Below, one piece after another: positions 1-64,000 of a stretch of DNA of 64,000 nucleotides. A model generated the notes under the pieces. That model saw only the letters and a list, made by a program, of their open reading frames with translations, was not told the DNA's origin and searched no databases. The position numbers were made by a program, and so were the translations under genes. The stretch lies in assembly GCA_028712075.1 (NCBI GenBank), contig JAQTQX010000002.1, forward strand, positions 186,001-250,000, in the 5' to 3' direction. Source of the DNA: Desulfuromonadaceae bacterium. GTDB lineage: Bacteria > Desulfobacterota > Desulfuromonadia > Geobacterales > Pseudopelobacteraceae. Every line of letters starts with the position of its first letter. The stretch's first letter is position 1.

Positions 1-144
1 AACGTGGTTCTGCAGGTGATCGAGAGGATAAGAGCGGAGGGAGCGCATGAGCAAAGGGCTGTTTCCCAATTCCAAATCAAAGCATCTATCTTCGTTGGCC
101 TGGTTGAAGGTGTGCAGGTATGCGCGTTCGGTCCAGGCTACTTG
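1..144 (-). other. Open reading stretch at window edge, possible partial gene
   Basis: Downstream of the SCP2 stop codon, one minus-strand frame stays open to the window edge. Its amino-acid composition looks protein-like (it reads VAWTERAYLHTFNQ near its start). It overlaps the last codons of the SCP2 gene in another frame, and I see no ATG, GTG or TTG with a ribosome binding site at its beginning. It could be the start of a coupled gene with an unusual start, the tail of a frameshifted gene, or chance. I do not recognise a family. Confidence 0.2.
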
Positions 145-443
145 CCGACTGCGGTGAGGAGTTGCTGCAATAGTTGCGGGGCATTTGATTTGATGGATCC
201 ATTCATAAAATCCATTATTCCAGGGCGGTAGCCGTCATTCAAAATCCTGCTGAACATCTTCGCGCTGGTTTTGCAGACGCAATCGGCCTCTTCTACGGTT
301 TTACCCTCCTCAATCCGGCAGCTATCAGCGTCCAGCGTCAGAGTTTTTTTGATATCGTCGACTGAGAAGTAGAATGTTGTCGGGATGGTGAAGACCCCTT
401 TTTGATACTGTTCCTGCATTGCGGTGAAAATTTCTTCCTGCAT
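138..443 (-). CDS. SCP2 sterol-binding domain protein
   Basis: A 101-residue protein made of little more than one SCP2 (sterol carrier protein 2) domain. The family forms a hydrophobic tunnel that holds acyl chains or other lipids and is thought to present them to enzymes. The centre and C-terminus show the usual pattern: a strand with DADSC, a KTSAKMFSRI helix, then a Gly-containing turn (NGSIKSN) and a final Leu-rich helix. The start is the ATG at 443 because GAGGAG precedes it by seven bases; an upstream in-frame TTG lacks such a site. A terminator separates it from the lipase gene upstream, so it probably has its own promoter. Its position beside fadL and a lipase suggests intracellular fatty-acid handling (inference). 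Confidence 0.75.
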   Translation of the reverse strand: MQEEIFTAMQEQYQKGVFTIPTTFYFSVDDIKKTLTLDADSCRIEEGKTVEEADCVCKTSAKMFSRILNDGYRPGIMDFMNGSIKSNAPQLLQQLLTAVGK

Positions 444-474
444 CTGATTTCTCCTCGTACTTGTTAATAGATTT

Positions 475-506
475 TTAAACAAAAGGCGGAGCCGAAGCCC
501 CGCCTT
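475..506 (-). terminator. Rho-independent terminator after the lipase gene
   Basis: On the minus strand a ten-base-pair stem (arms 497-506 and 483-492, one G-U pair) closes on a TTCG tetraloop and is followed by a T-rich run (TTTTGTTTAAAAAT). It sits 25 bases past the lipase stop codon, so it should end the transcript that starts at fadL. Confidence 0.8.
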
Positions 507-530
507 CCGATTTACACAATGTCTTGCAGC

Positions 531-2981
531 CTAGTACCCAAGTATTTTTACTATGGGAGGAAGCAGAATCTCCTGCTCCAACGAAGGAGCGTTGTTCAGG
601 CTTTTTGCCAATGGGCCTGCTGTCGTAGGATCGATAACCACACCTTTCAGCAGGAAGGCCACCATTTGAGTCTGGGCAAGCAACGTATTTGCCGCCGGGC
701 TGTTATCGACCAGGAAGCTGTGCGCTATACTGGCTTGGTTGAACTGAAAATACCCTTCCGAAGGAGAAGTGCCTGCCGTACCCTGAGCCCTCGCAAAATC
801 GGTTTTTGATGTTGGAGCGCCATCAACCACCCCTCCCGTACGAGTGAGCATGAATGGAGCCGGAAGCGTGCCGTCAAGATATTTTAATTGACTAAACCCT
901 GGCGCCACTGCAAGGGCGGCGGTTGTGTTCAGAATTCCGCGTCCACCCAGAGCATTGCCGAAATAGCGGGTATTGTCATTGGGGATGGATGAGTCGCCAA
1001 CCGCCTCCTGGATTACAAGACGCCCTGAGAGACGGGAGGGCAGACCTGATTGCACAGGAGACGTCATGGTTGCCGGATCAACCGGATCGATAACACTCTG
1101 TGTTACCTGGAAGAAATTGTGGTAAGTCGGTGAGTCCTTCACAATACCTGCGGAGGCCGCCAAACCGGCAACTATGGGGGGACCATAGGTGGGGCTATTC
1201 TGTAGCAGGTAGGCGAGGCGGCCGCCGGGAACACTGAGGAAGCCTTTCATGTCGGTGGCTGCCGGGGTCGCGCCATTGCCGGTATTTCCTGCCAGGTAGT
1301 AAGCTCCGACAATCGAGCCGAGGCTGATGCCGACATATTTTGGCTTGACGGTAGTCCGGTTGGGAGCATCCTCTGCCAATCCGGCAAAACCGCCGTAAGC
1401 CAAGGTTATATCAAGACGATTCAGGTTGAATGCAGCCTGCTGCACATTTGAACGTCCGGCAAGCGGTGCGCCAATTGCCATGAAATCCATCCCCCAATAG
1501 GCCTGACTGTGCGCAATCCCAGTGGCGGGATTTATGGCAGCCAGAGCACCGTGAAGGGGAAGATCTATGGCAACCACTGCATAGCCTGCTTCAGTCAGTT
1601 TGCCGGCAACTTCAGTAACCCGTTCCTTCTTACTGTTGATGCCGTGCTGGAAAATAACCAGCGGCCAGCCCCCAGTCGGAGCGGCACCGGTTGGCACGAT
1701 GTACACAAAAGGAACAGTGGTTGTCGTGTGATAATATCCGGTCAAAGCGCCCGTACCGTCCCGGAACGACTGTGTAACACCGGCCGCAGGATTATAGGCT
1801 GGCATTCCGCCTAGCGAGATGCCAGTTAGATCCATGCTGGCAGCGTTGGCTTTTTTCACAACCGGGTCTATCGAAAGCTGGGCGCTGTTGATGGTCCCCT
1901 TAATTACTTTGCTGACAGTCGTCGGTACTGCTGTTGTTGAACCCGCTTCAGTCCAGAAATCGGCAGCCGTAACGGTGGTTGGTGTTCCAATACTGTTTGC
2001 CCAGGTTTTGGCTGATGGTTGTCCAGTTACGGTTGTACCAGCTGCAAATGCCCGCAAGGCGCTTTCAACCGGAACCATATTTGAAGTCACAAGATCCGGT
2101 AGAACAACCGTACCACCAGGGCCAGTAGCAACCTTCGGAACGAATCCCGCTACGGTGGTAATAAAACGCCCCATCAGGGCTATGTCGTCACGGCTTTCAA
2201 TTTTTGTTGCTGCTTTTTGAGTAATCAGGTCATCCATAACTTTGGCATAGCCCGACATTGCGATATTTGAGCCGCTCATTATGTTGCCGCGGGCTATTTC
2301 AAGCTTCGCAACGGATCCGACAAGCGGAAACTTGGACTTAAGAATATCAAAATACTTTGTACTACAGATCGGTTTACCGGTAGCTGCGTCAAGCACCTTG
2401 TTAGTTACGACGTAGAGATACCGGGTTGCCGGGGAAAGGGGGAAGTTCGGGAACAAAAAGAGATCTGTGCCTCCGGGTGTGTACTGATATTTAAACATAC
2501 CGGATACATCAGAAAAGGTGAGAGTGTTGTTTTCGTATGGCGATGGGCTGGGATCGCCAGCAGTCTGAAATACCTTGATGCTTGTGCTTGTTACGGAGGC
2601 TGGATCAACCGGGCTGGAAAATCTGATGTATATCGGCGCATTCACCCCTGATACTGCACCGGAGCCGCCAACTTCATAGTTATTGACATAAGCCAGGGCA
2701 TCAAGCGGAGTCATCGAACTGTTGGCTGATCGGGCAACTTCGCTGCCTGTCAACCCTTTGAGCGGATCTATACCTGTTAGCGGATCTTTTGAAAGAGCTG
2801 TAACCAAAACGTTTGGGAGAGGAACTTCAGACGCTGCCGGATTATCCAGATCTATGTTGAATACCGCCGCGTTGCCGGTGATGTTACTGGGACTGTTTAA
2901 ACCAGACGGATCCGTGCCGGAGCAACCTGTGACCAAAATGAAGCTAAGAAACAATAGAAGTCGTAAAAGACGTGTATTCAT
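531..2981 (-). CDS. VolA-like surface lipoprotein lipase/lysophospholipase
   Basis: An 816-residue lipoprotein lipase. Residues 1-20 form a lipoprotein signal ending in the lipobox LVTGC (Cys20); Ser follows the Cys rather than Asp, which favours the outer membrane. The N-terminal half resembles the bacterial virulence-factor lipase N domain, with an Ig-like segment near 110-210 (PIYIRFSSPVDPAS). The alpha/beta-hydrolase half begins near 435 with the oxyanion motif FQHG; the nucleophile elbow GISLG is at 551-555 (Ser553) and a likely catalytic His lies near the end (SIAHSF). A second GISLG occurs near 387, outside the fold, and is probably not catalytic. The closest recognised type is VolA/Pla-1, a surface lysophospholipase that frees fatty acids for FadL. 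Start ATG follows AGAGAGGT. It lies 85 bp downstream of fadL. Confidence 0.8.
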   Translation of the reverse strand: MNTRLLRLLLFLSFILVTGCSGTDPSGLNSPSNITGNAAVFNIDLDNPAASEVPLPNVLVTALSKDPLTGIDPLKGLTGSEVARSANSSMTPLDALAYVNNYEVGGSGAVSGVNAPIYIRFSSPVDPASVTSTSIKVFQTAGDPSPSPYENNTLTFSDVSGMFKYQYTPGGTDLFLFPNFPLSPATRYLYVVTNKVLDAATGKPICSTKYFDILKSKFPLVGSVAKLEIARGNIMSGSNIAMSGYAKVMDDLITQKAATKIESRDDIALMGRFITTVAGFVPKVATGPGGTVVLPDLVTSNMVPVESALRAFAAGTTVTGQPSAKTWANSIGTPTTVTAADFWTEAGSTTAVPTTVSKVIKGTINSAQLSIDPVVKKANAASMDLTGISLGGMPAYNPAAGVTQSFRDGTGALTGYYHTTTTVPFVYIVPTGAAPTGGWPLVIFQHGINSKKERVTEVAGKLTEAGYAVVAIDLPLHGALAAINPATGIAHSQAYWGMDFMAIGAPLAGRSNVQQAAFNLNRLDITLAYGGFAGLAEDAPNRTTVKPKYVGISLGSIVGAYYLAGNTGNGATPAATDMKGFLSVPGGRLAYLLQNSPTYGPPIVAGLAASAGIVKDSPTYHNFFQVTQSVIDPVDPATMTSPVQSGLPSRLSGRLVIQEAVGDSSIPNDNTRYFGNALGGRGILNTTAALAVAPGFSQLKYLDGTLPAPFMLTRTGGVVDGAPTSKTDFARAQGTAGTSPSEGYFQFNQASIAHSFLVDNSPAANTLLAQTQMVAFLLKGVVIDPTTAGPLAKSLNNAPSLEQEILLPPIVKILGY

Positions 2982-3066
2982 GGCATTACCTCTCTTGATT
3001 CAAATGTAATAATCAGGTTGTAAGTTAGGAATATAGCCTCTGCCAATCTACGATCAAAAGATCTCG

Positions 3067-4425
3067 TTAAAACTTGACGGTAATTGAACCGCCGAAAAGA
3101 TGCACATCACTCTTGAATGTGCCGTTTTCACCGAGAAGCGTAGTCATATCCTGATTATTGACCGTTCGATCCACAAAGTGAGTCCACATATAGGCAAGAT
3201 CAAGTGAGAAATGTTCGTTGTGAAACCCTTGTCCGATGCTGAAACTGTGACGATCGGCATCGGGAAGTAATGGTCCGAGAGTAGAATCAGGAACAGGGTT
3301 TTGGTCAAACATGTATCCGGCTCTGAGATCAATATTTTTCGTTAGAGCATATTGACTCCCTACTTTGTAGCACCAGACATCTTTCCAGTTTAGAGCTTTT
3401 GGGTTGTCAGGTGGGGCGTTGTTTAAGTTGGCAAACTGAGGGCTGTCAAAATGGAACCCTAACGATTTCATTGAGCTCCAGCCGGTTCGTTCAGCATCAA
3501 ATTCCAGTGTAAGCGCATCGGTCGGTTGCCAGGCAACACCGAGCGCAAGGCTGTCAGGGAGTGTAATCGTGCTTGAGACACCGGAAACGGCACGCATTTG
3601 AGAATACGTCGAAGTAGCACTGGTTGTCATCCCGATTGTTGAAAAGCCGGTGGGAGTAGTAACAAGAATGTTTGCATCACCTTTGATCTTAAGTTTAATC
3701 TCACTTCGGTAGGCAACGCCAAAGGAGATGCTTGGGATCGGTTTCCATTTCAAGCCGACGTTCCAGCCGACATCGGTAGCGGTGCCGTCAAGCCCCAGTG
3801 GTCCTCTCTCATAGGCCGAATTGGGAGTGTCTGGATCTATTGAGTAGGATGTTTTTTGCAGAGTGACTATTGCGTGTGTTACATCAAGACCGGCGGCTAC
3901 GGCAAGATTCATCTCGTCAAAACGGTAGGCAACGGTTGGTTGAACATTGATCGGCTTTACGGCGATATTGGTAATCTGGCTACGAAAAGCGCTGCTATTA
4001 TCCCAGCTTTTTGCCAAAGGGTATATGGCATTTACTGAAAGACCTACTGAAATGGGCATGCCTTCAAAGGAATGGGTTGCATAAAAAGCCGGGGCGATGA
4101 AAATATCATTCTTGGAGTTTTCGCGTACGCTTGTCGTACCAACACCAGTTGGAGCGGTGCCGCTGAGAGGTGCCGTGCCGGTAAATTCGGTAGACGGCAC
4201 ATAAATCGTCGTAGAACCGAGATTGACTTGAGTTCCTTTGAGGAACGCAATACCGGCAGGGTTGTAAAACAGGGCGGAAGGGTCGTCCGCCTGTGCGGTA
4301 AAGGCATTTCCCATAGCCATCGCCTTTGCACCCTGCTCGTTAACTTTTAGTCCTGCCGCTCCTGCCAGTGTAGTCACCCCTGTCATCGTCGCCAGTACAC
4401 ACGCAAGAATTAATTTGTTTCTCAT
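3067..4425 (-). CDS. fadL: Outer-membrane long-chain fatty acid transporter FadL
   Basis: A 452-residue OMPP1/FadL/TodX-family beta-barrel that takes long-chain fatty acids or similar hydrophobic compounds across the outer membrane. The signal peptide is 1-23, with probable cleavage after AGA. The family signature follows: a plug-like start (GLKVNEQGAKAMAMGNAFTA), then FYNPAGI with the conserved NPA. Many amphipathic strands follow, and the protein ends in Phe (SITVKF), the usual outer-membrane insertion signal. AAAGGAG lies 8 bases before the ATG. The stop of a 56-codon ribbon-helix-helix gene lies just upstream, so the two are cotranscribed. Downstream comes the surface lipase. The lipase should release fatty acids outside, FadL imports them, and the divergent operon activates and oxidises them. 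Confidence 0.92.
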   Translation of the reverse strand: MRNKLILACVLATMTGVTTLAGAAGLKVNEQGAKAMAMGNAFTAQADDPSALFYNPAGIAFLKGTQVNLGSTTIYVPSTEFTGTAPLSGTAPTGVGTTSVRENSKNDIFIAPAFYATHSFEGMPISVGLSVNAIYPLAKSWDNSSAFRSQITNIAVKPINVQPTVAYRFDEMNLAVAAGLDVTHAIVTLQKTSYSIDPDTPNSAYERGPLGLDGTATDVGWNVGLKWKPIPSISFGVAYRSEIKLKIKGDANILVTTPTGFSTIGMTTSATSTYSQMRAVSGVSSTITLPDSLALGVAWQPTDALTLEFDAERTGWSSMKSLGFHFDSPQFANLNNAPPDNPKALNWKDVWCYKVGSQYALTKNIDLRAGYMFDQNPVPDSTLGPLLPDADRHSFSIGQGFHNEHFSLDLAYMWTHFVDRTVNNQDMTTLLGENGTFKSDVHLFGGSITVKF

Positions 4426-4438
4426 GTCATAACTCCTT

Positions 4439-4609
4439 TCAGTATGAGTGTTCCGTGTTTCGCTGCAGGTAATTCTTCAGGACATCCCTCATGACTTCAG
4501 ATACGCGTGTACCGCTTTGTTGGGCGCAGCTCTTAATCACCCCCCATTCATGGCTGTTGACTCTCATGGATAGTACATGGTTGCGGAGATTTTTAGTATT
4601 CTGTTTCAT
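4439..4609 (-). CDS. Small ribbon-helix-helix DNA-binding protein
   Basis: A 56-residue protein with the look of an Arc/CopG-type ribbon-helix-helix regulator: a short basic strand (HVLSMRVNS), then two helices separated by a SGTRVSEVM turn. Proteins of this fold bind DNA as dimers through the strand. The ATG at 4609 is preceded by AAGGA about 11 bases upstream; an internal ATG at codon 15 is an alternative. It is the first gene of the fadL-lipase operon and its stop ends 13 bases before the fadL start. The natural inference is a local regulator of the divergent fatty-acid promoters, acting on the inverted repeats at 4673-4690 and 4865-4888. No direct evidence links protein and site. Confidence 0.7.
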   Translation of the reverse strand: MKQNTKNLRNHVLSMRVNSHEWGVIKSCAQQSGTRVSEVMRDVLKNYLQRNTEHSY

Positions 4610-4660
4610 AGCGCTGTTAAATCCTTATCTATGCAATATTTTAAAACGGTATTTTTAATC

Positions 4661-4690
4661 AAGCTATTACACCTTAACGCTTGTGTCAAG
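4661..4690 (-). promoter_or_regulatory. Promoter and operator of the RHH-fadL-lipase operon
   Basis: On the minus strand a perfect -35 TTGACA (4689-4684) is followed after 17 bases by TAGCTT (4666-4661). An inverted repeat CTTGAC-N6-GTTAAG covers 4690-4673 and overlaps the -35. The expected transcript begins near 4653, about 44 bases before the small regulator's start codon. The same -35, spacing, -10 and repeat recur in the divergent promoter at 4865-4897. Confidence 0.65.
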
Positions 4691-4864
4691 AACAAAAGTG
4701 CCCGATGAGTAAAAATGTATTTGCCTCTGTATATACCTTTAATTGCATTGATTTCCCGGAGTTATGTCGATTTTTCGCGTGCTCGTACCGGGGGAGATTC
4801 AATCATTACGTGGTGCCTCATATTTTTTTCAACCATTGGTATAAAGCCAAAATAGAATAAAATT

Positions 4865-4897
4865 ATACTTGACATGAACGTTAAGTATGTATAGCTT
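4865..4897 (+). promoter_or_regulatory. Promoter and operator of the beta-oxidation operon
   Basis: A perfect -35 TTGACA (4869-4874) is followed after 17 bases by TAGCTT (4892-4897). A near-perfect inverted repeat with 9-base arms (ATACTTGAC at 4865-4873, GTTAAGTAT at 4880-4888, one mismatch) covers the -35. The core CTTGACA....CGTTAAG is shared with the divergent fadL promoter. A transcript beginning near 4904 would leave a leader of about 27 bases before the acyl-CoA synthetase start. Confidence 0.65.
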
Positions 4898-4930
4898 TGT
4901 ATGAAAGCAAATTCTGCGGAGGTGTCACCC

Positions 4931-6742
4931 ATGAGTGCCAACACGTATCGTTCTGTGCCAGATATGCTCAGAAGCAACGCGACAGAATTTAAAAACAGGT
5001 TGGCTCTCAAATATCGTAAGCAGGGTGTCTTTGTAACGCTCACCTATGCGGCGTATTACGAACGGGTGCTGATGGTAGCCAGGGGGCTTGCAAAAATGCG
5101 GGTCAAACCGGGCGACCGGATTGCAATTCTCTCGGAAAACCGTGCCGGTTGGGTTATTGCAGATATGGGCATCCTTTGTACCGGCAGCGCCACCGTGCCG
5201 ATTTATCCGACCAATACGCCGGAACAGATCGAGTACATGATTAACCATTCCGGAGCGAGAATCATCTTCGTCTCCGGAAAATTCCAGTACACCAAACTGT
5301 TGAAGGTCCGTGAAGCAATACCGGGACTGGAGCTGGTAGTCTCCTTTGAGCGTTTTCTTGGTGACCCATCCCTGCCGGTGACAACTTTTTACCAGCTTTC
5401 CGAAATAGATTCTCCTATTACTGATGACGAAAAAACCGACATCGAGGCGGGGATCGACCAGATCGCTCCAAATGACATGCTGACGCTTATTTATACGTCA
5501 GGTACCACCGGGGTACCGAAAGGGGTTGTGCTGTCCCACCGTAATATCCTGATCAACACGCAGTACCTGACCGAACAGAGCGGTGCCGTTACCAAGGACG
5601 ATGTCCTGTTGAGCTTCCTCCCGCTCAGCCACATTCTGGAGCGCACCGCCGGTTATTATACAACCATCCGTAACGGGGCCCTGTTGGCATTCGCCGACAG
5701 CATCGAAAAAGTGCCAGAGAATATGTTTGAAATCAGGCCGACTGTCATGGTCAGTGTGCCCCGTCTGTTTGAAAAGATTTTTCACCGGATTTTTGAAAAT
5801 GCCCATCAGATGCCGGCACTTAAAAGATCCCTTTTTCACTGGGGAGTCGATGTCGGCAAGAAATATGTAGAAGCTACCTACATTAAAAAACAGCCGTCAG
5901 CGCTGCTCAATTTCAAATATGCCATTGCCGACCGCCTTATCTTCAGTAAAATCAGGGCAAAGTTCGGTGGTAATATGAAACTGTTCTGCTCTGGCGGTGC
6001 CCCGCTGGACAAGAGTATCAACGAATTTTTCTGGGTTCTCGGTATTCCTATATTTGAGGGGTACGGTCTGACTGAAACGAGCCCGGCGCTTTGTTTTAAC
6101 AGCTTTGAACATATCCGGTTCGGTTCGGTCGGCTTTCCCCTGAAAGAGACCGAATTCAGAATTGCGGGTGATGGCGAAATTCTGGTGAAAGGGCCGCAGG
6201 TGATGTGCGGGTATTACAATGACCCCACCTCAACCACGGAGGCGATTCAGGATGGCTGGTTCAAAACGGGAGATATCGGACATATCGAGGACGGTTATAT
6301 TTTCATCACTGATCGAAAAAAGGAGCTGATTATTACAGCGGGGGGTAAAAACATTGCGCCGCAACCGATTGAGAACGAATTGAAAATGGATAAATATGTC
6401 AGTTCCGCCTTTGTTTACGGAGATCGCAAGCCGTACCTGACCGCCCTGATTGTGCCTAATCTGGAACGGCTGCTGGAATTTGCCAAAGAGAAGCATATCC
6501 ATTATTACGAACTGGATGATCTGGTCATGCACGAACCGGTGCAAAAACTCTTCTCACAGCGGCTTGCCGACATTAACAGTCGCCTTGCGCCTTACGAAAC
6601 CATCAAGAAGTTTGTCCTGCTGGCCCACGATTTTTCCATCGAGGGGGGCGAACTGACACCGACATTGAAGCTGAGGCGTAAAGTTATTTACGAAAAATAC
6701 AAGCACAGAATTGAAGACATGTACACTGATCATAACAATTAA
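4931..6742 (+). CDS. Long-chain acyl-CoA synthetase (AMP-forming)
   Basis: A 603-residue ANL-superfamily adenylate-forming enzyme of the long-chain type (FAA1/FadD15-like). It activates imported fatty acids to acyl-CoA through an acyl-AMP intermediate. The phosphate-binding loop YTSGTTGVPKG is near residues 188-198, followed by GYGLTETSP and the hinge region with GWFKTGDIG and DRKKELIITAGGKN. The ATG at 4931 is chosen because GGAGGTG lies six bases upstream; an in-frame ATG 30 bases earlier has no such site. It is the first gene of the beta-oxidation operon and is read from the promoter at 4865-4897. Its length is normal for the family, and its location should be cytoplasmic or at the inner face of the membrane. 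Confidence 0.9.
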   Translation: MSANTYRSVPDMLRSNATEFKNRLALKYRKQGVFVTLTYAAYYERVLMVARGLAKMRVKPGDRIAILSENRAGWVIADMGILCTGSATVPIYPTNTPEQIEYMINHSGARIIFVSGKFQYTKLLKVREAIPGLELVVSFERFLGDPSLPVTTFYQLSEIDSPITDDEKTDIEAGIDQIAPNDMLTLIYTSGTTGVPKGVVLSHRNILINTQYLTEQSGAVTKDDVLLSFLPLSHILERTAGYYTTIRNGALLAFADSIEKVPENMFEIRPTVMVSVPRLFEKIFHRIFENAHQMPALKRSLFHWGVDVGKKYVEATYIKKQPSALLNFKYAIADRLIFSKIRAKFGGNMKLFCSGGAPLDKSINEFFWVLGIPIFEGYGLTETSPALCFNSFEHIRFGSVGFPLKETEFRIAGDGEILVKGPQVMCGYYNDPTSTTEAIQDGWFKTGDIGHIEDGYIFITDRKKELIITAGGKNIAPQPIENELKMDKYVSSAFVYGDRKPYLTALIVPNLERLLEFAKEKHIHYYELDDLVMHEPVQKLFSQRLADINSRLAPYETIKKFVLLAHDFSIEGGELTPTLKLRRKVIYEKYKHRIEDMYTDHNN

Positions 6743-6775
6743 CAGAGTAATGCGTATCAACAGGGAGGAATCATA

Positions 6776-9163
6776 ATGACACAGATCAACAAAGTTGCCG
6801 TTCTGGGGGCCGGAGTGATGGGAGCGACCATTGCCGCTCATCTTGCCAACGCAGGGGTTCAAGTTCTTCTTCTCGATATAGTACCAAGAGAACCTGACAC
6901 CGGAGAAGCAGCAGCAGGCCTGACTCTGCAGGACAGCAGTGTGCGCAACCGCATTGCAGCCGCCGGGCGTGACGGGTTGCTTAAAATGAAACCTGCTCCG
7001 TTTTTTCTACCGGGATACGCCGCCAATATTGACGTCGGAAATTTCGACGATGATATTGCCAGGCTCAGGGAGTGTGACTGGGTTGTTGAAGTCGTTATCG
7101 AAAATATGGCGATCAAGAAGCAGCTCTTCACCGAAAAAGTCGTGCCGAACCTCAAGGAGGGAGCAATTCTCTCTACCAATACCAGTGGTCTGTCGGTCAA
7201 TGACATGGCGGAGTGCCTTCCGGAAGCTGTCAGGAAAAATTTTCTGGTTACGCATTTCTTTAATCCTCCCCGCTATATGCGCCTGCTGGAGATCGTGCCC
7301 TGCAGTGCAACGGATCCGGCAGTAGTCGCCTGCATGGCCGATTTCATCGCCAATCGCCTTGGTAAGGGTATTGTCTACGCCAAAGACACTCCCAATTTTA
7401 TAGCTAATCGCATTGGAGTGTATGCCATCAGCAACTGCATACGCACTATGCTGGAATACGATATGACCGTTGAAGAGGTTGACGCGGTTGCCGGCCCGGC
7501 TACCGCCCGCCCGAAAAGCGCAGCTTTCCGCACCGCTGATCTGGTCGGCATCGATACGCTGCAACATGTTGCCAACAACTCGTATGAGTTGCTGGCCAAT
7601 GACGAGCAGCGCGACATTTTCAAATTTCCGGACTTCGTCAAGGAGATGGTCGCCAAGGGGTTACTGGGGAACAAGAGCAAGCAGGGATTTTTCAAGAAGG
7701 TAAAGGACGAAAGCGGACAACAGTTTTTCTATTACGATTACAAAATCGGCGAATATGCACCTTCACAGCGTCCCAAGTTTGCCTCGATTGAGTCTGCCAA
7801 GTCTATTGATGATCCGGCCAAACGGCTCAAAGCGATTATCACCGGCAGTGACAAGGCCGCCCTCTTTGCCTGGGTCAACTTGCGTGACACGCTGATCTAC
7901 ACATTAAACCGCATCCCGGAGATTGCCGACGATATCGTCAACATCGATAATGCCATGAAGTGGGGTTTTAACTGGGAACTTGGCCCGTTCGAGATGCTTG
8001 ACGCCATCGGCGTCGCCTATTTTGTCGAGCGGGCGGAAAAAGATGGCATAGCGGTTCCTGCGGGACTCAAAGCGATCAAACAGTTCTATACATTTGAAAA
8101 TGGTGTTCATTGTTACTACGATATGCAGGCGGCTGCATGCCGTGAAGTACCACGGAAGGCCGACCAGATAAGTCTTTCGCTTCTCAGGAAAAACAGTGCC
8201 GTGGTGGAAAAGAACAGCGGCGCTTCCGTGATTGATCTGGGCGACGGGGTATTCTGTCTCGAATTCCATACCAAGATGAATGCCATCGGCGGCGAAATTC
8301 TCTCCATGGTTCATAAAGCAATCAAGCGGACCGAAGAAGATGGGGTAGGCCTGGTAATAGCGAATGAAGGGAGCATGTTCTCTGCCGGCGCCAACCTGAT
8401 GTTGCTGGTCATGGCTATTGCCGAAGGAGCATTTGACGAAATCAACATGACGGTCAGAAACTTTCAAAAGGCGATGATGGCAATCAAGTACTCAAAAATC
8501 CCGGTTGTTGCAGCGCCGCATCAGCTGGTTATGGGTGGTGGCTGTGAAACATGCCTCCATGCCGATGCCATTATTCCCCACGCTGAAACCTATATGGGAC
8601 TGGTAGAGATCGGTGTCGGACTGCTTCCGGCCGGCGGCGGCACCAAGGAAATGGCCATCCGTGCCATCAAGCTGGCAGAAGAGTACGAGATCGACGCTAC
8701 TCCGTTCATCTTCAAAAATTTTATGAACATTGCCATGGCCAAGGTCAGTATGTCGGCAGCGGAGTTGATCCCAATGGGCTTCATGAGGCAGGGAGATGCC
8801 ATTGCCATGGATATTGACAAGCGTATCCATGACGCCAAGCTGAAGGCCCTCTCGCTGGCCGCAACCTATCGCCCCGGCCGGCCGTTGACCGATCTGAAAG
8901 CACCCGGTCGCGGGGTGGCCGCCTCCATCAAGTCACAACTCTGGAACATGCAGAAAGGCGGCTTCATCTCGGAATACGATCAGTATCTTGCCACTGCTGT
9001 GGCTGATGTTATTACCGGCGGCGATGTTCCTGCCGGCACGCTGATAACCGAGGAATACCTGCTGGAACTGGAGCGGGAGGCCTTTTTACGGCTCTGCGGA
9101 CAGAAGAAAACGCTGGAACGGATTCAGCACATGCTGAAAAAAGGGAAGCCGCTACGGAATTAG
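6776..9163 (+). CDS. fadN: 3-hydroxyacyl-CoA dehydrogenase / enoyl-CoA hydratase, FadN type
   Basis: A 795-residue two-function beta-oxidation enzyme. The NAD-dependent 3-hydroxyacyl-CoA dehydrogenase comes first: Rossmann motif GAGVMG at 11-16, then NTSGLSVNDMA and THFFNPPRYM. The enoyl-CoA hydratase (crotonase) domain follows from about residue 480 (FSAGANL, VMGGGCE, LLPAGGGTKEM). This order is that of Bacillus FadN, the reverse of FadB/FadJ, in which the hydratase comes first. AGGGAGG lies before the ATG. It is followed by fadA and fadE, the same order as the Bacillus subtilis fadNAE operon. It should hydrate 2-enoyl-CoA and oxidise the 3-hydroxyacyl-CoA. Confidence 0.9.
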   Translation: MTQINKVAVLGAGVMGATIAAHLANAGVQVLLLDIVPREPDTGEAAAGLTLQDSSVRNRIAAAGRDGLLKMKPAPFFLPGYAANIDVGNFDDDIARLRECDWVVEVVIENMAIKKQLFTEKVVPNLKEGAILSTNTSGLSVNDMAECLPEAVRKNFLVTHFFNPPRYMRLLEIVPCSATDPAVVACMADFIANRLGKGIVYAKDTPNFIANRIGVYAISNCIRTMLEYDMTVEEVDAVAGPATARPKSAAFRTADLVGIDTLQHVANNSYELLANDEQRDIFKFPDFVKEMVAKGLLGNKSKQGFFKKVKDESGQQFFYYDYKIGEYAPSQRPKFASIESAKSIDDPAKRLKAIITGSDKAALFAWVNLRDTLIYTLNRIPEIADDIVNIDNAMKWGFNWELGPFEMLDAIGVAYFVERAEKDGIAVPAGLKAIKQFYTFENGVHCYYDMQAAACREVPRKADQISLSLLRKNSAVVEKNSGASVIDLGDGVFCLEFHTKMNAIGGEILSMVHKAIKRTEEDGVGLVIANEGSMFSAGANLMLLVMAIAEGAFDEINMTVRNFQKAMMAIKYSKIPVVAAPHQLVMGGGCETCLHADAIIPHAETYMGLVEIGVGLLPAGGGTKEMAIRAIKLAEEYEIDATPFIFKNFMNIAMAKVSMSAAELIPMGFMRQGDAIAMDIDKRIHDAKLKALSLAATYRPGRPLTDLKAPGRGVAASIKSQLWNMQKGGFISEYDQYLATAVADVITGGDVPAGTLITEEYLLELEREAFLRLCGQKKTLERIQHMLKKGKPLRN

Positions 9164-9218
9164 CTGAGCAGGCACCACCATTCAATAAGTGGGACTTACC
9201 ATCAACGGAGGACTACAC

Positions 9219-10391
9219 ATGAGAAATGCATATATTATGGCTGCCTATCGCACCCCCGCATGCCGGGCAAAAAAAGGTAAATTGAAAGATGTCCGCCCGG
9301 ATGACCTGGCGGCGGTAGCCATCAAGGGACTGTTGGAAAGAACCGGCATCGATCCGCATGATGTTGAGGATATCATTATCGGCTGCGCTTTCCCGGAAGG
9401 GGAGCAGGGGATGAACTTTGCGCGTGTTGCCGCAATGAAGGCCGGAGTACCGATAGAAGTGCCGGCCCAGACGGTCAACCGTTTCTGCTCCTCCGGTCTG
9501 CAGACCATCGCCACGGCAGCGGAACGAATCATGGCCGGTTTTGCCGATTGCATTATTGCCGGCGGCGCTGAGAGTATGAGCATGATTCCGATGGGTGGCA
9601 GTAAATACAGCGCCAACCCTTCTCTGGTGGCTACCTGGCCGGAATCTTTTGCCTCAATGGGGATCACTGCGGAACTGGTTGCAGATAAATACGGCATTAC
9701 CCGCGAGGAGCAGGACGCTTTTTCCGCAGCCAGCCACGCCAAAGCAGCAGCAGCGATTGCAGCAGGGAAATTCAGGGACGAAATCATCCCGGTGGAAGTG
9801 GAAAACTGTGCTCTCGTTAACGGGAAGATGAAGCGGAGTAAAGGAGTGGTTGATACTGATGACGGCGTGAGGAGCGATACCACCTCTGCCGGTCTGGCAA
9901 AACTGAAACCGGCCTTTAAGGCTAACGGCACCGTTACAGCCGGAAACTCATCACAGATGACCGATGGTGCCGCCGCAGTGCTGGTGGTCTCCGAAGAGTA
10001 CCTGAAAAAGAGCGGTAAAAAAGCCCTCGCCCGTTTCGTCGCATTTTCCGTCAAAGGGGTACCACCGGAACTGATGGGCATCGGCCCGGTGGCGGCAATT
10101 CCGGCAGCACTGAAGATGGCCGGTCTTACGCTTGACGAAATCGGCCTGATCGAACTGAATGAGGCTTTTGCCGCACAGTCACTTGCCTGCGTCAAAGACC
10201 TCGGCATTGATCCGGCACGAGTCAATGTGAACGGCGGAGCGATTGCCCTTGGTCACCCGCTCGGTTGCACCGGCACCAAGCTGACCGCCAGCATCCTGCA
10301 GGAAATGCAGCGCACAGACACCCGTTACGGCATGGTATCCATGTGTATCGGCGGCGGAATGGGTGCAGCAGGGATTTTTGAAAAGATGTAA
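9219..10391 (+). CDS. fadA: Acetyl-CoA acyltransferase (3-ketoacyl-CoA thiolase)
   Basis: A 390-residue thiolase that cleaves 3-ketoacyl-CoA with CoA, giving acetyl-CoA and a shortened acyl-CoA. The acyl-binding nucleophile is Cys90 in NRFCSSGLQT; the other catalytic residues are His346 in GGAIALGHPLG and Cys376 in CIGGGMGAAG. The start is the ATG at 9219 because ACGGAGG lies seven bases upstream; an in-frame GTG 30 bases earlier is less likely. Length matches the family. It follows fadN closely and precedes fadE, from which a 44-base hairpin repeat separates it. Confidence 0.93.
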   Translation: MRNAYIMAAYRTPACRAKKGKLKDVRPDDLAAVAIKGLLERTGIDPHDVEDIIIGCAFPEGEQGMNFARVAAMKAGVPIEVPAQTVNRFCSSGLQTIATAAERIMAGFADCIIAGGAESMSMIPMGGSKYSANPSLVATWPESFASMGITAELVADKYGITREEQDAFSAASHAKAAAAIAAGKFRDEIIPVEVENCALVNGKMKRSKGVVDTDDGVRSDTTSAGLAKLKPAFKANGTVTAGNSSQMTDGAAAVLVVSEEYLKKSGKKALARFVAFSVKGVPPELMGIGPVAAIPAALKMAGLTLDEIGLIELNEAFAAQSLACVKDLGIDPARVNVNGGAIALGHPLGCTGTKLTASILQEMQRTDTRYGMVSMCIGGGMGAAGIFEKM

Positions 10392-10399
10392 TCGCCCCA

Positions 10400-10443
10400 C
10401 CCCCTCCTGACCTCACCCCTTCAAGGGGGAGGTCAGGAGGGGG
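10400..10443. repeat. Perfect G/C-rich hairpin repeat between fadA and fadE
   Basis: Arms 10400-10414 (CCCCCTCCTGACCTC) and 10429-10443 are exact reverse complements, and a second inner stem CCCC/GGGG with a TTCAA loop completes a 44-base hairpin with a single bulged A. There is no T run, so it is not a standard terminator. Its form resembles REP-type intergenic palindromes. It could limit read-through or protect the upstream mRNA end, changing the fadN-fadA to fadE ratio (inference). Confidence 0.75.
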
Positions 10444-10496
10444 ATGAGGTAGATTGTAATGTAACAAAGACTTCCACTATTTTACGAGGTGACATC

Positions 10497-12275
10497 ATGG
10501 CTGCAAGACTATTTAAAGGCGCAGAATACCTGATCACAGAGGCTGACAAGAACGACGTATTCACCCCGGAGGATTTCTCGGATGAGCAGCGCCAGATCGG
10601 TGATACCACTGAACAGTTTGTGCTCAATGAAGTTGTTCCGCATCGTGAGCAAATCGAACATCACGACCTGCCGCTGACGGTGGAGCTGATGAAAAAGTGC
10701 GGGGAACTGGGGCTGCTGATGATCGACGCCCCGGAAGAGTACGGTGGACTTGAGCTTGACAAGGCAACAAGCATGCTGGCCGCTGAAAAGCTCTCCCAGG
10801 CCGGCTCGTTCTCGGTAACCTATTCAGCACATACCGGCATCGGTACGCTGCCGTTGGTGTATTACGGTACCGGGGAACAGAAAGAGAAGTATCTCGGCAA
10901 GATAATTTCCGGTGAATGGGTGGCCGCATACTGCCTGACCGAACCGGGATCAGGGAGTGATGCGCTCGGTGCTTCGGCAACCGCGACTCTTTCGGCAGAC
11001 GGTAAACACTATCTTCTGAACGGCACCAAGCAGTTCATCACCAATGGCGGTATTGCCAACCTCTTTACAATTTTTGCCAAAATCGACAAGCAGCATTTTA
11101 CCGGCTTTCTCGTTGAGCGCACCACCGAAGGGCTGAGCATCGGCAGCGAAGAAAACAAGATGGGGGTGCGTGGTTCGTCCACGACTCAGGTGATACTGGA
11201 GGATGCCAAAGTCCCGGTTGAAAACCTGTTGGGCGACATCGGCAAAGGGCATAAAATTGCCTTCAACGTCCTCAATGTCGGGCGCTTCAAGCTGGGTGCC
11301 GCCGTTACGGGCGCCGCAAAAACCGCGCTGGCCACCGGAATTAAATATGCCAACGAGCGCAAGGCTTTTGGCGTAACGATCGGCACCTTCGGCGCCATAC
11401 AGGAAAAAATTGCCGACATGAATGCCGCTCTGTTTGCCTCGGAATCGCTCGTCTATCGCCTCGCCGGACTCATTGATGACCGGTTGGCTACGCTGCCGAA
11501 AGAAACTGAGAACTATTACGAAGTGTATCAGCAGGGGATCGAGGAGTATTCGGTCGAGTGCGCCATTGCCAAGGTCTTCTGCAGTGAGGTCCTGGCCGAC
11601 GTTGTTGATTCGGTCGTCCAGATTCATGGAGGCTATGGATTCATTCAGGAATACGCAGCCGAGGGATACTACCGCGACGAACGCATCAACCGCATCTGGG
11701 AGGGGACCAATGAGATCAACCGCCTGTTGATTGCGGGCATCATCCTCCGCCGCGCCATGAAAGGGGAAATCCCGTTGCAGAAAGAGGCGATGAAAGCCTT
11801 TGAATCATTGATGTCGCCATCTTTTGAAGAGCTTGATGATTCGATCCCGTTTGCTGCGGAAAAAGCGCTGATTGCCAACCTGAAGCAGGCGTTTCTGGTT
11901 CTGGCCGGCAGCGGCGTACAGAAATTCATGGATACCATCAAGGATGAGCAGGAAATTTTGATGGCGGTTGCCGATCTGGCAATCAACATTTTCGCTATCG
12001 AAAGCGCCGTGCTGCGTGCCGAAAAGATTCTGCCGAAGCTGAGCGACAGCAAAAAGGCGTCCGTCACTGCCGCAGTCAAGGTATTCACCTTCAATGGTTC
12101 TGAAAAGGCGGCTTCGGCTGCGCGCAGAACAGCCTACTACATTGAAGAGGGAGATACCCTGACCATGCTCCTGGCCGGTATCCGCAGATTCACCAAATAT
12201 GACGCGACCGGCCTGCTCACTGCGAAACGGCAGCTGGCAGCGGCGGCACTTGAAACAGAGAAGTATATTTTTTGA
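10497..12275 (+). CDS. fadE: Acyl-CoA dehydrogenase, FadE type
   Basis: A 592-residue FAD-dependent acyl-CoA dehydrogenase that makes the first double bond of each beta-oxidation cycle. After the N-terminal helical domain come the FAD/substrate motifs AAYCLTEPGSGSDA and GVRGSSTTQ. The catalytic-base region RDERINRIWEGTNEI places Glu402 at the usual active-site position. About 170 extra C-terminal residues form a second helical region, as in Bacillus FadE and mitochondrial VLCAD, which suits long-chain substrates. GAGGTGACATC precedes the ATG. Its stop overlaps the start of the following MBL-fold gene by four bases. Electrons would pass to an electron-transfer flavoprotein, not seen in this window. 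Confidence 0.92.
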   Translation: MAARLFKGAEYLITEADKNDVFTPEDFSDEQRQIGDTTEQFVLNEVVPHREQIEHHDLPLTVELMKKCGELGLLMIDAPEEYGGLELDKATSMLAAEKLSQAGSFSVTYSAHTGIGTLPLVYYGTGEQKEKYLGKIISGEWVAAYCLTEPGSGSDALGASATATLSADGKHYLLNGTKQFITNGGIANLFTIFAKIDKQHFTGFLVERTTEGLSIGSEENKMGVRGSSTTQVILEDAKVPVENLLGDIGKGHKIAFNVLNVGRFKLGAAVTGAAKTALATGIKYANERKAFGVTIGTFGAIQEKIADMNAALFASESLVYRLAGLIDDRLATLPKETENYYEVYQQGIEEYSVECAIAKVFCSEVLADVVDSVVQIHGGYGFIQEYAAEGYYRDERINRIWEGTNEINRLLIAGIILRRAMKGEIPLQKEAMKAFESLMSPSFEELDDSIPFAAEKALIANLKQAFLVLAGSGVQKFMDTIKDEQEILMAVADLAINIFAIESAVLRAEKILPKLSDSKKASVTAAVKVFTFNGSEKAASAARRTAYYIEEGDTLTMLLAGIRRFTKYDATGLLTAKRQLAAAALETEKYIF

Positions 12276-13228
12276 CAGTACGTCAACATACCGTACAAAC
12301 CCCCTATATGGTCGGGGAGGTTCATTTTTACAGCACCGAAATTGACGGTAACCTTGTGTTGTTTGACACCGGTCCGCCAACTCCCGAGGGAGAGGCGTGC
12401 TTACGGGGGAACGTTGACCTCAAACGGCTGAAATATGTGTTCATCACCCATTGTCACGTTGATCACTACGGCCTGGCCAATTTTATACTTCAGCAGAGCG
12501 ATGCCGAGGTGTTTATCCCACACCGTGATGCACTGAAACTCCAGCACCATGCGGAGCGGATGGCGCGCATAGGCGATATTCTCTGCAGCTACGGGTTCGA
12601 TAGTGAGTTTGCCGGCCAGTTGCGGGAATCGTTTGAGCGGAACAAGGTATTTCCTGCTACTCCGGAGCGTTTCCGGATTGTGGAGGAAGCGATGGAGCCG
12701 ACACAGCTTGGCATCAGGTATCTTGCCTGTCCGGGACACTCCCAAAGTGATCTCGTCTATCTCACCGGTGCAGCGGCAATAAGCGGGGATATTCTCCTGC
12801 GGAACATTTTTCAGGCCCCACTCCTTGATATCGATCTGGACAGTTTTTCCGGACGATTCCGGAACTATGACGCCTATTGCGGCTCGCTGCATAATCTGGT
12901 GCAGCTGCGCGGACGTCAAATCATGCCGGGACACCGGCAGTTTGTCGCAGGGGTTGACGAAACCATTATGTATTACGTTACAACCCTTCTGGAGCGGGTC
13001 GTTCAGTTGTTTCCATTCAGAAAACTGGTGCTGAACGAGATGATTACGCAGATTTTTAAAGGGAGACTGACCGAGCCGTTTTTTATCTATCTGAAGGTGT
13101 CCGAGATCGTATTCATGCTCGATTTTATTGCAAACCCGCTTTTGTTGAAAAACTCACTGGAGCACGCCGGACTCTTTGACAAGGTGCAGGCGCTGTATGA
13201 AATTGCCGTAAAGGGGAGTGAATCATGA
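12272..13228 (+). CDS. MBL-fold metallohydrolase in the beta-oxidation operon
   Basis: A 318-residue metallo-beta-lactamase-fold protein. The metal-binding motif is H60-C-H62-V-D64-H65, with the later ligands in CPGHSQSDLVY, SGD and PGHRQ. Such proteins hydrolyse thioesters, phosphoesters or lactones; the position between fadE and a dienoyl-CoA reductase suggests an acyl-CoA or acyl-derivative hydrolase (inference). The TTG at 12272 overlaps the fadE stop, giving translational coupling. It is preferred to the ATG at codon 12 because the segment after it carries the first strand (GEVHFYSTEIDGNLVLFDTG). The start is the least certain point. Confidence 0.8.
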   Translation: MTVRQHTVQTPYMVGEVHFYSTEIDGNLVLFDTGPPTPEGEACLRGNVDLKRLKYVFITHCHVDHYGLANFILQQSDAEVFIPHRDALKLQHHAERMARIGDILCSYGFDSEFAGQLRESFERNKVFPATPERFRIVEEAMEPTQLGIRYLACPGHSQSDLVYLTGAAAISGDILLRNIFQAPLLDIDLDSFSGRFRNYDAYCGSLHNLVQLRGRQIMPGHRQFVAGVDETIMYYVTTLLERVVQLFPFRKLVLNEMITQIFKGRLTEPFFIYLKVSEIVFMLDFIANPLLLKNSLEHAGLFDKVQALYEIAVKGSES

Positions 13229-15228
13229 CCGACCCGTTATTTCAACCGATTACCATCAACCGCATGGAGGTCAAAAACCGAATTTTCATGCCGGCCATGC
13301 ATCTGAATATGGCCGGCAATTATGCGGTGAGCGACCGGCTGGTCGATTTTTATGCCGAACGCGCCCGAGGGGGGGCGGGCATGATCACGGTCGGCTACGC
13401 CACTGTTGATGAACTTTCCGGCAATCCGGGCAATATTGGCGCCCACAAGGATAGTTACATTCCCGGTCTGACTCGACTGGCTACCGCAATCCGTGATGGC
13501 GGTGCCCGCTCCTCCGTTCAGCTGAACCACGCCGGGCGTTACAATCACTCCATGCTGACCGGTGGCAAGCAGCCGGTGGCACCCTCGGCAATCGCGTCGC
13601 GCCTGACCCGCGAAATACCGCATGAACTGGAGATTGGTGAGATACAGGCTATCGTCATCCGCTTTGCCCAGGCGGCCGGACGGGTGAAAACAGCCGGTTT
13701 TGACGCCGTGGAAATTCTCTCCGGCACCGGCTATCTGATCAGTGAGTTTCTTTCTCCGCTCACCAACACGCGAAAAGATCAGTACGGTGGTGATTTTGAG
13801 GGGCGCATCCGTTTTGGCCTGGAGGTCATTGGTGCGATACGCGCTACGGTAGGAGCGGATTTCCCTCTGCTGGTACGAATGAACGGCAACGAATTCATGA
13901 AAGGCGGTTCAAACCGTCAGGAACTGCAAGAGTATGCAGTCCGGCTGGAGGGCGCCGGCGTCGATGCGCTCTGTATCAACGTCGGCTGGCATGAGGCGCT
14001 GGTGCCCCAGATTGTCAGTGAAGTGCCGCGCGGCGTGTTCGGCTATCTGGCTCGCGGGATCAAGGAACGTGTCAGCATACCGGTTATCGCCAGCCACCGT
14101 ATCAATGATCCTGACGTCGCCAGAGAGATGATAGCCGATGGCTATTGCGACATGGTGGCTCTCGGACGGGCACTGATCGCCGACCCCGGTTTTCCGGAAA
14201 AAGCGCGCAGCGGCCATGACAACGAAATCGTTCATTGTGTGGCGTGCGGTCAGGGCTGTTTCGATAACCTGTTCAAGATGAAGGCAGTTGAATGTCTTTG
14301 CAACCCGCGGGCCGGCTACGAACGGACCAGAATGCTCAGCAGGGCGGATACTTCACTGCAGGTCAGTGTCATAGGAGGTGGCGCGGCCGGCATGAGTGCC
14401 GCTATCGCTGCGGCTGGACGCGGTCATCGGGTGACGCTCCATGAAGCCGGCAACCATCTGGGGGGGCAACTGCTTCTTGCCGGTGCACCGCCGGGACGGG
14501 AGGAGTTTCTGGAACTGGCTGCCGATCTCGAGAGGCAGGTTGAGTTATCGGGCGCCACGGTGGTATTCAACTCCGTCGTCGATGGACGCTTTTTTGATGA
14601 TCAACGACCTGATGCGGTGATTCTGGCAACGGGCGGAACTCCGATTACTCCCCGGATACCCGGAGTTGATCTGCCGCATGTCATGCAGGCATGGGACATT
14701 CTGGCAGGAACGGCTGCTGCGGGAAGGCGCGTTGTCATAATCGGCGGTGGGGCGGTCGGCATTGAAACGGCATTGCTGCTGGCCGAAAAAGGGACGCTTT
14801 CCGGTGAGGCGCTCAAGTTTCTGCTGGTACATGGAGCGGAGTCTGCCGAGGATCTGTATAAACTGGCAACCAGTGGCAGCAAAGAGGTCACCGTCATTGA
14901 AATGCTGAATGAGCTCGGCAAAAACTTTGGCAAAAGCACCCGCTGGGGGATGATGCAGGATGTGGAGCGGTATGGCGTCAAGACCAGGATTGCGGCAAAA
15001 GTGATCGAGATCAGTGCTGACGGTGTCAGAATCGAATGTGACGGGATAACAGAAGAAATCCCGGCCGATACTGTCCTGCTTGCGGTCGGTACCCAGTCCT
15101 GTAATCCGCTTCAGGAGCCTCTTGTTGCTCATGGCATACCGTTTAGCACTGTCGGAGACGCCCTCACGCCGGCCATGGTTTTTGACGCTGTGCATCAGGG
15201 CTTTACGGCCGGTCGCGAGATTGGCTGA
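13225..15228 (+). CDS. 2,4-dienoyl-CoA reductase / enoate reductase family flavoenzyme
   Basis: A 667-residue enzyme of the old-yellow-enzyme/FadH type. The FMN-binding TIM barrel spans 1-330. Four Cys for a 4Fe-4S cluster follow at C338, C341, C345 and C357. An FAD/NAD(P)-binding part has two Gly-rich loops (VIGGGAAGMSAA and VIIGGGAVGIE). Members reduce 2,4-dienoyl-CoA or other 2-enoates, which allows unsaturated fatty acids to enter beta-oxidation. A segment after the second Gly loop (LSGEALKFLLVHGAES) is an insertion seen in the anaerobic enoate-reductase branch. The ATG overlaps the previous stop by four bases. In an anaerobe it could also act on other enoates. Confidence 0.85.
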   Translation: MTDPLFQPITINRMEVKNRIFMPAMHLNMAGNYAVSDRLVDFYAERARGGAGMITVGYATVDELSGNPGNIGAHKDSYIPGLTRLATAIRDGGARSSVQLNHAGRYNHSMLTGGKQPVAPSAIASRLTREIPHELEIGEIQAIVIRFAQAAGRVKTAGFDAVEILSGTGYLISEFLSPLTNTRKDQYGGDFEGRIRFGLEVIGAIRATVGADFPLLVRMNGNEFMKGGSNRQELQEYAVRLEGAGVDALCINVGWHEALVPQIVSEVPRGVFGYLARGIKERVSIPVIASHRINDPDVAREMIADGYCDMVALGRALIADPGFPEKARSGHDNEIVHCVACGQGCFDNLFKMKAVECLCNPRAGYERTRMLSRADTSLQVSVIGGGAAGMSAAIAAAGRGHRVTLHEAGNHLGGQLLLAGAPPGREEFLELAADLERQVELSGATVVFNSVVDGRFFDDQRPDAVILATGGTPITPRIPGVDLPHVMQAWDILAGTAAAGRRVVIIGGGAVGIETALLLAEKGTLSGEALKFLLVHGAESAEDLYKLATSGSKEVTVIEMLNELGKNFGKSTRWGMMQDVERYGVKTRIAAKVIEISADGVRIECDGITEEIPADTVLLAVGTQSCNPLQEPLVAHGIPFSTVGDALTPAMVFDAVHQGFTAGREIG

Positions 15229-15257
15229 ACAAAATAACATTCCCGAAAGGATCCATC

Positions 15258-15812
15258 ATGAAACATCTCTTTTTGGCCGCATTGTTTATACTCTGTACTG
15301 CAACGCTGTCAGCTGCGGTAGAAGTTGCCGGAGTACCACTGGAGCCGACCGTAACGGTCAACGGGCAGCAGTTGAAGCTGAACGGTCATGGCATCCGGAA
15401 AAAATGGTTCGTCAAGGTGTACATCGGCTCGCTCTATTCGGCCAAACACGTTTCCAGCGGCGCCGAAGCGTTGAACGACGGAGGCGACAAACTGATACGG
15501 CTCAACTTCCTCCACTCGAAAGTGGATAAAGAGAAAATATCCGACGCGTTGGGCGAGGGGTTGGCAAACAATTCACCTGATCTGGTCGGTTCTCCGGATG
15601 TGCAGAAATTCCTCGCACTCTTCACGGCGGATTTCATGAAAGGGGATGTCGTAGATATGGTACTCAGTGCAGACGGCAGCGTTTCCGTAAGCCACAACGG
15701 CAGGGCACTCGGACGGGTTCCTTCAACAAGACTGGCCAAAGGCGTCCTTGCAATTTATCTGGGTGACAAGCCGGCCGATGATTCGTTGAAGAACGGGATG
15801 CTCGGCAACTGA
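15258..15812 (+). CDS. Periplasmic chalcone-isomerase-like protein
   Basis: A 184-residue protein with a signal peptide (1-20, cleavage near LSAA) and a bacterial chalcone-isomerase-like domain. The pattern is VNGQQLKLNGHGIRKKWFVKVYIGSL, followed by the LPxLA-like region and a C-terminal FLGDKP-like element (IYLGDKPAD). Plant fatty-acid-binding proteins share the fold, and bacterial members are thought to bind lipids rather than make flavonoids. Its place in a beta-oxidation operon fits a periplasmic fatty-acid binding role between FadL and the inner membrane (inference). GAAAGGATCC precedes the ATG. Confidence 0.75.
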   Translation: MKHLFLAALFILCTATLSAAVEVAGVPLEPTVTVNGQQLKLNGHGIRKKWFVKVYIGSLYSAKHVSSGAEALNDGGDKLIRLNFLHSKVDKEKISDALGEGLANNSPDLVGSPDVQKFLALFTADFMKGDVVDMVLSADGSVSVSHNGRALGRVPSTRLAKGVLAIYLGDKPADDSLKNGMLGN

Positions 15813-15829
15813 CCAAAAGGAGCATGAGT

Positions 15830-16228
15830 ATGGAACAAATATATTCAACACCGATTGAACTGCGCTTTTCCGATCTTGATCTCTACGGTCATGTCAACAG
15901 TGTCGCCTATTTCAGTTTTCTTGAAACAGCCCGGGTCAAGATGTTTGAAAATTTATTTCGTGAGCTGACCGGGAAGAATATTTTCCTGCTGGTTGCCCGG
16001 GCGGAATGTGACTACAAAACGGCGATTTTGTTTGGCGACGCGCTGGTTGTTTCAATAAGTGTGCCCCGGATCGGTACCGCCAGTTTTGACCTTGACTACC
16101 TGCTCCATGACGGCACCGGTAAAAATTATGCTAACGCCCGCACGACCATGGTCTGCTTCGATAATGTCAATAAAAGCACCATTGCGGTGCCGCAATGCAT
16201 CAGAGATATGCAGGAGAAGCCGACATGA
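15830..16228 (+). CDS. Hotdog-fold acyl-CoA thioesterase
   Basis: A 132-residue 4HBT-type thioesterase. The signature RFSDLDLYGHVNSVAYFSF contains the catalytic Asp region and the GHVN element of the YbgC/4-hydroxybenzoyl-CoA thioesterase family, followed by the helix LETARVKMF. It should release free acids and CoA from acyl-CoA, perhaps as a relief valve for the pathway. The second of two close ATGs (15830) is chosen because AAAGGAG is seven bases before it and only one base before the first. Its stop overlaps the start of the next gene (ATGA). Confidence 0.82.
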   Translation: MEQIYSTPIELRFSDLDLYGHVNSVAYFSFLETARVKMFENLFRELTGKNIFLLVARAECDYKTAILFGDALVVSISVPRIGTASFDLDYLLHDGTGKNYANARTTMVCFDNVNKSTIAVPQCIRDMQEKPT

Positions 16229-16998
16229 ACGGCCACCTGATAACAACCGAACTTCAGGACGGCATTCTGACCGTACAGATCAACCGGCCGGAGAAAAAGA
16301 ATGCGTTGAATACCGCCATGTACGGTGCGCTTGCCGATGCCCTGCTACGGGCCGATGCAGAACCTGCCATACGGGTGGTACTGCTCTGCGGTGCTGGCGA
16401 CTGTTTCACCAGCGGCAATGATATTGCCGATTTCATCAATTTTCCGCCAACCGGTCCCGACAGCCCGGTGCTCCGCTTTCTGAACGCCATCACAGCTACT
16501 GTAAAACCGCTGATAGCGGCGGTCAGCGGCCCGGCAATCGGTGTCGGCACGACACTGCTTCTGCATTGTGACCTGGTGTATGCCTCAGACACGGCAACCT
16601 TCCAGATGCCGTTTGTCAGTCTCGGTCTCTGCCCCGAGGCGGGCTCGACGCTGCTGCTGCCGCAGTTGATCGGCCATCAGCGCGCTTCTGAGCTGCTGCT
16701 GCTTGGCAACTCGTTCACCGCAATGCGGGCGGAACAACTGGGAATTGTCACGATGATGGTGCCTCAGGCGGAGCTCATGCAGACGGCACGCTGCAAAGCT
16801 CTGCAGCTGGCAGCACAGCCGGCCGCAGCGGTGCGTATGACCAAATCACTTCTCAAGCGGGGCACTCTCGATAAACTGCAGGAAACGGGACTGTTTGAAA
16901 TAGGCTGTTTTCTCGAGCGGCTTTCCTCACCGGAGGCGAAAGAAGCGCTGCAGGCGTTCATGGAGCGAAGAAAACCGGATTTTTCACAGTTTGACTGA
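16225..16998 (+). CDS. Enoyl-CoA hydratase/isomerase family protein
   Basis: A 257-residue crotonase-fold enzyme. The oxyanion-hole residues are in FTSGNDIADF and SGPAIGVGTT. The second catalytic acid is visible as LCPEAGSTLLLPQ, but the first hydratase Glu is not (GVGTTLLLHCD in its place). This pattern is more like delta3,delta2-enoyl-CoA isomerases, which shift double bonds of unsaturated acids, than like true hydratases. That would pair well with the dienoyl-CoA reductase two genes upstream. The ATG at 16225 overlaps the thioesterase stop and is preceded by GGAGAAG. It is the last gene of the operon. Confidence 0.85.
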   Translation: MNGHLITTELQDGILTVQINRPEKKNALNTAMYGALADALLRADAEPAIRVVLLCGAGDCFTSGNDIADFINFPPTGPDSPVLRFLNAITATVKPLIAAVSGPAIGVGTTLLLHCDLVYASDTATFQMPFVSLGLCPEAGSTLLLPQLIGHQRASELLLLGNSFTAMRAEQLGIVTMMVPQAELMQTARCKALQLAAQPAAAVRMTKSLLKRGTLDKLQETGLFEIGCFLERLSSPEAKEALQAFMERRKPDFSQFD

Positions 16999-17027
16999 GT
17001 GAATCGGAGCGCGTTGCATAATTTGTA

Positions 17028-17066
17028 AACGATGAGGGCGGCCTGATGGTCGCCTTTATCGTTTTG
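17028..17066 (+). terminator. Likely terminator of the beta-oxidation operon
   Basis: A 16-base-pair stem (17028-17043 with 17048-17063, including three G-U pairs) closes on a TGAT loop and is followed by a short T run (GTTTTG). It lies 30 bases past the last gene. The T run is short, so termination may be partial. Confidence 0.65.
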
Positions 17067-17197
17067 CCCGGTGATGCGCTAAACAGGCATATTTTGCAGA
17101 AGTCCCATATTTGGCATTGTTTTTCGAAAATCTTTAATTATACTTGGCGGACAGCACATATCACCTTTCATGCGGCAGGGCAATCAACGAGAGTATC

Positions 17198-18484
17198 ATG
17201 CGTAAATTTAATGGAAATTTGAGTCTTATGCCGGTTGCGGATCTTATCCAGTGGGCTGATAACAGCAAGCGCTCGGGCACACTTATTCTCAATCAGCAAG
17301 AGCGGCAAAAAAAAATTTACCTGCAGGACGGCAAAATAATCTTTATCTGGTCGAACTGCGAAGGGGAGCACTTCGGCAATTTTCTGAAAGATCAATCACA
17401 CATCAGCCAGGACGAGCTTGACAAGGCATTTTCCGATTCTGAATTTTTGGGACTCCCCTTTATCGGCTATCTGCTGTCAGAAAAAATATTCACCAGAGAA
17501 GAGCTCGAAGAAATACTCAAAAAAGCAGCCGAAGTAGTTCTGATCAGTGCCCTCAAGCTGGATACCGGTGTATTCGAGTTTGCCGATGATCTGCCGGCTT
17601 TTGTCTCGAATAGCCCCATCAGGCTGAATTCGATTCAGATTCTGTTCGAGTCGTTGCGCTGTTACGATGAGGGTACCCATGAGGATAGGCTTGCTGCCGA
17701 AATGGTTCTTCGTGAAATCCATGAACAGATAGAGCAGGGCAATTTTGAACTGCCCCCTATTCCTGACGTCATGATGCAGCTCGCGGAAAAAATGGACGAC
17801 CCGGCCATATCAATTGATGAAATCATAGAATGTATTACTGACCAGATTCTGGTCTCCAAAATTCTCAGAATATGCAATTCCCCTTTTTACGGACAGCCCG
17901 GCAAAATATCAAGCCTGAAAGAGGCGGTGGTCCTCATTGGCCTAAAATCGCTTATGAGTATCGTGTCCGTGCATGCCATGAGCAGTTTTAGTCCGCGCAA
18001 TGGCACGGAGATCAAGAAGATTCTTCAGCACTGTCTGGTGTGCGGCATGATTGCTCGGCAGGTTACCCGGAACATGGGGGGCAATTACGAACTGGCGTTT
18101 ATCTGCGGATTGCTGCATGACATCGGCAAGACCATCCTGCTTGATATGCTGGGCGACTACATGCTTCCTTCGGAAACCCGGGAAAAGCTCATCGAGGAGA
18201 ACCATGCCGAAGTAGGGTATCTGCTTGCGCAGAAGTGGAATTTTACGAGTGAAATCAAGGATGTGATCCGATATCACCATACGCCGGAGAAGTCGGTTGA
18301 ATTCTTCAGCCTCGTCGAGGTGATCAACCTCTCAAACGCTATGGTGGACAAAAACTGTACGCCTGAAGATATCAAGGAGATGACATTTGCCAGCATTGAA
18401 CTAAGCCTGATTAGTCTTAATTCGCTGCTGGAAGAGGTGGACAAGCTTGATTACGATGCCGGAGAAATTGTCGGTCTTCTGTGA
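17198..18484 (+). CDS. DUF4388-HDOD signalling protein
   Basis: A 428-residue cytoplasmic protein. Residues 1-110 are a DUF4388/PatA-type domain (FNGNLSLMPVADLIQW, GTLILNQ, IYLQDGKIIFIWS). From about 195 to 390 follows an HDOD domain with FELPPIPDVMMQLAE, the segment VLIGLKSLMSIVSVH and GLLHDIGKT. HDOD domains are HD-like but usually non-catalytic and act in signalling; DUF4388-HDOD pairs are common in Geobacter and Myxococcus. The ATG at 17198 is chosen over an in-frame TTG 54 bases earlier because AACGAGAG lies just before it. It ends 34 bases from the convergent MerR gene. The target process is not evident. Confidence 0.82.
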   Translation: MRKFNGNLSLMPVADLIQWADNSKRSGTLILNQQERQKKIYLQDGKIIFIWSNCEGEHFGNFLKDQSHISQDELDKAFSDSEFLGLPFIGYLLSEKIFTREELEEILKKAAEVVLISALKLDTGVFEFADDLPAFVSNSPIRLNSIQILFESLRCYDEGTHEDRLAAEMVLREIHEQIEQGNFELPPIPDVMMQLAEKMDDPAISIDEIIECITDQILVSKILRICNSPFYGQPGKISSLKEAVVLIGLKSLMSIVSVHAMSSFSPRNGTEIKKILQHCLVCGMIARQVTRNMGGNYELAFICGLLHDIGKTILLDMLGDYMLPSETREKLIEENHAEVGYLLAQKWNFTSEIKDVIRYHHTPEKSVEFFSLVEVINLSNAMVDKNCTPEDIKEMTFASIELSLISLNSLLEEVDKLDYDAGEIVGLL

Positions 18485-18518
18485 AACCGGCGACTGATAG
18501 ATGCGCTGCTTCTTCTCT

Positions 18519-18917
18519 CTACTGTATCAGTTTGAATTGGTCAACAATCCTGTGCCGATACGCCGCAATCTCCTTTTCCAGGGATTGCAGCGTTGACACC
18601 TTCTGTTTAATGCTGAGCAGGTGGGTGTCAAGAAGCTCGATAAGGCGCGGCATGATCTTTTCAGGGACCTTCTGCTCCTGATCAAACAGTTGAGCCAACT
18701 CTTTCATCTCTTCCAGCGAAAGCCCCAGTTCCTTGACCTTCAGAACAAACTTGAAACGCTTGACGTCCGCCTTCTCATAATACCTGACGCGTCCATCCGT
18801 CCGTTTGGGAGGTTCCACGAGCCCGAGTTTTTCATACAGCCGGATGGTTCTGGTCGTTATCCCCAGCATCTCGGCCAGGTCACTGATCTGCATATGTTCT
18901 TCATTGCTCAGTCGCAT
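18519..18917 (-). CDS. MerR-family transcriptional regulator
   Basis: A 132-residue regulator with an N-terminal winged helix-turn-helix (MQISDLAEMLGITTRTIRLYEKLGL, residues 9-33, then RYYEKADVKR) and a C-terminal dimerisation coiled coil. It has no metal-binding Cys, so it is not a metal sensor. MerR proteins bind inverted repeats between -35 and -10. Relatives of this length include LiuR-like regulators of fatty-acid and branched-chain amino-acid breakdown. Because it sits one gene past the beta-oxidation operon, it is a second candidate, besides the small RHH protein, for the fad operator (inference). GGGGTGAAGT precedes the ATG. Confidence 0.85.
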   Translation of the reverse strand: MRLSNEEHMQISDLAEMLGITTRTIRLYEKLGLVEPPKRTDGRVRYYEKADVKRFKFVLKVKELGLSLEEMKELAQLFDQEQKVPEKIMPRLIELLDTHLLSIKQKVSTLQSLEKEIAAYRHRIVDQFKLIQ

Positions 18918-18942
18918 ACTTCACCCCAACGTCAATTATTAG

Positions 18943-18974
18943 TATATATAGGGCGACCCCAGCTTTTATGTCAA
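18943..18974 (-). promoter_or_regulatory. Promoter of the MerR gene
   Basis: On the minus strand TTGACA (18974-18969) is followed by an alternating TATATATA (18950-18943). The spacer is 18 or 20 bases depending on the -10 register, in the long range typical of MerR-controlled promoters, so autoregulation is possible. Confidence 0.5.
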
Positions 18975-19098
18975 GAGTTTTGTATGTTCAATGGGTATTA
19001 CGCAATGCCTGCTACATGCCGTTTGCACTCTATCGGCACATGGTTTACACTACTCCCCAGATTCATCGTAAAACAATATGAATGACGGGTAGACGGTC

Positions 19099-19881
19099 AT
19101 GTCAATCGAACCGCTTCGCAGCCTTCCGCTCATCATTGCGCACCGTGGTGCATCGCGGGACGCGCCGGAAAATACCCTGGCGTCCTTCCGGCTGGCGTGG
19201 GAGCAGGGAGCTGACGGCATTGAGGCCGATTTTCGGCTCACCTCGGACGGCGAAATCGTCTGTATGCATGATGCGTCAACCGGCCGGACAACCGGTGTTG
19301 ACCGGAACATCGCCGACAGCACCATGAAAGAGTTACGCATTCTCGATGCAGGGCGCTGGAAAGGTCCGGCCTGGCCCGGCGCTGCGATACCAACCCTTGA
19401 CGAGGTCCTGAGCGCTGCTCCTGCTGGCAGCTGGCTGTTTATCGAGGTCAAATGCGGGGTCGAGATTATTGAGCCTTTGGCTCGTGTGCTGCGAACTTCG
19501 GGACGCTCACCCGAACGCATCAGGCTGTTGTCGTTTAATGCCGCCCTGATTGCCGAACTGAAGCGCAGGCTGCCCGATTGGCGTACGGCCTGGAGTTGCG
19601 ATTACCGTTTCTTCCGGCGCAGCACTCTGTGGGTGCCGAACCAGACAGAGGTGCTTGCAATACTTCGACGTATTGGTGCCGATGGTCTCGCCAGCGCCAA
19701 TCGGTCATGTCTTGATGTGCCGTGTGTTGAAGATCTCATCAGACATGACAAGGAGCTGCATGTCTGGACTGTTGACCAGCTTCGTTCGGCGCAGCGCCTG
19801 TCAAAAATGGGAGTAGATTCAATTATTACCAACCGCCCCGGATGGTTGCGGCAAAAACTGATTGCGGGGGGGGTGCCATGA
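19099..19881 (+). CDS. Glycerophosphodiester phosphodiesterase
   Basis: A 260-residue cytoplasmic GDPD that hydrolyses glycerophosphodiesters to glycerol-3-phosphate and an alcohol. The signature elements are visible: IAHRGASRDAPENT near residue 13, then IEADFRLTSDGEIVCMHD with the metal-binding Glu, Asp and His. IEVKCG, DSIITNRPGW and other barrel strands follow. There is no signal peptide, so it is of the UgpQ type. The ribosome binding site before the ATG is weak. Its stop overlaps the start of the acyltransferase-hydrolase gene by four bases, linking both to membrane phospholipid turnover. Confidence 0.88.
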   Translation: MSIEPLRSLPLIIAHRGASRDAPENTLASFRLAWEQGADGIEADFRLTSDGEIVCMHDASTGRTTGVDRNIADSTMKELRILDAGRWKGPAWPGAAIPTLDEVLSAAPAGSWLFIEVKCGVEIIEPLARVLRTSGRSPERIRLLSFNAALIAELKRRLPDWRTAWSCDYRFFRRSTLWVPNQTEVLAILRRIGADGLASANRSCLDVPCVEDLIRHDKELHVWTVDQLRSAQRLSKMGVDSIITNRPGWLRQKLIAGGVP

Positions 19882-22073
19882 ATTATTCCGCATACCTTGC
19901 AACCGGACAGATGATTGCGCTCATGGAAAAATTTTCCAGGATCAAGATCAAAACACACGGGCAGGAATCTATTCCAAGCGGTTCGATCATCTTTGTCGTC
20001 AATCATTTCACCCGCATCGAGACACTGCTGCTCCCCTACCATATCTATACGCAAACGCATGTGCCGGTCTGGTCACTGGCTGACCACTCCTTTTTTGAAG
20101 GTCCGCTGAGCGGGTTTCTAAAGAAGGTAGGTGCTGTTTCCACCAGAAATCCGGAACGGGACCGCCTCATCGTAAAAACACTTCTGACCGGAGAAACCAA
20201 CTGGATTATTTTTCCGGAAGGGCACATGGTGAAGGACAAGGAAGCCACCACCAGACCCTCAATCTTCAGCCTGCACCGTGGCCGGCAGCGTCTTGCCCAT
20301 ACCGGAGCGGCAAACCTGGCACTACGCACTGAATTCTATCGAAAACGATTGAATTACCTGTTGACGGAAAATCAGGTTGAAGCGGAGCGCCTGATGAACA
20401 TGTTCCAGATTGAGAACATGATGCCAATTCTTACCGAAACCACCTCGATCGTCCCTGTTAATCTGACCTACTATCCGCTCCGGGCACGGGAAAACGTACT
20501 GAGCACCCTGGCTGACCGCTTTGCCCGCAATATTTCCGACCGACTGCGAGAAGAGTTGCTGACCGAGGGGACCATGTTTTTTGACGGAGTGGATATTGAT
20601 CTTCGTTTCGGCACGGCCATACCGGTCGCCGAGTATCTTACCTCCTCCCGTATCAGGCACGACATATATTCCTTGCGGCAGATCAATTTTGATGATCAGT
20701 TGCCGTCCCTGTCTGCAATGCGCCAGAAATCTTCCGACCTGACCCAACGCTTTATGGCCGACATCTACAGCATGACTACGGTGAACCACGATCACCTGTT
20801 TGCTTCCCTGCTGAGGGCGCTTCCCTTTGATAAAATTGCGGAGGATGACTTCCGGCGACGTGTGTTTCTGCTCACCGACATGGTGCCGGACCAGACTCTG
20901 GTCTTTTGTCACCGGAGCCTGCTGATTGGCCAGGTTGCCCTGTTGACGGATGATCGCTATCATAAATATCGTGACTTCCTTGAATTGGCCCAGGAGACCG
21001 GCGTTATCCGGCAGCTGCATGGATCTCTGCTCAAAAGCGGGGTTAATGTTTCAAAAGGGAGCGACTTCCACAGGGTACGGGTTGAAAATCCGCTCGGGGT
21101 GGCTGCAAATGAAGTTAAGCCGTTGGCCGCTCTCAAACGCAAGGTGCGCTTGATGGCGTGGCTGCCGGAGATACTGGTTCGACATCAGGTTGCAGATGTG
21201 CTGCAGCGTCAGGTTACGGAGCAGTTTGAAACAGATTATACGCAGTACTATCTTCCTGATGTGTCAAAAGAGCGCTCTGTCGGGGCACCGTTCCTGCTGA
21301 AGGGGACTTCGCGGCAGCTGGGTATTCTGCTGCTCCATGGTTTTCTGGCGGCACCGAGTGAAATGCGACTACTTGCAGAGTATCTCCACGGTAAAGGTTA
21401 CTGGGTCTATTCAGCGCGGCTCCGTGGGCACGGAACCTCACCTGAAGACCTTGCGACCCGCAACGGGGATGACTGGATTGAATCGGTTGACGGTGGTTAT
21501 GCCATGTTGAGCGCAATCTGTTCGCGGGTCATTGTGGGAGGATTTTCCTTCGGTGGTGGTCTTGCTTTGGAGTGTGCCGCCCGTGTTCCCGGAGTGGCCG
21601 GTGTTTTTGCCGTTTCCCCTCCATTTCGTCTGCAAGACAGGTCTTCACGATTTGCGCCTGCCGTCAGCAGATGGAACAGAATCGCAGAATCAATCCATTG
21701 CCCCGGAGCGACGAAAGAGTTCGTTGCGAATACCTCGGAACATCCGCAGATCAACTATGAGCGGGTCCCGATTGCGGCCCTGTCACAACTCGAATCTTTC
21801 ATGAAGAATCTTGAAGCCCGACTGAGCGAAGTCACGGTACCGACCCTGATTGTGCAGGCAAGTGACGACCCGGTGGTACATGCGGAAGAAACGGCACTGC
21901 AGTTCGAGCGCATCGGTGCGGGACAAAAACAGTATGCGACGGTTGATGCCCGGCGACACGGAATTCTTAACGGGCAGGGATCAGAGCATGTTCATGCGCT
22001 GATTGCTGATTTTATCTCTGGCGGGATAGCTTCAGGCCATTTCGGCCGACAGTCTATTACACTTCAATCCTGA
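19878..22073 (+). CDS. Acyltransferase (PlsC-like) fused to alpha/beta hydrolase
   Basis: A 731-residue two-domain protein. The N-terminal PlsC-like acyltransferase has motif I as NHFTRIE (His43, with Glu48 where the usual HX4D has Asp) and motif III as FPEGH near 112-116, followed by PVNLTYYP. A central region of unknown function spans about 250-470. From about 475 comes an esterase-type alpha/beta hydrolase with LLLHGFLAAPSE, the nucleophile elbow GGFSFGGG (Ser557), VQASDDPVV and RRHGILNG for the Asp and His. One chain could both attach and remove acyl groups, so deacylation-reacylation of phospholipids is an inference supported by the coupled GDPD. The ATG at 19878 is chosen because a G-rich site precedes it and it overlaps the GDPD stop. 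Confidence 0.78.
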   Translation: MNYSAYLATGQMIALMEKFSRIKIKTHGQESIPSGSIIFVVNHFTRIETLLLPYHIYTQTHVPVWSLADHSFFEGPLSGFLKKVGAVSTRNPERDRLIVKTLLTGETNWIIFPEGHMVKDKEATTRPSIFSLHRGRQRLAHTGAANLALRTEFYRKRLNYLLTENQVEAERLMNMFQIENMMPILTETTSIVPVNLTYYPLRARENVLSTLADRFARNISDRLREELLTEGTMFFDGVDIDLRFGTAIPVAEYLTSSRIRHDIYSLRQINFDDQLPSLSAMRQKSSDLTQRFMADIYSMTTVNHDHLFASLLRALPFDKIAEDDFRRRVFLLTDMVPDQTLVFCHRSLLIGQVALLTDDRYHKYRDFLELAQETGVIRQLHGSLLKSGVNVSKGSDFHRVRVENPLGVAANEVKPLAALKRKVRLMAWLPEILVRHQVADVLQRQVTEQFETDYTQYYLPDVSKERSVGAPFLLKGTSRQLGILLLHGFLAAPSEMRLLAEYLHGKGYWVYSARLRGHGTSPEDLATRNGDDWIESVDGGYAMLSAICSRVIVGGFSFGGGLALECAARVPGVAGVFAVSPPFRLQDRSSRFAPAVSRWNRIAESIHCPGATKEFVANTSEHPQINYERVPIAALSQLESFMKNLEARLSEVTVPTLIVQASDDPVVHAEETALQFERIGAGQKQYATVDARRHGILNGQGSEHVHALIADFISGGIASGHFGRQSITLQS

Positions 22074-23115
22074 ATTCGGCTCCATCAGGTACATTTTGTG
22101 CGGAAAGACGGCCGCCCATATGGTTCTCGATTATTGCCCTGGCAATATAAAGCCCGATACCGGTGCCCTGGTTCATTTGCTTGGTGGTAAAATACTGATC
22201 AAAAATTTTGGGGAGTGCGAGTGTATCTATCCCCCCGCCATTGTCCCGTATCAAGACGACAGATTTTCCCTCTTCCATGCATAGGGTGACAGTAATTACC
22301 GGCAGACAGATACTCCGCTCTACCAGAATATCTCGCGCGTTACCTATGATGTTCATCACTACCTGAGCATATTCATTGGGATATCCGTCAACATAGAGTG
22401 CCTCTCCCGGCTCGACAATCACATTGATTTTATTATCCTTCAGGTTTGCGGACATCAATTTGACGGCATGGATAACATTCTGCCTGATATCAAAATTTGT
22501 TTTCAGCTTATCCTCTCTATAAAAGTTTACGAAATCATCAATCGTGCTTGCCATGAAGCTGATAAGTTCCAGACATTTCTTTGTTTGGGCCGCCATAGTT
22601 TCATTGGTCATACCGCCGTCACTATAATCGATGTGATTCTGCTGAATAATCAGGCCTAAATTATTAAGAGGCTGTTTCCATTGATGGGCAATGCAATTGA
22701 TCATTTCACCGATAGCGGCTTGACGACTTTGAAGGACAATATACTGGTCTTTCAGTTGTAATTCATAAAGCCCGTCACTTAACTGCTGTTCCAGTGATTG
22801 GTTGATATTCTCAAGTTGCCGGTGAGATTTTGCAATTTCCAAAAAGAGCGGCTTGAACTTCCAGATACCTAACACCATAAGCAGAGAGATAAACAGACCA
22901 AGAGACTCAACCAGCAGATCAGCCTGGGCGTGACCGCTCATAACCTGGATCAGGGAGACCACACGTCGCAGTGCCTGTACGGCGAATCCGCCGGCAAGAA
23001 GTGTCCATGCCAGTACTGTTCCGCTTAAACGGATAAGACGTATGGCGAGAAAAACAGCCGTAAGCTGGAGCAATACCGAGACGATCATCACCACATAGAG
23101 CAAGGTTGTCTGCAT
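22057..23115 (-). CDS. Membrane sensor histidine kinase, HQWxQPL type
   Basis: A 352-residue histidine kinase. About three hydrophobic segments lie in the first 90 residues, then a coiled coil and the dimerisation helix with IAHQWKQPLN, where His144 is the phospho-acceptor. The ATPase domain has the N box (NEYAQVVMNIIGNA), G1 (RDNGGGID) and G2 (GTGIGLYIA). The HQWxQPL group is common in deltaproteobacteria, often without an adjacent regulator; none is seen here. AAGGAAAG precedes the ATG. Its 3' end overlaps the convergent acyltransferase-hydrolase gene by 17 bases. The repeated element at 23131-23276 begins 15 bases upstream of its start and may hold its promoter. The signal is unknown. Confidence 0.85.
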   Translation of the reverse strand: MQTTLLYVVMIVSVLLQLTAVFLAIRLIRLSGTVLAWTLLAGGFAVQALRRVVSLIQVMSGHAQADLLVESLGLFISLLMVLGIWKFKPLFLEIAKSHRQLENINQSLEQQLSDGLYELQLKDQYIVLQSRQAAIGEMINCIAHQWKQPLNNLGLIIQQNHIDYSDGGMTNETMAAQTKKCLELISFMASTIDDFVNFYREDKLKTNFDIRQNVIHAVKLMSANLKDNKINVIVEPGEALYVDGYPNEYAQVVMNIIGNARDILVERSICLPVITVTLCMEEGKSVVLIRDNGGGIDTLALPKIFDQYFTTKQMNQGTGIGLYIARAIIENHMGGRLSAQNVPDGAEFRIEV

Positions 23116-23130
23116 TGATCTTTCCTTATA

Positions 23131-23276
23131 AAGCGTACTTCAACTATACGAGGCAGCTCGCAAAAATAATTGAATACGTTTTGGAGCTGCCACGAAACCA
23201 ATTTTCCATGAATATATGAAGTTAGCAAAAGGATATCATAGCTTGCGGATATATCAAATTATGGTCTGCTGCAGTA
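23131..23276. repeat. Intergenic repeat element, copy 1
   Basis: This 146-base stretch matches 49894-50019 over nearly its whole length. The last part, starting TCATAGCTTGCGG, contains 36 consecutive identical bases. Each copy holds a stem GGCAGCTC/GAGCTGCC or close variant about 30 bases apart. Copy 1 has about 20 extra bases in the middle. It lies between the divergent histidine kinase and small zinc-ribbon genes. It has no credible open frame and could be a mobile non-autonomous element, a regulatory leader or an sRNA. Confidence 0.8.
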
Positions 23277-23362
23277 TAAAATTTACGAAACATTTATCTG
23301 ATCTCAACGTGCTTGTAATAATGATCAAGTATAGTGAAAAAAATATTAAGGAGGAAATTACA

Positions 23363-23548
23363 ATGAAACTAAGACTAAATGAAGACTATTATTTCTGGTG
23401 CTGCGATTGGTGCGACTCGGAAAATCTGGTGCTCTGGACGAAATTACAGAACGGAACCACTTGTGGTGCCTGCCACAAACCAATGAATCTACCGGAAGTA
23501 ACGGGAGGAGCTACCATTAGTAGCTCGATAACAGCGGGGTTGTGTTAG
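23363..23548 (+). CDS. Small zinc-ribbon-like protein
   Basis: A 61-residue protein with two paired-Cys knuckles, CDWC and CGAC, about 20 residues apart, as in a zinc ribbon. It has acidic and aromatic residues at the start (LNEDYYFWCC). The ATG is preceded by an unusually strong AAGGAGGAAAT site, which makes expression likely. Several equally small Cys-rich proteins lie at 28.2-28.9 kb. Function is not recognised; a nucleic-acid or protein adaptor is one possibility. Confidence 0.65.
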   Translation: MKLRLNEDYYFWCCDWCDSENLVLWTKLQNGTTCGACHKPMNLPEVTGGATISSSITAGLC

Positions 23549-23550
23549 CG

Positions 23551-23718
23551 ATGAGGAAATTATTGACTATTCTGGCAAATTGGATCCATCTACCGGTACA
23601 GAACGGACTTGCAGAACTTGATTTACAGATTGATAAAATGCGCGCATTGCGGGATTCATATCAGGTAGCGTCTCAAAAGCAGATGTCTGATCAAATTTCT
23701 GAACAAACAACAACGTAA
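23551..23718 (+). CDS. Small hypothetical protein, 55 residues
   Basis: A short frame that begins two bases after the zinc-ribbon stop, so it could be translated by coupling; no separate ribosome binding site is visible. It starts with a hydrophobic stretch (MRKLLTILANWIHLPV) followed by a charged helical part with several Gln. No family recognised. Confidence 0.4.
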   Translation: MRKLLTILANWIHLPVQNGLAELDLQIDKMRALRDSYQVASQKQMSDQISEQTTT

Positions 23719-23999
23719 CTTAATGGCAAAGATAGATTCATATTGCCTCTGGAAAACCTTGGGGCATGTCACGCAGACAATGAAGAGGTCTATTTTCCGG
23801 ATAGGATAACGGCAATACGAACAAGCGTCTTCGATCTATCAACTTTCCTCAAATCAAAGTTTGCTCAAACTCACTTGGCACAGAGCTGTTGGGGCTTTTC
23901 TTTGCCAAAATACCATTCAGAAATAAGCTTAGCCCATGTAACACACCGAAATTCATGTCCCACCTTTATATTATGAATATGCTTAGCGGGAGATTTTTC
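23719..23999. other. Gap with possible gene remnant
   Basis: No full gene is visible. On the minus strand a 30-codon frame at 23963-23871 (GTG start, reading GHEFRCVTWAKLISEWYFG) looks protein-like and may be a remnant. It adjoins the truncated MFS gene, suggesting that this stretch has suffered deletions. Confidence 0.3.
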
Positions 24000-24302
24000 T
24001 TACAACTTATCAGAAACATGGGATGCTTTGAAACTTCGGAACAGAATAAGGTCATAAACAATCTTCAACCCGCCGGCAATTATAAACGGTCCACTTAGGA
24101 AAATTGAAAAAAGAGCACCGCAAATAACCGGGGAAACTGACGCACCAATAGATCGGGCAATGCCCGATATGCCCGCTGCTGCAGAACGTTCATCCGGGTC
24201 GACAACTGCCATGGTATAAGCCTGACGTGTTGGCACATCCATCTGAGAAATACTGAAAATCCATAATTCTTGTTGATTCCCTAAAATGTCCACAGTGACC
24301 AT
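24000..24302 (-). pseudogene. 3' remnant of an MFS transporter
   Basis: The frame covers only the last two or three transmembrane segments of a major-facilitator permease. The recognisable part starts at QMDVPTRQAYTMAVV and runs through ERSAAAGISGIARSIG and GPFIIAGGLKIVYDL. The first 20 codons look unrelated. A complete transporter would need about 300 more N-terminal residues, which are absent upstream, where the PAP2 gene ends 40 bases away. A functional product is unlikely. Confidence 0.7.
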
Positions 24303-24342
24303 GCAACGGTCATACTGAACGTTATGACCGGAAATGCGAGTC

Positions 24343-25233
24343 TTAGAACCGATACTCTGCTATCATGCCTAAGCCCTGCTTGCTGAAGGTAGGAAGAATA
24401 GAAATGGGACTATCAGTTTGCGGCGTGTGGTAGCGGACAACAGTTTTTCCGACGAAATATCCGATTGCACCGCCGAAAGCAACATCTGATGCCCAGTGCT
24501 TATTGTCGTATATTCTCGCACAGGCAGTTAGTACTGCCAAGCCGTAGGCAATTGGTGGAACGTATGCGGTGCCCTTGTACTCTTCAGCAATTACTGAAGC
24601 AAGAGCAAACGCCACTGTTGTATGACCGGAAGGAAAAGACGAATCCAACGTCTTTATTCGATGCCCGTACCATGTAAGTTCACGATCTCCACTATTTGGA
24701 CGGGAGCTTTGAGTTGCTGTTTTAAGAACTAAGGTGAAAGCTCCGCTGATTACAATGCTTTCAACTGCAAGCAGTGATGTCTGACGCGATCGTGGATCTT
24801 CATAATAATAGCCGTATAGATAAAACATGCCAAGTGAAGGTACAGTAAAGGTAGGGTCACCAAATATGTTGCCAATTTTAGCGAGGGCATCTCCGCCTTT
24901 GCCCTGATGTCTCAGAGAAAACTCCCTCATATCTTCATCAAAGATGAATAAGCCTGATGTGGCTCCGATTACCAAGCCGGCTGTAAGCCAGTCCCTGCTG
25001 TCCCAGCTTGCAGGTGAGATTAATATTTTACCAGAATCGGTGAGATAACCCTTAAAGTACTCTCCTGAGATTCTGTCCGACTGAGCAGAATGAGTGCCCG
25101 TATCTTGGCTACTTTCAGATTGTATATTTCCATCAGCAGCAAACGCTACTGTTGTAGTAATCAAAGCAAACATCACTACGCATATGAAATATATGACTCC
25201 ACTTTTAAGTAATTCAAGATTAGTTTTGGGCAC
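24343..25233 (-). CDS. PAP2-superfamily phosphatase
   Basis: A 296-residue PAP2 (type 2 phosphatidic acid phosphatase) protein. A signal peptide or membrane anchor covers 1-33 (ending AFAA). The three phosphatase motifs are KTATQSSRP, then SSFPSGHT, then RIYDNKHWASD with the catalytic His. Hydrophobic helices between them fit an inner-membrane enzyme with a periplasmic active site, dephosphorylating lipid phosphates such as phosphatidate or undecaprenyl pyrophosphate. The protein ends in YRF. The start codon is GTG, placed by the strong AAGGAG site seven bases upstream. Confidence 0.87.
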   Translation of the reverse strand: MPKTNLELLKSGVIYFICVVMFALITTTVAFAADGNIQSESSQDTGTHSAQSDRISGEYFKGYLTDSGKILISPASWDSRDWLTAGLVIGATSGLFIFDEDMREFSLRHQGKGGDALAKIGNIFGDPTFTVPSLGMFYLYGYYYEDPRSRQTSLLAVESIVISGAFTLVLKTATQSSRPNSGDRELTWYGHRIKTLDSSFPSGHTTVAFALASVIAEEYKGTAYVPPIAYGLAVLTACARIYDNKHWASDVAFGGAIGYFVGKTVVRYHTPQTDSPISILPTFSKQGLGMIAEYRF

Positions 25234-25708
25234 CTAATCTCCTTGACAATATCAGAATTTACCCACGTTCAGAGGTATCCACATTGAAGTTGATGATAGA
25301 ATCAACATAATATCAGATAAAATATAAATTATTGGGGATTTTTCAGGGGTGTCTTCTGGCTAATCAACGTTTCTGCCATGTTACATACCGTTTCTGTGAG
25401 TTTTGCTTATGCTAAAGATGGTAATCGGATAGTATGCCCTGTGACTTGTTCTCGCTTCACAGGGCATATATGGAGGGATGGGGGGCATTCAATGGAGGAG
25501 GATTTGAAGATTTGTAACGGGTAATTTTATGCTTTGGTAATTAACGGAATAGTCTTGTTTGCCGGAAAATCTCAGTCTACCGAAGAAATCATAAAGCTAC
25601 TTCAACACAATATCTCAAATATTACCTGAAAAGCCAAATATACCCTGTTTAAGAGGGAGGGGATAAGCTGTAAAAGCCAAAGCACTTTCCGCTCAGGCAG
25701 GGCAGGCT
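25234..25708. other. 475-base gap with an isolated hairpin
   Basis: No gene is visible. The gap holds a perfect 12-base inverted repeat (TATGCCCTGTGA at 25433-25444 and its complement at 25457-25468, 12-base loop). Neither strand has a T run after it, so it is not a standard terminator; an operator or RNA structure is possible. The first 90 bases, upstream of the PAP2 gene, are A/T-rich and probably hold its promoter. Confidence 0.5.
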
Positions 25709-25894
25709 TTAGATCCTTTCCGTGCAGCTCCGTTTCAGTTCCTCAAGTTCAATCAATCCAATAGTTCGAAGACTTGAGTCATCCGCTGCACACATTTTCT
25801 CCACAAGTTCTTCCCACTCATAGCTCAAAACATTTTTCTCAAGCGGAAGTTGTCTCATTTTACGCGCAATTTCGGCATACGTTTGATTATTCAT
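25709..25894 (-). CDS. Small hypothetical protein, 61 residues
   Basis: A charged, helical 61-residue protein (AEIARKMRQLPLEKN, then EELVEKMCAADD) without a recognised family. GGAGC lies about 13 bases before the ATG, rather far for good initiation. It stands alone between the PAP2 and chemoreceptor genes. Confidence 0.4.
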   Translation of the reverse strand: MNNQTYAEIARKMRQLPLEKNVLSYEWEELVEKMCAADDSSLRTIGLIELEELKRSCTERI

Positions 25895-26075
25895 ATTTGG
25901 TATGTTGCTCCTATTTTTTCAAAAGTCTGGTTCAGGGTATGCTGGTAACTGTCGTGAGTTAATATTACCTTTCAGTTACGTTAGTTGCTGATACAGCACT
26001 TGGTTTCAGTAATGCCAATCTACTTGGTATATGCTGGAAACCCGATGTGGTTTCGGCATAAACGTCTTTCTGTCG

Positions 26076-28202
26076 TTACTTATGAGTGAATTGACTGATT
26101 TCATCCTTCAGTTCAACAGAAAGCCCAGCCAGTGCGTCAGATTCAGCAGCTATCGCTGTAGCGGCCTTGGCTGTTTCTTCAGAAACTTTTTCAATCCCGA
26201 CTATATCAATACTAATCTGTTCAGCCGTTGCACTCATTTCAACGCTTGCAGATGCAATTTCGCTGGCCATTCCCTGCAGGGATGTCACGCTTGCAACAAT
26301 CAGCCGCAACGAGTCACCAGCTTGCCCCGCATGTTCAACGCCTCGCTTGACTCGTTCCAGACTCTTGTTCATGGCGGTAACAGCCTGACCAGCATCTGAC
26401 TGAATGGCCTTGACCCGCTCTGTAATTCCAACCGTGGCTTCGGCAGTATTAGTGGCCAGCTTGCGCACTTCATCCGCCACCACGGCAAATCCGCGCCCAT
26501 GTTCACCGGCTCTGGCCGCTTCTATAGCTGCGTTGAGAGCCAGCAGGTTAGTCTGATCAGTAATCTGAATAATTACATCCACAATCTCACCGACTTGTTG
26601 AGAACGTTCGTCAAGTGCCTGCATCACCTCCGTTGACTCCTGCACAGCCCGGGCAATTTCCTGCACCTCCTGACCGGTCTGGGTCACCACATCTGCACCA
26701 ATTGCTGCAAGCTCTCTGGCAGCAGTCGCGGAATCAGCAATTTTGGAGGTGTTTTGCGAAATCATCGATATTGTCTGAGACATTTCAACTGCGGCAGCGG
26801 CGACCTGTCCGACATTGGTAGTCTGCTCCCGGGTGATCGATTGTATCCCTTGAGCGGTATTATGCAGTTCTTGGGAGGTCCGTGTAAGTTTTGTTGAAGA
26901 ATCCGAAACTTTTGCCAGAATTCTTGAGAATGAATCGAGCAACTTATTAAACGCAGTAATGGTTACGGCAAATTCGTCATTGTTCCTGATTTCGGCTCTT
27001 CGGGTAAAATCACCGCTTTCAGCAATGGTGACGATGGAGCCGTTAATTCTTGCCAGCGATCTAACTATACAGAGTGTCGTTGTAATGGTCAGTAGTAATA
27101 CCAAGGCAATGACTGCGAGGGATATTATAACCAGCAGTTTTTTAAACAGATCAACCCGCTGCGTTACCAATGTAACAAATTTTTGCTGTTCCAGTTCTGT
27201 TGATTGTACGTTGGCTGCACTTTTCCGTCCCTGTTCAAGTGCAACAGATTTCACTTTTTTGATGGACTCATCAACAAGTGCCATACTATCCAAAACCTTC
27301 TTTTGTGAAGAGCCGATGTTTTTTAATGATGCACCGGCACTGCTGATAGAAGATTTGATGGAGGCAACAGCATCATCAACAAAACCGGAACTCTTTATTT
27401 CTTTTATACCGGTCCCGGCATGTGAAACATTTCCGGTAATGCGGCTCTGGATTACTTGCACCTCGTGTATTGCCTTTTCAAGCTCATCCGGTGTCTCACT
27501 AAGCATAATCATGCGTGCTTTTGCGTCGAGCAACTTGGCATCTACACCTATTGAATAAACAACATCGTTGATAGCATTTATCTTTTTATTCAGTTCGATA
27601 TCGTGGTCAACCTCATTTCGGAAGTTTTGCACATTCGCCAGCAGATCCGTTGCCGTATTCATATTTCCAATAGCCTCATTCAGAGTCTTTGTTGCGGTAG
27701 ATGCCCGCCGTGATGCGCTAATTACCAGGCCGGAGATGATGTCTTTGAGAGCAGCCAGTGAATTATCCACTCGGACCATTGCTCCGTTTACATTGGATGC
27801 CTCCTCTTTAAAAACCGAAATGCTCTTGAATTTATCGTCTGTCGCTTTGAGTACCTGATCATGCAGTTTGGAAAATTCCCCGATGTCCAAGAGAGTCTTC
27901 TTAATACTGTTTATTTCGGTGTTGATCCGCTCTAAATTCTCTCTGCTGAGTGAAATTGAGTCTGATATCTGCTTGACCTCCTGCGGATCGTGCGCCAATC
28001 CAAGCTGCAACAGGCCAGCGGACAGTTTTTCAACCGCCTGCTGAAACTGGACCGTCTTTACCTGAAGAGGTGTTGATTGCGATGTCAGTAGTGTGATCTT
28101 CCCCTTAACCATCAATATTGTCATCAAACTGAAAACGGCAATGCTAATGATGCCGAGAACGCTTATTGCGGAACTCAAGTACAGCCTGGTTTTTATTCGC
28201 AT
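26076..28202 (-). CDS. Methyl-accepting chemotaxis protein
   Basis: A 708-residue chemoreceptor. A transmembrane helix at about 12-33 is followed by a long, mostly helical periplasmic part of about 320 residues. A second transmembrane helix lies near 355-380 ([18 protein letters not shown]), then a HAMP domain and the cytoplasmic signalling hairpin. The hairpin tip has the conserved core [20 protein letters not shown], followed by [15 protein letters not shown], where CheA and CheW bind. No C-terminal CheR-binding pentapeptide is present (it ends SQFTHK). The sensory domain matches nothing I can name; its heptad-rich helices suggest a four-helix or double-bundle sensor. No chemotaxis genes lie nearby. 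Confidence 0.92.
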
Positions 28203-28220
28203 GGATATGTGCCTGTCATA

Positions 28221-28388
28221 TTATTTGTAAAGGTTAGTTTTCCTGAGCTGTTTTAGTGCATGTACAGGAGGATGGTTAAACTCCCAGTAACCACAAATAA
28301 TGCAGCGGCTGCCGTTGACAACACCGCTTTTCATTATGATCTCGTGCTCAATAATTCCAACAATTGCCTCGCACTTCGGACAGTTCAT
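28221..28388 (-). CDS. Small zinc-ribbon protein, 55 residues
   Basis: A 55-residue protein with CPKC at residues 3-6 and CIIC about 25 residues later, a four-Cys zinc-ribbon pattern. The ATG at 28388 is preceded by AAGGGAGG. It follows the chemoreceptor on the same strand, reading first in transcription order. It is one of three consecutive mini-genes on this strand. Function unknown. Confidence 0.65.
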   Translation of the reverse strand: MNCPKCEAIVGIIEHEIIMKSGVVNGSRCIICGYWEFNHPPVHALKQLRKTNLYK

Positions 28389-28445
28389 TCTGCCTCCCTT
28401 ATAGGCGTTTTTACATAACACCGCTCTCGTTCATTGTTTCTGCAT

Positions 28446-28670
28446 TTACACCGCAGCACAATACTCGCTCGGGTCGCAGTCTCCACAGGTTTCAGAGTTG
28501 AAATTGAAACCATCTGATTCTTTAAGATTCTGATTCAACTGAATTATCGCCTTGAATGCGATCAATATTGATTCTTTTGCAGTCTTGTCGCTGCACTCAT
28601 CGTAGGCATTTTTCAAGGCTGAGATAGCCGTTGAGGCAAGAATTTTTGTATTAAGTATTGAAATATCCAT
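28446..28670 (-). CDS. Small hypothetical protein with Cys-rich tail
   Basis: A 74-residue protein: an Ala-rich amphipathic helix pair (STAISALKNAYDECSD, KESILIAFKAIIQLNQ), then a short tail with three Cys (ETCGDCDPSEYC). AAAGGAAC stands eight bases before the ATG. Its neighbours on both sides are small Cys-containing proteins. The tail could bind a metal, but no family is recognised. Confidence 0.6.
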   Translation of the reverse strand: MDISILNTKILASTAISALKNAYDECSDKTAKESILIAFKAIIQLNQNLKESDGFNFNSETCGDCDPSEYCAAV

Positions 28671-28737
28671 TGTCAGTTCCTTTCAAGGGTTTTAGTGGTT
28701 AAGAGCACATTTCGGCTCTTTCGGTAAGTGTAAGATT

Positions 28738-28932
28738 TTACGCTTGTTCTACTGCACGGCACCCTTTGTGAGAAATCTTGCCGAGTTGCCCATGGACGCT
28801 CGTAGAACTTCTGAGAATTGCCCCACAGGGAAAATAAATCTCATCCATTCTGAATAGCGGCCTGACTTCATAAATACTGGTACGGGCAGCTTTACTGCCG
28901 CAATCAAAGCAAAAATGGTTAGTGGTCTGCAT
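28738..28932 (-). CDS. Small Cys-containing hypothetical protein, 64 residues
   Basis: A 64-residue protein starting MQTTNHFCFDCG, with further single Cys at FPCG and KGCR, possibly a small metal-binding fold. The ATG at 28932 is chosen because AAGGAGA lies seven bases upstream; the longer frame starting at 28953 lacks a site. It is the first of the three mini-genes in transcription order. Confidence 0.55.
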   Translation of the reverse strand: MQTTNHFCFDCGSKAARTSIYEVRPLFRMDEIYFPCGAILRSSTSVHGQLGKISHKGCRAVEQA

Positions 28933-29264
28933 GCACGTTCTCCTTGATCCCATTGATAAATAGCGTTAGTAGATACTAGCAATTTACCGGTTACAACAGT
29001 GTGCCATGTTGATAAAACTTGTGTGACAGGCAGAACAAAGGGAATGTTTCGGAGCTCAATCAGGTGGGAACGAAGGGTGGTTACATCACTGCTTTGAGAG
29101 ATCCGGTGTAGGCACGACGGTAGGTATAAGTACTTATTTATGGTCCACTTCGCATGTTTTATGCAAATTTACCCTCAATGTTTTTTACAGCATTGAGCAA
29201 GTACGGCTCTGTTGAGAGTTCAACAGAGCCGTACTTGCAAAACCAAATTGTGATTAACAAAAGA
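28933..29264. other. Gap with a long perfect hairpin
   Basis: No gene is visible in these 332 bases. At 29197-29238 two 19-base arms (GCAAGTACGGCTCTGTTGA and its exact complement) face each other across a GAGT loop. This is the 3' side of the alkaline phosphatase gene (minus strand), so the hairpin probably ends that transcript or protects its mRNA. No clear T run follows on either strand. Confidence 0.7.
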
Positions 29265-32030
29265 TCATTTGCTGCGAGCTGCAAGCGAAACAGTTGTGGA
29301 TGTCCCCCATTTCTTCTGCTGCCAGAGATATTCGCGAACCGTCATGTTCTGCGCCGCTGCATCTATGGTGACGACATTGTAGGCAAGTTTGCTTGGATCG
29401 CCCTTGCCGTCAGCGGCGTCAATGCCTGATACAACACCCTTCATCGGAGAATCGACCCGGAAAACATTCAGGTTGATCTGGTTGCTTGTGCCTGTCCAGG
29501 CATAATTCTGGGTGTAGTTGTCATTGCCATGGAAGTAGGCAACGATGTTCTTTTTCGTTGCCAGCCAGTCAGCCAGATCTTTCTGGGCGGTCGTCGAGGG
29601 ACTGCTGGTGGACAATATCCCAGTGCTGTCGTTATCTGCGACTACGTCGGTAACCAGGTTTTCAAATTTCTTGGTCCAGTCCAAAGCAACCGGAGATGCA
29701 GTATAGTTGGTAAGATCGCTGCTCAGGTGCTTCGTCTCAATATCGGGCTGATCATGAGTAAAGAGGACGACCGGCATATTCTGATTGCTCATTGCTGCCA
29801 GATTGGCATCGATCAAAGGACGAATTGTACTGTCCGGCCACATGCTCAAAAACACAAAGTGAACACCGCCAATATCCCTGGAATAGACGATGCGGTTCGT
29901 AGCGTAATTATAATCACCTGCTACCATTGGAGTAGTCGGACTCATGAACATGTTGTAAAGATTGAACATGACTGCGTCGTCAGTTGCCGGAAGCAGGGCT
30001 TTGGTATAGCCGATGGCGTTGGAAACATCGTGATTACCAGGAGTCAGATAGAGTGAGGCTTTGTTGCCGCTCTTGTCCAGTACGTTAATATTGTTGATAT
30101 AGTCATTCTTGAACTGTCCCCAGGAAACCGTTGCGCTCTGGATGCCTTTGGCCGCCTCCTGTCGGTTCGCGATGTCACCGGTCATGGCGACAAAATCGAT
30201 CGGACCGACCTGCTGACCCGCCTTGATACCGTTATCGCTCGGGAGTAACTCATTGGGCATGTTATTCATGGAACGGACCAGAATACCGTTGACCTGCACC
30301 GCGTTACTGTAGCTGCCGAAAACGACCGAACGCTTGATGCCGTAGTGAGCATCAGAGGTGTAGAGGAATGTAGTTGGCTGAGATCCGGTTACCTTGGTGC
30401 GATTCTCGTCCGAAAGTCCAAGGGCGCTCATCATCACTTTGTAGATCTGAGTATTGTCAATGATGCGAGTGCCCGGATACCAGCTCCCCTCATGCCCACT
30501 GAACAGGGTTGAACCTGCGCCCTTGGCATACAGGGTAACCAGCTCATTGGTGTGGTCGCTCATCCCCTTGGCGTTGAAGCCGTAGGTTACTTCAGTCGGG
30601 TCGTAGTAATATGCCACGGAGGTGTCATATCCTGTCGGGGCGCCTGCGCCGTTCGGAGTTTGCGACGGAAGCTTGCCCTTGGCCAAGTCCTTCTGCAGTC
30701 GCATGTAGCTGTTGCCATGGTCCGAGGTGACGATTACCATGGTATTGTCCCAAGTAACATTGGGATTGGTTTTATTATCTATGAATGCTTCAACAGCTTT
30801 TACAGCGTTATTCAGGTCCCACATACCGCCGATCATGGCAGCGTAGTCGTTGGAATGGTTGGCCCAATCAATATCCCCCTGTTCAAGCATCAGGAAAAAG
30901 CCGTTGCTGTTCTGGGACAGTACTTTCAGTGCTGCCTTGGAAGCATCAGCCAGGGTGGGGTTTTCGATGGAACCACGGGTAATAGTTGCAGTACCGTCGT
31001 TGCTCGCCTTGTGATAATCGAAATTACCGCCCGCTCCACCGAAAAGTCCGAACAACTTCTGCTTGTTGGCAACTGCAGCATCCGCAGCGGCAAGCAGGGC
31101 GGTGCCGCCGTCAACTCCAGTTTTTCTCTCCACAAAATTGTAGTCAGAAACAGTGGTGCTGTTTTTCAGATAGCTGTACTCCGGCGCATCAATATAGGTG
31201 TAGTCAGCACTGGAGGTTGCGGAGTTATAGGCAGGGTGTCCGCCGCCGATGACAACATCAGGGCGAACACCGGCAATAATTTCCTGCGCAATTGCTTTGT
31301 AGTTGTTGCGGTTCACATTGTGGCTGACAAAGCCGGCCGGGGTTGCGTGAGAGAACGGCACTGTGCTGACAACGCCGATGGAAGCTTTCTTCTGGTTGCG
31401 GTACATTTCTGCGATTGTCGCCAGACGACCGTTGGCAGGGTCACCCGTGCGCCAGGCGATATTGCCGCTGTCGGTTTTGAAGCCTGCTGCCAGGGCAGTG
31501 GCCGCTGAAGCCGAATCAGTAGCCGGAGTGCCGGCAGAACCGGTAGCACTATCCTTAAGCTTGGTACTGAAATAGGGTATGCCGGCTTTGGCGGTAACAG
31601 CATCCTGACGATACGGAAGTTTGCCTCCCTTGGCAGGATCGTATCCGAGCGTAGACTCAAAGGTTGCTGTATTATTGAGGTCAACCGTACTGTCGCTATA
31701 CTTTTTGGTACTGAAGCCGTTGGAAGAATACTTTCCAAAGGCATATCGGTTGTATGAAGTTACATCCCACGTTGAAGCTACGCCCTTATACGAGAGCGTC
31801 TGGTGTTCGAGACCGGCTTCAGGTGTACCGAAAAGGTAGTTGTTGGCGGCTCTTTCATGCTCAAGCTGCATCCCATCACCGATGATCAGAATGACATTCT
31901 TTGCTGACATTGGTGTAACTGATGGTGATGTTGATGACGATGAACCACCGCACCCGGACATTGTCAGCATAAACTGAACAATGACTACCAGCGAAACTGC
32001 TGATTTGAATCTTCTGATACTTTTTAACAT
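29265..32030 (-). CDS. Alkaline phosphatase fused to a metallophosphoesterase, lipoprotein
   Basis: A 921-residue lipoprotein with two phosphatase domains. A lipobox (MSGC, Cys27) follows the signal peptide. Residues 40-540 are a PhoA-type alkaline phosphatase: metal site NVILIIGDGM, nucleophile Ser173 in ATDSASAAT, later metal ligands in QGDIDWANHS and VTSDHGNS. From about 555 to 900 a calcineurin-like metallophosphoesterase follows: TSDAHYG, MTGDIANR, PGNHDVS, FTHDQP and FHGND, covering the five metal-binding blocks. The start ATG at 32030 has GAGGAG eight bases upstream. It should release phosphate from organic esters outside the inner membrane. The fusion could process diesters (second domain) and then monoesters (first domain), which is inference. 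A Pho-box-like repeat lies about 130 bases upstream. Confidence 0.87.
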   Translation of the reverse strand: MLKSIRRFKSAVSLVVIVQFMLTMSGCGGSSSSTSPSVTPMSAKNVILIIGDGMQLEHERAANNYLFGTPEAGLEHQTLSYKGVASTWDVTSYNRYAFGKYSSNGFSTKKYSDSTVDLNNTATFESTLGYDPAKGGKLPYRQDAVTAKAGIPYFSTKLKDSATGSAGTPATDSASAATALAAGFKTDSGNIAWRTGDPANGRLATIAEMYRNQKKASIGVVSTVPFSHATPAGFVSHNVNRNNYKAIAQEIIAGVRPDVVIGGGHPAYNSATSSADYTYIDAPEYSYLKNSTTVSDYNFVERKTGVDGGTALLAAADAAVANKQKLFGLFGGAGGNFDYHKASNDGTATITRGSIENPTLADASKAALKVLSQNSNGFFLMLEQGDIDWANHSNDYAAMIGGMWDLNNAVKAVEAFIDNKTNPNVTWDNTMVIVTSDHGNSYMRLQKDLAKGKLPSQTPNGAGAPTGYDTSVAYYYDPTEVTYGFNAKGMSDHTNELVTLYAKGAGSTLFSGHEGSWYPGTRIIDNTQIYKVMMSALGLSDENRTKVTGSQPTTFLYTSDAHYGIKRSVVFGSYSNAVQVNGILVRSMNNMPNELLPSDNGIKAGQQVGPIDFVAMTGDIANRQEAAKGIQSATVSWGQFKNDYINNINVLDKSGNKASLYLTPGNHDVSNAIGYTKALLPATDDAVMFNLYNMFMSPTTPMVAGDYNYATNRIVYSRDIGGVHFVFLSMWPDSTIRPLIDANLAAMSNQNMPVVLFTHDQPDIETKHLSSDLTNYTASPVALDWTKKFENLVTDVVADNDSTGILSTSSPSTTAQKDLADWLATKKNIVAYFHGNDNYTQNYAWTGTSNQINLNVFRVDSPMKGVVSGIDAADGKGDPSKLAYNVVTIDAAAQNMTVREYLWQQKKWGTSTTVSLAARSK

Positions 32031-32160
32031 TAGTAATCTCCTCATCTGTGGAATGATATTTCTGAACCGCAGTGAGGCTATCAAAAACATCATTACGATG
32101 GTGTTTCAATACTGAAAATTTTTTGTTACGGAGATATCCGAATGAATCAGACATGTTTTT

Positions 32161-32198
32161 GTAACCAAGACGTTGCAAAATCGCTACGCTACAGCATC
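32161..32198. promoter_or_regulatory. Pho-box-like 11-bp repeats, phosphatase side
   Basis: Short repeats GTAAC (32161), GTTGC (32172), GCTAC (32183) and GCATC (32194) are spaced exactly 11 bases apart, between the divergent alkaline phosphatase and glycoside-hydrolase-like genes. PhoB sites are direct repeats with an 11-bp period. The match is degenerate; the support is the phosphate theme of the neighbourhood and better copies at 36.9, 37.0 and 45.1 kb. Confidence 0.35.
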
Positions 32199-32275
32199 TG
32201 GTATTCTGATACTCTTCTACTGATCAGACGTTGAATCTGGATATATGTGCTATAACAACGCACAATTGAGTGTTA

Positions 32276-34486
32276 ATGAAGAACTTGGGGATATCTGCCT
32301 TTTGTAATGTAAATACTTTTGTAAAGATCGCACGGATACCTGTCGTGACGGTCATGATAGTGTTTTTCTTTACGTCACTCTCCTACGCAAAACGCCTGAC
32401 CATATCCATTGATGCTCCTGTCAGTTTGTATTTCAATCCTGTTGTGAATTTAGCTGTTGCTGAGGCCGCAGAGCTTTTGCGAAAGTCATTTCCTTCGGCA
32501 CGGGTATTCCATAACAATCACAGCAGTCAGATTAAAATCAAACTACCTGACGTTGCTTCTAACAGGGATTACTGTGTCCCAGGACCTTCCGTACGACCTT
32601 ATCTATGCACCTCCGTTCCGGATGCGTCATATCGTTGGGTTTCAGTCAACAGTGGTGGTGCAATAACGTTGAAATTGGAGGTAGTATCACCGGAAGGGGT
32701 TGCTGCCGGATTATACGGGTTGCTGCAGGAAAAGCTCGGCTTCAGATTTTATCATTCTCGTAACAGCATCATTCCTACGTTTCATGCCTGGCCGCTTCCA
32801 GATCAATTTACGTTTTCAGGAACCCCCCGCTTTGAAAAACGTGGCTTTCACCTGCATTCGCAGCACCCTATTGAACTGACGGAACAGCTCTGTAATCCGC
32901 TCTACCCAAATGCCTTTGCAGATGTAAAAAACTACATCGACTGGCTCGCTCGTAACGGTCAAAACACTTTCCAATTTTTTCTGCTGAGGGAGGTCGATCG
33001 AAAAACGTGGCCTGAACATGCCAGGCGAATCGTGGATTATGCCCATTCACGGGGTATCCGGTGCGGGATCCAGATTTCGCTCTCCATGATTCAACAGCAG
33101 GCTTTTCAGGCAATCACCTTGTTGAGGTTATATCCCTCATATCAACAACAGGTGGATGACACTCTTGCCTGGCTGTTCCAAGCGCCGTGGGACTACGTGA
33201 GCCTGGATGTCACCCTCGGTGAGCACCTGCCGTTTCTCGACAAGTTGTTCCCTGATGTCCAGATGCACATCGAACAGCAAGTGGAGAAACGTTACTGCGC
33301 CCGGTTGATGTACGCTACTCATGTGATCGGATCAAACAATGGGGGAAAGGTTCGACGTCCCAAGCTACCCAATAGCGGCATCATGATTCACACCGTCATG
33401 TGCTACTCGGCATCGGAAGCCAAAGCTCCGGTTTACGGCAATGAGAATCAGTGCTTCATGCTTGAGGCTGCTCAAGTGGAAAGCAAACGTCGTGAGACAT
33501 GGTACTGGCCTGAATCATCCTACTGGGTGGGGTTTGATTCCTCGGTACCACTGTTCCTGCTTCCATATCTTGACGCTCGGTGGAGTGATATTGAAACAAT
33601 GGCTCAAATCGGTGTAAGCGGGCACCTCACCTTTACATCCGGTTGGGAATGGGGCTACTGGCTGATTGATTGGAGTATCGCACGCTGGTCATGGACACTT
33701 AAAGATAATGGCAGAGAACGTACGACTTCTCCCTTGTCGCGACTGGCAGAATTGATTGGTGATCGGGAACTGCAGCAACTCATGGGAAAGGCGCTGGCAC
33801 TTCAGAACAGCTATCTGAAGGACCGGGAGCTGTTGCGCTTTATGTCGGCTTTGACACCATTCTCGGAGTTGCCACATCCTTTCGACAAACCGTTCCAACC
33901 GGAACCGAAGTTTCGTTATAAGTGGTTGCTGAATGATGCGACCCCGACTGAAGCGGCAGAAGCTGTCAAACAACCGCTTGCGGACCTTGAAATGTATTCG
34001 GAGAGAATGGGTGAACTGATGGATCACATGGACAAGATGATCGAGCGACTGCGCAGTACCGGCCACTTTCCGGAAACTGAGATCAGCATACTGGAGGAAC
34101 TTGAGCGTGGTTTACGGGTAACTGCTTTGCGTGCCGGTCACCGGGCGCTAACGTTGAGGGCAATTTTGGCTACACGCGACGAACAGACCGGCAAATCTGA
34201 CCACTCCCGTTCTTCTGAGTTGCTCTCCAGAGCCGGGTTGGTGCGACAGCAGGCGCAAGTTATTGTTCATCGCCAGGAGGAATTATATCGTTTTCCGGTC
34301 GAACAGATAGCAAGGCGTCGGACGAGTTTAACTGCCTATCCGTTCGGCTATCTGTATTCAGCGTCGAACCTCTGTTTCTGGGAGAGGGAAGAAGAACAGG
34401 TGCGACACGAGCGTTTTGACGCCCTGTTCATGAATCTGTGGGATATGCGGCGGACGTTGGGATTAGGGAGTCTGTTTTTAAAATAA
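32276..34486 (+). CDS. Exported glycoside-hydrolase-like protein of unknown specificity
   Basis: A 736-residue exported protein. A signal peptide or anchor spans about 18-40 (VTVMIVFFFTSLSYA). The N-terminal 160 residues resemble the zincin-like accessory domain found before the barrels of GH20/GH67-type hydrolases (VAEAAELLRKSFP, GVAAGLYGLLQEKLGFRF). A barrel-like part follows (GFHLHSQHP, ARNGQNTFQFF, HSRGIRCGIQIS). The C-terminal third is helical and charged. Typical catalytic acidic pairs cannot be assigned by eye, so activity is uncertain. It diverges from the alkaline phosphatase and has no operon partner. ATG (32276) and GTG (32270) are both possible starts; neither has a good ribosome binding site. 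Confidence 0.6.
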   Translation: MKNLGISAFCNVNTFVKIARIPVVTVMIVFFFTSLSYAKRLTISIDAPVSLYFNPVVNLAVAEAAELLRKSFPSARVFHNNHSSQIKIKLPDVASNRDYCVPGPSVRPYLCTSVPDASYRWVSVNSGGAITLKLEVVSPEGVAAGLYGLLQEKLGFRFYHSRNSIIPTFHAWPLPDQFTFSGTPRFEKRGFHLHSQHPIELTEQLCNPLYPNAFADVKNYIDWLARNGQNTFQFFLLREVDRKTWPEHARRIVDYAHSRGIRCGIQISLSMIQQQAFQAITLLRLYPSYQQQVDDTLAWLFQAPWDYVSLDVTLGEHLPFLDKLFPDVQMHIEQQVEKRYCARLMYATHVIGSNNGGKVRRPKLPNSGIMIHTVMCYSASEAKAPVYGNENQCFMLEAAQVESKRRETWYWPESSYWVGFDSSVPLFLLPYLDARWSDIETMAQIGVSGHLTFTSGWEWGYWLIDWSIARWSWTLKDNGRERTTSPLSRLAELIGDRELQQLMGKALALQNSYLKDRELLRFMSALTPFSELPHPFDKPFQPEPKFRYKWLLNDATPTEAAEAVKQPLADLEMYSERMGELMDHMDKMIERLRSTGHFPETEISILEELERGLRVTALRAGHRALTLRAILATRDEQTGKSDHSRSSELLSRAGLVRQQAQVIVHRQEELYRFPVEQIARRRTSLTAYPFGYLYSASNLCFWEREEEQVRHERFDALFMNLWDMRRTLGLGSLFLK

Positions 34487-34545
34487 ACAGAGTCATATAA
34501 ACTGATCTCTCTGGTCTGATATACATTGTATAACTTTATGGTCAG

Positions 34546-34662
34546 TTAGAAATAGTTTGCAATCACGAGTCTGATAATCACGACAACAAGCAACAGGACG
34601 AATAGAGCAAACGCCCAAAGGGAAATGCGTCCAGCTATTTTCCTTGAATAAGGGTTAAACAA
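34546..34662 (-). CDS. Possible 38-residue membrane protein
   Basis: A short frame reading FNPYSRKIAGRISLW then a continuous hydrophobic helix (AFALFVLLLVVVIIRLVI) and ending NYF. A TTG at 34662 with AGGTG six bases upstream could start it. It lies 29 bases past the tautomerase gene on the same strand. The basic-then-hydrophobic layout fits a small inner-membrane peptide, but the start is weak. Confidence 0.35.
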   Translation of the reverse strand: MFNPYSRKIAGRISLWAFALFVLLLVVVIIRLVIANYF

Positions 34663-34691
34663 AGTTTCACCTATGACACTTTCAATTATGC

Positions 34692-35090
34692 CTAATCCGC
34701 AAGCGGGTCTTCTCCTGCTTGCCAACTTGCAAGATATTTTTCAAATAAGTGGAAATCCTCACCCTTGTGTTCGGTGAGGGTAACATACATATTCTCCACT
34801 GGAATATGAAACAGTTCGTATATTAACTCCATAAATCCCAAGGTCAGGGCTCTGCGCTTCTCCATCGTTCGCCCTTCCCGAATGTCCGCATTAACAACAG
34901 CAACGCCCTTCTCTGGTTCCTTAACCCGCCCGATTGACAGATTATAGGTGCCGTATTCTCGAATTGAAATGCTGATGTGGTCAGTTCCAGTATCCATGAC
35001 ATCAGAAAATAGCGCTCGTACTTGTTCAGCAAACGATTGTTTTTGAGAGTCCGACAGGCTTTGATTAAATTCAAATTGTAAATGTGGCAT
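34692..35090 (-). CDS. Tautomerase-superfamily protein
   Basis: A 132-residue protein that begins Met-Pro (MPHLQFEFNQ), the hallmark of the 4-oxalocrotonate tautomerase/MIF superfamily, in which the N-terminal Pro is the catalytic base after Met removal. The pattern of two beta-alpha-beta units (SDSQKQSFAEQVRALFSDVM, then EKRRALTLGFMELIYELFHI) supports this, and the length is that of a two-unit monomer as in CHMI-like members. The ATG at 35090 follows a perfect AAGGAGG; the longer frame upstream lacks a site. Substrate unknown. Confidence 0.75.
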   Translation of the reverse strand: MPHLQFEFNQSLSDSQKQSFAEQVRALFSDVMDTGTDHISISIREYGTYNLSIGRVKEPEKGVAVVNADIREGRTMEKRRALTLGFMELIYELFHIPVENMYVTLTEHKGEDFHLFEKYLASWQAGEDPLAD

Positions 35091-35235
35091 ACGACCTCCT
35101 TGTGTTGTATCAGCTAATTCACAAAATGGACTCCAGCGGGTTCGTATCGTTTCAGACATGCAGAGGACCCCGATGGATTGACCACTACCAAGCAAGAAGA
35201 TGTTTCACGGGCATTTAAACGAATGCCTACAACCC

Positions 35236-35988
35236 CTACCTGCTATGAAGTTTTGCACGAAGCACTATCTCCGTCCAAAGCTGATCAAACAGAATTGCCG
35301 CCTGACTTTTTGCCGCAAACAGACCAACAGGCGCCCGGTGAACGCCCATATTTTCGATGATCGACAGATATGGGATGCCAGTTTTCAGCACCCCTGTAAT
35401 GCGATTTTCTTCGTCGGCCATTGTGTCAACATGGAGTTTTTTTCGCTTGTCTATCATCGAAAAGAACGGCATCACCTTTAGGGTAAGTTTTTTGTGGTCG
35501 CTTACGTACTCAATAATCTGATCATACGTTCTCAAAGATAATGTTGTGGGAATCAGTGGAACCAGCATGACGTCAGCAGAATTAAAGACGTTTTCAGAAA
35601 CCAGTGAAAAGCTGGGGGGGCAGTCCAGAAAAAGCACATCGTAATCATCCTCAAAGCGACCAAGAAATTCGCTCATCCGTTTTTTGGATTTTTTCTCACT
35701 ATCAAGAAACAGATCCATATGACGATAAGAGGTATCCGCTGGCAACAGATCAAGGTTTTCAATATCGGTTTCTTTTACCAGTGCACTGGTCTCTCTGGTT
35801 TTGAAGAGCTTCTTCGCTCCCCCCTTAACCTCAGGCTTTATATTGAAGTAATAGCTGGAAGCCCCTTGGGAGTCCAAATCCCACAAAAGTGTTCTCATAC
35901 CGCTCGCGGCGCAGGAATAAGCAAGATTGACGCATGCGGCAGTTTTACCAACACCTCCTTTGATGTTATAGAGGGCAATTACTTTCAT
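35236..35988 (-). CDS. ParA/MinD-family ATPase (orphan)
   Basis: A 250-residue deviant-Walker ATPase. The N-terminal MKVIALYNIKGGVGKTA holds the signature KGGVGKT, followed by LLWDLDSQGAS and FLDCPPSFSL. Such proteins position DNA or protein cargo by ATP-driven dimerisation on the nucleoid. No ParB partner or centromere-like repeat is seen nearby, so this is an orphan rather than the chromosomal Soj. The ATG at 35988 has AGGAG six bases upstream. Flanking genes (tautomerase, small hypothetical protein, psiE) give no cargo hint. Confidence 0.82.
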   Translation of the reverse strand: MKVIALYNIKGGVGKTAACVNLAYSCAASGMRTLLWDLDSQGASSYYFNIKPEVKGGAKKLFKTRETSALVKETDIENLDLLPADTSYRHMDLFLDSEKKSKKRMSEFLGRFEDDYDVLFLDCPPSFSLVSENVFNSADVMLVPLIPTTLSLRTYDQIIEYVSDHKKLTLKVMPFFSMIDKRKKLHVDTMADEENRITGVLKTGIPYLSIIENMGVHRAPVGLFAAKSQAAILFDQLWTEIVLRAKLHSR

Positions 35989-36107
35989 GTAATACTCCTG
36001 AATATCGTCGAAAACGTTGATTCTGAGCGGAAGATCATCCCACTTTTGGCGTGCTCCGCGCAATTCATGAGCAGAGGTTAGTACAAGAGCGGATTAGTGA
36101 TAATAGT

Positions 36108-36290
36108 TTATAATCCGGTTATTGCAACTTCGAAAGGATCTGAGTCCCACGTTACTTCTTGAAAGAGCCGTTTATCCAATCTGAGATACGTGCCGTCCAC
36201 TCCTGATGCAGCCCACCAGCACTCATTGCCGCGGTTTGGTAATTCGTTGAATAGATACAGATCATCATTCTTGTCTCTGGCCAGGTACAT
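36108..36290 (-). CDS. Small conserved-looking hypothetical protein, 60 residues
   Basis: A 60-residue protein with alternating strands (MYLARDKNDDLYLFNELP, WWAASGVDGTYLRLD) and an acidic end (VTWDSDPFEVAI), apparently a compact beta fold. AAAGGAGG precedes the ATG, so it is probably expressed. I recall similar short proteins as uncharacterised but cannot name the family. It lies between parA and psiE on the same strand. Confidence 0.6.
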   Translation of the reverse strand: MYLARDKNDDLYLFNELPNRGNECWWAASGVDGTYLRLDKRLFQEVTWDSDPFEVAITGL

Positions 36291-36428
36291 ACGAAAGCCT
36301 CCTTTATTGTGTTATGAAATGAATAACAGCGCGGATGACATTCTTGAAACGGGGGCGATGGGTTCAGTTATTTTCTCGGGAAGCGACTGCAACAGTATAC
36401 ACACACTGCCGCAACCAGCCAAGCTTAC

Positions 36429-36866
36429 TCACAGCTCTTCCTGAAAACGGCGCGGCGAAAATCTGACAGCAATGATTCTGATAAAGGCGAGCGAGAGCAC
36501 CAGCGAAATAATCATGGCAACTTCCTGCCACTCCATCTCCTTGTACCAGAAGGCCATTACCTCAGTCAGTATCGTCACAATAACCGTATCGATGATGTAC
36601 GTGACCTTGACCCGTCCTTCTGTAAAATACGCCAGTGCGGTTCGCAACACTTCAACAATCGCGAGCACCGTCAACATATCCACCATGATCGTTTTGAAAG
36701 CGGTGTGATAACTTTGCTGAAAAACAAGTCTCAAATCGTAAAAAGTACAGCCGACACCAGCAACTATCGCCATCAGTATGACAATGATTAATAATGACAG
36801 AACGACACGCGCCGACATCTCGAAAAACCGGCTGATATTCAAATCTATAATATCTTCTTTCCACAT
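36429..36866 (-). CDS. psiE: PsiE-family phosphate-starvation-inducible membrane protein
   Basis: A 145-residue inner-membrane protein with four hydrophobic helices (about 17-40, 58-82, 88-108, 115-135), matching the length and layout of PsiE. PsiE in E. coli is induced by phosphate starvation under PhoB; its biochemical role is not known. The ATG at 36866 is preceded by AAGGAG. Repeats of Pho-box type lie at 36935-36950, 70 bases upstream, in the region shared with the divergent PHP-glycosyltransferase gene, which supports phosphate control here. Confidence 0.78.
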   Translation of the reverse strand: MWKEDIIDLNISRFFEMSARVVLSLLIIVILMAIVAGVGCTFYDLRLVFQQSYHTAFKTIMVDMLTVLAIVEVLRTALAYFTEGRVKVTYIIDTVIVTILTEVMAFWYKEMEWQEVAMIISLVLSLAFIRIIAVRFSPRRFQEEL

Positions 36867-36923
36867 GATAACAAATCTCCTTTCCCTTTTACAATCATCG
36901 TATCTGGAAAAGGTTGAGATCAT

Positions 36924-36950
36924 GTCGTGATCCGGTTACGATTTTGTAAA
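36924..36950 (-). promoter_or_regulatory. Pho-box-like repeats upstream of psiE
   Basis: Plus-strand GTTAC (36935) and GTAAA (36946) are 11 bases apart, with a weaker GTCGT at 36924. The 14 bases GTTACGATTTTGTA (36935-36948) recur exactly at 45151-45164, upstream of the GGDEF-EAL gene. Both lie before minus-strand genes, in the same orientation. Confidence 0.5.
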
Positions 36951-36991
36951 AATTATACTCCGTTTTTTGACCATAAATTTTCTACAAAACA

Positions 36992-37019
36992 ATTACATAG
37001 CTGCAACACCGCTGTAACA
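36992..37019 (+). promoter_or_regulatory. Pho-box-like repeats upstream of the PHP-glycosyltransferase operon
   Basis: CTGCAACA (37001) and CTGTAACA (37012) are direct repeats exactly 11 bases apart and differ at one base; a third, weaker unit CAATTACA sits 11 bases before them at 36990. The arrangement is that of a Pho box (7-base units, 4-base spacers). It lies 24 bases before the start codon of a gene in an operon with polyphosphate kinase. Confidence 0.55.
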
Positions 37020-37042
37020 TGGACATGGTATGAGTTCTTTCC

Positions 37043-39484
37043 ATGAACCCATACAAAGCAGACCTTCACGTCCACTCAAGCCATTCCAACAAACCGACCT
37101 ACTGGGCCATGCGCAAGTTCAATGTCCCGGAAAGTTATACGTCACCCAAACACCTCTACCGGGTGGCGCGGGAACGGGGAATGGACTTCGTGACCATTAC
37201 CGACCACAACGCGATCAACGGAGCGCTGGAAATCGCCCATTTACCCGATACCTTTATCAGTTCGGAAATCACGGCACATTTCCCTGAGAACGGCTGCAAG
37301 GTACATGTGGTGGTACTGAATATCTCAGAGACCCAGTTTCTCACAATCATGAGGTTACGCAAGAATGTCTTCGACATGGTCGCCTATCTTCATGCCGAGA
37401 ATATAGCCCATTTTCTGGCCCACCCACTCTACGCCCAGAACGAAAAGCTGACCTGCGATATTATTGAAAAGTCACTGCTGCTCTTTACCACCTTTGAAAT
37501 CAAAAACGGCTGTCGTGCTCATCGTTTTAACGGTTTCACCAAACGCATGGTTTCATCCCTCAACGAAGATGTCATTGATCGGCTTGCCAATAAATACGAC
37601 CTGCAGCCTTACGGTACCCCCCCTTGGCGCAAGGGTGTTGTCGGCGGTTCCGATGACCATGGCGGTCTGTTTATTGCGCATGCTTATACGACTGTCTACG
37701 ACGCTCCGAGCATAGGTGCGTTTATCGATGGTATCAGAAACGGTGAAAGCTGGGCCGACGGCGAAGATGGAGGCCCGCTTACCATGGCTCACAGTCTGTA
37801 CGGCATTGCCCACAGCTTTTACCGGGAGCGTCTGGGGCAGAAGCGGCGCGGAGCAACTCCGTTTGTCAGTGCTCTGCTTGACCGCTTCTTCAACATTGGC
37901 GAAGACAAAGGATCATTCATCGATAAAATCCGGCTCTTTATTCTCAAAAACCTGCCCGCTTCACGAGACCATCGCAAAAAAAGTTTCGAGGAACTTCTTG
38001 ATTCCGAAGCGCGACTATTACTCAACGACAGCGGGTTTCTGGAAGGTCTCGGCGCTGCAGACAATAACCGAAAGATTTTCGCAGTAACAAGTCGGCTGGC
38101 AAATCGCCTGATCTTTCATTACTCGAACCGCCTCATGACGTTGCCACAGACGGCAGGCTTCTTTGACTATCTCAACACTGCCGGAACCATTGGGTTAGTG
38201 CACACCCTTATTTCTCCGTACTATCTGGCTTTTCACCATCAGCACAAAGGAAAAGAGTTGATTCGTGATCTTATTAAAGCGCTGTCTGAAATGCATTACA
38301 AGGAAGTTCCGGAAAAAATTGCCCTGTTTACCGATACCCTTGACGAGATAAACGGCGTGGCCATAACAATCAAACGCTTGATCAGTACCGCCAGAAACCG
38401 TGGCGTAGAGCTGACCGTTATCACAGCAGGTGATCGTGATGGAGATACTATTGAAGGAGTGAAACAGTTCCGCTCCGTTGGTGATTTTGTCTTACCTGAG
38501 TACCCGGAGCTGAAACTCAATTTCCCACCTATCCTTGATGTCATGGACTTCATCGAACGTGAAGGCTTTACACGTATTCATATTAGTACTCCTGGAACCG
38601 TCGGCCTGCTTGGCCTCCTGATCGCGCGGATGATGAATATCCCGGCTGCCGGCACCTACCACACCGATATTCCCCAGTATGTTCGCAGCCTGACCAATGA
38701 TGAATTTTTGGAGCAAGCCGCCTGGAGTTACATGATCTGGTTTTACAACCAGATGGAGGAGGTCATGGTGCCATCGTCCGGCACTCGTGAACAGCTTCAC
38801 ATTCACGGACTCCCACTTGAGAGAATGAAGCCGCTCCCCCGTTGGGTAGATTCGGACGTGTATTCACCGGACATGCGTAACCCCAGTTTCTGGAAAAGCC
38901 GGGGTCTCGGTCTGGGAAGCACTGTCCTGCTGTACGTCGGGCGGATTTCCCGCGAAAAGGGGTTGGAGATGCTGGTGGAGGCCTTTCGGAAACTGGTTGA
39001 CTCTGGTGTTGCTGTCGCTCTGGCTGTGATTGGAGACGGCCCATACCGAGCTGATATGGAAAAATCCCTTTGCAATTATCCTGCACTGTTCACTGGCTAT
39101 TTGGAAGGTGAAAATCTTCAGCGCGGGTATGCATCTGCTGATCTTTTTGTGTTTCCAAGTGCCACTGATACCTTTGGCAATGTTGTTCTTGAAGCCCAAG
39201 CATCAGGTCTGCCGGTGATAGTCTCCGATGAGGGGGGGCCACGGGAGCTGATGATTGATGGTGAAACCGGCATAGTATTCCGCGCAGGAAATGAAGAAAG
39301 CCTGGTTGACGCCATTAGGCTGGCAGCAACGGACCCGAAAAGACTAATTGAGATGGGAGGCGCTGCGCGGCGATTCATTCTGGACAATGCTCCCGACAGC
39401 GGCCAGACCTACAACACCATTCTGCACCTTGACATGCAACAGCCGGAATACACTGAGACGCATACCTCTGCCAATGCAGCATAA
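37043..39484 (+). CDS. PHP-domain phosphoesterase fused to a GT4 glycosyltransferase
   Basis: An 813-residue fusion. The N-terminal PHP domain (1 to about 260) begins KADLHVHSSHS and continues TITDHNAINGA, HFLAHPL and GGSDDHGG, giving the metal-binding His and Asp residues of PHP phosphoesterases. From about 420 a GT-B glycosyltransferase follows, with HISTPGTVGLLGLLIA, LYVGRISREKGLEML, VIGDGPYRADM and the donor-site pattern SATDTFGNVVLEAQASG. The GT part resembles mannosyl/glucosyl transferases acting on lipids. A role in replacing phospholipid by glycolipid under phosphate shortage is attractive given the Pho-box-like repeats upstream, but is inference. No good ribosome binding site precedes the ATG. 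SAP-like, ppk and arsC genes follow. Confidence 0.83.
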   Translation: MNPYKADLHVHSSHSNKPTYWAMRKFNVPESYTSPKHLYRVARERGMDFVTITDHNAINGALEIAHLPDTFISSEITAHFPENGCKVHVVVLNISETQFLTIMRLRKNVFDMVAYLHAENIAHFLAHPLYAQNEKLTCDIIEKSLLLFTTFEIKNGCRAHRFNGFTKRMVSSLNEDVIDRLANKYDLQPYGTPPWRKGVVGGSDDHGGLFIAHAYTTVYDAPSIGAFIDGIRNGESWADGEDGGPLTMAHSLYGIAHSFYRERLGQKRRGATPFVSALLDRFFNIGEDKGSFIDKIRLFILKNLPASRDHRKKSFEELLDSEARLLLNDSGFLEGLGAADNNRKIFAVTSRLANRLIFHYSNRLMTLPQTAGFFDYLNTAGTIGLVHTLISPYYLAFHHQHKGKELIRDLIKALSEMHYKEVPEKIALFTDTLDEINGVAITIKRLISTARNRGVELTVITAGDRDGDTIEGVKQFRSVGDFVLPEYPELKLNFPPILDVMDFIEREGFTRIHISTPGTVGLLGLLIARMMNIPAAGTYHTDIPQYVRSLTNDEFLEQAAWSYMIWFYNQMEEVMVPSSGTREQLHIHGLPLERMKPLPRWVDSDVYSPDMRNPSFWKSRGLGLGSTVLLYVGRISREKGLEMLVEAFRKLVDSGVAVALAVIGDGPYRADMEKSLCNYPALFTGYLEGENLQRGYASADLFVFPSATDTFGNVVLEAQASGLPVIVSDEGGPRELMIDGETGIVFRAGNEESLVDAIRLAATDPKRLIEMGGAARRFILDNAPDSGQTYNTILHLDMQQPEYTETHTSANAA

Positions 39485-39514
39485 TCATCGCATTATATCG
39501 CAAGGAGAATTACT

Positions 39515-39694
39515 ATGACATTCGCAGAAATCAAACAAATAGCAGTTGACCATGGCGTACGGGTTGTCGGGGTAAAAAAGGTTGATATCGTAAGGTCAAT
39601 TCAACAAAAAGAGGGCAACACCCCTTGCTTTGCCTCAGGTAAAGTATCCGAATGCGGACAATCGCACTGTCTCTGGGTTGCGGCCTGTGACTGA
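39515..39694 (+). CDS. Small SAP-domain-like protein
   Basis: A 59-residue protein resembling the short SAP/Rho-N-like proteins of Geobacter. A helix-extended-helix pattern (FAEIKQIAVDHGVRVVG then KVDIVRSIQQKEGN) is followed by a Cys-containing tail (PCFASG, SECGQSHC, ACD) that may hold a metal. SAP motifs usually bind DNA. AAGGAGAATTACT precedes the ATG at 39515. It lies 30 bases after the PHP-glycosyltransferase gene, and its last eight bases overlap the likely GTG start of ppk, so the three are cotranscribed. Confidence 0.7.
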   Translation: MTFAEIKQIAVDHGVRVVGVKKVDIVRSIQQKEGNTPCFASGKVSECGQSHCLWVAACD

Positions 39695-41882
39695 GCGAAA
39701 ACGTTCAACTGCTGCCAGAACTATTAAAGCCGAAAACACGCTGTCAGAAATCAATCTCTCGGATTCTTGCTGGTACCTTAACAGGGAACTGACCTGGCTT
39801 GAGTTTAACTGGCGGGTACTCCATGAAGCCGAAGATGAGCGCACACCTTTACTGGAGCGCCTCAAGTTTGTCGCCATCGTGAGCGCCAATCTCGACGAAT
39901 TTTTCATGAAACGCATCGGTGGACTCAAGCAGCAAGTTGGTGCCGGACTACGTGAAGTCAGCCTCGATGGACTGTCACCGCTTCAGCAGATTCAAGAGAG
40001 TCATAAAATAGTTCGACTTCTGGAGCGTAGGAAATGTGAGCTGCTCCAACAGATTCTGGAACTGCTCACGGTGCATGGCATTGCCATTTGCCGTGTTAAA
40101 GACCTGTCCGCCCGTGAACGGAAAAACCTCAAAAATCATTTTTCGACGAATATTTACCCTCTATTGACGCCGCAATCCATAGACCCGGCACATCCGTTTC
40201 CCTTTATTTCGAACCTGTCTCTCAACCTTTTACTCACCCTGAATGGAGCAGCCGGAATCAATATGCAACTTGCCCGTGTCAAGGTTCCGGTTGGAGTCAG
40301 CACGTCGCGGTTTATTCCCGTGCCGGGGAAATCAGGCAGCTTTGTGACTCTGGAGGAACTGCTCTGCACCAATCTCGGCATGCTCTTTCCCGGTATGGAT
40401 GTTATCCGGTGCGATCTCTTCCGTGTTACCCGCAATGCCAACACGGAACTGGACGAGGAGGAAGCCGATGATCTGGTTGAAATGATCGAGTCCGAACTTA
40501 AGGAACGTCGCTTTGCGCCAATAGTAAGGATGGAGGTCCTTGAAGGGATGCCATCACTTCAACGTGGCAGGCTTGCTGCTGAACTGAACATCCACGAATT
40601 TGAGGATGTATTTGAAACATCCGGAATTATGGCAATGCGTGATCTCTTCGAGTTGGCCCGGCTTGATTATCCGCATCTGCATGATCCACCCCATCATCCG
40701 ATTGCACATCCGCTCCTGGAATCGCAGAGAAACATTTTTCACATAATCCGTGACGCTGGTTCCATTCTGCTCCAGCACCCCTATGAATCATTCTCCACGT
40801 CTGTAGAACGATTTCTGCGCGATGCCGCAGAAGATCCCAAAGTCCATGGCATCAAGATGACGCTCTATCGTACCTCCAGCCAGAGCCGCATCATTGATGC
40901 CCTGCTTTTAGCTGCCAAGAACGGTAAGCAGGTTGCAGTTGTGGTGGAATTGAAAGCGCGTTTTGATGAGGCTACAAATATCAGATTGGCAGAACTGATG
41001 GAGCATGCCGGCATCCATGTCACGTACGGTGTTGTTGGTCTCAAAACTCATTGCAAGATTATTATGATTGTTCGTCGGGACTTTAACGCTCTGCGTCGCT
41101 ATGTCCATATCGGCACCGGCAATTATCACGCCGATACGGCTCGCATCTATACTGATATCGGAATAATGAGCAGCAGTGAAGCCCTTGGTAATGATGTGAC
41201 AGAGTTGTTCAATTACCTTACTACCGGATATAAACCACGCCGCAAATACAGTCGGTTATTGACCGCTCCCCGTTTCCTTAAAAAGGCGCTACTGGATAAA
41301 ATCGAACGGGAGACGAATTTACATCGCGAGCATGGTGGCGGGCTCATTCAATTCAAGATAAATGCCCTTGAGGATGGGGATATTGTCAAGGCACTATACA
41401 AAGCTTCTCAGGCTGGAGTTGTGATTGACCTGATCGTGCGGGATACCTGTCGTTTGAGACCGGGAATAGCTGGTCTGTCTGAAACAATTCGCGTTATGAG
41501 CATTGTCGGGTTGTTTTTGGAACACTCCCGAATTTATTATTTTAAAAACGGAGGAGCTGAAGAGTATTTTATTTCATCTGCTGATGCTATGAAGCGTAAT
41601 CTCGAAGCAAGAGTTGAGGTGCTTTGCCCGGTGGAAGCTCCGGCGCTTGCCCGTGAGATCCGCTCTATTCTGGATATTCATATGAATGATACCCGTTCCA
41701 CATGGGATATGCAGCCTGATGGAAGTTATATTCAGCGGATTTCTTCCGATCCTGCCATCGTGGATTATGGTAGTCATCAGCAGTTGATGGAACAGGCGGA
41801 AAAGCGGGCGTTGCAATATCGAAAGAGGATGAAGAATAAGCGTTCCAAGAAAAAATCTACTCATGATAAAGCGGCCGAGTGA
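39687..41882 (+). CDS. ppk: Polyphosphate kinase 1
   Basis: A 731-residue Ppk1, which polymerises the gamma-phosphate of ATP into inorganic polyphosphate, reversibly. Recognisable are the N-domain YLNRELTWLEFNWRVL, the catalytic GIKMTLYRTSSQSRI, VELKARFDEATNI, the autophosphorylated His region VGLKTHCKI, YVHIGTGNYH and the second catalytic His in EHSRIYYF. The start is uncertain: GTG at 39687 overlaps the preceding stop (coupling), and an in-frame TTG at 39630 would add 19 residues inside the SAP gene. Neither has a strong binding site. It lies in a presumed Pho-controlled operon; the polyphosphate-related CHAD, Ppx remnant and SixA genes lie 4 kb away on the other strand. Confidence 0.92.
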   Translation: MTERKRSTAARTIKAENTLSEINLSDSCWYLNRELTWLEFNWRVLHEAEDERTPLLERLKFVAIVSANLDEFFMKRIGGLKQQVGAGLREVSLDGLSPLQQIQESHKIVRLLERRKCELLQQILELLTVHGIAICRVKDLSARERKNLKNHFSTNIYPLLTPQSIDPAHPFPFISNLSLNLLLTLNGAAGINMQLARVKVPVGVSTSRFIPVPGKSGSFVTLEELLCTNLGMLFPGMDVIRCDLFRVTRNANTELDEEEADDLVEMIESELKERRFAPIVRMEVLEGMPSLQRGRLAAELNIHEFEDVFETSGIMAMRDLFELARLDYPHLHDPPHHPIAHPLLESQRNIFHIIRDAGSILLQHPYESFSTSVERFLRDAAEDPKVHGIKMTLYRTSSQSRIIDALLLAAKNGKQVAVVVELKARFDEATNIRLAELMEHAGIHVTYGVVGLKTHCKIIMIVRRDFNALRRYVHIGTGNYHADTARIYTDIGIMSSSEALGNDVTELFNYLTTGYKPRRKYSRLLTAPRFLKKALLDKIERETNLHREHGGGLIQFKINALEDGDIVKALYKASQAGVVIDLIVRDTCRLRPGIAGLSETIRVMSIVGLFLEHSRIYYFKNGGAEEYFISSADAMKRNLEARVEVLCPVEAPALAREIRSILDIHMNDTRSTWDMQPDGSYIQRISSDPAIVDYGSHQQLMEQAEKRALQYRKRMKNKRSKKKSTHDKAAE

Positions 41883-41898
41883 TAATACGACCCGCTCA

Positions 41899-42333
41899 AT
41901 GAAAAAACGTGTTCTCTTCCTCTGCACCCATAATTCCTGCCGTTCCCAAATGGCCGAAGGACTGATCAATCATTACTTGGGAGACCGATTTCATGCGTAT
42001 TCCGCTGGGACCGAGTCAACACGAGTAAATCCTCTCGCAATTAGGGTTATGTCGGAATTAGACATAAATATTTCTCATCACTTCTCCAAGACCATAGCGG
42101 CTTTCGACGGCCAACAATTTGATCACGTTATTACCTTGTGCAACTCAGCAAACGAGCAGTGTCCGCTCTTTTTTGGTGGAATCAAGCGAGTTCACATTGG
42201 ATTTGACGACCCATCGTGCTGTCCCGGCAGTGATGATGAAAAGATGCCGGATTTCAGGCGAGTTCGTGATGAACTACGGCAAAAGTTGTCTGCATATCTG
42301 ACAGGGAGTGAACCATTTTCCTCGGCAGTCTAA
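41899..42333 (+). CDS. arsC: Arsenate reductase, thioredoxin-coupled (LMW-PTP fold)
   Basis: A 144-residue protein of the low-molecular-weight phosphatase fold with the P-loop CTHNSCRS (CX5R). The Cys pair in LCNSANEQC is spaced seven residues apart, as Cys82 and Cys89 of Staphylococcus ArsC. This triple-Cys layout marks thioredoxin-dependent arsenate reductases. It should convert arsenate to arsenite for export, although no arsenite pump or ArsR is visible here. Arsenate enters through phosphate transporters, so a place in a phosphate-controlled operon makes sense (inference). The ATG at 41899 starts the conserved MKKRVLFLC; an earlier in-frame ATG at 41863 is possible. Confidence 0.85.
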   Translation: MKKRVLFLCTHNSCRSQMAEGLINHYLGDRFHAYSAGTESTRVNPLAIRVMSELDINISHHFSKTIAAFDGQQFDHVITLCNSANEQCPLFFGGIKRVHIGFDDPSCCPGSDDEKMPDFRRVRDELRQKLSAYLTGSEPFSSAV

Positions 42334-42350
42334 CGCTATTAAGGTGCGGA

Positions 42351-45038
42351 CTAATTTTCTGAAACGTCCTCGACTATTCTGCGGTCGACAACAACAGATG
42401 ATCCCGGTAATTTTTTAGCCGCTTTTTTGACCTCCGAAGATATAGAAGCCAATTGAGCGTATGATGTAACTGGCGTCAGGAGAGTATTAACAATACCGGT
42501 CGAAATGGAGAGTAAACCAAACGTTTCCTGTTCACCCTTCCGATTTATTGCGCAGTAGCACCCTGCCGTAAAATCCTTTTCACCATGAAATACCGGGAGA
42601 TGCTCCTCTAAAGACGTGACAATTTTTGAAATCAGGTACTCAGCCTGAAAGGGTCCGGTTATGATGATAAAATCATCGCCGCCAATATGACCGCAAAAAC
42701 ATGAATACTCTTTCCCTATCAACCGTGCCACTGAGGAGATGATTTCTCCGATGGTCTTGAGGACAACATCACCCTTCTGAAAGCCATAATAATCATTGAA
42801 GGGCTTAAAGTTGTCGATGTCGATATAGGCAATATCAAAACCTTCTTCCGTCTGGAGTCGTTTACTAATTTCGCGCTGGATGCTCTCGTTGCCCGGCAGA
42901 CCTGTCAACGGGTTGGCCCCTTTTGCCAGTGTGAGGTTGATGTCGGTCATGGCACTGATAAAGCGATTTACATCTACAACACCATGATATAAAGCGTTTC
43001 TGGTAACACAAATATTGTCGACTCGACCATCATGAATCTGTAATTGAATGGCCTGAATGGCGTCTCTGATGTTGATATCAGCTTCAAGCGTTAATTTAAC
43101 AGGTTCCATGAGGTCGCGCATCTTCCGGGAATGATTGATATGATAGGCATAGCCATTTGAGCCAATCACGTGTTCTTCCAGAAATGTTGAGCGGTTGATG
43201 ATGCCTGCTACCTGGCCATTGTCAACCACAGGCAATACTAACAGAGCTGCATCACTCTGAAACCGCTTGAGTACAGCGGCCAGATTATCACCAGGGTGTA
43301 CAGGCAGAACCTGCGTGGAAATATCGCCGATACATTCCGAAGGAATTGTTGATGCATCATGACAGCCGGAATAATCAGGCAGAACAGCATCCTCCGTAAT
43401 GGTTATCACTTCCGGATTACTATTTCTCCGTTGGAGTTCAGGTGTGGAAACAGGCACATTTTCGAGCACTCCGTCTCGCACTAAAAAGGCTTCAAACTGA
43501 TGCGGCACCAGCGGCTTGGCAAAATAGTATCCCTGAGCCTGCTGACATTTCCGCTCCCGGAGAAATTCGAGCTGTTCTTGTGTTTCCACTCCTTCAGCAA
43601 TCACGTTTAACTTGAGTGAATGGGCCATGGAAATTATGGCATCGACAATCGCCGCATCATCAGGGTCATTGACGATATCACGAACAAAAGATCGATCAAC
43701 TTTAATTGTGTCGATAGGCAGATGTTTGAGGTAGGAGAGTGATGAGTAGCCGGTGCCGAAATCATCAACCGATATGCTGATACCCAACTCTTTGAGGCGA
43801 AGGAGTTTGCAGACAGTGTCACCGGCATTCCCCATCAGCGCACTTTCGGTAAGCTCCAGTTCGAGATACTGAGGATCAAGTCCTGTTTCAGCAAGAATCT
43901 GAATTACTAAAGGCACAAAATCACTGTCACGCAGTTGCCGGGCGGAAAGATTGACAGCAACTTTTAGTTTCGGTAATCCGGCCTCCTGCCAGGCTACATT
44001 CTGACGGCACGCTTCCTTGAGCACCCATGTTCCCAAACGCACAATCAGACCATTCTCTTCAGCTAAAGGAATAAATTTGTCAGGCGGGATAATACCGTGT
44101 CCGTGGCGCTGCCAACGCACAAGCGCCTCCATTCCGGAGATATCTGTGCCGTTGATATCCATCTTGGGTTGGTAACAGAGAAAAAACTCACCATCATCAA
44201 GTGCCCGCAATAAACCGGTTTCAATGCTGTGACGTTCGACAGCCTTCTGATTAAGTGCTTCTGAATAGTACTGGAACGTTACATTATTCTGGCGGGCTTG
44301 ATTCATTGCAATATGAGCATGCTGAAGAAGCAGCTCACTGGTCATGCCATCAGCCGGGAAACAAGCTACGCCGAAACAGGCAGGAGTAATGGTTTCATCT
44401 GTCCCTACTTTAATAGGCTCAGCAAACAGTGCCTGCAATTTGTTCAGAATTGTTGCGACATCCCCCTCCAGTACAGCACCACCCAATACAAGAACGAATT
44501 CATCGCGGTGAATCCTGGCGACCGTATCATATTGGCGCAGAGTTGAAACCAGCCTTTCGGCTATACTGCATACTACGGCACTCCCGCCACTATGCCCACA
44601 TGCGTCAACAACGGCCTTGAAACCGGTCAGACTTATGTAAATTACCGCAGTATTTTTTCGCTTGCGACTGTTGAATGCGATTACCTGATTGAGCCGATCA
44701 AGGAGAAGATTGTGATTGGGGAGGCCGGTCTCTCTATCGTAATATGCCAGCTGTTTAATTTCCTGCTCGGCGCGGTGAAACGTCTTCTGTGTTGACAATA
44801 CTTGTCTGGCATATGAGCGAATCAAAAGATAGAGGAACCCTGCTGTAGATACGATGAACAGCATCCACTTCATCATTGCAATACCCTGATACAGGTTCGC
44901 ATCTTTTACAAACCAGGCGGTTACACTGTCAGGCAATAGGATCCAGGCAATGCCGATACATGAATACAGCAGAACTATTCTGATCGGTGAGAGCCTGTTA
45001 TCAGGTGGGAAAAAGACGTCGTCAGTTACGAGAGACAT
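42351..45038 (-). CDS. Membrane c-di-GMP protein: GGDEF-EAL-CBS-GGDEF
   Basis: An 895-residue protein with an unusual double-cyclase layout. Two transmembrane helices lie in 1-75. A first GGDEF domain (about 100-265) has a broken active site (HRDEF instead of GGDEF). The EAL phosphodiesterase domain (about 275-520) keeps GMEALVRW, VNLSARQL and DDFGTGYSSL. Two CBS motifs follow (about 570-690), which in other proteins bind adenine nucleotides. The last GGDEF domain (about 700-860) has GGDDF and looks active. It may switch between making and breaking c-di-GMP in answer to a nucleotide (inference). AAAAGGAGG lies 11 bases before the ATG. Four Pho-box-like units at 45129-45166 precede it. Confidence 0.85.
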   Translation of the reverse strand: MSLVTDDVFFPPDNRLSPIRIVLLYSCIGIAWILLPDSVTAWFVKDANLYQGIAMMKWMLFIVSTAGFLYLLIRSYARQVLSTQKTFHRAEQEIKQLAYYDRETGLPNHNLLLDRLNQVIAFNSRKRKNTAVIYISLTGFKAVVDACGHSGGSAVVCSIAERLVSTLRQYDTVARIHRDEFVLVLGGAVLEGDVATILNKLQALFAEPIKVGTDETITPACFGVACFPADGMTSELLLQHAHIAMNQARQNNVTFQYYSEALNQKAVERHSIETGLLRALDDGEFFLCYQPKMDINGTDISGMEALVRWQRHGHGIIPPDKFIPLAEENGLIVRLGTWVLKEACRQNVAWQEAGLPKLKVAVNLSARQLRDSDFVPLVIQILAETGLDPQYLELELTESALMGNAGDTVCKLLRLKELGISISVDDFGTGYSSLSYLKHLPIDTIKVDRSFVRDIVNDPDDAAIVDAIISMAHSLKLNVIAEGVETQEQLEFLRERKCQQAQGYYFAKPLVPHQFEAFLVRDGVLENVPVSTPELQRRNSNPEVITITEDAVLPDYSGCHDASTIPSECIGDISTQVLPVHPGDNLAAVLKRFQSDAALLVLPVVDNGQVAGIINRSTFLEEHVIGSNGYAYHINHSRKMRDLMEPVKLTLEADINIRDAIQAIQLQIHDGRVDNICVTRNALYHGVVDVNRFISAMTDINLTLAKGANPLTGLPGNESIQREISKRLQTEEGFDIAYIDIDNFKPFNDYYGFQKGDVVLKTIGEIISSVARLIGKEYSCFCGHIGGDDFIIITGPFQAEYLISKIVTSLEEHLPVFHGEKDFTAGCYCAINRKGEQETFGLLSISTGIVNTLLTPVTSYAQLASISSEVKKAAKKLPGSSVVVDRRIVEDVSEN

Positions 45039-45128
45039 ACAGGTAAAACCTCCTTTTCGCTATCACGGTGTTTGCAGAACCGTGACATCAGACAGAAGAA
45101 ATTTTACACTGTTTTGCGGTGCAGTGGC

Positions 45129-45166
45129 GTTACATGTAGGTAAAGAGATTGTTACGATTTTGTAGT
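45129..45166 (-). promoter_or_regulatory. Four 11-bp-phased repeats upstream of the GGDEF-EAL gene
   Basis: On the plus strand GTTAC (45129), GTAAA (45140), GTTAC (45151) and GTAGT (45162) start exactly 11 bases apart. The block at 45151-45164 is identical to one upstream of psiE. The periodicity places each unit on the same DNA face, as for PhoB dimers bound in tandem. Confidence 0.5.
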
Positions 45167-45193
45167 GATACTCCAGAAAGAAGGTTTATTCAC

Positions 45194-45442
45194 CTAACAG
45201 GATGTTGTAAAAACGACCTCGCTGCCGAAGGCTTTTTCAAACAGATCTTTTTTGCTGTCAGCGCCAAAGATCTCAACCGCAATATCTTCCGTTGCAGTCA
45301 GACTGATCGTCGCTATTATACCGCTAAATTGGCATGACACTCCATGAACCAAGCCGTTTCTGCGTCGGTCAAGTCCGTCTGAGATAATGCAGCGAATGGA
45401 GTTGGTCCCAATATCAATGGCGGCAATACGTGGCTTTTTCAT
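45194..45442 (-). pseudogene. Internally deleted Ppx/GppA exopolyphosphatase
   Basis: The 82-codon frame starts exactly like a Ppx/GppA phosphatase (PRIAAIDIGTNSIRCII, the phosphate-1 motif of the actin-like ATPase fold). It then jumps, after a short odd stretch (GLDRRRNGLVHGV), to an end that resembles the tail of such proteins (VEIFGADSKKDLFEKAFG). A normal Ppx/GppA has about 300-500 residues, so the catalytic core is missing. The remnant keeps a good ribosome binding site (AGAGGTACC) and lies at the end of the sixA-CHAD operon, where an exopolyphosphatase gene is expected. It could still be translated. Confidence 0.65.
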
Positions 45443-45450
45443 GGTACCTC

Positions 45451-46323
45451 TTATATCAGAAATGTGTATGTGAGCGGTTTCCGTTCAACCAGTTCAACAA
45501 AGCTATCCAACAAGAGAGTTTCTTCAGTTTTGAGGGCTGCTTTGGCTCTCTCCAGCTCTCCCTTAGGCAGATTCATGTTTCTGAGAAGCGTCTCAAACTC
45601 GATGATATCATTCATTCGTCCGAGAACTGACTGGTACTCTTTAAGCTGTTCCAAAAATATGGAGTAGTCCCGATCCAGAATCTTTGCAATAATCTCGAAG
45701 AAGTAACGCCATTTTTTAATGGCAATCCGCAATGCGTGGCGTGAAGAAAAATTTTCTGGTCTGGTAGCACCGGCAAGCAGTTGGTGTATCGACATGTACT
45801 GCCTGATGGAAACGTCAGAAAAATAGGAAAGCAGAGTGATGCTGCTCCGTTCGGCGATGGAAGTCTCATTTACCCCGGCAACCATCTTCCGCGCCATCTT
45901 ATCGAGATTTCGATGATCAAAGGATGTAAGCATATTTTTTATACGCTTCAATTCCAACGGTCGCATCGAGGAAAGCGTTTTTATAAGCACACTGTCGGCT
46001 GAATGATCTGCGCGGCTCGGCGCCTGAAAGAAGAGCAGTGCTTCATCAATGTTGCGCTGACCACCAAGAACTCGTGTGAGTTTTTGCACTTTTCTTCGAA
46101 GTTCGTTTTTATGGCATTTTGCCACAAATGGATAAAACAGCTCCAGCGCCGCTCTGAAACGCCGGGAAGCAATCCGTAGATCATGAATGTCTTCAGGACT
46201 CGAAGTTTTGATGACCACGCGTCGTAACCGGAGTAACTCTTCCCATTGAGCAAAGAATACACCCCGTGAACGTTCCAGAATGGTTGCCGTATCAGGCCAT
46301 AATCGCTCAGGCTTCGGAAACAT
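45451..46323 (-). CDS. CHAD-domain protein
   Basis: A 290-residue all-helical CHAD protein. The signature DIHDLRIASRRFRAALELF (near 46-64) and further His, Arg and Lys along the helices (HALRIAIKKWRYFFE) form the basic surface known to bind inorganic polyphosphate. CHAD proteins occur on polyphosphate granules and beside Ppk, Ppx and CYTH-type triphosphatases. The start overlaps the sixA gene by 17 bases and the Ppx remnant follows after eight bases, so the three form one operon. It is probably a granule-associated protein; enzymatic activity is not expected. Confidence 0.88.
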   Translation of the reverse strand: MFPKPERLWPDTATILERSRGVFFAQWEELLRLRRVVIKTSSPEDIHDLRIASRRFRAALELFYPFVAKCHKNELRRKVQKLTRVLGGQRNIDEALLFFQAPSRADHSADSVLIKTLSSMRPLELKRIKNMLTSFDHRNLDKMARKMVAGVNETSIAERSSITLLSYFSDVSIRQYMSIHQLLAGATRPENFSSRHALRIAIKKWRYFFEIIAKILDRDYSIFLEQLKEYQSVLGRMNDIIEFETLLRNMNLPKGELERAKAALKTEETLLLDSFVELVERKPLTYTFLI

Positions 46324-46837
46324 CTTGCTGAGGGAAAGCTTTTCTGAAGGAGGTTGTCCGTTTTTTGCCAGGGACCAGATACCAGAGGAAGCTGGCTGAC
46401 TTACCTGCAGTATCCGGGTCCATTTTCAGCGCTACAATGGCTCCTTTTTCCAGTTGAATCTCTGCATCAGGGCGGTCAAGCAAGGCAGCAATCAACAAAC
46501 CAAGCTGCGGTTCGTGGCCAACCAGTAATATTCTTTTGGAAGATCTGCATTCTTTCAGATGCGCAATTAATTCATTATTATCGGCTCCCGGCAGGAGGAG
46601 ACTGCTGGATACAACCACGTTATTGCGGCACGCCTTTTTCGCTGCAATTTCGGCTGTCTGCACTGCACGAGTCAAGGGACTGGTAATAGTCAATCTTGGT
46701 TTTGGCCCGAATTTGGCGAATGAAGTGCTCGCCTTTTTCGCTGTTGCCCTGCCGCTCTCGGTCAGAAACCGCCACTCGTCCTGCAAGGAGTCACTCCCCT
46801 CGACCGCTTCGGCATGCCTCATCACGTACAAAAACAT
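46307..46837 (-). CDS. sixA: Phosphohistidine phosphatase SixA
   Basis: A 176-residue histidine-phosphatase-superfamily protein. The N-terminal YVMRHAEA contains the catalytic RHx motif, and VGHEPQLG holds the second His. SPLTRAVQTAEI is the usual middle motif. SixA removes phosphate from phosphohistidine in phosphotransfer proteins; homologues beside CHAD genes may act on polyphosphate-related or other phosphorylated targets. TGGAGG precedes the ATG. It is first in the sixA-CHAD-ppx-remnant operon. Confidence 0.88.
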   Translation of the reverse strand: MFLYVMRHAEAVEGSDSLQDEWRFLTESGRATAKKASTSFAKFGPKPRLTITSPLTRAVQTAEIAAKKACRNNVVVSSSLLLPGADNNELIAHLKECRSSKRILLVGHEPQLGLLIAALLDRPDAEIQLEKGAIVALKMDPDTAGKSASFLWYLVPGKKRTTSFRKAFPQQDVSEA

Positions 46838-46873
46838 GGTTTCCTCCAGTATACAGATAGTGATCGCTGATCA

Positions 46874-46933
46874 AGTATAGACGGCAAAATGGGCTTTTCA
46901 ATAGAGGGGATATAATTTAACACGATTGTAACA
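46874..46933 (-). promoter_or_regulatory. Promoter of the sixA-CHAD operon with Pho-like repeat
   Basis: On the minus strand TTGAAA (46901-46896) and TATACT (46879-46874) are 16 bases apart, a good housekeeping promoter 36 bases before the start codon. Further upstream TTTAACA (46916) and TGTAACA (46927), read on the plus strand, are 11 bases apart and resemble the Pho-box-like repeats at 37001-37019. Confidence 0.5.
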
Positions 46934-47051
46934 TGTGTCTTGTGATAGTCGTTGAATGTCAGTTTGAAATGTAACCTGCCGTTAACAAAATGATTTTTTG
47001 AATGAAGATACGCTGGATATGACAATTCGCTCTTTGATTCCGAAGTATGTA

Positions 47052-48656
47052 CTAATCACAGTATCCTGCCCGTTGAGGGACATCGGTATGGAACTGCCGA
47101 AGGCTCGCAATCATTGATGAATCCGGTGTCGGGTCAATATGTGGAATCTTGGTTTGACCACCCAGTTTGCCGCGCTCTTTTTGTGACCATTGGTAAATGC
47201 CATCCTCCGGCACCAACAAAACATGTGGCGGTTTGATCCGCCCCTGACTTCTGAAAGTGGCATAGTCGGCATTCAGGTGGCACAATGTTGCGTCAAGAAT
47301 ATGCTGTGCTTCTTGATAGGGTGCAGCCGCGTCCCGAGTTGCCAGAACCCACTGGTGACGGCGGCACTGTATATCTGATCCCACCATGAATTCACGAACA
47401 TTCCACTGCCCGGTTTGATTGAGTTTCGCCACCGCCTGCTCAACCTCTCCCTGAGTGACTTTTTCTTCCAGTTTATCCAGAAATCGATCACGTCCAGTGA
47501 ATTCGATAAAGTGCGGCGAGGTTGAGATAAAACGGATGGTATCGCCAATATGGTAACGCCACAGCCCCGAGCAGGTAGTGAGTATAACTGCGTAGCACTG
47601 CCCGGTTTCCACCTGTTCAAGCGGAACAGCAGTTGCAAATGGAGCCGGCTTACCCTGACTATCCAGATCTTCCAGTCGGACAAACTCGAAAAACACCCCG
47701 TAATAGGGGGTCAATTGCATGTGAGAATCGCCGAAACGCTGAAAAGCCATGAAGGCTTCCGACGATGGCAGCAGTTCCAGCAGGTTGGGTAGCTGGCCGT
47801 CAAACAAACAATCAAATTCGGCTCGATACGGTTTAATGCTGGTTCCGCCATGAATAATGAGTTCCAGGTTTGGCAGAAGCTTCCGAAGAGGTTTGCCGCC
47901 GATTTCCTTGCATCGTTCCAGTAGAAGGATTATCCAGGGTGGAACTCCGGAGATAACTCGAATGGAATCATCATTCAGCAACAATTCAGCCATAGCATGA
48001 AGTTTATCCTGCCACGGAAGGGCCGATATTTTTGCATCAGGTGCGATGAACGGTGTCAGGAACCAGGGGTGGAAACGGAGCGTTAACGCACTCATGTCAC
48101 CGGACCAGACACCGTGTCTAAGCTTGGTAAGTTGTGTGGAACCTGACATATAGAGAACTTTACCATTCAGAATTTGGGATTCCGGATTGGCAGCTAGATA
48201 ACAGGCCATCATATCAAGCGCGGCACGACGGTTCTCGGCATACATATTTGAAGTGAAGGGAATATATTTTGTTGGCGCTGTGGTGCCTGACGTCTCACAG
48301 AACATTTTGACCTTACCCGGCCAGGTGGTGTTGCAAAGGTCCGGAGCTGAACGTCCAATAGTTGAATTCAATTGGTCGCGATAAAAATAATCTGTCATAA
48401 ATTCCTGATACGAACGGATCGGCACGCGATTTTTGAATTGAAGATAGGCTATATCGAACGGGACTCGTCCCAGATTGGTAAAAAAGTTATCCATGCCAAA
48501 TTGAGTTGATTTAGCTGTTTCAATCAATTTTTGAAAGATGTGGCGTTGAGCCGTCAACGGGTCCCGACGACTAAATTGATTGGCACGCTTAACGGCTTGT
48601 GAACGAAGAAGTTTTTGCAGTAACCCTGCTGCACGTATCTTTGCTGACATGTCCAT
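47052..48656 (-). CDS. GH3-family acyl-adenylase
   Basis: A 534-residue protein of the GH3 (auxin-responsive) family, a branch of adenylate-forming enzymes that in plants join amino acids to jasmonate or auxin. The ATP-binding CETSGTTAPTKYIPFT lies near residue 118, followed by LELIIHGGTS, YYGVFFEF and the C-terminal hinge (EFTGRDRFLDKLEEKV). Bacterial members have unknown substrates. The ATG overlaps the stop of the upstream hydrolase gene by one base, so the two are coupled. A carboxylate released or bound by the hydrolase may be activated by this enzyme (inference). Confidence 0.83.
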   Translation of the reverse strand: MDMSAKIRAAGLLQKLLRSQAVKRANQFSRRDPLTAQRHIFQKLIETAKSTQFGMDNFFTNLGRVPFDIAYLQFKNRVPIRSYQEFMTDYFYRDQLNSTIGRSAPDLCNTTWPGKVKMFCETSGTTAPTKYIPFTSNMYAENRRAALDMMACYLAANPESQILNGKVLYMSGSTQLTKLRHGVWSGDMSALTLRFHPWFLTPFIAPDAKISALPWQDKLHAMAELLLNDDSIRVISGVPPWIILLLERCKEIGGKPLRKLLPNLELIIHGGTSIKPYRAEFDCLFDGQLPNLLELLPSSEAFMAFQRFGDSHMQLTPYYGVFFEFVRLEDLDSQGKPAPFATAVPLEQVETGQCYAVILTTCSGLWRYHIGDTIRFISTSPHFIEFTGRDRFLDKLEEKVTQGEVEQAVAKLNQTGQWNVREFMVGSDIQCRRHQWVLATRDAAAPYQEAQHILDATLCHLNADYATFRSQGRIKPPHVLLVPEDGIYQWSQKERGKLGGQTKIPHIDPTPDSSMIASLRQFHTDVPQRAGYCD

Positions 48657-49732
48657 TAATCTGCCAACCTGAGACGCGGATACAGAGTCTTTTCGTACCA
48701 GCTTTCAAGCAGGTCATTATATGCTTCATGGTGGAATATGAGCGAAGCATGGGCAACGCCATCACCAGGAATATGTGACCGTACCGTTTTTACGATGCAT
48801 GACGGGAATACTCTGGAATACAGTGACGGTTCACTGAACAGTTTCAGGGTTGGCGATGTCGGCACGAGGATATCAGATTCGTTTTCAGCGAGGAGCGCCA
48901 GCACAGGACCTGAGAAGAGCGAGCTGGAGAATTGAGGAAACCTGAAATTCCGTAACGCGACAACTCTTTCAAAGCCGCCCCGAGCTGATGTGTATTCAAT
49001 TACATCATTGATTTTCTTGCGGATAGCAAGATGGCGGACATTTAATTGACGATTTTCCGCTCCGGAATTGAATAGGGCCTGAAAACAGCGGCGGGAACGT
49101 TCGATATGTTTGGATATATCTGATTCATTGGCAGGATCAGCAGCCACAATTTTTTTGAGATTACTTTCCAGAATTCTTACACCATCTTGTTTCTGTTCGG
49201 CCGGTCTGATCAAGTCATCAGTCGTAATGACCGGGCTGACAAGAACGAGACCACGAATATTTTCATGAACCTGCTCACCGGCATGGCGCAGGAAATTGAA
49301 AAGCAACCCGCAGCCAAAGCTGATACCCATTATAAGAGGTTTTTGCCCTTTACATGCCAGTGACTCGATTAGATCGGTAAGTTGGGCGGCAAACATTTTC
49401 TGGCAGAATCTATTTCGCGAGTAGTTTACATAGTAGATAGAACCATGCTGACGTAACAGTTTCCGCTGAAATTCAACCGTCTCAGTTGCGTCCGGCACAA
49501 AACCGCCCAGAACGATTGTCGGAACAGAGCCCGCACCTTTTTCCCGAAAGATCTGGCAGCGGGTTCGAAGCGAATTACTATCAAGCTCAATTTCATCAAA
49601 CTCACAGCGACGTAATTTGGGAGCAAAGCGTTTGATTGAGATTCCACGTATAAATCCAGCAGCGGCAGTAAATGCGGTAACTACAGGGCGGTTGTCCTTC
49701 ACTACACGAAGTTTTGTCGACTTGTCGCTCAT
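48656..49732 (-). CDS. Alpha/beta hydrolase coupled to the GH3 enzyme
   Basis: A 358-residue cytoplasmic alpha/beta-hydrolase-like protein. The nucleophile elbow is PLIMGISFGCGLLF (GxSxG), with an oxyanion-type VLGGFVPDATE earlier and LVLVSPVIT after the nucleophile. A strong GGGAGG precedes the ATG. A 25-residue insertion around PAEQKQDGVRILES may form a lid. The pairing with GH3 suggests a two-step modification of an acyl compound; substrate unknown. Confidence 0.75.
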   Translation of the reverse strand: MSDKSTKLRVVKDNRPVVTAFTAAAGFIRGISIKRFAPKLRRCEFDEIELDSNSLRTRCQIFREKGAGSVPTIVLGGFVPDATETVEFQRKLLRQHGSIYYVNYSRNRFCQKMFAAQLTDLIESLACKGQKPLIMGISFGCGLLFNFLRHAGEQVHENIRGLVLVSPVITTDDLIRPAEQKQDGVRILESNLKKIVAADPANESDISKHIERSRRCFQALFNSGAENRQLNVRHLAIRKKINDVIEYTSARGGFERVVALRNFRFPQFSSSLFSGPVLALLAENESDILVPTSPTLKLFSEPSLYSRVFPSCIVKTVRSHIPGDGVAHASLIFHHEAYNDLLESWYEKTLYPRLRLAD

Positions 49733-49893
49733 ATGACCTCCCGATTCTGTTTGGAAGGCATCGTAGCACTGTCAGGTTACAAGCATATGGCAGGCGAGTA
49801 AATATTTTGAAACTATCGGCACGATCTCGCTGTTTTTTTGGGCATCCATTTTGGGGGTTTAGGGCATGTCACTAAAAGTGTCTCCTGACCTTT

Positions 49894-50019
49894 AAGCGTA
49901 CTTCAACTACACGAGGCAGCTCGCAAATAAAACTGAATACGTTTTGAAGCTGCCGCGAAACCAATTTCCCATGAGATGTCATAGCTTGCGGATATATCAA
50001 ATTATGGTCTGCTGTAGTA
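49894..50019. repeat. Intergenic repeat element, copy 2
   Basis: This 126-base stretch matches copy 1 at 23131-23276: AAGCGTACTTCAACTA, then ACGAGGCAGCTCGCAAA, GAATACGTTTTG and a 36-base identical end block. Compared with copy 1 about 20 central bases are missing. It lies 160 bases from the hydrolase start (minus) and 340 bases from the lipoprotein start (plus). Confidence 0.8.
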
Positions 50020-50361
50020 GGGTAACGCAGTTCAACAGGATAAAAGCATCACAGTTCTTTATCAATCTAATGGTGCTATCGCATTGTGGTTTGGAAGTGA
50101 TAGTATCCAGTGGCATAAACCCGGCTGAAGCCTCAACAGGCTACCACGCATATTCAGGGCAGCGCCCTTTGGGCGCGGATTTTATACGCTGCACAACGAG
50201 AGGAGAGCAGGGGCAGTAAATCGATTGTGAGAATGGCGCATGTAGTTACTGCAACTGCAAAGCTGCAATGGCATCGACTCCATAATCCATTAGACGGCAA
50301 GACGAAGGTTCCGTTTTGGTGTCTGCTGTATTACTCGTGAACCGTCAGAGGGAGGTTATTC
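50020..50361. other. Leader region of the lipoprotein gene
   Basis: No gene is visible in these 342 bases. They contain a small strong hairpin GCGCCC-TTT-GGGCGC at 50162-50176 and several imperfect repeats. A long structured leader is possible, but I could not match it to a known riboswitch. Confidence 0.35.
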
Positions 50362-52017
50362 ATGAAAATAAACATTAAATTAATGATGATAGGGTCACTT
50401 GTAGCCGTGGTGTTTGGACTGGCAGGTTGCGGAGGGGGTGGCGGTAGTTCGGATACGGCAACGGAACCTATTCCGAATTCGATAACAACTATTTCCAAAA
50501 CATATACTCAAGGAGATATGGTAGGGGAAACGTTCTTTTACGACCTGCTTAATGAGTCAGTCGCAAAAACTTCAGGTGCCCTTTTGCAGTCGATACTCGC
50601 AATCAACAGCGTTCTCTATACGGATCCTTCTATTACCTCTTTTGATACCTTCAAGGCCAGGAAGTTGGAAGCGGACAAGGCCTTGGATACTTTCATTAAA
50701 TACGCTGCCGAGACTGAGGACCTCATAACCATATACAATCCTAAACTGGTTGCTATGACGGCATTGAGTTCGGAGGATGTTATAGTGACTCTTGCCAGTG
50801 GCCCGGCAAACAAACAGATAAAAACCTTAATGACTACGTATGGAGTAAATGCCAAGAAAGCACAGCTGATTCTTAATAACGCTATGGCAGGCTATGAAAG
50901 CGCCGCCTGGTCTGATTTGGCGGCAATAGAAAATCAACATCTTCAAACAGCAACTCTGATAAAAAATGGGGCCGGTTTGGCTTTGACTGTCGCCGGAACA
51001 GTAGTTACTGCCGGTGGTATTACCGGAGCTGTTGGATTAGTTGATGCCTCCGTTGCGATCATTTCCGGAGCGGATGGCATAATAAAGGTCACACAGTCGG
51101 GAATGGAACTGGCGATAGGTAAAGAAGTAACACTCCCGGACGGTTCTCTGGCCAGCATGGTTGTAACGAGTGTGGCGGCGGTCTCCGACATTGTTGCATT
51201 CAAAAACTTGCCTAAATTAGTGAAATTGATCCCCGCCAATGCTGGTGATAATGTCGGTAATATCTACGCAATCACATCAAAAGTAGTTGATGGCTTTACT
51301 GGTAAAACTGTAGATTTTGGGCCGCTCAAGGTTGATATCAAAAACGGTTTTTCAGTCGGGAGTTCTGTTGATATTGGATATATAAATGGCCTGATCGGAG
51401 GGGAGAGTAACGCGCCATCAACCTTGCCTGGAACATACAAGATTGACGGTGTTACTACAGTAGTCAACGAACTTCCGGAGTCCATGGTTATGGCCATCAA
51501 TATTCTCCCTGCTGAGGATAAAGTCGACCAAGTGATAGTTGCAGGAACCCCCTCTACTCCCCCGGAATCCACGACCCAAAAGGAGTTGTTGATTCAGATC
51601 TCTCCCGCATTGTCTGATGCAGATCCGGTCATTATGCCTTACGCGTTTTATCTGCCCCTGGAGCTATCTTCAAGCGGTGAGATATCTTATGATTATACCT
51701 ATAATAAAAGCGACTTTGGAAACACCTATGTGATGCGCATTTGGGGTTCCGGGTCCTATGATGGGACACTGCTTATTCTTGCTGGTTCCTGGACATCTAA
51801 TGTGGCATTCAACCCTGCCTCAGGCCATGTATCACAGGAAGATTCCGGGACCTTCAATCTCCAGACAAGTGGGCACCAGGATGATCCGCCTGCCCAGACT
51901 CATGCTACAACCAGTTCAGTAACACAAAATTTAATAGATCCTGCTATTTACAACACAAGTGAGAATCTCAATCAGACGCCGGATTTCAGGGTTCCAATCA
52001 TAACCCAGCTCGATTAG
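50362..52017 (+). CDS. Lipoprotein of unknown function
   Basis: A 551-residue lipoprotein. The signal peptide ends in the lipobox LAGC, followed by a Gly/Ser linker (GGGGGSSD). The next 130 residues are helical (LEADKALDTFIKYAAET). A Gly/Ala/Val-rich hydrophobic region follows near 205-245 (ALTVAGTVVTAGGITGAVGL) that could enter a membrane. The C-terminal half is strand-rich with Ser/Thr/Asn. GGGAGGTTATTC precedes the ATG. Nothing catalytic is visible. No operon partner; a terminator follows after 170 bases. Confidence 0.7.
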   Translation: MKINIKLMMIGSLVAVVFGLAGCGGGGGSSDTATEPIPNSITTISKTYTQGDMVGETFFYDLLNESVAKTSGALLQSILAINSVLYTDPSITSFDTFKARKLEADKALDTFIKYAAETEDLITIYNPKLVAMTALSSEDVIVTLASGPANKQIKTLMTTYGVNAKKAQLILNNAMAGYESAAWSDLAAIENQHLQTATLIKNGAGLALTVAGTVVTAGGITGAVGLVDASVAIISGADGIIKVTQSGMELAIGKEVTLPDGSLASMVVTSVAAVSDIVAFKNLPKLVKLIPANAGDNVGNIYAITSKVVDGFTGKTVDFGPLKVDIKNGFSVGSSVDIGYINGLIGGESNAPSTLPGTYKIDGVTTVVNELPESMVMAINILPAEDKVDQVIVAGTPSTPPESTTQKELLIQISPALSDADPVIMPYAFYLPLELSSSGEISYDYTYNKSDFGNTYVMRIWGSGSYDGTLLILAGSWTSNVAFNPASGHVSQEDSGTFNLQTSGHQDDPPAQTHATTSSVTQNLIDPAIYNTSENLNQTPDFRVPIITQLD

Positions 52018-52188
52018 GCTGTAAAATCCTCTGTATTTTGGTTCGTTAGTTGGAAAGTCGTAGCATGATATAGTGGCAATTCCGCACAAACAATAGGCGC
52101 GAATAGAGGAATCTCACCGCCAAGTCACCAAACATCCACCACAGCTAATTGGATGGTGCTTACGCGCCACGAGCCAAGTATGGTGCAC

Positions 52189-52226
52189 AAACAGAAAACC
52201 CGCTATTCCCGGCGGGTTTTCTGTTT
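52189..52226. terminator. Strong terminator hairpin
   Basis: Arms of 15 bases (52189-52203 and 52212-52226) are exact complements around an eight-base loop; the stem contains AAAACCCGC/GCGGGTTTT and the outer part ends in T-rich CTGTTTC. It can end transcription of the lipoprotein gene on the plus strand and, being A/T-rich at its base, possibly in the other direction. The rest of 52018-52329 shows no gene. Confidence 0.75.
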
Positions 52227-52329
52227 CATGTCCGGCAGTGTCGGATTTCCTTTCTGATTTAATTTCGTGGACTGTAATGGATTTAATATGTTAGAAAATC
52301 TGTCCCGATTCCCTGATAGGTTGTAACAA

Positions 52330-52494
52330 ATGACGCTTATTGAGGATGATCTGCTTTCAGCTTTGAAAGAATTGCAGGAAGCATCATTAGCCATGACATC
52401 AGTCGAACGACATGCCACCAGTGACCTGGAGCGATATTTGCGGGCTATTGAATGGTCGAAACGGGTAATTACACTTGCGGAGAGAGATGTATGA
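52330..52494 (+). CDS. Small protein coupled to the HU-like gene, 54 residues
   Basis: A 54-residue acidic helical protein (LIEDDLLSALKELQEA, then TSDLERYLRAIEWSKRVI). Its stop overlaps the start of the HU/IHF-like gene (ATGA), a strong sign that it is translated. The ribosome binding site is weak (AGG nine bases upstream). No family recognised. Confidence 0.5.
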   Translation: MTLIEDDLLSALKELQEASLAMTSVERHATSDLERYLRAIEWSKRVITLAERDV

Positions 52495-52775
52495 CGAGAT
52501 CTGATCTGATTGAACTGCTGGCGGAACGTAAGAATATTCCTGTAACTGTCGCTGAAACCATTATCCTGGAAATCTTTGACAGTATGGCTGAGACCCTTAT
52601 TGCCGGTCAGCGTATTGAGATCCGTGGCTTTGGTAGCTTTGAGATTCGGGAATATGACGCTCGTACCGGGCGTAACCCGAAATCCGGCGAGACAATAACC
52701 GTCAAACCCAAGAGACTTCCGTTCTTTAAGGTTGGCAAGGAACTCAAGGAACGCATACTGGAGAGTGGAAAGTAA
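52491..52775 (+). CDS. HU/IHF-family DNA-binding protein
   Basis: A 94-residue HU/IHF-type protein that bends DNA as a dimer. It begins with the helical part TRSDLIELLAERKNIP. The core has the signature strand RIEIRGFGSFEIREY, the arm with TGRNPKSGETITV and the end PKRLPFFKVGKELKERI. The R-NP motif at the arm tip intercalates in DNA. The length and RTGRNPK arm are closer to IHF-beta/HU-like accessory copies than to phage TF1. GGAGAGAG lies before the ATG. Its setting among small unknown genes suggests an accessory copy belonging to a mobile or phage-derived region. Confidence 0.88.
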   Translation: MTRSDLIELLAERKNIPVTVAETIILEIFDSMAETLIAGQRIEIRGFGSFEIREYDARTGRNPKSGETITVKPKRLPFFKVGKELKERILESGK

Positions 52776-52776
52776 A

Positions 52777-53208
52777 ATGACAACAGAGGTAATAAACAAA
52801 TTCTTTTTAGACGCACTGAATTACGCCATAAATCAATTTGTCACAGATGGTTCACCACCGGCATTAGCTGTTCTAATGACCACGAATGGAGAATATGCCG
52901 GTTGCACATTGCAATTCACAAATGCAAAAAGCAAATCTGAAGCGATAGCCACCTTTGTATCGGAACTGAAAGAACAAAAGCCGCCTTGCGCTGTGGTTAT
53001 TGTACCGATATCTGCGAGTGCCGGCAGAGGTAGAAAGCGTAAGACGTCCTTGTGTGTTGCATTCCAGTCATCCCGAAATAAATTTGTCAGCATAGTCGAC
53101 TACAAAAAGTCAAAAAACGGCGAGTTCGAATTTGAGACGCCATACTTTTGCGATGACAACGAAATTATTCTGTCTGGACATGAATACTTCGGAGATGCAT
53201 TCGATTAG
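52777..53208 (+). CDS. Hypothetical protein, 143 residues
   Basis: A 143-residue soluble protein starting one base after the HU-like stop. It alternates strands and helices (PALAVLMTTNGEYAG, SEAIATFVSELKEQKPP, CAVVIVPISASAGRG) and has a basic loop GRGRKRK. No catalytic motif or family is recognised. GGAAAG precedes the ATG. It is presumably co-expressed with the HU-like protein. Confidence 0.6.
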   Translation: MTTEVINKFFLDALNYAINQFVTDGSPPALAVLMTTNGEYAGCTLQFTNAKSKSEAIATFVSELKEQKPPCAVVIVPISASAGRGRKRKTSLCVAFQSSRNKFVSIVDYKKSKNGEFEFETPYFCDDNEIILSGHEYFGDAFD

Positions 53209-53239
53209 AAACACCCTGAGTGGGAGCGAGTGGTAGAGC

Positions 53240-53941
53240 TTATCGGGGTATGAACGTACCTGATGATTTACTGCCGGTAACGCCTTTGTTAATCCCTACC
53301 CGATGACCGTCCTGCTGCCCTTTTTCATAGGCATGTCCGTCAATGTAGCTTCTTCTGCTCCGAAGAGTTCGTATCGGTCCCATATCAGACATCGCCTTCT
53401 TGATCAGACCTTCCTTGACCGGCACCAGTGCACCGGGAGTAATAGGAGTCTGAACTTTCTGCTCCCGTAATCTCCCGGTAATAGTTGATACAGCCCCCAG
53501 ATAATAAGACTGCCGCATCAGCTCACGCTGCCGGTTTGGTGTGCCATCAGTGACATGCTGCTTGATGTAACTGCTGCACAACTTCCTGACAGTTTTATCC
53601 AGATAGGCAAACGTATAGGCGGCAACCTGCACATCAGCGCCAACACCGATGAAAGTCATCTTGCCAAGTGCCGGATGATGAATAGCCTGACAATCAAAAG
53701 CGGTACAAACACCCGCTGACAAGTAACGAACCCATTTCGGCAGGGTCTTTGATACAGTAGCTTCCACCTTATCAGCCGATTGCGGTTTCTGTTCCGATTC
53801 GATATCAGCCATTGCCAGATTATGTTCCGATAGCAGCCGTTGTGCGTGACTGGCCGCCAGCGCTGCTTCATGTTCGTTACATGAATTTGCCAGCGCCAAC
53901 AGCTTTCTGATTTTCTCGATAACAGGATTATTGTTTTCCAT
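53240..53941 (-). CDS. DUF2786-domain protein
   Basis: A 233-residue protein whose first 40 residues (PVIEKIRKLLALANSCNEHEAALAASHAQRLL) fit DUF2786, a short helical domain frequent in phages and mobile elements. The next part (WVRYLSAGVCTAFDCQAI) resembles the C-terminal region often found with it. A Gly/Lys-rich tail ends the protein. AAAGGAG lies before the ATG. It is convergent with the HU-like cluster. Function is unknown; phage association suggests mobile origin. Confidence 0.72.
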   Translation of the reverse strand: MENNNPVIEKIRKLLALANSCNEHEAALAASHAQRLLSEHNLAMADIESEQKPQSADKVEATVSKTLPKWVRYLSAGVCTAFDCQAIHHPALGKMTFIGVGADVQVAAYTFAYLDKTVRKLCSSYIKQHVTDGTPNRQRELMRQSYYLGAVSTITGRLREQKVQTPITPGALVPVKEGLIKKAMSDMGPIRTLRSRRSYIDGHAYEKGQQDGHRVGINKGVTGSKSSGTFIPR

Positions 53942-54042
53942 CTTGCAATTCTCCTTTTACGTGTTAAATGGTATCATACAGATGCGGTCAGGGTTAAAGT
54001 TTCATTGCAGTGGTTCCGATAAATTAACTACGGAGAATTCAC

Positions 54043-54339
54043 ATGAGCAGCATAGCCAACATAGCAGACTCTGCATTACAGGCTTTCAGCACAAGTCAGC
54101 AAGTAACCGCACATAACGTGGCCAACCTGAATACAGATGAATTCAAGGCTTCCAGGGCCACGTTTCAGGAGAACGGCAAAGGTGGTGTGAATGCAACCGT
54201 GTCAGGTACCCGGGATACCGTTGATATTTCCCGCGAAGCCGTCAATCTCCTGTCAGATACAACCGGGTTTAAGGCGAACCTCAAAGTCCTGAAGGCAGCC
54301 GATGAAATGACCAAGGAGCTGCTCAGTATCAAGGCGTGA
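54043..54339 (+). CDS. Mini flagellar rod-like protein
   Basis: A 98-residue protein with the ends of a flagellar rod/hook protein but almost no middle. The N-terminal pattern QAFSTSQQVTAHNVANLNTD matches the rod-family NxANxxT signature, and the C-terminus (VDISREAVNLL, FKANLKVLKAADEMTKELL) matches the FlgB/FlgC/FlgE C-terminal helix. Normal FlgB or FlgC has about 130-150 residues. No other flagellar gene is nearby. CGGAGAA precedes the ATG. It may be an accessory axial protein or a remnant that kept its frame. Confidence 0.7.
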   Translation: MSSIANIADSALQAFSTSQQVTAHNVANLNTDEFKASRATFQENGKGGVNATVSGTRDTVDISREAVNLLSDTTGFKANLKVLKAADEMTKELLSIKA

Positions 54340-54443
54340 GGCTCAAAGGAGCGCGGTATCGGGGAACAGGTGATACATACGCGGTAGGAACAGCAGGCGG
54401 CTCATCAAGCTGCCACATATCCCGTTGCAACGGGAAGAGTTAA

Positions 54444-54480
54444 GAGAAGGTCGCATACAGGTGCGGCCTTCTCCATTTTC
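54444..54480 (+). terminator. Terminator after the mini rod-like gene
   Basis: Stem GAGAAGGTCGCA (54444-54455) with TGCGGCCTTCTC (54462-54473), one G-U pair, six-base loop, followed by CATTTTC. A 14-base palindrome CCCGTTGCAACGGG lies just before it at 54421-54434. Confidence 0.7.
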
Positions 54481-54534
54481 AGAATCGGGCTTCGTAGATT
54501 ACCCACGCTTTGCATTCCTGCTGGTGGCCGGGAG

Positions 54535-54591
54535 TTCCGGGGACACCTTATTTATCTCGTTTGAATTAAATAAGGTGTCCCCGGAATTTTT
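54535..54591. repeat. Long perfect palindrome next to the helicase 3' end
   Basis: Two exact 20-base arms (54535-54554 and 54567-54586), starting TTCCGGGGACACC, face each other around a 12-base loop and are followed by TTTTT. I recall similar arms as interspersed palindromes in proteobacterial genomes, linked to REP-type transposases. It can act as a terminator for the plus strand and lies nine bases past the helicase stop. Confidence 0.7.
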
Positions 54592-54599
54592 GCCAACTC

Positions 54600-57500
54600 C
54601 TACCCACCCCGCCGATTATCCTCAAACATCTCCACCGGCATCGGATGCCGCAGTCGCCACACTACCTTGATCGGCCGCTCGCTCTCGTAACTCACCATAT
54701 CCACCGGCCCCAGATAGGTAAACGGCACCGTAACACCATTGGGCTTCTTCTTCTGACCGCGAGCAAAGACCAGGATCGTGTAACCCCGCTCCTGATGGTG
54801 AATCAGGTTCTGACCGTCGGTGTGGTGCTGCGCGGTATTCGCCTGTGACTCCCAATGCATGAGCTCTCTGCTGATGGGGTAATCGGCATACATGGTGCTG
54901 GGAGAAAACTCCTTCTCGGTCTTCTGAAAGGTGACTAACAGCACATAGGTCTTTACGTCTGCAAAGTGAAACGAACCCACGCCGGTCTGCCCGGCGGTCT
55001 CCAAATTCGCCCTGCCAAAGACCGCCTGAATCTCCTTGCCGCCGTAATGGGCATGCAGTTCCAACGGGCAGGCAAAGGGGAGCTGCGGAATCAGGCCGCT
55101 AACCTCGGTGGTATCCTGCGACCAAGCAAGGATTTCGTCCAGATCGGCCAGTATCGACGGATTGCGTGCCAGGCGGCGGAAGGCATCGTCCAGAGAGGTA
55201 ATGCCGAGATTGCTCCCCTTGTCCCCCCAAAGCCGGTAGTACACCGACATGACAGAGTTCCCCGCGATCGACAGCGCTTCGTCAATGGCCCCCTGGGCAA
55301 CCTTTGCGAGGACATCACGCAGCAGGGCAATTTCCCGCGGGCCGTTGATGAAGGCGGCCCGTACGAGAGTCTTACTCAGCCGCACCAGATCAGGATCAGT
55401 GGGGATTGGACCTAGCAGCGCCTTGGCTTTCCATTCTGACCATGTTTCCTTGACCAACAGCACTTCTGGATCGTAGTCGTGATAGCGGATAAAATTGCCG
55501 AAAGTCAGTTTCTGTCCGCTTTCGCTGGTGAAGGTCTGCAACCGGTCCGGCACCTGCACATTCAGCTTGCCGAGGTTCTCCCTGATGTTCTCCAGCACAT
55601 ACTGCCGGGAGAGGCGGTCGAGCTGAATGGAGCAACCGGCCGGGAGGTGGGGGAAATCCTGCTCCACTTCCTTATCGATGGAAAAGCGGTGCCGGGGGAG
55701 GAGCGCTTTCAGCTTGGTATCGACCCGGTAGCGGCGGTGGGTCTGGCCGACGAAGTCGAGCACGGTGAGACAGTCTTTGCCCGGTGCATGGCGCAGGCCG
55801 CGCCCGAGTTGCTGGAGAAAAACGGTCAGGCTCTCGGTGGGACGGAGGAACAGCACCGTGTTGATCTCCGGGACGTCCACCCCTTCACTCAGCTTGTCCA
55901 CGGTAAAGAGGAAAGTAAGCCGGCCGTTTATCAGGTCGTCCAGCAACTCTTGGCAACGATCACCATCTACCCCAGAAACAAAGGCGGCGGCAGGGATTCC
56001 CAAATCGGTGAAGGTGTCGGCCATAAACTGGGCATGCCTGATCGTGACACAGAAACCGATCCCTTTGATGGTGGTAAGATCGGGTTCGTAGCGGTTGAGG
56101 GCGGAGACAATGGCATTGACCCGCTTCGTAGCGCTGACGTTATCCAACACATAGACGTTTTCCAGGGCAGACTCGTTATATTTACCGTTGCGCCAGAACT
56201 GCTCCCCGTTGATGGCGATCGGGTCGGCAACGCCGAAATAATGGAAAGGGCAGAGGAGCTTTTCTTCCAGCGCTTCCGGGAGACGGATCTCGGCGGCAAA
56301 GCGGTTACCAAAGTCGGCGGCCACATTGTCGCCATCCATCCGCTCCGGGGTAGCGGTCAGGCCGAGGAGAATCTGGGGGGTAAAGTGATCGAAGAGCGGC
56401 CGATAGCTGCTGGCGACACCATGGTGAGCTTCGTCAACCACGATGTAGTCGTAGAAGCCGCTCCCTACCTGCTCCCAGAGGCGGCGGTTAGTCAACATGC
56501 CGACGGAACAGAAGAGGTGTTCCAGGCGGTTGGCCTGAAACTGGCCGACCAGCAGTTCACCGAAGTTCTGGTCGCGGAGGACATTGGCAAAGGTGGCTTG
56601 GGCTTGCTGGAGAATCTCCTGCCGGTGGGCCACGAAAAGGAGCTTGGCCTGCTTCTGTTTCTTATCGAAGAAGCGTTTGAAGTCAAAGGCGGCGACCACC
56701 GTCTTGCCGGTACCGGTGGCGGCAATCACCAGGTTGCGCCAGCGATCATGGGCAGTACGCTCCCGATCAAGTGCCTCCAGAATTCGTTCCTGAAACGGGT
56801 GCGGGCTCAGGTCGAAGAAGACTGCCGGGCCGTTTGATCTGGGGTTGCGGGCACGATCGATGGCTGTGCGGAACAGAGCCGGATTCTCGGCATCAAAGGG
56901 AATGAATTCGCGACTGTTCCAGTAGGTCTCAAATTCGACGGAAAACTTTTCGAGAATGTGTCCCATATCCTGCGAGGTAGCCTTGAGGTTCCATTCCAGA
57001 CCGCTGGTGATGGCAGCATGGGACATATTGGCTGAGCCGATGTAGGCCGTGGAAAAGCCGCTGTTGCGCTTGAAGTGGTACGCCTTGGCATGGAGCCTGG
57101 TTCTCTCGGTGTCGTAGGAGACGCGAACCTCAACGTTCGGCAGATGGGCCAGCCACTCCACCGCCGGGGCATCGGAAGCCCCCATGTAGGAGGTGGTAAT
57201 CAACCGCACCGGCACATGACGATCTCGCAGATCCTCAAAGGCCGGCATCAGCAGGCGCAGGCCAGACCATTTGATAAAAGAAACGAGGATATCTACCCCA
57301 TCGGCGGAGCGCATCTCTTCCAGCAATTCATGACCAAGCTGTGGTTCCTGCGGTGAACCGGTGAAGAGACTGCTTTCTGTCAACGAAGTGTGCGGTCGGG
57401 GAATGCCTGGCTTGCCGTAATGCGGTGGAGTGATTTCGAGGAGGATCGGCTTTTGATCTTGGATCAGAAGATGTTTGTCAAGATGACTTCGACCCGGTTC

Positions 57501-57734
57501 GCTGGCGACGTAACCGAGAATATGATTACAGAGGACGAGGCGCTTCTCCGCGTCAGATTCTTCGCGAAGGGCCTGTTCCAAAACCTTGGCCACAAAGGAA
57601 GCATACTTGGCTGGCTGTTCTTCCGGATCGATCTTTCCAAAAACAGTCCGTAATTCCGGTCGCAAAGCCAGAGCATCGCGAAGGTATTCATCGATAAGTG
57701 CTTCGTATATGCCTGGAGTGACGCTTTTTATCAA
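54600..57734 (-). CDS. PLD nuclease-like / superfamily 2 helicase / DUF3427 protein
   Basis: A 1044-residue multidomain protein of a type often found in defence and mobile regions. Residues about 130-290 are a phospholipase-D-like nuclease part (RLHAKAYHFKR, YIGSANMS). From about 310 comes an SF2 helicase: Walker A AATGTGKT near 340, DEAH box VVDEAHHG near 430, GLTATPERMDG, and motif VI QLGRGLRH. The C-terminal third corresponds to DUF3427. The layout recalls restriction-like systems that recognise and cut foreign DNA (inference). The start is TTG at 57734, with GAGG eight bases upstream; no ATG is better placed. A Fic-family gene lies 76 bases upstream on the same strand and may be cotranscribed. 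Confidence 0.82.
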   Translation of the reverse strand: MIKSVTPGIYEALIDEYLRDALALRPELRTVFGKIDPEEQPAKYASFVAKVLEQALREESDAEKRLVLCNHILGYVASEPGRSHLDKHLLIQDQKPILLEITPPHYGKPGIPRPHTSLTESSLFTGSPQEPQLGHELLEEMRSADGVDILVSFIKWSGLRLLMPAFEDLRDRHVPVRLITTSYMGASDAPAVEWLAHLPNVEVRVSYDTERTRLHAKAYHFKRNSGFSTAYIGSANMSHAAITSGLEWNLKATSQDMGHILEKFSVEFETYWNSREFIPFDAENPALFRTAIDRARNPRSNGPAVFFDLSPHPFQERILEALDRERTAHDRWRNLVIAATGTGKTVVAAFDFKRFFDKKQKQAKLLFVAHRQEILQQAQATFANVLRDQNFGELLVGQFQANRLEHLFCSVGMLTNRRLWEQVGSGFYDYIVVDEAHHGVASSYRPLFDHFTPQILLGLTATPERMDGDNVAADFGNRFAAEIRLPEALEEKLLCPFHYFGVADPIAINGEQFWRNGKYNESALENVYVLDNVSATKRVNAIVSALNRYEPDLTTIKGIGFCVTIRHAQFMADTFTDLGIPAAAFVSGVDGDRCQELLDDLINGRLTFLFTVDKLSEGVDVPEINTVLFLRPTESLTVFLQQLGRGLRHAPGKDCLTVLDFVGQTHRRYRVDTKLKALLPRHRFSIDKEVEQDFPHLPAGCSIQLDRLSRQYVLENIRENLGKLNVQVPDRLQTFTSESGQKLTFGNFIRYHDYDPEVLLVKETWSEWKAKALLGPIPTDPDLVRLSKTLVRAAFINGPREIALLRDVLAKVAQGAIDEALSIAGNSVMSVYYRLWGDKGSNLGITSLDDAFRRLARNPSILADLDEILAWSQDTTEVSGLIPQLPFACPLELHAHYGGKEIQAVFGRANLETAGQTGVGSFHFADVKTYVLLVTFQKTEKEFSPSTMYADYPISRELMHWESQANTAQHHTDGQNLIHHQERGYTILVFARGQKKKPNGVTVPFTYLGPVDMVSYESERPIKVVWRLRHPMPVEMFEDNRRGG

Positions 57735-57810
57735 ATTTTGGCCTCATTGCTTTTGCGGCAATTGCTTAAAATTGATGGGCAAGGCGGGCTGCATTTTTAA
57801 TTCGTCAAAC

Positions 57811-58929
57811 TTATTGAAAACACATCTTTAGTTCGTATCTAACCGAACGACCTTGTCCTATACGCTCCAAGATTCCAATCACATGCAACTGATCCAACTC
57901 CCTATAAGCCGTCACTCGACTACAATGCGTCATGGAAGCAAACTTCTGTGTAGTTACTCCACCCTGAAACCCATCCGGACCTGCATCCAACAATCGGTTG
58001 ATAACCTTCTTCTGTCGATCCGTCAGCTTGTCCTGGGCATGTGTCCGCCAAAACTCGGCCTTGGAGAAAACACCATTGAGCATATCGTCGGAATGTTTTA
58101 TCGCTCTCGCATAGCATCCCAGAAACCAGACCAGCCACTCTGTAACGTCACAAGATCCTTTTTGAGTCTTCTCCAGTATATTGTAATAGTCTTCTCGCTC
58201 GCTCATGATCTCGGCTGATAGAGTGTAATACCTGACACGCTGCTTATCATCCTGGGCCAGCGCCATATCAGTCAGCGCCCGCGCAATTCGACCATTACCG
58301 TCATCAAAAGGATGAATCGTGACAAAACGTAAATGAGCAATTGCCGCACGAATAATCCCTTCAACATTCCCCAGGCTATCGTCCCACCATGACAGAAAAT
58401 TCTGCATCTCCTGGTCAAGCCGGTCTGATGGCGGTGCCTCGAAGTGGACCCTCTCCCTGCCTATCGGTCCCGACAATACTCTCATCGGTTCTTCGCTGTC
58501 CCGCCAGCCTCCGACCTTGATCTTATGCATGCCGGAATAGCCGGTAGGAAAAAGGGCAGCCTGCCAGCCCCAAAGACGCTCTGAGGATAATATTGAGTCG
58601 TAGTTCTGGGTTGCATCAATAAGAACCGAAACGAGATCATCGACTCTTCTGTCAAACGGCAATCCGGCAGAGGGAAGCCCCAGCTTCCGTGCTACAGAAG
58701 AACGGACGGTATGAACATCCAGCTGCTCCCCTTCGATAGCAGAGGTCTTGATGGCTTCTTCCACAAGGATTTCCGCCTGGGCCTGATGCTCCAGGTTGAA
58801 ACCAAGGCTGGCCACCTTGCTGAGCAGCTTGCCCTGCAATAGGCGGCATTCTCCCAACGGCATCAGAAGTGCGTCTGTATCCCACGTCAGGGCAGGCCAT
58901 GCGCTATGTTGCCAAATATATTTGATCAT
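57811..58929 (-). CDS. Fic-family protein with DUF4172 and winged-helix domains
   Basis: A 372-residue Fic protein. The N-terminal part matches DUF4172 (YIWQHSAWPALTWD). The inhibitory helix has TSAIEGE near residues 61-67, the (S/T)xxxE(G/N) motif that blocks ATP binding. The catalytic loop HPFDDGNGRIAR is near 205-216 and is complete. A C-terminal winged helix (QKVINRLLDAG, TQKFASMTHCSRVTAYREL) ends the protein. Fic enzymes transfer AMP or other phosphate-containing groups to target hydroxyls; this self-inhibited class often regulates itself or acts as a toxin. The ATG at 58929 fits the domain start; longer frames exist but no upstream start has a binding site. Confidence 0.85.
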   Translation of the reverse strand: MIKYIWQHSAWPALTWDTDALLMPLGECRLLQGKLLSKVASLGFNLEHQAQAEILVEEAIKTSAIEGEQLDVHTVRSSVARKLGLPSAGLPFDRRVDDLVSVLIDATQNYDSILSSERLWGWQAALFPTGYSGMHKIKVGGWRDSEEPMRVLSGPIGRERVHFEAPPSDRLDQEMQNFLSWWDDSLGNVEGIIRAAIAHLRFVTIHPFDDGNGRIARALTDMALAQDDKQRVRYYTLSAEIMSEREDYYNILEKTQKGSCDVTEWLVWFLGCYARAIKHSDDMLNGVFSKAEFWRTHAQDKLTDRQKKVINRLLDAGPDGFQGGVTTQKFASMTHCSRVTAYRELDQLHVIGILERIGQGRSVRYELKMCFQ

Positions 58930-59044
58930 AATGGTGTTCTCTAATCGCTTCATATGAATATGCGATTTACGATTAACACAGCAGTCTGTTAAAGGCAATT
59001 CATATTATTCACTGTTGGTAATTACTACGCAAAAAGCTTGCTGA

Positions 59045-59223
59045 ATGTCCTGTAAAACGCCTGTAACAGGCGCAGCTGTTGGTCAGTGGATAATAGTGAC
59101 GGGCGATGAGGTGACGATCAAGGGGAGCTCTGGAACGCTGGTCGGTGCGGTGAAGTACGCGGCACAAAAAAAGAACCTGAGTACCAGGGAAGAGGTACTC
59201 AGGTTCGGTAAAGATGGCGTCCC
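59045..59223 (+). pseudogene. Recombinase 3' remnant 1 with tRNA-end-like sequence
   Basis: The plus-strand frame reads TGDEVTIKGSSGTLVGAV then KYAAQKKN, which resembles the extreme C-terminus of large serine recombinases. A second degenerate copy (60055-60216) aligns with it (KDGVAQIRGGRLALAGAI then RIAAKKKN). No upstream catalytic part is present. At 59215-59223 TGGCGTCCC equals the 3' end of the tRNA-Glu gene (read on the plus strand). Together these look like one border of a degraded integrative element. Confidence 0.5.
59164..59206 (-). terminator. Terminator following the tRNA-end-like sequence
   Basis: On the minus strand GAACCTGAGTACC and its exact complement (59206-59194 and 59185-59173) form a 13-bp stem followed by seven T. 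Its place directly after a GGGACGCCA sequence copies the arrangement at the true tRNA-Glu gene. It would also end transcription of the HEPN-MNT pair. Confidence 0.8.
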
Positions 59224-59305
59224 AGGGCGGATGAATACGATAACTGGGAAATGTATCATGATTTTAGTAGTTTATTTCAAAACTGCCGTAATTGTGATTG
59301 AATAG

Positions 59306-59623
59306 TTAGGCAACTTCAATTCCATTCATTCTAATTTCATGAATCAAAGGAACCCACGTATCGTTACTGTACGAATCAGCCGAAACCGGGACAGGGTGAA
59401 TCCTGGTATCGATCCGCCACGCAAGTTGTGTCAGCATCTTTCCTTCCTTAAATCGGTCATGGCCAAAGTCACTCGATATAATGGCCACATCAAAATCACT
59501 ATCAGATGTGTCATTACCTGTAGCAACAGACCCATAAAGTAAGGCTTTATCAACATGAATACCACGCAGTGATACTGCTGTGACAAACTGGCCGATTATA
59601 TTTCTGATGTCTTGCGTAACCAT
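59306..59623 (-). CDS. MNT-type minimal nucleotidyltransferase (antitoxin)
   Basis: A 105-residue minimal nucleotidyltransferase. The active-site motif LYGSVATGNDTSDSDFDVAI gives GSx9DxD, followed by later strand residues. In HEPN-MNT pairs the MNT protein is usually the antitoxin and can inactivate the HEPN toxin by adding AMP. The ATG at 59623 follows GAAGG seven bases upstream and lies inside the end of the HEPN gene (28-base overlap). It is the second gene of the pair. Confidence 0.85.
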   Translation of the reverse strand: MVTQDIRNIIGQFVTAVSLRGIHVDKALLYGSVATGNDTSDSDFDVAIISSDFGHDRFKEGKMLTQLAWRIDTRIHPVPVSADSYSNDTWVPLIHEIRMNGIEVA

Positions 59624-59994
59624 TTGTAAACCTTCTTTATCTCCCGGTACTTCAACTGGGCAAAATCTTTGGTGCATTTCTGATAAAATTCCATTTTGGC
59701 GTCAGGATATCTCGCTTCAGTATGGAACTCCATAAATTCGGCCAACTGATCCATTCTTTCCTCAGAAAACTCAATTCCTGTCCTGGCGGCAAGCATTCCC
59801 AAAGAATGTGAAAACGGGGCGTGCTCTCCGGAATGTTTCACAACAAGTGCCTTGAGTAGTTTTTCAATTGCAAGGTGACCAAAGAAAAGTGCATACGGAA
59901 ATTTCTTGGAACGGAGCAGAGTTGCTCCGGTATCAAGATCGTATTCTGAACTTTCCAACCAATAGGTCACTGTTTTTGCTATATCCACACTCAT
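59596..59994 (-). CDS. HEPN-domain toxin-type protein
   Basis: A 132-residue HEPN protein: four-helix pattern with YWLESSEYDLDTGATLL, then FPYALFFGHLAIEKLLKALVV, the signature of HEPN proteins paired with MNT genes, and EARYPDAKMEF. HEPN toxins are often RNases with an Rx4-6H motif; here I see no clean motif, so catalysis is uncertain. The ATG at 59994 is the natural domain start, but no good ribosome binding site precedes it; TTG at 60030 is an alternative. It overlaps the MNT gene by 28 bases. Confidence 0.82.
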   Translation of the reverse strand: MSVDIAKTVTYWLESSEYDLDTGATLLRSKKFPYALFFGHLAIEKLLKALVVKHSGEHAPFSHSLGMLAARTGIEFSEERMDQLAEFMEFHTEARYPDAKMEFYQKCTKDFAQLKYREIKKVYKWLRKTSEI

Positions 59995-60054
59995 GAGCTG
60001 ATTATTACGCGAAAAATTGTTACTTAGCAAGTGTCACAATGGAACCGCAGATCA

Positions 60055-60216
60055 GTCTTAGCTGAAAAAGAGCTGCTGGATACGTCAAAGCCGTTTAGCA
60101 AGCAATATCTGCAGCAGTTGGTGAAGGAATCGTTCTCAAGGATGGAGTAGCGCAGATTCGTGGTGGGCGCCTGGCTTTGGCAGGTGCGATACGAATTGCG
60201 GCTAAAAAAAAGAATC
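60055..60216 (+). pseudogene. Frameshifted recombinase 3' remnant 2
   Basis: Two adjacent plus-strand frames together read like the end of a serine recombinase: first LLDTSKPFSKQYLQQLVKE, then, in another frame, KDGVAQIRGGRLALAG and IRIAAKKKN. A frameshift near 60140 separates them and no N-terminal part is present. It lies directly beside the tRNA-Glu gene, a usual place for an integrase at an attachment site. It aligns with remnant 1 at 59045-59223. Confidence 0.5.
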
Positions 60217-60245
60217 CGACAACTTCAAAAAAAGTTATCGGATTC
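60204..60245 (-). terminator. Terminator of the tRNA-Glu gene
   Basis: On the minus strand a 14-bp stem (60245-60232 with 60225-60212, one G-U pair) follows the CCA end of the tRNA by six bases and is trailed by eight T (the A run at 60204-60211). Confidence 0.85.
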
Positions 60246-60251
60246 ATTGAT

Positions 60252-60329
<78 letters not shown>

Positions 60330-60392
60330 GTATGAACCTGTCACGCCGTTCCATTTAAGGAATCATGCCCAATGAAGCGCGAAAGGATGTGT

Positions 60393-60421
60393 TTTATACC
60401 CAACTAATCTGCGGATGTCAA
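60393..60421 (-). promoter_or_regulatory. Promoter of the tRNA-Glu gene
   Basis: On the minus strand TTGACA (60421-60416) and TATAAA (60398-60393) are 17 bases apart, close to consensus. The -10 lies 63 bases before the tRNA 5' end, leaving a short leader. Confidence 0.75.
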
Positions 60422-60471
60422 TATTTTTTACCACTGTTCGCATAACAATTATGCGAGCTGTCTAAAATGGC

Positions 60472-61377
60472 TCAATTCTCTCCATACCAGCGTCTGACAA
60501 TAAAAATATCATTATGTGTGCCACTCGCCGGCCAAAAATCTGCCGGGCGGCGTATTCGCATTATTTCGGATATTCTCTGTGCCAGCGAAGTCATTACCAC
60601 CCCTCCATTGCCCGGTTCGCCGCATCTCAGACGACTTTCTATGACGGTCTGCCGGTCAAGCACAATAATGACATGACCACGCCAGACAATCAGATCAAGG
60701 GGCTGAAGTTTTGTGATGATATCGGTGCCCTTCATGCCGGCAATTGCCACACCCTGACCGTATGATATCAGCTGCGAAGTGTTGCGCGGAGTGTACCCTC
60801 CTGTGGCAAAATAGAGCAAACCAGAGCAGTCAAGTCCGGCAAGCGGTGAGCGTTCACGGAGGTTGTACCAGCCACTCAGTTCGGGCACTCCGTCAGGAAC
60901 GTTGCCGCCCCAGACATATTCCCTGCCGGAAGATGCTGTCAGTGCCGATAGTATCTCTGCGCGCCCGGGTAGCAGCCGTTTGCGCTCTGCAGGCCTCCGA
61001 TGTTTCAGCCGAAGGGAGCGGCCGTCGACAAACAGCTGAGCTTTTGGTGGGGCTGTGTACTCATCAGTTGTGACTTGATAGATATCAATCGTGCCGGAGT
61101 GGATTTTCTTCAGAATGGTAAAAACGGATCCTGGCAAGGCGATATATTCAAGTTCTCGCACTTGTCCGCACGAGTCAGTTGTAATTTTTTGGCCGCCCTT
61201 CCCTCCAAACACAGCTCTGAACTCGTATGTGTTGAGTACCGGGGTGGCTGTCACTGCAACGCCAAATTCGGCAGCCGTTGCCGGCACCAGAGTGCATCGG
61301 AACAGAAGAATGAGAAAAAGCAGACAGCGGCCTGAGCAACTGCACCATTGCGCAATATGCCGGCTCCTGTCAGACAT
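60472..61377 (-). CDS. Exported NlpC/P60-family cell-wall hydrolase
   Basis: A 301-residue protein with an N-terminal hydrophobic export segment (LLFLILLFRCTLVPATAA) and an NlpC/P60 cysteine-peptidase domain. The catalytic Cys is in LAGLDCSGLLYFATGGY (about residue 182) and the His in IVWRGHVIIVLD (about 232). The middle part (about 60-140) is strand-rich like an SH3b domain. Such enzymes cleave peptide stems of murein. The ATG overlaps the stop of the DUF523-DUF1722 gene by eight bases. It is the last gene of a minus-strand run that starts at the C-S lyase. Confidence 0.82.
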   Translation of the reverse strand: MSDRSRHIAQWCSCSGRCLLFLILLFRCTLVPATAAEFGVAVTATPVLNTYEFRAVFGGKGGQKITTDSCGQVRELEYIALPGSVFTILKKIHSGTIDIYQVTTDEYTAPPKAQLFVDGRSLRLKHRRPAERKRLLPGRAEILSALTASSGREYVWGGNVPDGVPELSGWYNLRERSPLAGLDCSGLLYFATGGYTPRNTSQLISYGQGVAIAGMKGTDIITKLQPLDLIVWRGHVIIVLDRQTVIESRLRCGEPGNGGVVMTSLAQRISEIMRIRRPADFWPASGTHNDIFIVRRWYGEN

Positions 61378-62317
61378 GGTTGCGGAGCATCAATTGAGCG
61401 GGGTGGGGAAACAGATATACCTGCTCTTTGAGATACTGCTGGTCGTACTTGCGAATATAGTGCCTGAGCAGGGTCACCGGCACGATCAGCGGCAGTTGCT
61501 GATCATGATACCGACGGATAACATCCAGAAGTTCTGCCTTCTCATCAGAAGAAAGCTGCTGTTTGAAATATCCCGGTATATGCTGAAGAACGGTGCTGTT
61601 TTTCCATGTTGTCGCATGCAGCGCCAATCCTTTCATAAACAGCTCTGCATAGCGTCGGAACAAATCGGGCGGTGACAGTTCCCTCGCATGACCGACCAGA
61701 GCGCCCATTGCACGGTAGATCGCCGGGCTGTGAGCCATCATCAGCAATTTGTGAGCAGTATGAAACTCGACCAGCTGGTCGACTGTTGGTCCAGACGCCT
61801 GAAAATCCTTCCAGCGTCGATAGCTGAAAATTCTTTCGATGAAATTTTCACGAAGAGCCGGGTCATTCAGGCGCCCCTCCTCCTCCATCGGCATCAGCGG
61901 AAAATGGTCGGCAACTGCTGCGGCGAACAGCCCCCTGCCGCTTTTAGCGGCTGAGTTTTTGTTGTATACCGTGACTCGAAACAGGCCAGAACTGGGGGAG
62001 TTTTTCTTGAAAATAAAACCGCACAGATCTTCATTCTCAAGCTCTTTAACTTTTGCCGCGCAGTACGACAGCATCTGATCAGTCAGGTCAGTGCGGGATC
62101 TGCCGGCAATCAGTCGGGGGGTGGCAGGATCGCCTTCCAGCCGCATGGCCTCGCGGGGAACCGGCAATCCGCAGCCGACTTCCGGGCAGACCGCTACAAA
62201 ACGGAAATAGCTTCCGAGGGTATCGGTGATGTAGCTGTCGTGTTTATGGCCGCCGTCATAGCGGACCTGCTCACCCAGGAGGCAGGAGCTGACGCCGATA
62301 TTGATGAGATCCTTCAT
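61370..62317 (-). CDS. DUF523-DUF1722 protein (YbgA-like)
   Basis: A 315-residue two-domain protein. The N-terminal DUF523 (about 1-150) has VSSCLLGEQVRYDGGHK and VCPEVGCGLPVPRE, with conserved Cys and Gly. The C-terminal DUF1722/YbgA part (about 190-310) has FHTAHKLLMMAHS and the TLLRHYIRKYDQQYL segment. E. coli YbgA carries the second domain; DUF523 is also called a 2-thiouracil desulfurase fold, so a sulfur-related role may explain the link with a C-S lyase upstream (inference). Its ATG is only six bases past the lyase stop, so it is probably translated by coupling. Confidence 0.83.
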   Translation of the reverse strand: MKDLINIGVSSCLLGEQVRYDGGHKHDSYITDTLGSYFRFVAVCPEVGCGLPVPREAMRLEGDPATPRLIAGRSRTDLTDQMLSYCAAKVKELENEDLCGFIFKKNSPSSGLFRVTVYNKNSAAKSGRGLFAAAVADHFPLMPMEEEGRLNDPALRENFIERIFSYRRWKDFQASGPTVDQLVEFHTAHKLLMMAHSPAIYRAMGALVGHARELSPPDLFRRYAELFMKGLALHATTWKNSTVLQHIPGYFKQQLSSDEKAELLDVIRRYHDQQLPLIVPVTLLRHYIRKYDQQYLKEQVYLFPHPAQLMLRNHV

Positions 62318-62323
62318 AGAGAA

Positions 62324-63544
62324 TCAGCCATTTTGCACGTTTCCATTAGTTTCTACCGCCATATTCTCGACTGCCATATTTACCGACTGACCAGCTGAGA
62401 CCACCGCCTCGCGCATCTTTTGGAGAGCTTTGACAAGGAGGATTCTGCTGCAACCAAAATTGAGCCGTACAAATCCGGGAGCGCCGAAATCAGCACCGTC
62501 TGACAGACCGACCCCTGCCTGTTCAAAGAAGAGCCCCGGATTTTTAATGCCGGTTTCTCTGGTATCGATCCAGGCAAGGTACGTCGCCTCCACGTGCGCC
62601 ATGGAAAGGCCCGGGGTAGCGTTAATTTCCGCCATGACGAGATCCCGGTTGCCGCGCAGGTATGCAATCAGCTGTTGCCGCCATTCCTCGCCATACCGAT
62701 ATGCCGCTTTGGCGGCCGTATAACCGAGAATGTTGACATGCGGTACGATTCTGCCGGCCGCTTTCTTAAACCTGCTGCGCAGGACAGGATCGGCAATGAC
62801 GGCAAATGAACAGCCCAGGCCGGGGATATTGTATGTCTTGCTGGGTGCAAGCAGGGTGATTGTTCGACGGGCGGCCTCCGGTGAGAGTGCGGCAATCGGA
62901 ATGTGCCTGGACTTCTCATCAAGTATCAGGCCGGCGTGAATGTCGTCAGATCCAATGGTCAGATCATGGCGTTCGGCGATATCGACAAACTGCTGCAGTT
63001 CATCCCTTGTCCAGACTCGCCCGACCGGATTGTGCGGGCTGCAGATCAGCAGCATTCTGGTGCGGGGAGTGATGGCCTTCTCAAGTGCGGGCATGTCGGC
63101 CAGCCATCTGTTTCCCCCCTGCTTGAGCGGCACGGTAACGGTGATCCGTTCAGAAAGAACCGGTGCCGACAGGAAAGGCGGATAGATCGGTGTGAAAGTT
63201 ATTATTTCGTCGCCCGCTACTCCCGCAGTACGGCAGAGCACATTCAGTCCACAGACCAGTCCCGGCAGCCAGACGAGCCATTCCGGCTCAATGTGCCAGG
63301 CAAAGTCACGCTCCAGATGTGCCATTACCGCTTCCACCAGGCCGGTCGGCGGGTTAGTGCTGTAACCGAACACGCCCTGCTCCACACGCTCGTGCAGGGC
63401 AGAAATAACCGCCGGCGGGGAACGGAAATCCATGTCCGCTACCCAGAGCGGAATAATGTCACGTCCGTGATACTTATCCCATTTTTCGCTGTCGGTGCCG
63501 CTCCGATCAACTTTGCTGTCAAAATCAAATATTGCTTCAGCCAT
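62324..63544 (-). CDS. PatB/MalY-type PLP-dependent C-S lyase
   Basis: A 406-residue fold-type I PLP enzyme of the PatB/MalY family, which cleaves cystathionine or cysteine conjugates to a thiol, pyruvate and ammonia. Visible are the N-terminal IIPLWVADMDF, VFGYSTNP, the PLP-site SPHNPVGRVW, SDDIHAGLIL and the PLP-binding Lys236 in APSKTYNIPGLG. The C-terminus has a short internal repeat (NMAVENMAVETNGN) that looks like a recent duplication. GGGAG lies before the ATG. The neighbouring trans-sulfuration enzyme supports a methionine/cysteine role. Confidence 0.88.
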   Translation of the reverse strand: MAEAIFDFDSKVDRSGTDSEKWDKYHGRDIIPLWVADMDFRSPPAVISALHERVEQGVFGYSTNPPTGLVEAVMAHLERDFAWHIEPEWLVWLPGLVCGLNVLCRTAGVAGDEIITFTPIYPPFLSAPVLSERITVTVPLKQGGNRWLADMPALEKAITPRTRMLLICSPHNPVGRVWTRDELQQFVDIAERHDLTIGSDDIHAGLILDEKSRHIPIAALSPEAARRTITLLAPSKTYNIPGLGCSFAVIADPVLRSRFKKAAGRIVPHVNILGYTAAKAAYRYGEEWRQQLIAYLRGNRDLVMAEINATPGLSMAHVEATYLAWIDTRETGIKNPGLFFEQAGVGLSDGADFGAPGFVRLNFGCSRILLVKALQKMREAVVSAGQSVNMAVENMAVETNGNVQNG

Positions 63545-63629
63545 GTCAGGCGGTCTCCCTCGATAATTTGTAAGCGGCTCAGAGAAATTTTACAAATCAA
63601 CTCGTTGCGCTTTGCTATCTGTAAAAAAT

Positions 63630-64000
63630 TCAGGCAGTGATGGCATATTCTATGCGCTGCCATAGCTCCTCCGGATCTTCAAGCCCGATCGAAAGCCTGA
63701 TCAGATTGCGCGGTATTCCGCAGGCCTCGGCCCAGTCAAGTTCGGTGTAGTGAGCCAACAGGGTAAACGGGCAGGCAAGGGTAAAACTGGTGCCGAGACT
63801 TGGCCCTTTGCAGAGGTGCAGATTGTCATACAGACGCGGGGACGCCGTTTCAGCATTTTTCGGCAAAAAAGTTATCAGGGACCCCCATCCCCCTTCCGGT
63901 CGCCGGACAGCTTCGTATGCTTCACCAAACGACCATTTGGGATACCAGACCTGTTCTATGAGCGGATGGGCGTGCAGACGTTCGGCAATAATCTTGCCAT
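63630..64000 (-). CDS. Trans-sulfuration PLP enzyme, 3' part (runs off window)
   Basis: The last 122 or so codons of a Cys/Met-metabolism PLP enzyme (cystathionine gamma-synthase, gamma-lyase or O-acetylhomoserine sulfhydrylase family). The frame runs on to the window end without a start. The end pattern PSLGTSFTLACPFTLLAHY, then GIPRNLIRLSIGLEDPEEL, is the family hallmark: a substrate-binding Arg in RLSIGLED and the closing helix. The PLP Lys lies outside the window. It is 86 bases upstream of the C-S lyase on the same strand, suggesting a trans-sulfuration operon. Confidence 0.85.
   Translation of the reverse strand, partial: GKIIAERLHAHPLIEQVWYPKWSFGEAYEAVRRPEGGWGSLITFLPKNAETASPRLYDNLHLCKGPSLGTSFTLACPFTLLAHYTELDWAEACGIPRNLIRLSIGLEDPEELWQRIEYAITA

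Follow-up and report, generated by a model that had tools for sequence, protein, structure and literature searches.

The window analysed here, i.e., the whole stretch of 64,000 nucleotides, contains a fad cluster in which two divergent promoters lead on one side into an uptake operon, comprising a small RHH-like ORF followed by genes for a FadL-type outer-membrane transporter and a lipase-like protein, and on the other into an operon coding for a long-chain acyl-CoA ligase and the β-oxidation enzymes (FadN/FadB-, FadA-, and FadE-like; Table 1). The small ORF shows no match in Pfam or NCBIfam. The ligase start is probably better placed at the ATG behind GGAGGTG than at 4901, since the latter lies only three bases past the -10 box. 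The same cluster codes, 14 kb away, for a MerR-family protein, with matches to PF13411 (69.7 bits; cut-off 21.6) and, likewise over the cut-off, to PF00376 and PF09278.

Table 1. Coordinates of genes and regulatory features of the fad cluster
Feature	Position	Strand	Basis or remark
Lipase-like protein	531..2981	minus	weak match to VolA/Pla-1 phospholipase (TIGR03502, 128 bits, below cut-off 384)
fadL, OmpP1/FadL/TodX outer-membrane transporter	3067..4425	minus	PF03349, 7e-63
Small RHH-like ORF, 56 aa, first ORF of the fadL operon	4439..4609	minus	RHH is the label given by the earlier note
Promoter TTGACA-17-TAGCTT towards fadL	4661..4689	minus	-35 TTGACA 4689-4684, spacer 17, -10 TAGCTT 4666-4661
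Operator CTTGACACAAGCGTTAAG	4690-4673 (4673..4690)	minus	exact match; over the -35 of the RHH-fadL-lipase promoter
Operator CTTGACATGAACGTTAAG	4868-4885	plus	exact match; over the -35 of the ligase-fadN-A-E promoter
Promoter TTGACA-17-TAGCTT towards the acyl-CoA ligase operon	4869..4897	plus	-35 4869-4874, spacer 17, -10 TAGCTT 4892-4897
Long-chain acyl-CoA ligase (AMP-binding)	4931..6742	plus	PF00501, 7.5e-78; GGAGGTG before ATG 4931; start moved from 4901
fadN/fadB-like 3-hydroxyacyl-CoA dehydrogenase/enoyl-CoA hydratase	6776..9163	plus	PF02737, PF00725, PF00378
fadA-like thiolase	9189..10391	plus	PF00108, PF02803
fadE-like acyl-CoA dehydrogenase	10497..12275	plus	NF058590, 852 bits (cut-off 600)
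MerR-family protein, proposed regulator	18519..18917	minus	PF13411 and PF09278 over cut-off; orthologues, linkage, own site
Degenerate operator copy ATTGACGTTGGGGTGAAG just before the MerR start codon	18919..18936	minus	proposed autoregulation
Putative MerR-gene promoter TTGACA-18-TATATA	18945..18974	minus	similar boxes upstream of most orthologues shown

An earlier note on this DNA had placed CTTGACA-N4-CGTTAAG over the -35 box of both divergent promoters, each of the form TTGACA-17-TAGCTT, and this is correct to the base; its description of the element as a near-perfect inverted repeat holds in the window for five of six base pairs, with all six being symmetric in many relatives (CTTGAC-N6-GTCAAG). 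The two 30-base promoters are identical at 22 of 30 positions. Apart from these two, no sequence in the window matches the pattern exactly, the pattern itself having been derived from the promoter pair on which it was tested, and with up to three mismatches there are seven matches against a mean of 4.7 in shuffled sequences, so that only the exact pair stands out. A less biased test, namely the best inverted 37-base match within 4610-4931, gave 25 identities as opposed to 19-24 in 20 resampled sequences, and a sigma-70 scan of the window listed neither of the two promoters. The window by itself provides modest support beyond chance for a shared element; the case for an operator rests on conservation across relatives, where the signal is clear.

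Conservation and anatomy of the operator

The first scan took in 26 fadL loci (assigned to Geobacteraceae, Desulfuromonadaceae, Geobacter, Geomonas, Deltaproteobacteria, or Proteobacteria) and accepted as a site any sequence with at most one mismatch to CTTGAC-N6-GTYAAG. The fadL-side palindrome is present in all 26 and a second, ligase-side palindrome in all 24 with enough contig, those of L013 and L017 ending before it. As the sources of the fadL loci overlap, only de-duplicated counts carry weight: with further genomes of the family added, the site is found in 34 of 35 distinct fadL upstream regions (the sole one without it being L139 of genome G041) and in all 31 distinct acyl-CoA-ligase upstream regions, thereby answering in the affirmative the earlier note's call to look for the repeat upstream of fad genes in related genomes. 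It is also found in 11/11 distinct upstream regions of a gene for an ETF-linked membrane Fe-S oxidoreductase.

Every unique row from these three promoter classes (34 fadL, 24 ligase, and 11 oxidoreductase) shows TTGACA followed by 17 bases and then TA. Bases 13, 14, 16, and 17 of the 18-mer (GT-AA, situated within the spacer) are invariant in all of them, with position 10 of the site being nearly free, as are several bases between the operator and the -10 box. Neither the -35 box nor sigma-70 needs GT-AA in the spacer, and its invariance amid free neighbors indicates that the site is more than a promoter. Thus, the spacer bases are indeed conserved beyond what sigma-factor use requires, as had been claimed, and the action of one regulator on both fad promoters is strongly supported. 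The -10 box begins with TAG in 27 of the 34 fadL and 16 of the 24 ligase rows and in none of the 11 oxidoreductase rows, where it is TAT/TAC-like; hence, the odd TAGCTT highlighted by the same note is present at both window promoters and amounts to a preference rather than a rule across relatives, and we rejected it as a special signature.

On a genomic scale, the loose palindrome CTTGAC-N6-GTYAAG is not diagnostic by itself, with a reversed control yielding as many matches in many genomes (e.g., in the window's own genome, five against three). The fuller consensus TTGACATNNRCGTYAA recovers 81 exact sites, distributed over 38 of 76 genomes of the family, as against five for the reversed control, and the genes that these sites accompany are fadL, ligase, Fe-S oxidoreductase, and MerR genes, along with some matches inside ORFs; the latter (e.g., in L086, L095, and L104) were not counted as targets.

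Further targets and the linked MerR-family protein

The window's own genome contains an exact site (C17:14360) preceding a membrane Fe-S oxidoreductase gene that is followed by EtfB and EtfA genes, and two one-mismatch sites, one (C17:10278) preceding a thiolase-dehydrogenase-hydratase-acyl-CoA-dehydrogenase operon and the other (C46:8486) a hydratase gene beside leucine-degradation genes, which owe their names to an identity of 60-80% with annotated Azospirillum proteins. The remaining palindrome matches of this genome looked like chance or coding sequence; that at C41:12079 is inside an ORF and was not counted. The oxidoreductase combines CCG and 4Fe-4S domains, belongs to a family that we assume passes electrons from ETF to quinone, and has as its best solved relative 9ojn ('Iron-sulfur-binding reductase'), which we take to be EtfD. 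Mycobacterial EtfD is a described example of such an oxidoreductase (PMC13083937).

The MerR protein, already suggested as a candidate by the earlier note, gains in standing from co-occurrence, adjacency, and synteny, and is probably the regulator of the shared operator. Its orthologs (≥67% identity) occur in 28 of the 76 family genomes, as does fadL, with 25 genomes having both (Fisher p=1e-13, uncorrected for relatedness); in 11 of these 25 the two genes are on one contig, 12-20 kb apart. The orthologs form one clade (100/100, the bootstrap being not fully settled). Moreover, 65 of the 81 exact TTGACATNNRCGTYAA sites are in the 28 genomes with a close ortholog and 16 in the other 48, and five of the 81 precede a MerR gene by no more than about 300 bases, the gene belonging to the window clade in G009, G024, and G063 and to a second type, found on contig C46, in G002 and G023. 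There are exceptions in both directions: G042, G009, and G063 have the MerR gene without fadL, and G041, G043, and G045 have fadL, in a different gene context, without a close MerR. The site is degraded in G041 and good in G043 and G045. In all three we found only other kinds of MerR, with no LiuR-like one in G043 and G045; the latter two genomes constitute the main evidence against the assignment.

The MerR genes also carry what may be an operator of their own. A left half-site, TT[GAT]AC, precedes the start codon at a constant distance in 28/28 distinct ortholog upstream regions. The right half, six bases from it, is less regular and overlaps the ribosome-binding site, and the whole passes the strict site test in only six of the 28, for which reasons autoregulation is no more than suggested. 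Outside the family, the start-codon site is near consensus in L222 (7528; ATTGACATGGAGGTTAAG) and L215 (7335; ATTGACATTGAGGTTAAG), which strengthens this reading.

A class-wide search of 277 genomes recovered matches to the MerR protein at 1e-30 or better in 88, of which 59 are outside the family; among these, 11 show 58-84% identity and the others 43-54%. We examined the neighborhoods of 20 of the 59, comprising all 11 close and nine distant versions, picked by protein and not by site. The MerR and Fe-S oxidoreductase genes are divergent in 11 of these 20 loci (L213, L214, L218-L222, L226, L227, L229, and L230; with an intervening gene or ORF in L220-L222), and the palindrome is just before the oxidoreductase gene in nine of the 11 arrangements, L226 and L229 being without it. 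In L215 it occurs between the MerR and EtfB genes, and the eight remaining loci show no convincing site, the MerR gene itself being absent from the ORF listing of L223 and L228. The site is thus present in 10 of the 20 loci, i.e., in 8/11 close and, with a changed center, 2/9 distant ones, and there are 14 strict sites (counting both strands, and perfect palindromes twice) as against none in 20 resampled sets.

Alternative regulators

The possibility that no regulator is involved, with two similar sigma-70 promoters being kept only for promoter function, would agree with the modest promoter match seen in the window alone; however, the GT-AA of the spacer is invariant in all three promoter classes and the same right half-site occurs with different -10 boxes, on account of which we rejected pure promoter conservation as hardly credible. 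The small RHH-like protein, whose binding the earlier note had proposed to test along with that of the MerR protein, might instead bind the repeat and repress both promoters. Its ORF is directly behind the fadL-side site, and all 15 distinct regions upstream of it have the site, although this follows from its place in the operon. Against this, its relatives are found in 19 of the 76 family genomes, with no match in eight of the 25 that have both fadL and the MerR gene; the ORF is interrupted by stops in G046, G013, and G037 and split in G011, all of which keep the sites; and L020-L022, L024-L026, L033, and L034 are among the loci with the site only about 80-115 bases from fadL, leaving no room for it. 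Being absent or broken in relatives that retain the sites, the RHH-like protein was rejected as the regulator on its distribution and decay, and we consider its involvement very improbable. Alternatively, an unlinked regulator of another family, such as TetR, might bind the repeat, with the MerR gene merely traveling with the fad cluster. The sites of G043 and G045, in genomes without a LiuR-like MerR, would fit this, and TetR genes are found in 75 of the 76 genomes; but sites directly before MerR genes or between the MerR and oxidoreductase genes recur in several genera and families, and among the TetR matches listed none was seen by eye to share a contig with a TTGACATNNRCGTYAA site, save where the genome consists of one or two contigs. 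No linkage to the sites was seen among the matches listed, and we consider an unlinked regulator of this kind unlikely.

The remaining contender is the other LiuR-like MerR protein, that of contig C46, which is 36% identical to the window MerR, is encoded beside the leucine-degradation genes, and might regulate the fad sites either alone or with the window MerR. Genes of this type are preceded, at a distance of about 300 bases, by a matching site in L084 and L186, and L190 has a weaker one; the one-mismatch site at C46:8486 precedes a hydratase gene, and the two MerR types adjoin in G020, G021, G022, and G028. Nevertheless, only two of 10 distinct upstream regions of C46-type genes have the site, and 12 genomes with this type and without a close window-type MerR show no fadL match, eight of them having no exact-consensus site either; its control of the fad sites accordingly strikes us as improbable. 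Since some genomes have matching sites close to C46-type genes, the two proteins may cross-bind or the assignment may be swapped. A further MerR gene, on contig C48, was rejected for its other context (its neighbors presumably being pheT/ihf-like genes) and the want of a convincing site.

In G002 and G023 (L084 1500-1517; L098 1500-1517; L186 2020-2037), the palindrome is between the C46-type MerR gene and an IclR-like gene (with an IclR HTH in L084), followed by a gene for a small membrane protein, pointing to a second regulon, under a paralogous MerR and with an almost identical operator. In G020, G021, G022, and G028, a copy of the window MerR that is of a second kind, distinct from the C46 type, is 110-350 bases from the C46-type gene, with ACGTYAACGTYA-like palindromes upstream in L072, L073, and L075.

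Proposed mechanism and relation to known regulators

Returning to the MerR protein of the window, we propose, with a probability of about 0.8, that in Geobacteraceae and relatives the repeat serves as operator for a regulon of fatty-acid catabolism, on which a dimer of this protein acts as an acyl-CoA-released repressor. Bound to CTTGAC-N6-GTYAAG, the dimer would cover the -35 box as well as the first half of the spacer, which has a normal length of 17 bases, and would thus keep RNA polymerase off. In this manner, it would repress uptake (RHH ORF-fadL-lipase) together with activation and β-oxidation (ligase-fadN-A-E), and, elsewhere in the genome, the ETF-linked membrane Fe-S oxidoreductase and the thiolase/dehydrogenase/hydratase/acyl-CoA-dehydrogenase operon; by binding the degenerate copy at its own start codon, it would also limit its own level. 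A fatty-acid-derived ligand, going by the pathway most likely an acyl-CoA, would free the operator. Of the earlier proposal that one regulator represses uptake and degradation together, the shared regulator is strongly supported, and the repression is what the geometry would suggest.

As for precedents, the LiuR box and the window operator may be alike in motif. LiuR is described as a MerR-family repressor of branched-chain amino-acid degradation in Proteobacteria (PMC3223726), and in Rhodospirillum rubrum the LiuR gene, too, has the box upstream (PMC7238569). By this description the window protein would work like LiuR, both being MerR-family proteins with a regulon of acyl-CoA catabolism to repress. 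This is not to say that the window protein is LiuR, from which it differs in that its predicted targets concern long-chain fatty-acid uptake and β-oxidation in Desulfuromonadia. With respect to a box at both the targets and the own gene, we find the palindrome at the targets and a degenerate copy at the own gene. The main targets are fatty-acid genes, the single one-mismatch site at C46:8486 being the one near leucine-degradation genes. Four megaplasmid regions with leucine-degradation operons contained no MerR gene matching that of the window and no TTNAC-N6-GTNAA palindrome, and the MerR matches on these megaplasmids, being CadR-like or unnamed, were discarded as a LiuR reference.

The window MerR shares its domains with CueR, CadR, and MerR, and its best matches among solved structures are CueR and CadR; it scores below the cut-off of the NCBIfam CadR and CueR models. 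Cysteine is absent in 26 of its 28 orthologs (L062 and L149 have one each), which argues against metal-thiolate sensing. The promoters of the activating regulators CueR, CadR, and MerR have spacers of 19-20 bases and a site center 7-8 bases after the -35 box (PMC5045206). The window operator departs from this geometry in having a spacer of 17 bases and a center 2-3 bases after the -35 box, which suggests plain repression by occlusion of RNA polymerase. The known regulators of fatty-acid degradation, FadR (GntR), PsrA (TetR), and FadP (TetR; PMC5343134), have the same role and come from other protein families, the linked regulator in the window being of the MerR family; it is by protein family, not by operator, that we set them apart.

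On a broader level, we consider it fairly likely that anaerobic fatty-acid oxidation across Desulfuromonadia has as its master switch a MerR repressor, probably acyl-CoA-responsive, which brings uptake, activation, β-oxidation, and the ETF-to-quinone exit under one operator. This would constitute a further non-orthologous replacement of FadR/PsrA/FadP, and one in which the MerR protein simply occludes a promoter of normal spacing instead of distorting the DNA. In oxidizing organic matter, Geobacteraceae pass the electrons to metals, electrodes, or partner cells. Our search of the open literature yielded no description of fatty-acid oxidation in Geobacter being regulated by a MerR protein, nor any account of how Geobacteraceae turn fatty-acid use on and off. 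If true, the proposal would tie lipid uptake to the membrane exit for β-oxidation electrons and be a clear example of MerR action at promoters with ordinary 17-base spacers.

A few variations on the above themes were also observed. The ligase side of L012 (3549-3593; also L120) has two tandem operators, 27 bases apart, in place of one. In several relatives, internal stops or splits mark the decay of the RHH-like ORF before fadL, with the promoter and operator being kept. G002 has four copies of a repeated but unrelated palindrome, CTTGACAGCGGGGTCAAG, and G039 has at least two; it may be a mobile or intergenic repeat. In all, G039 has 13 matches per strand to the loose palindrome pattern.
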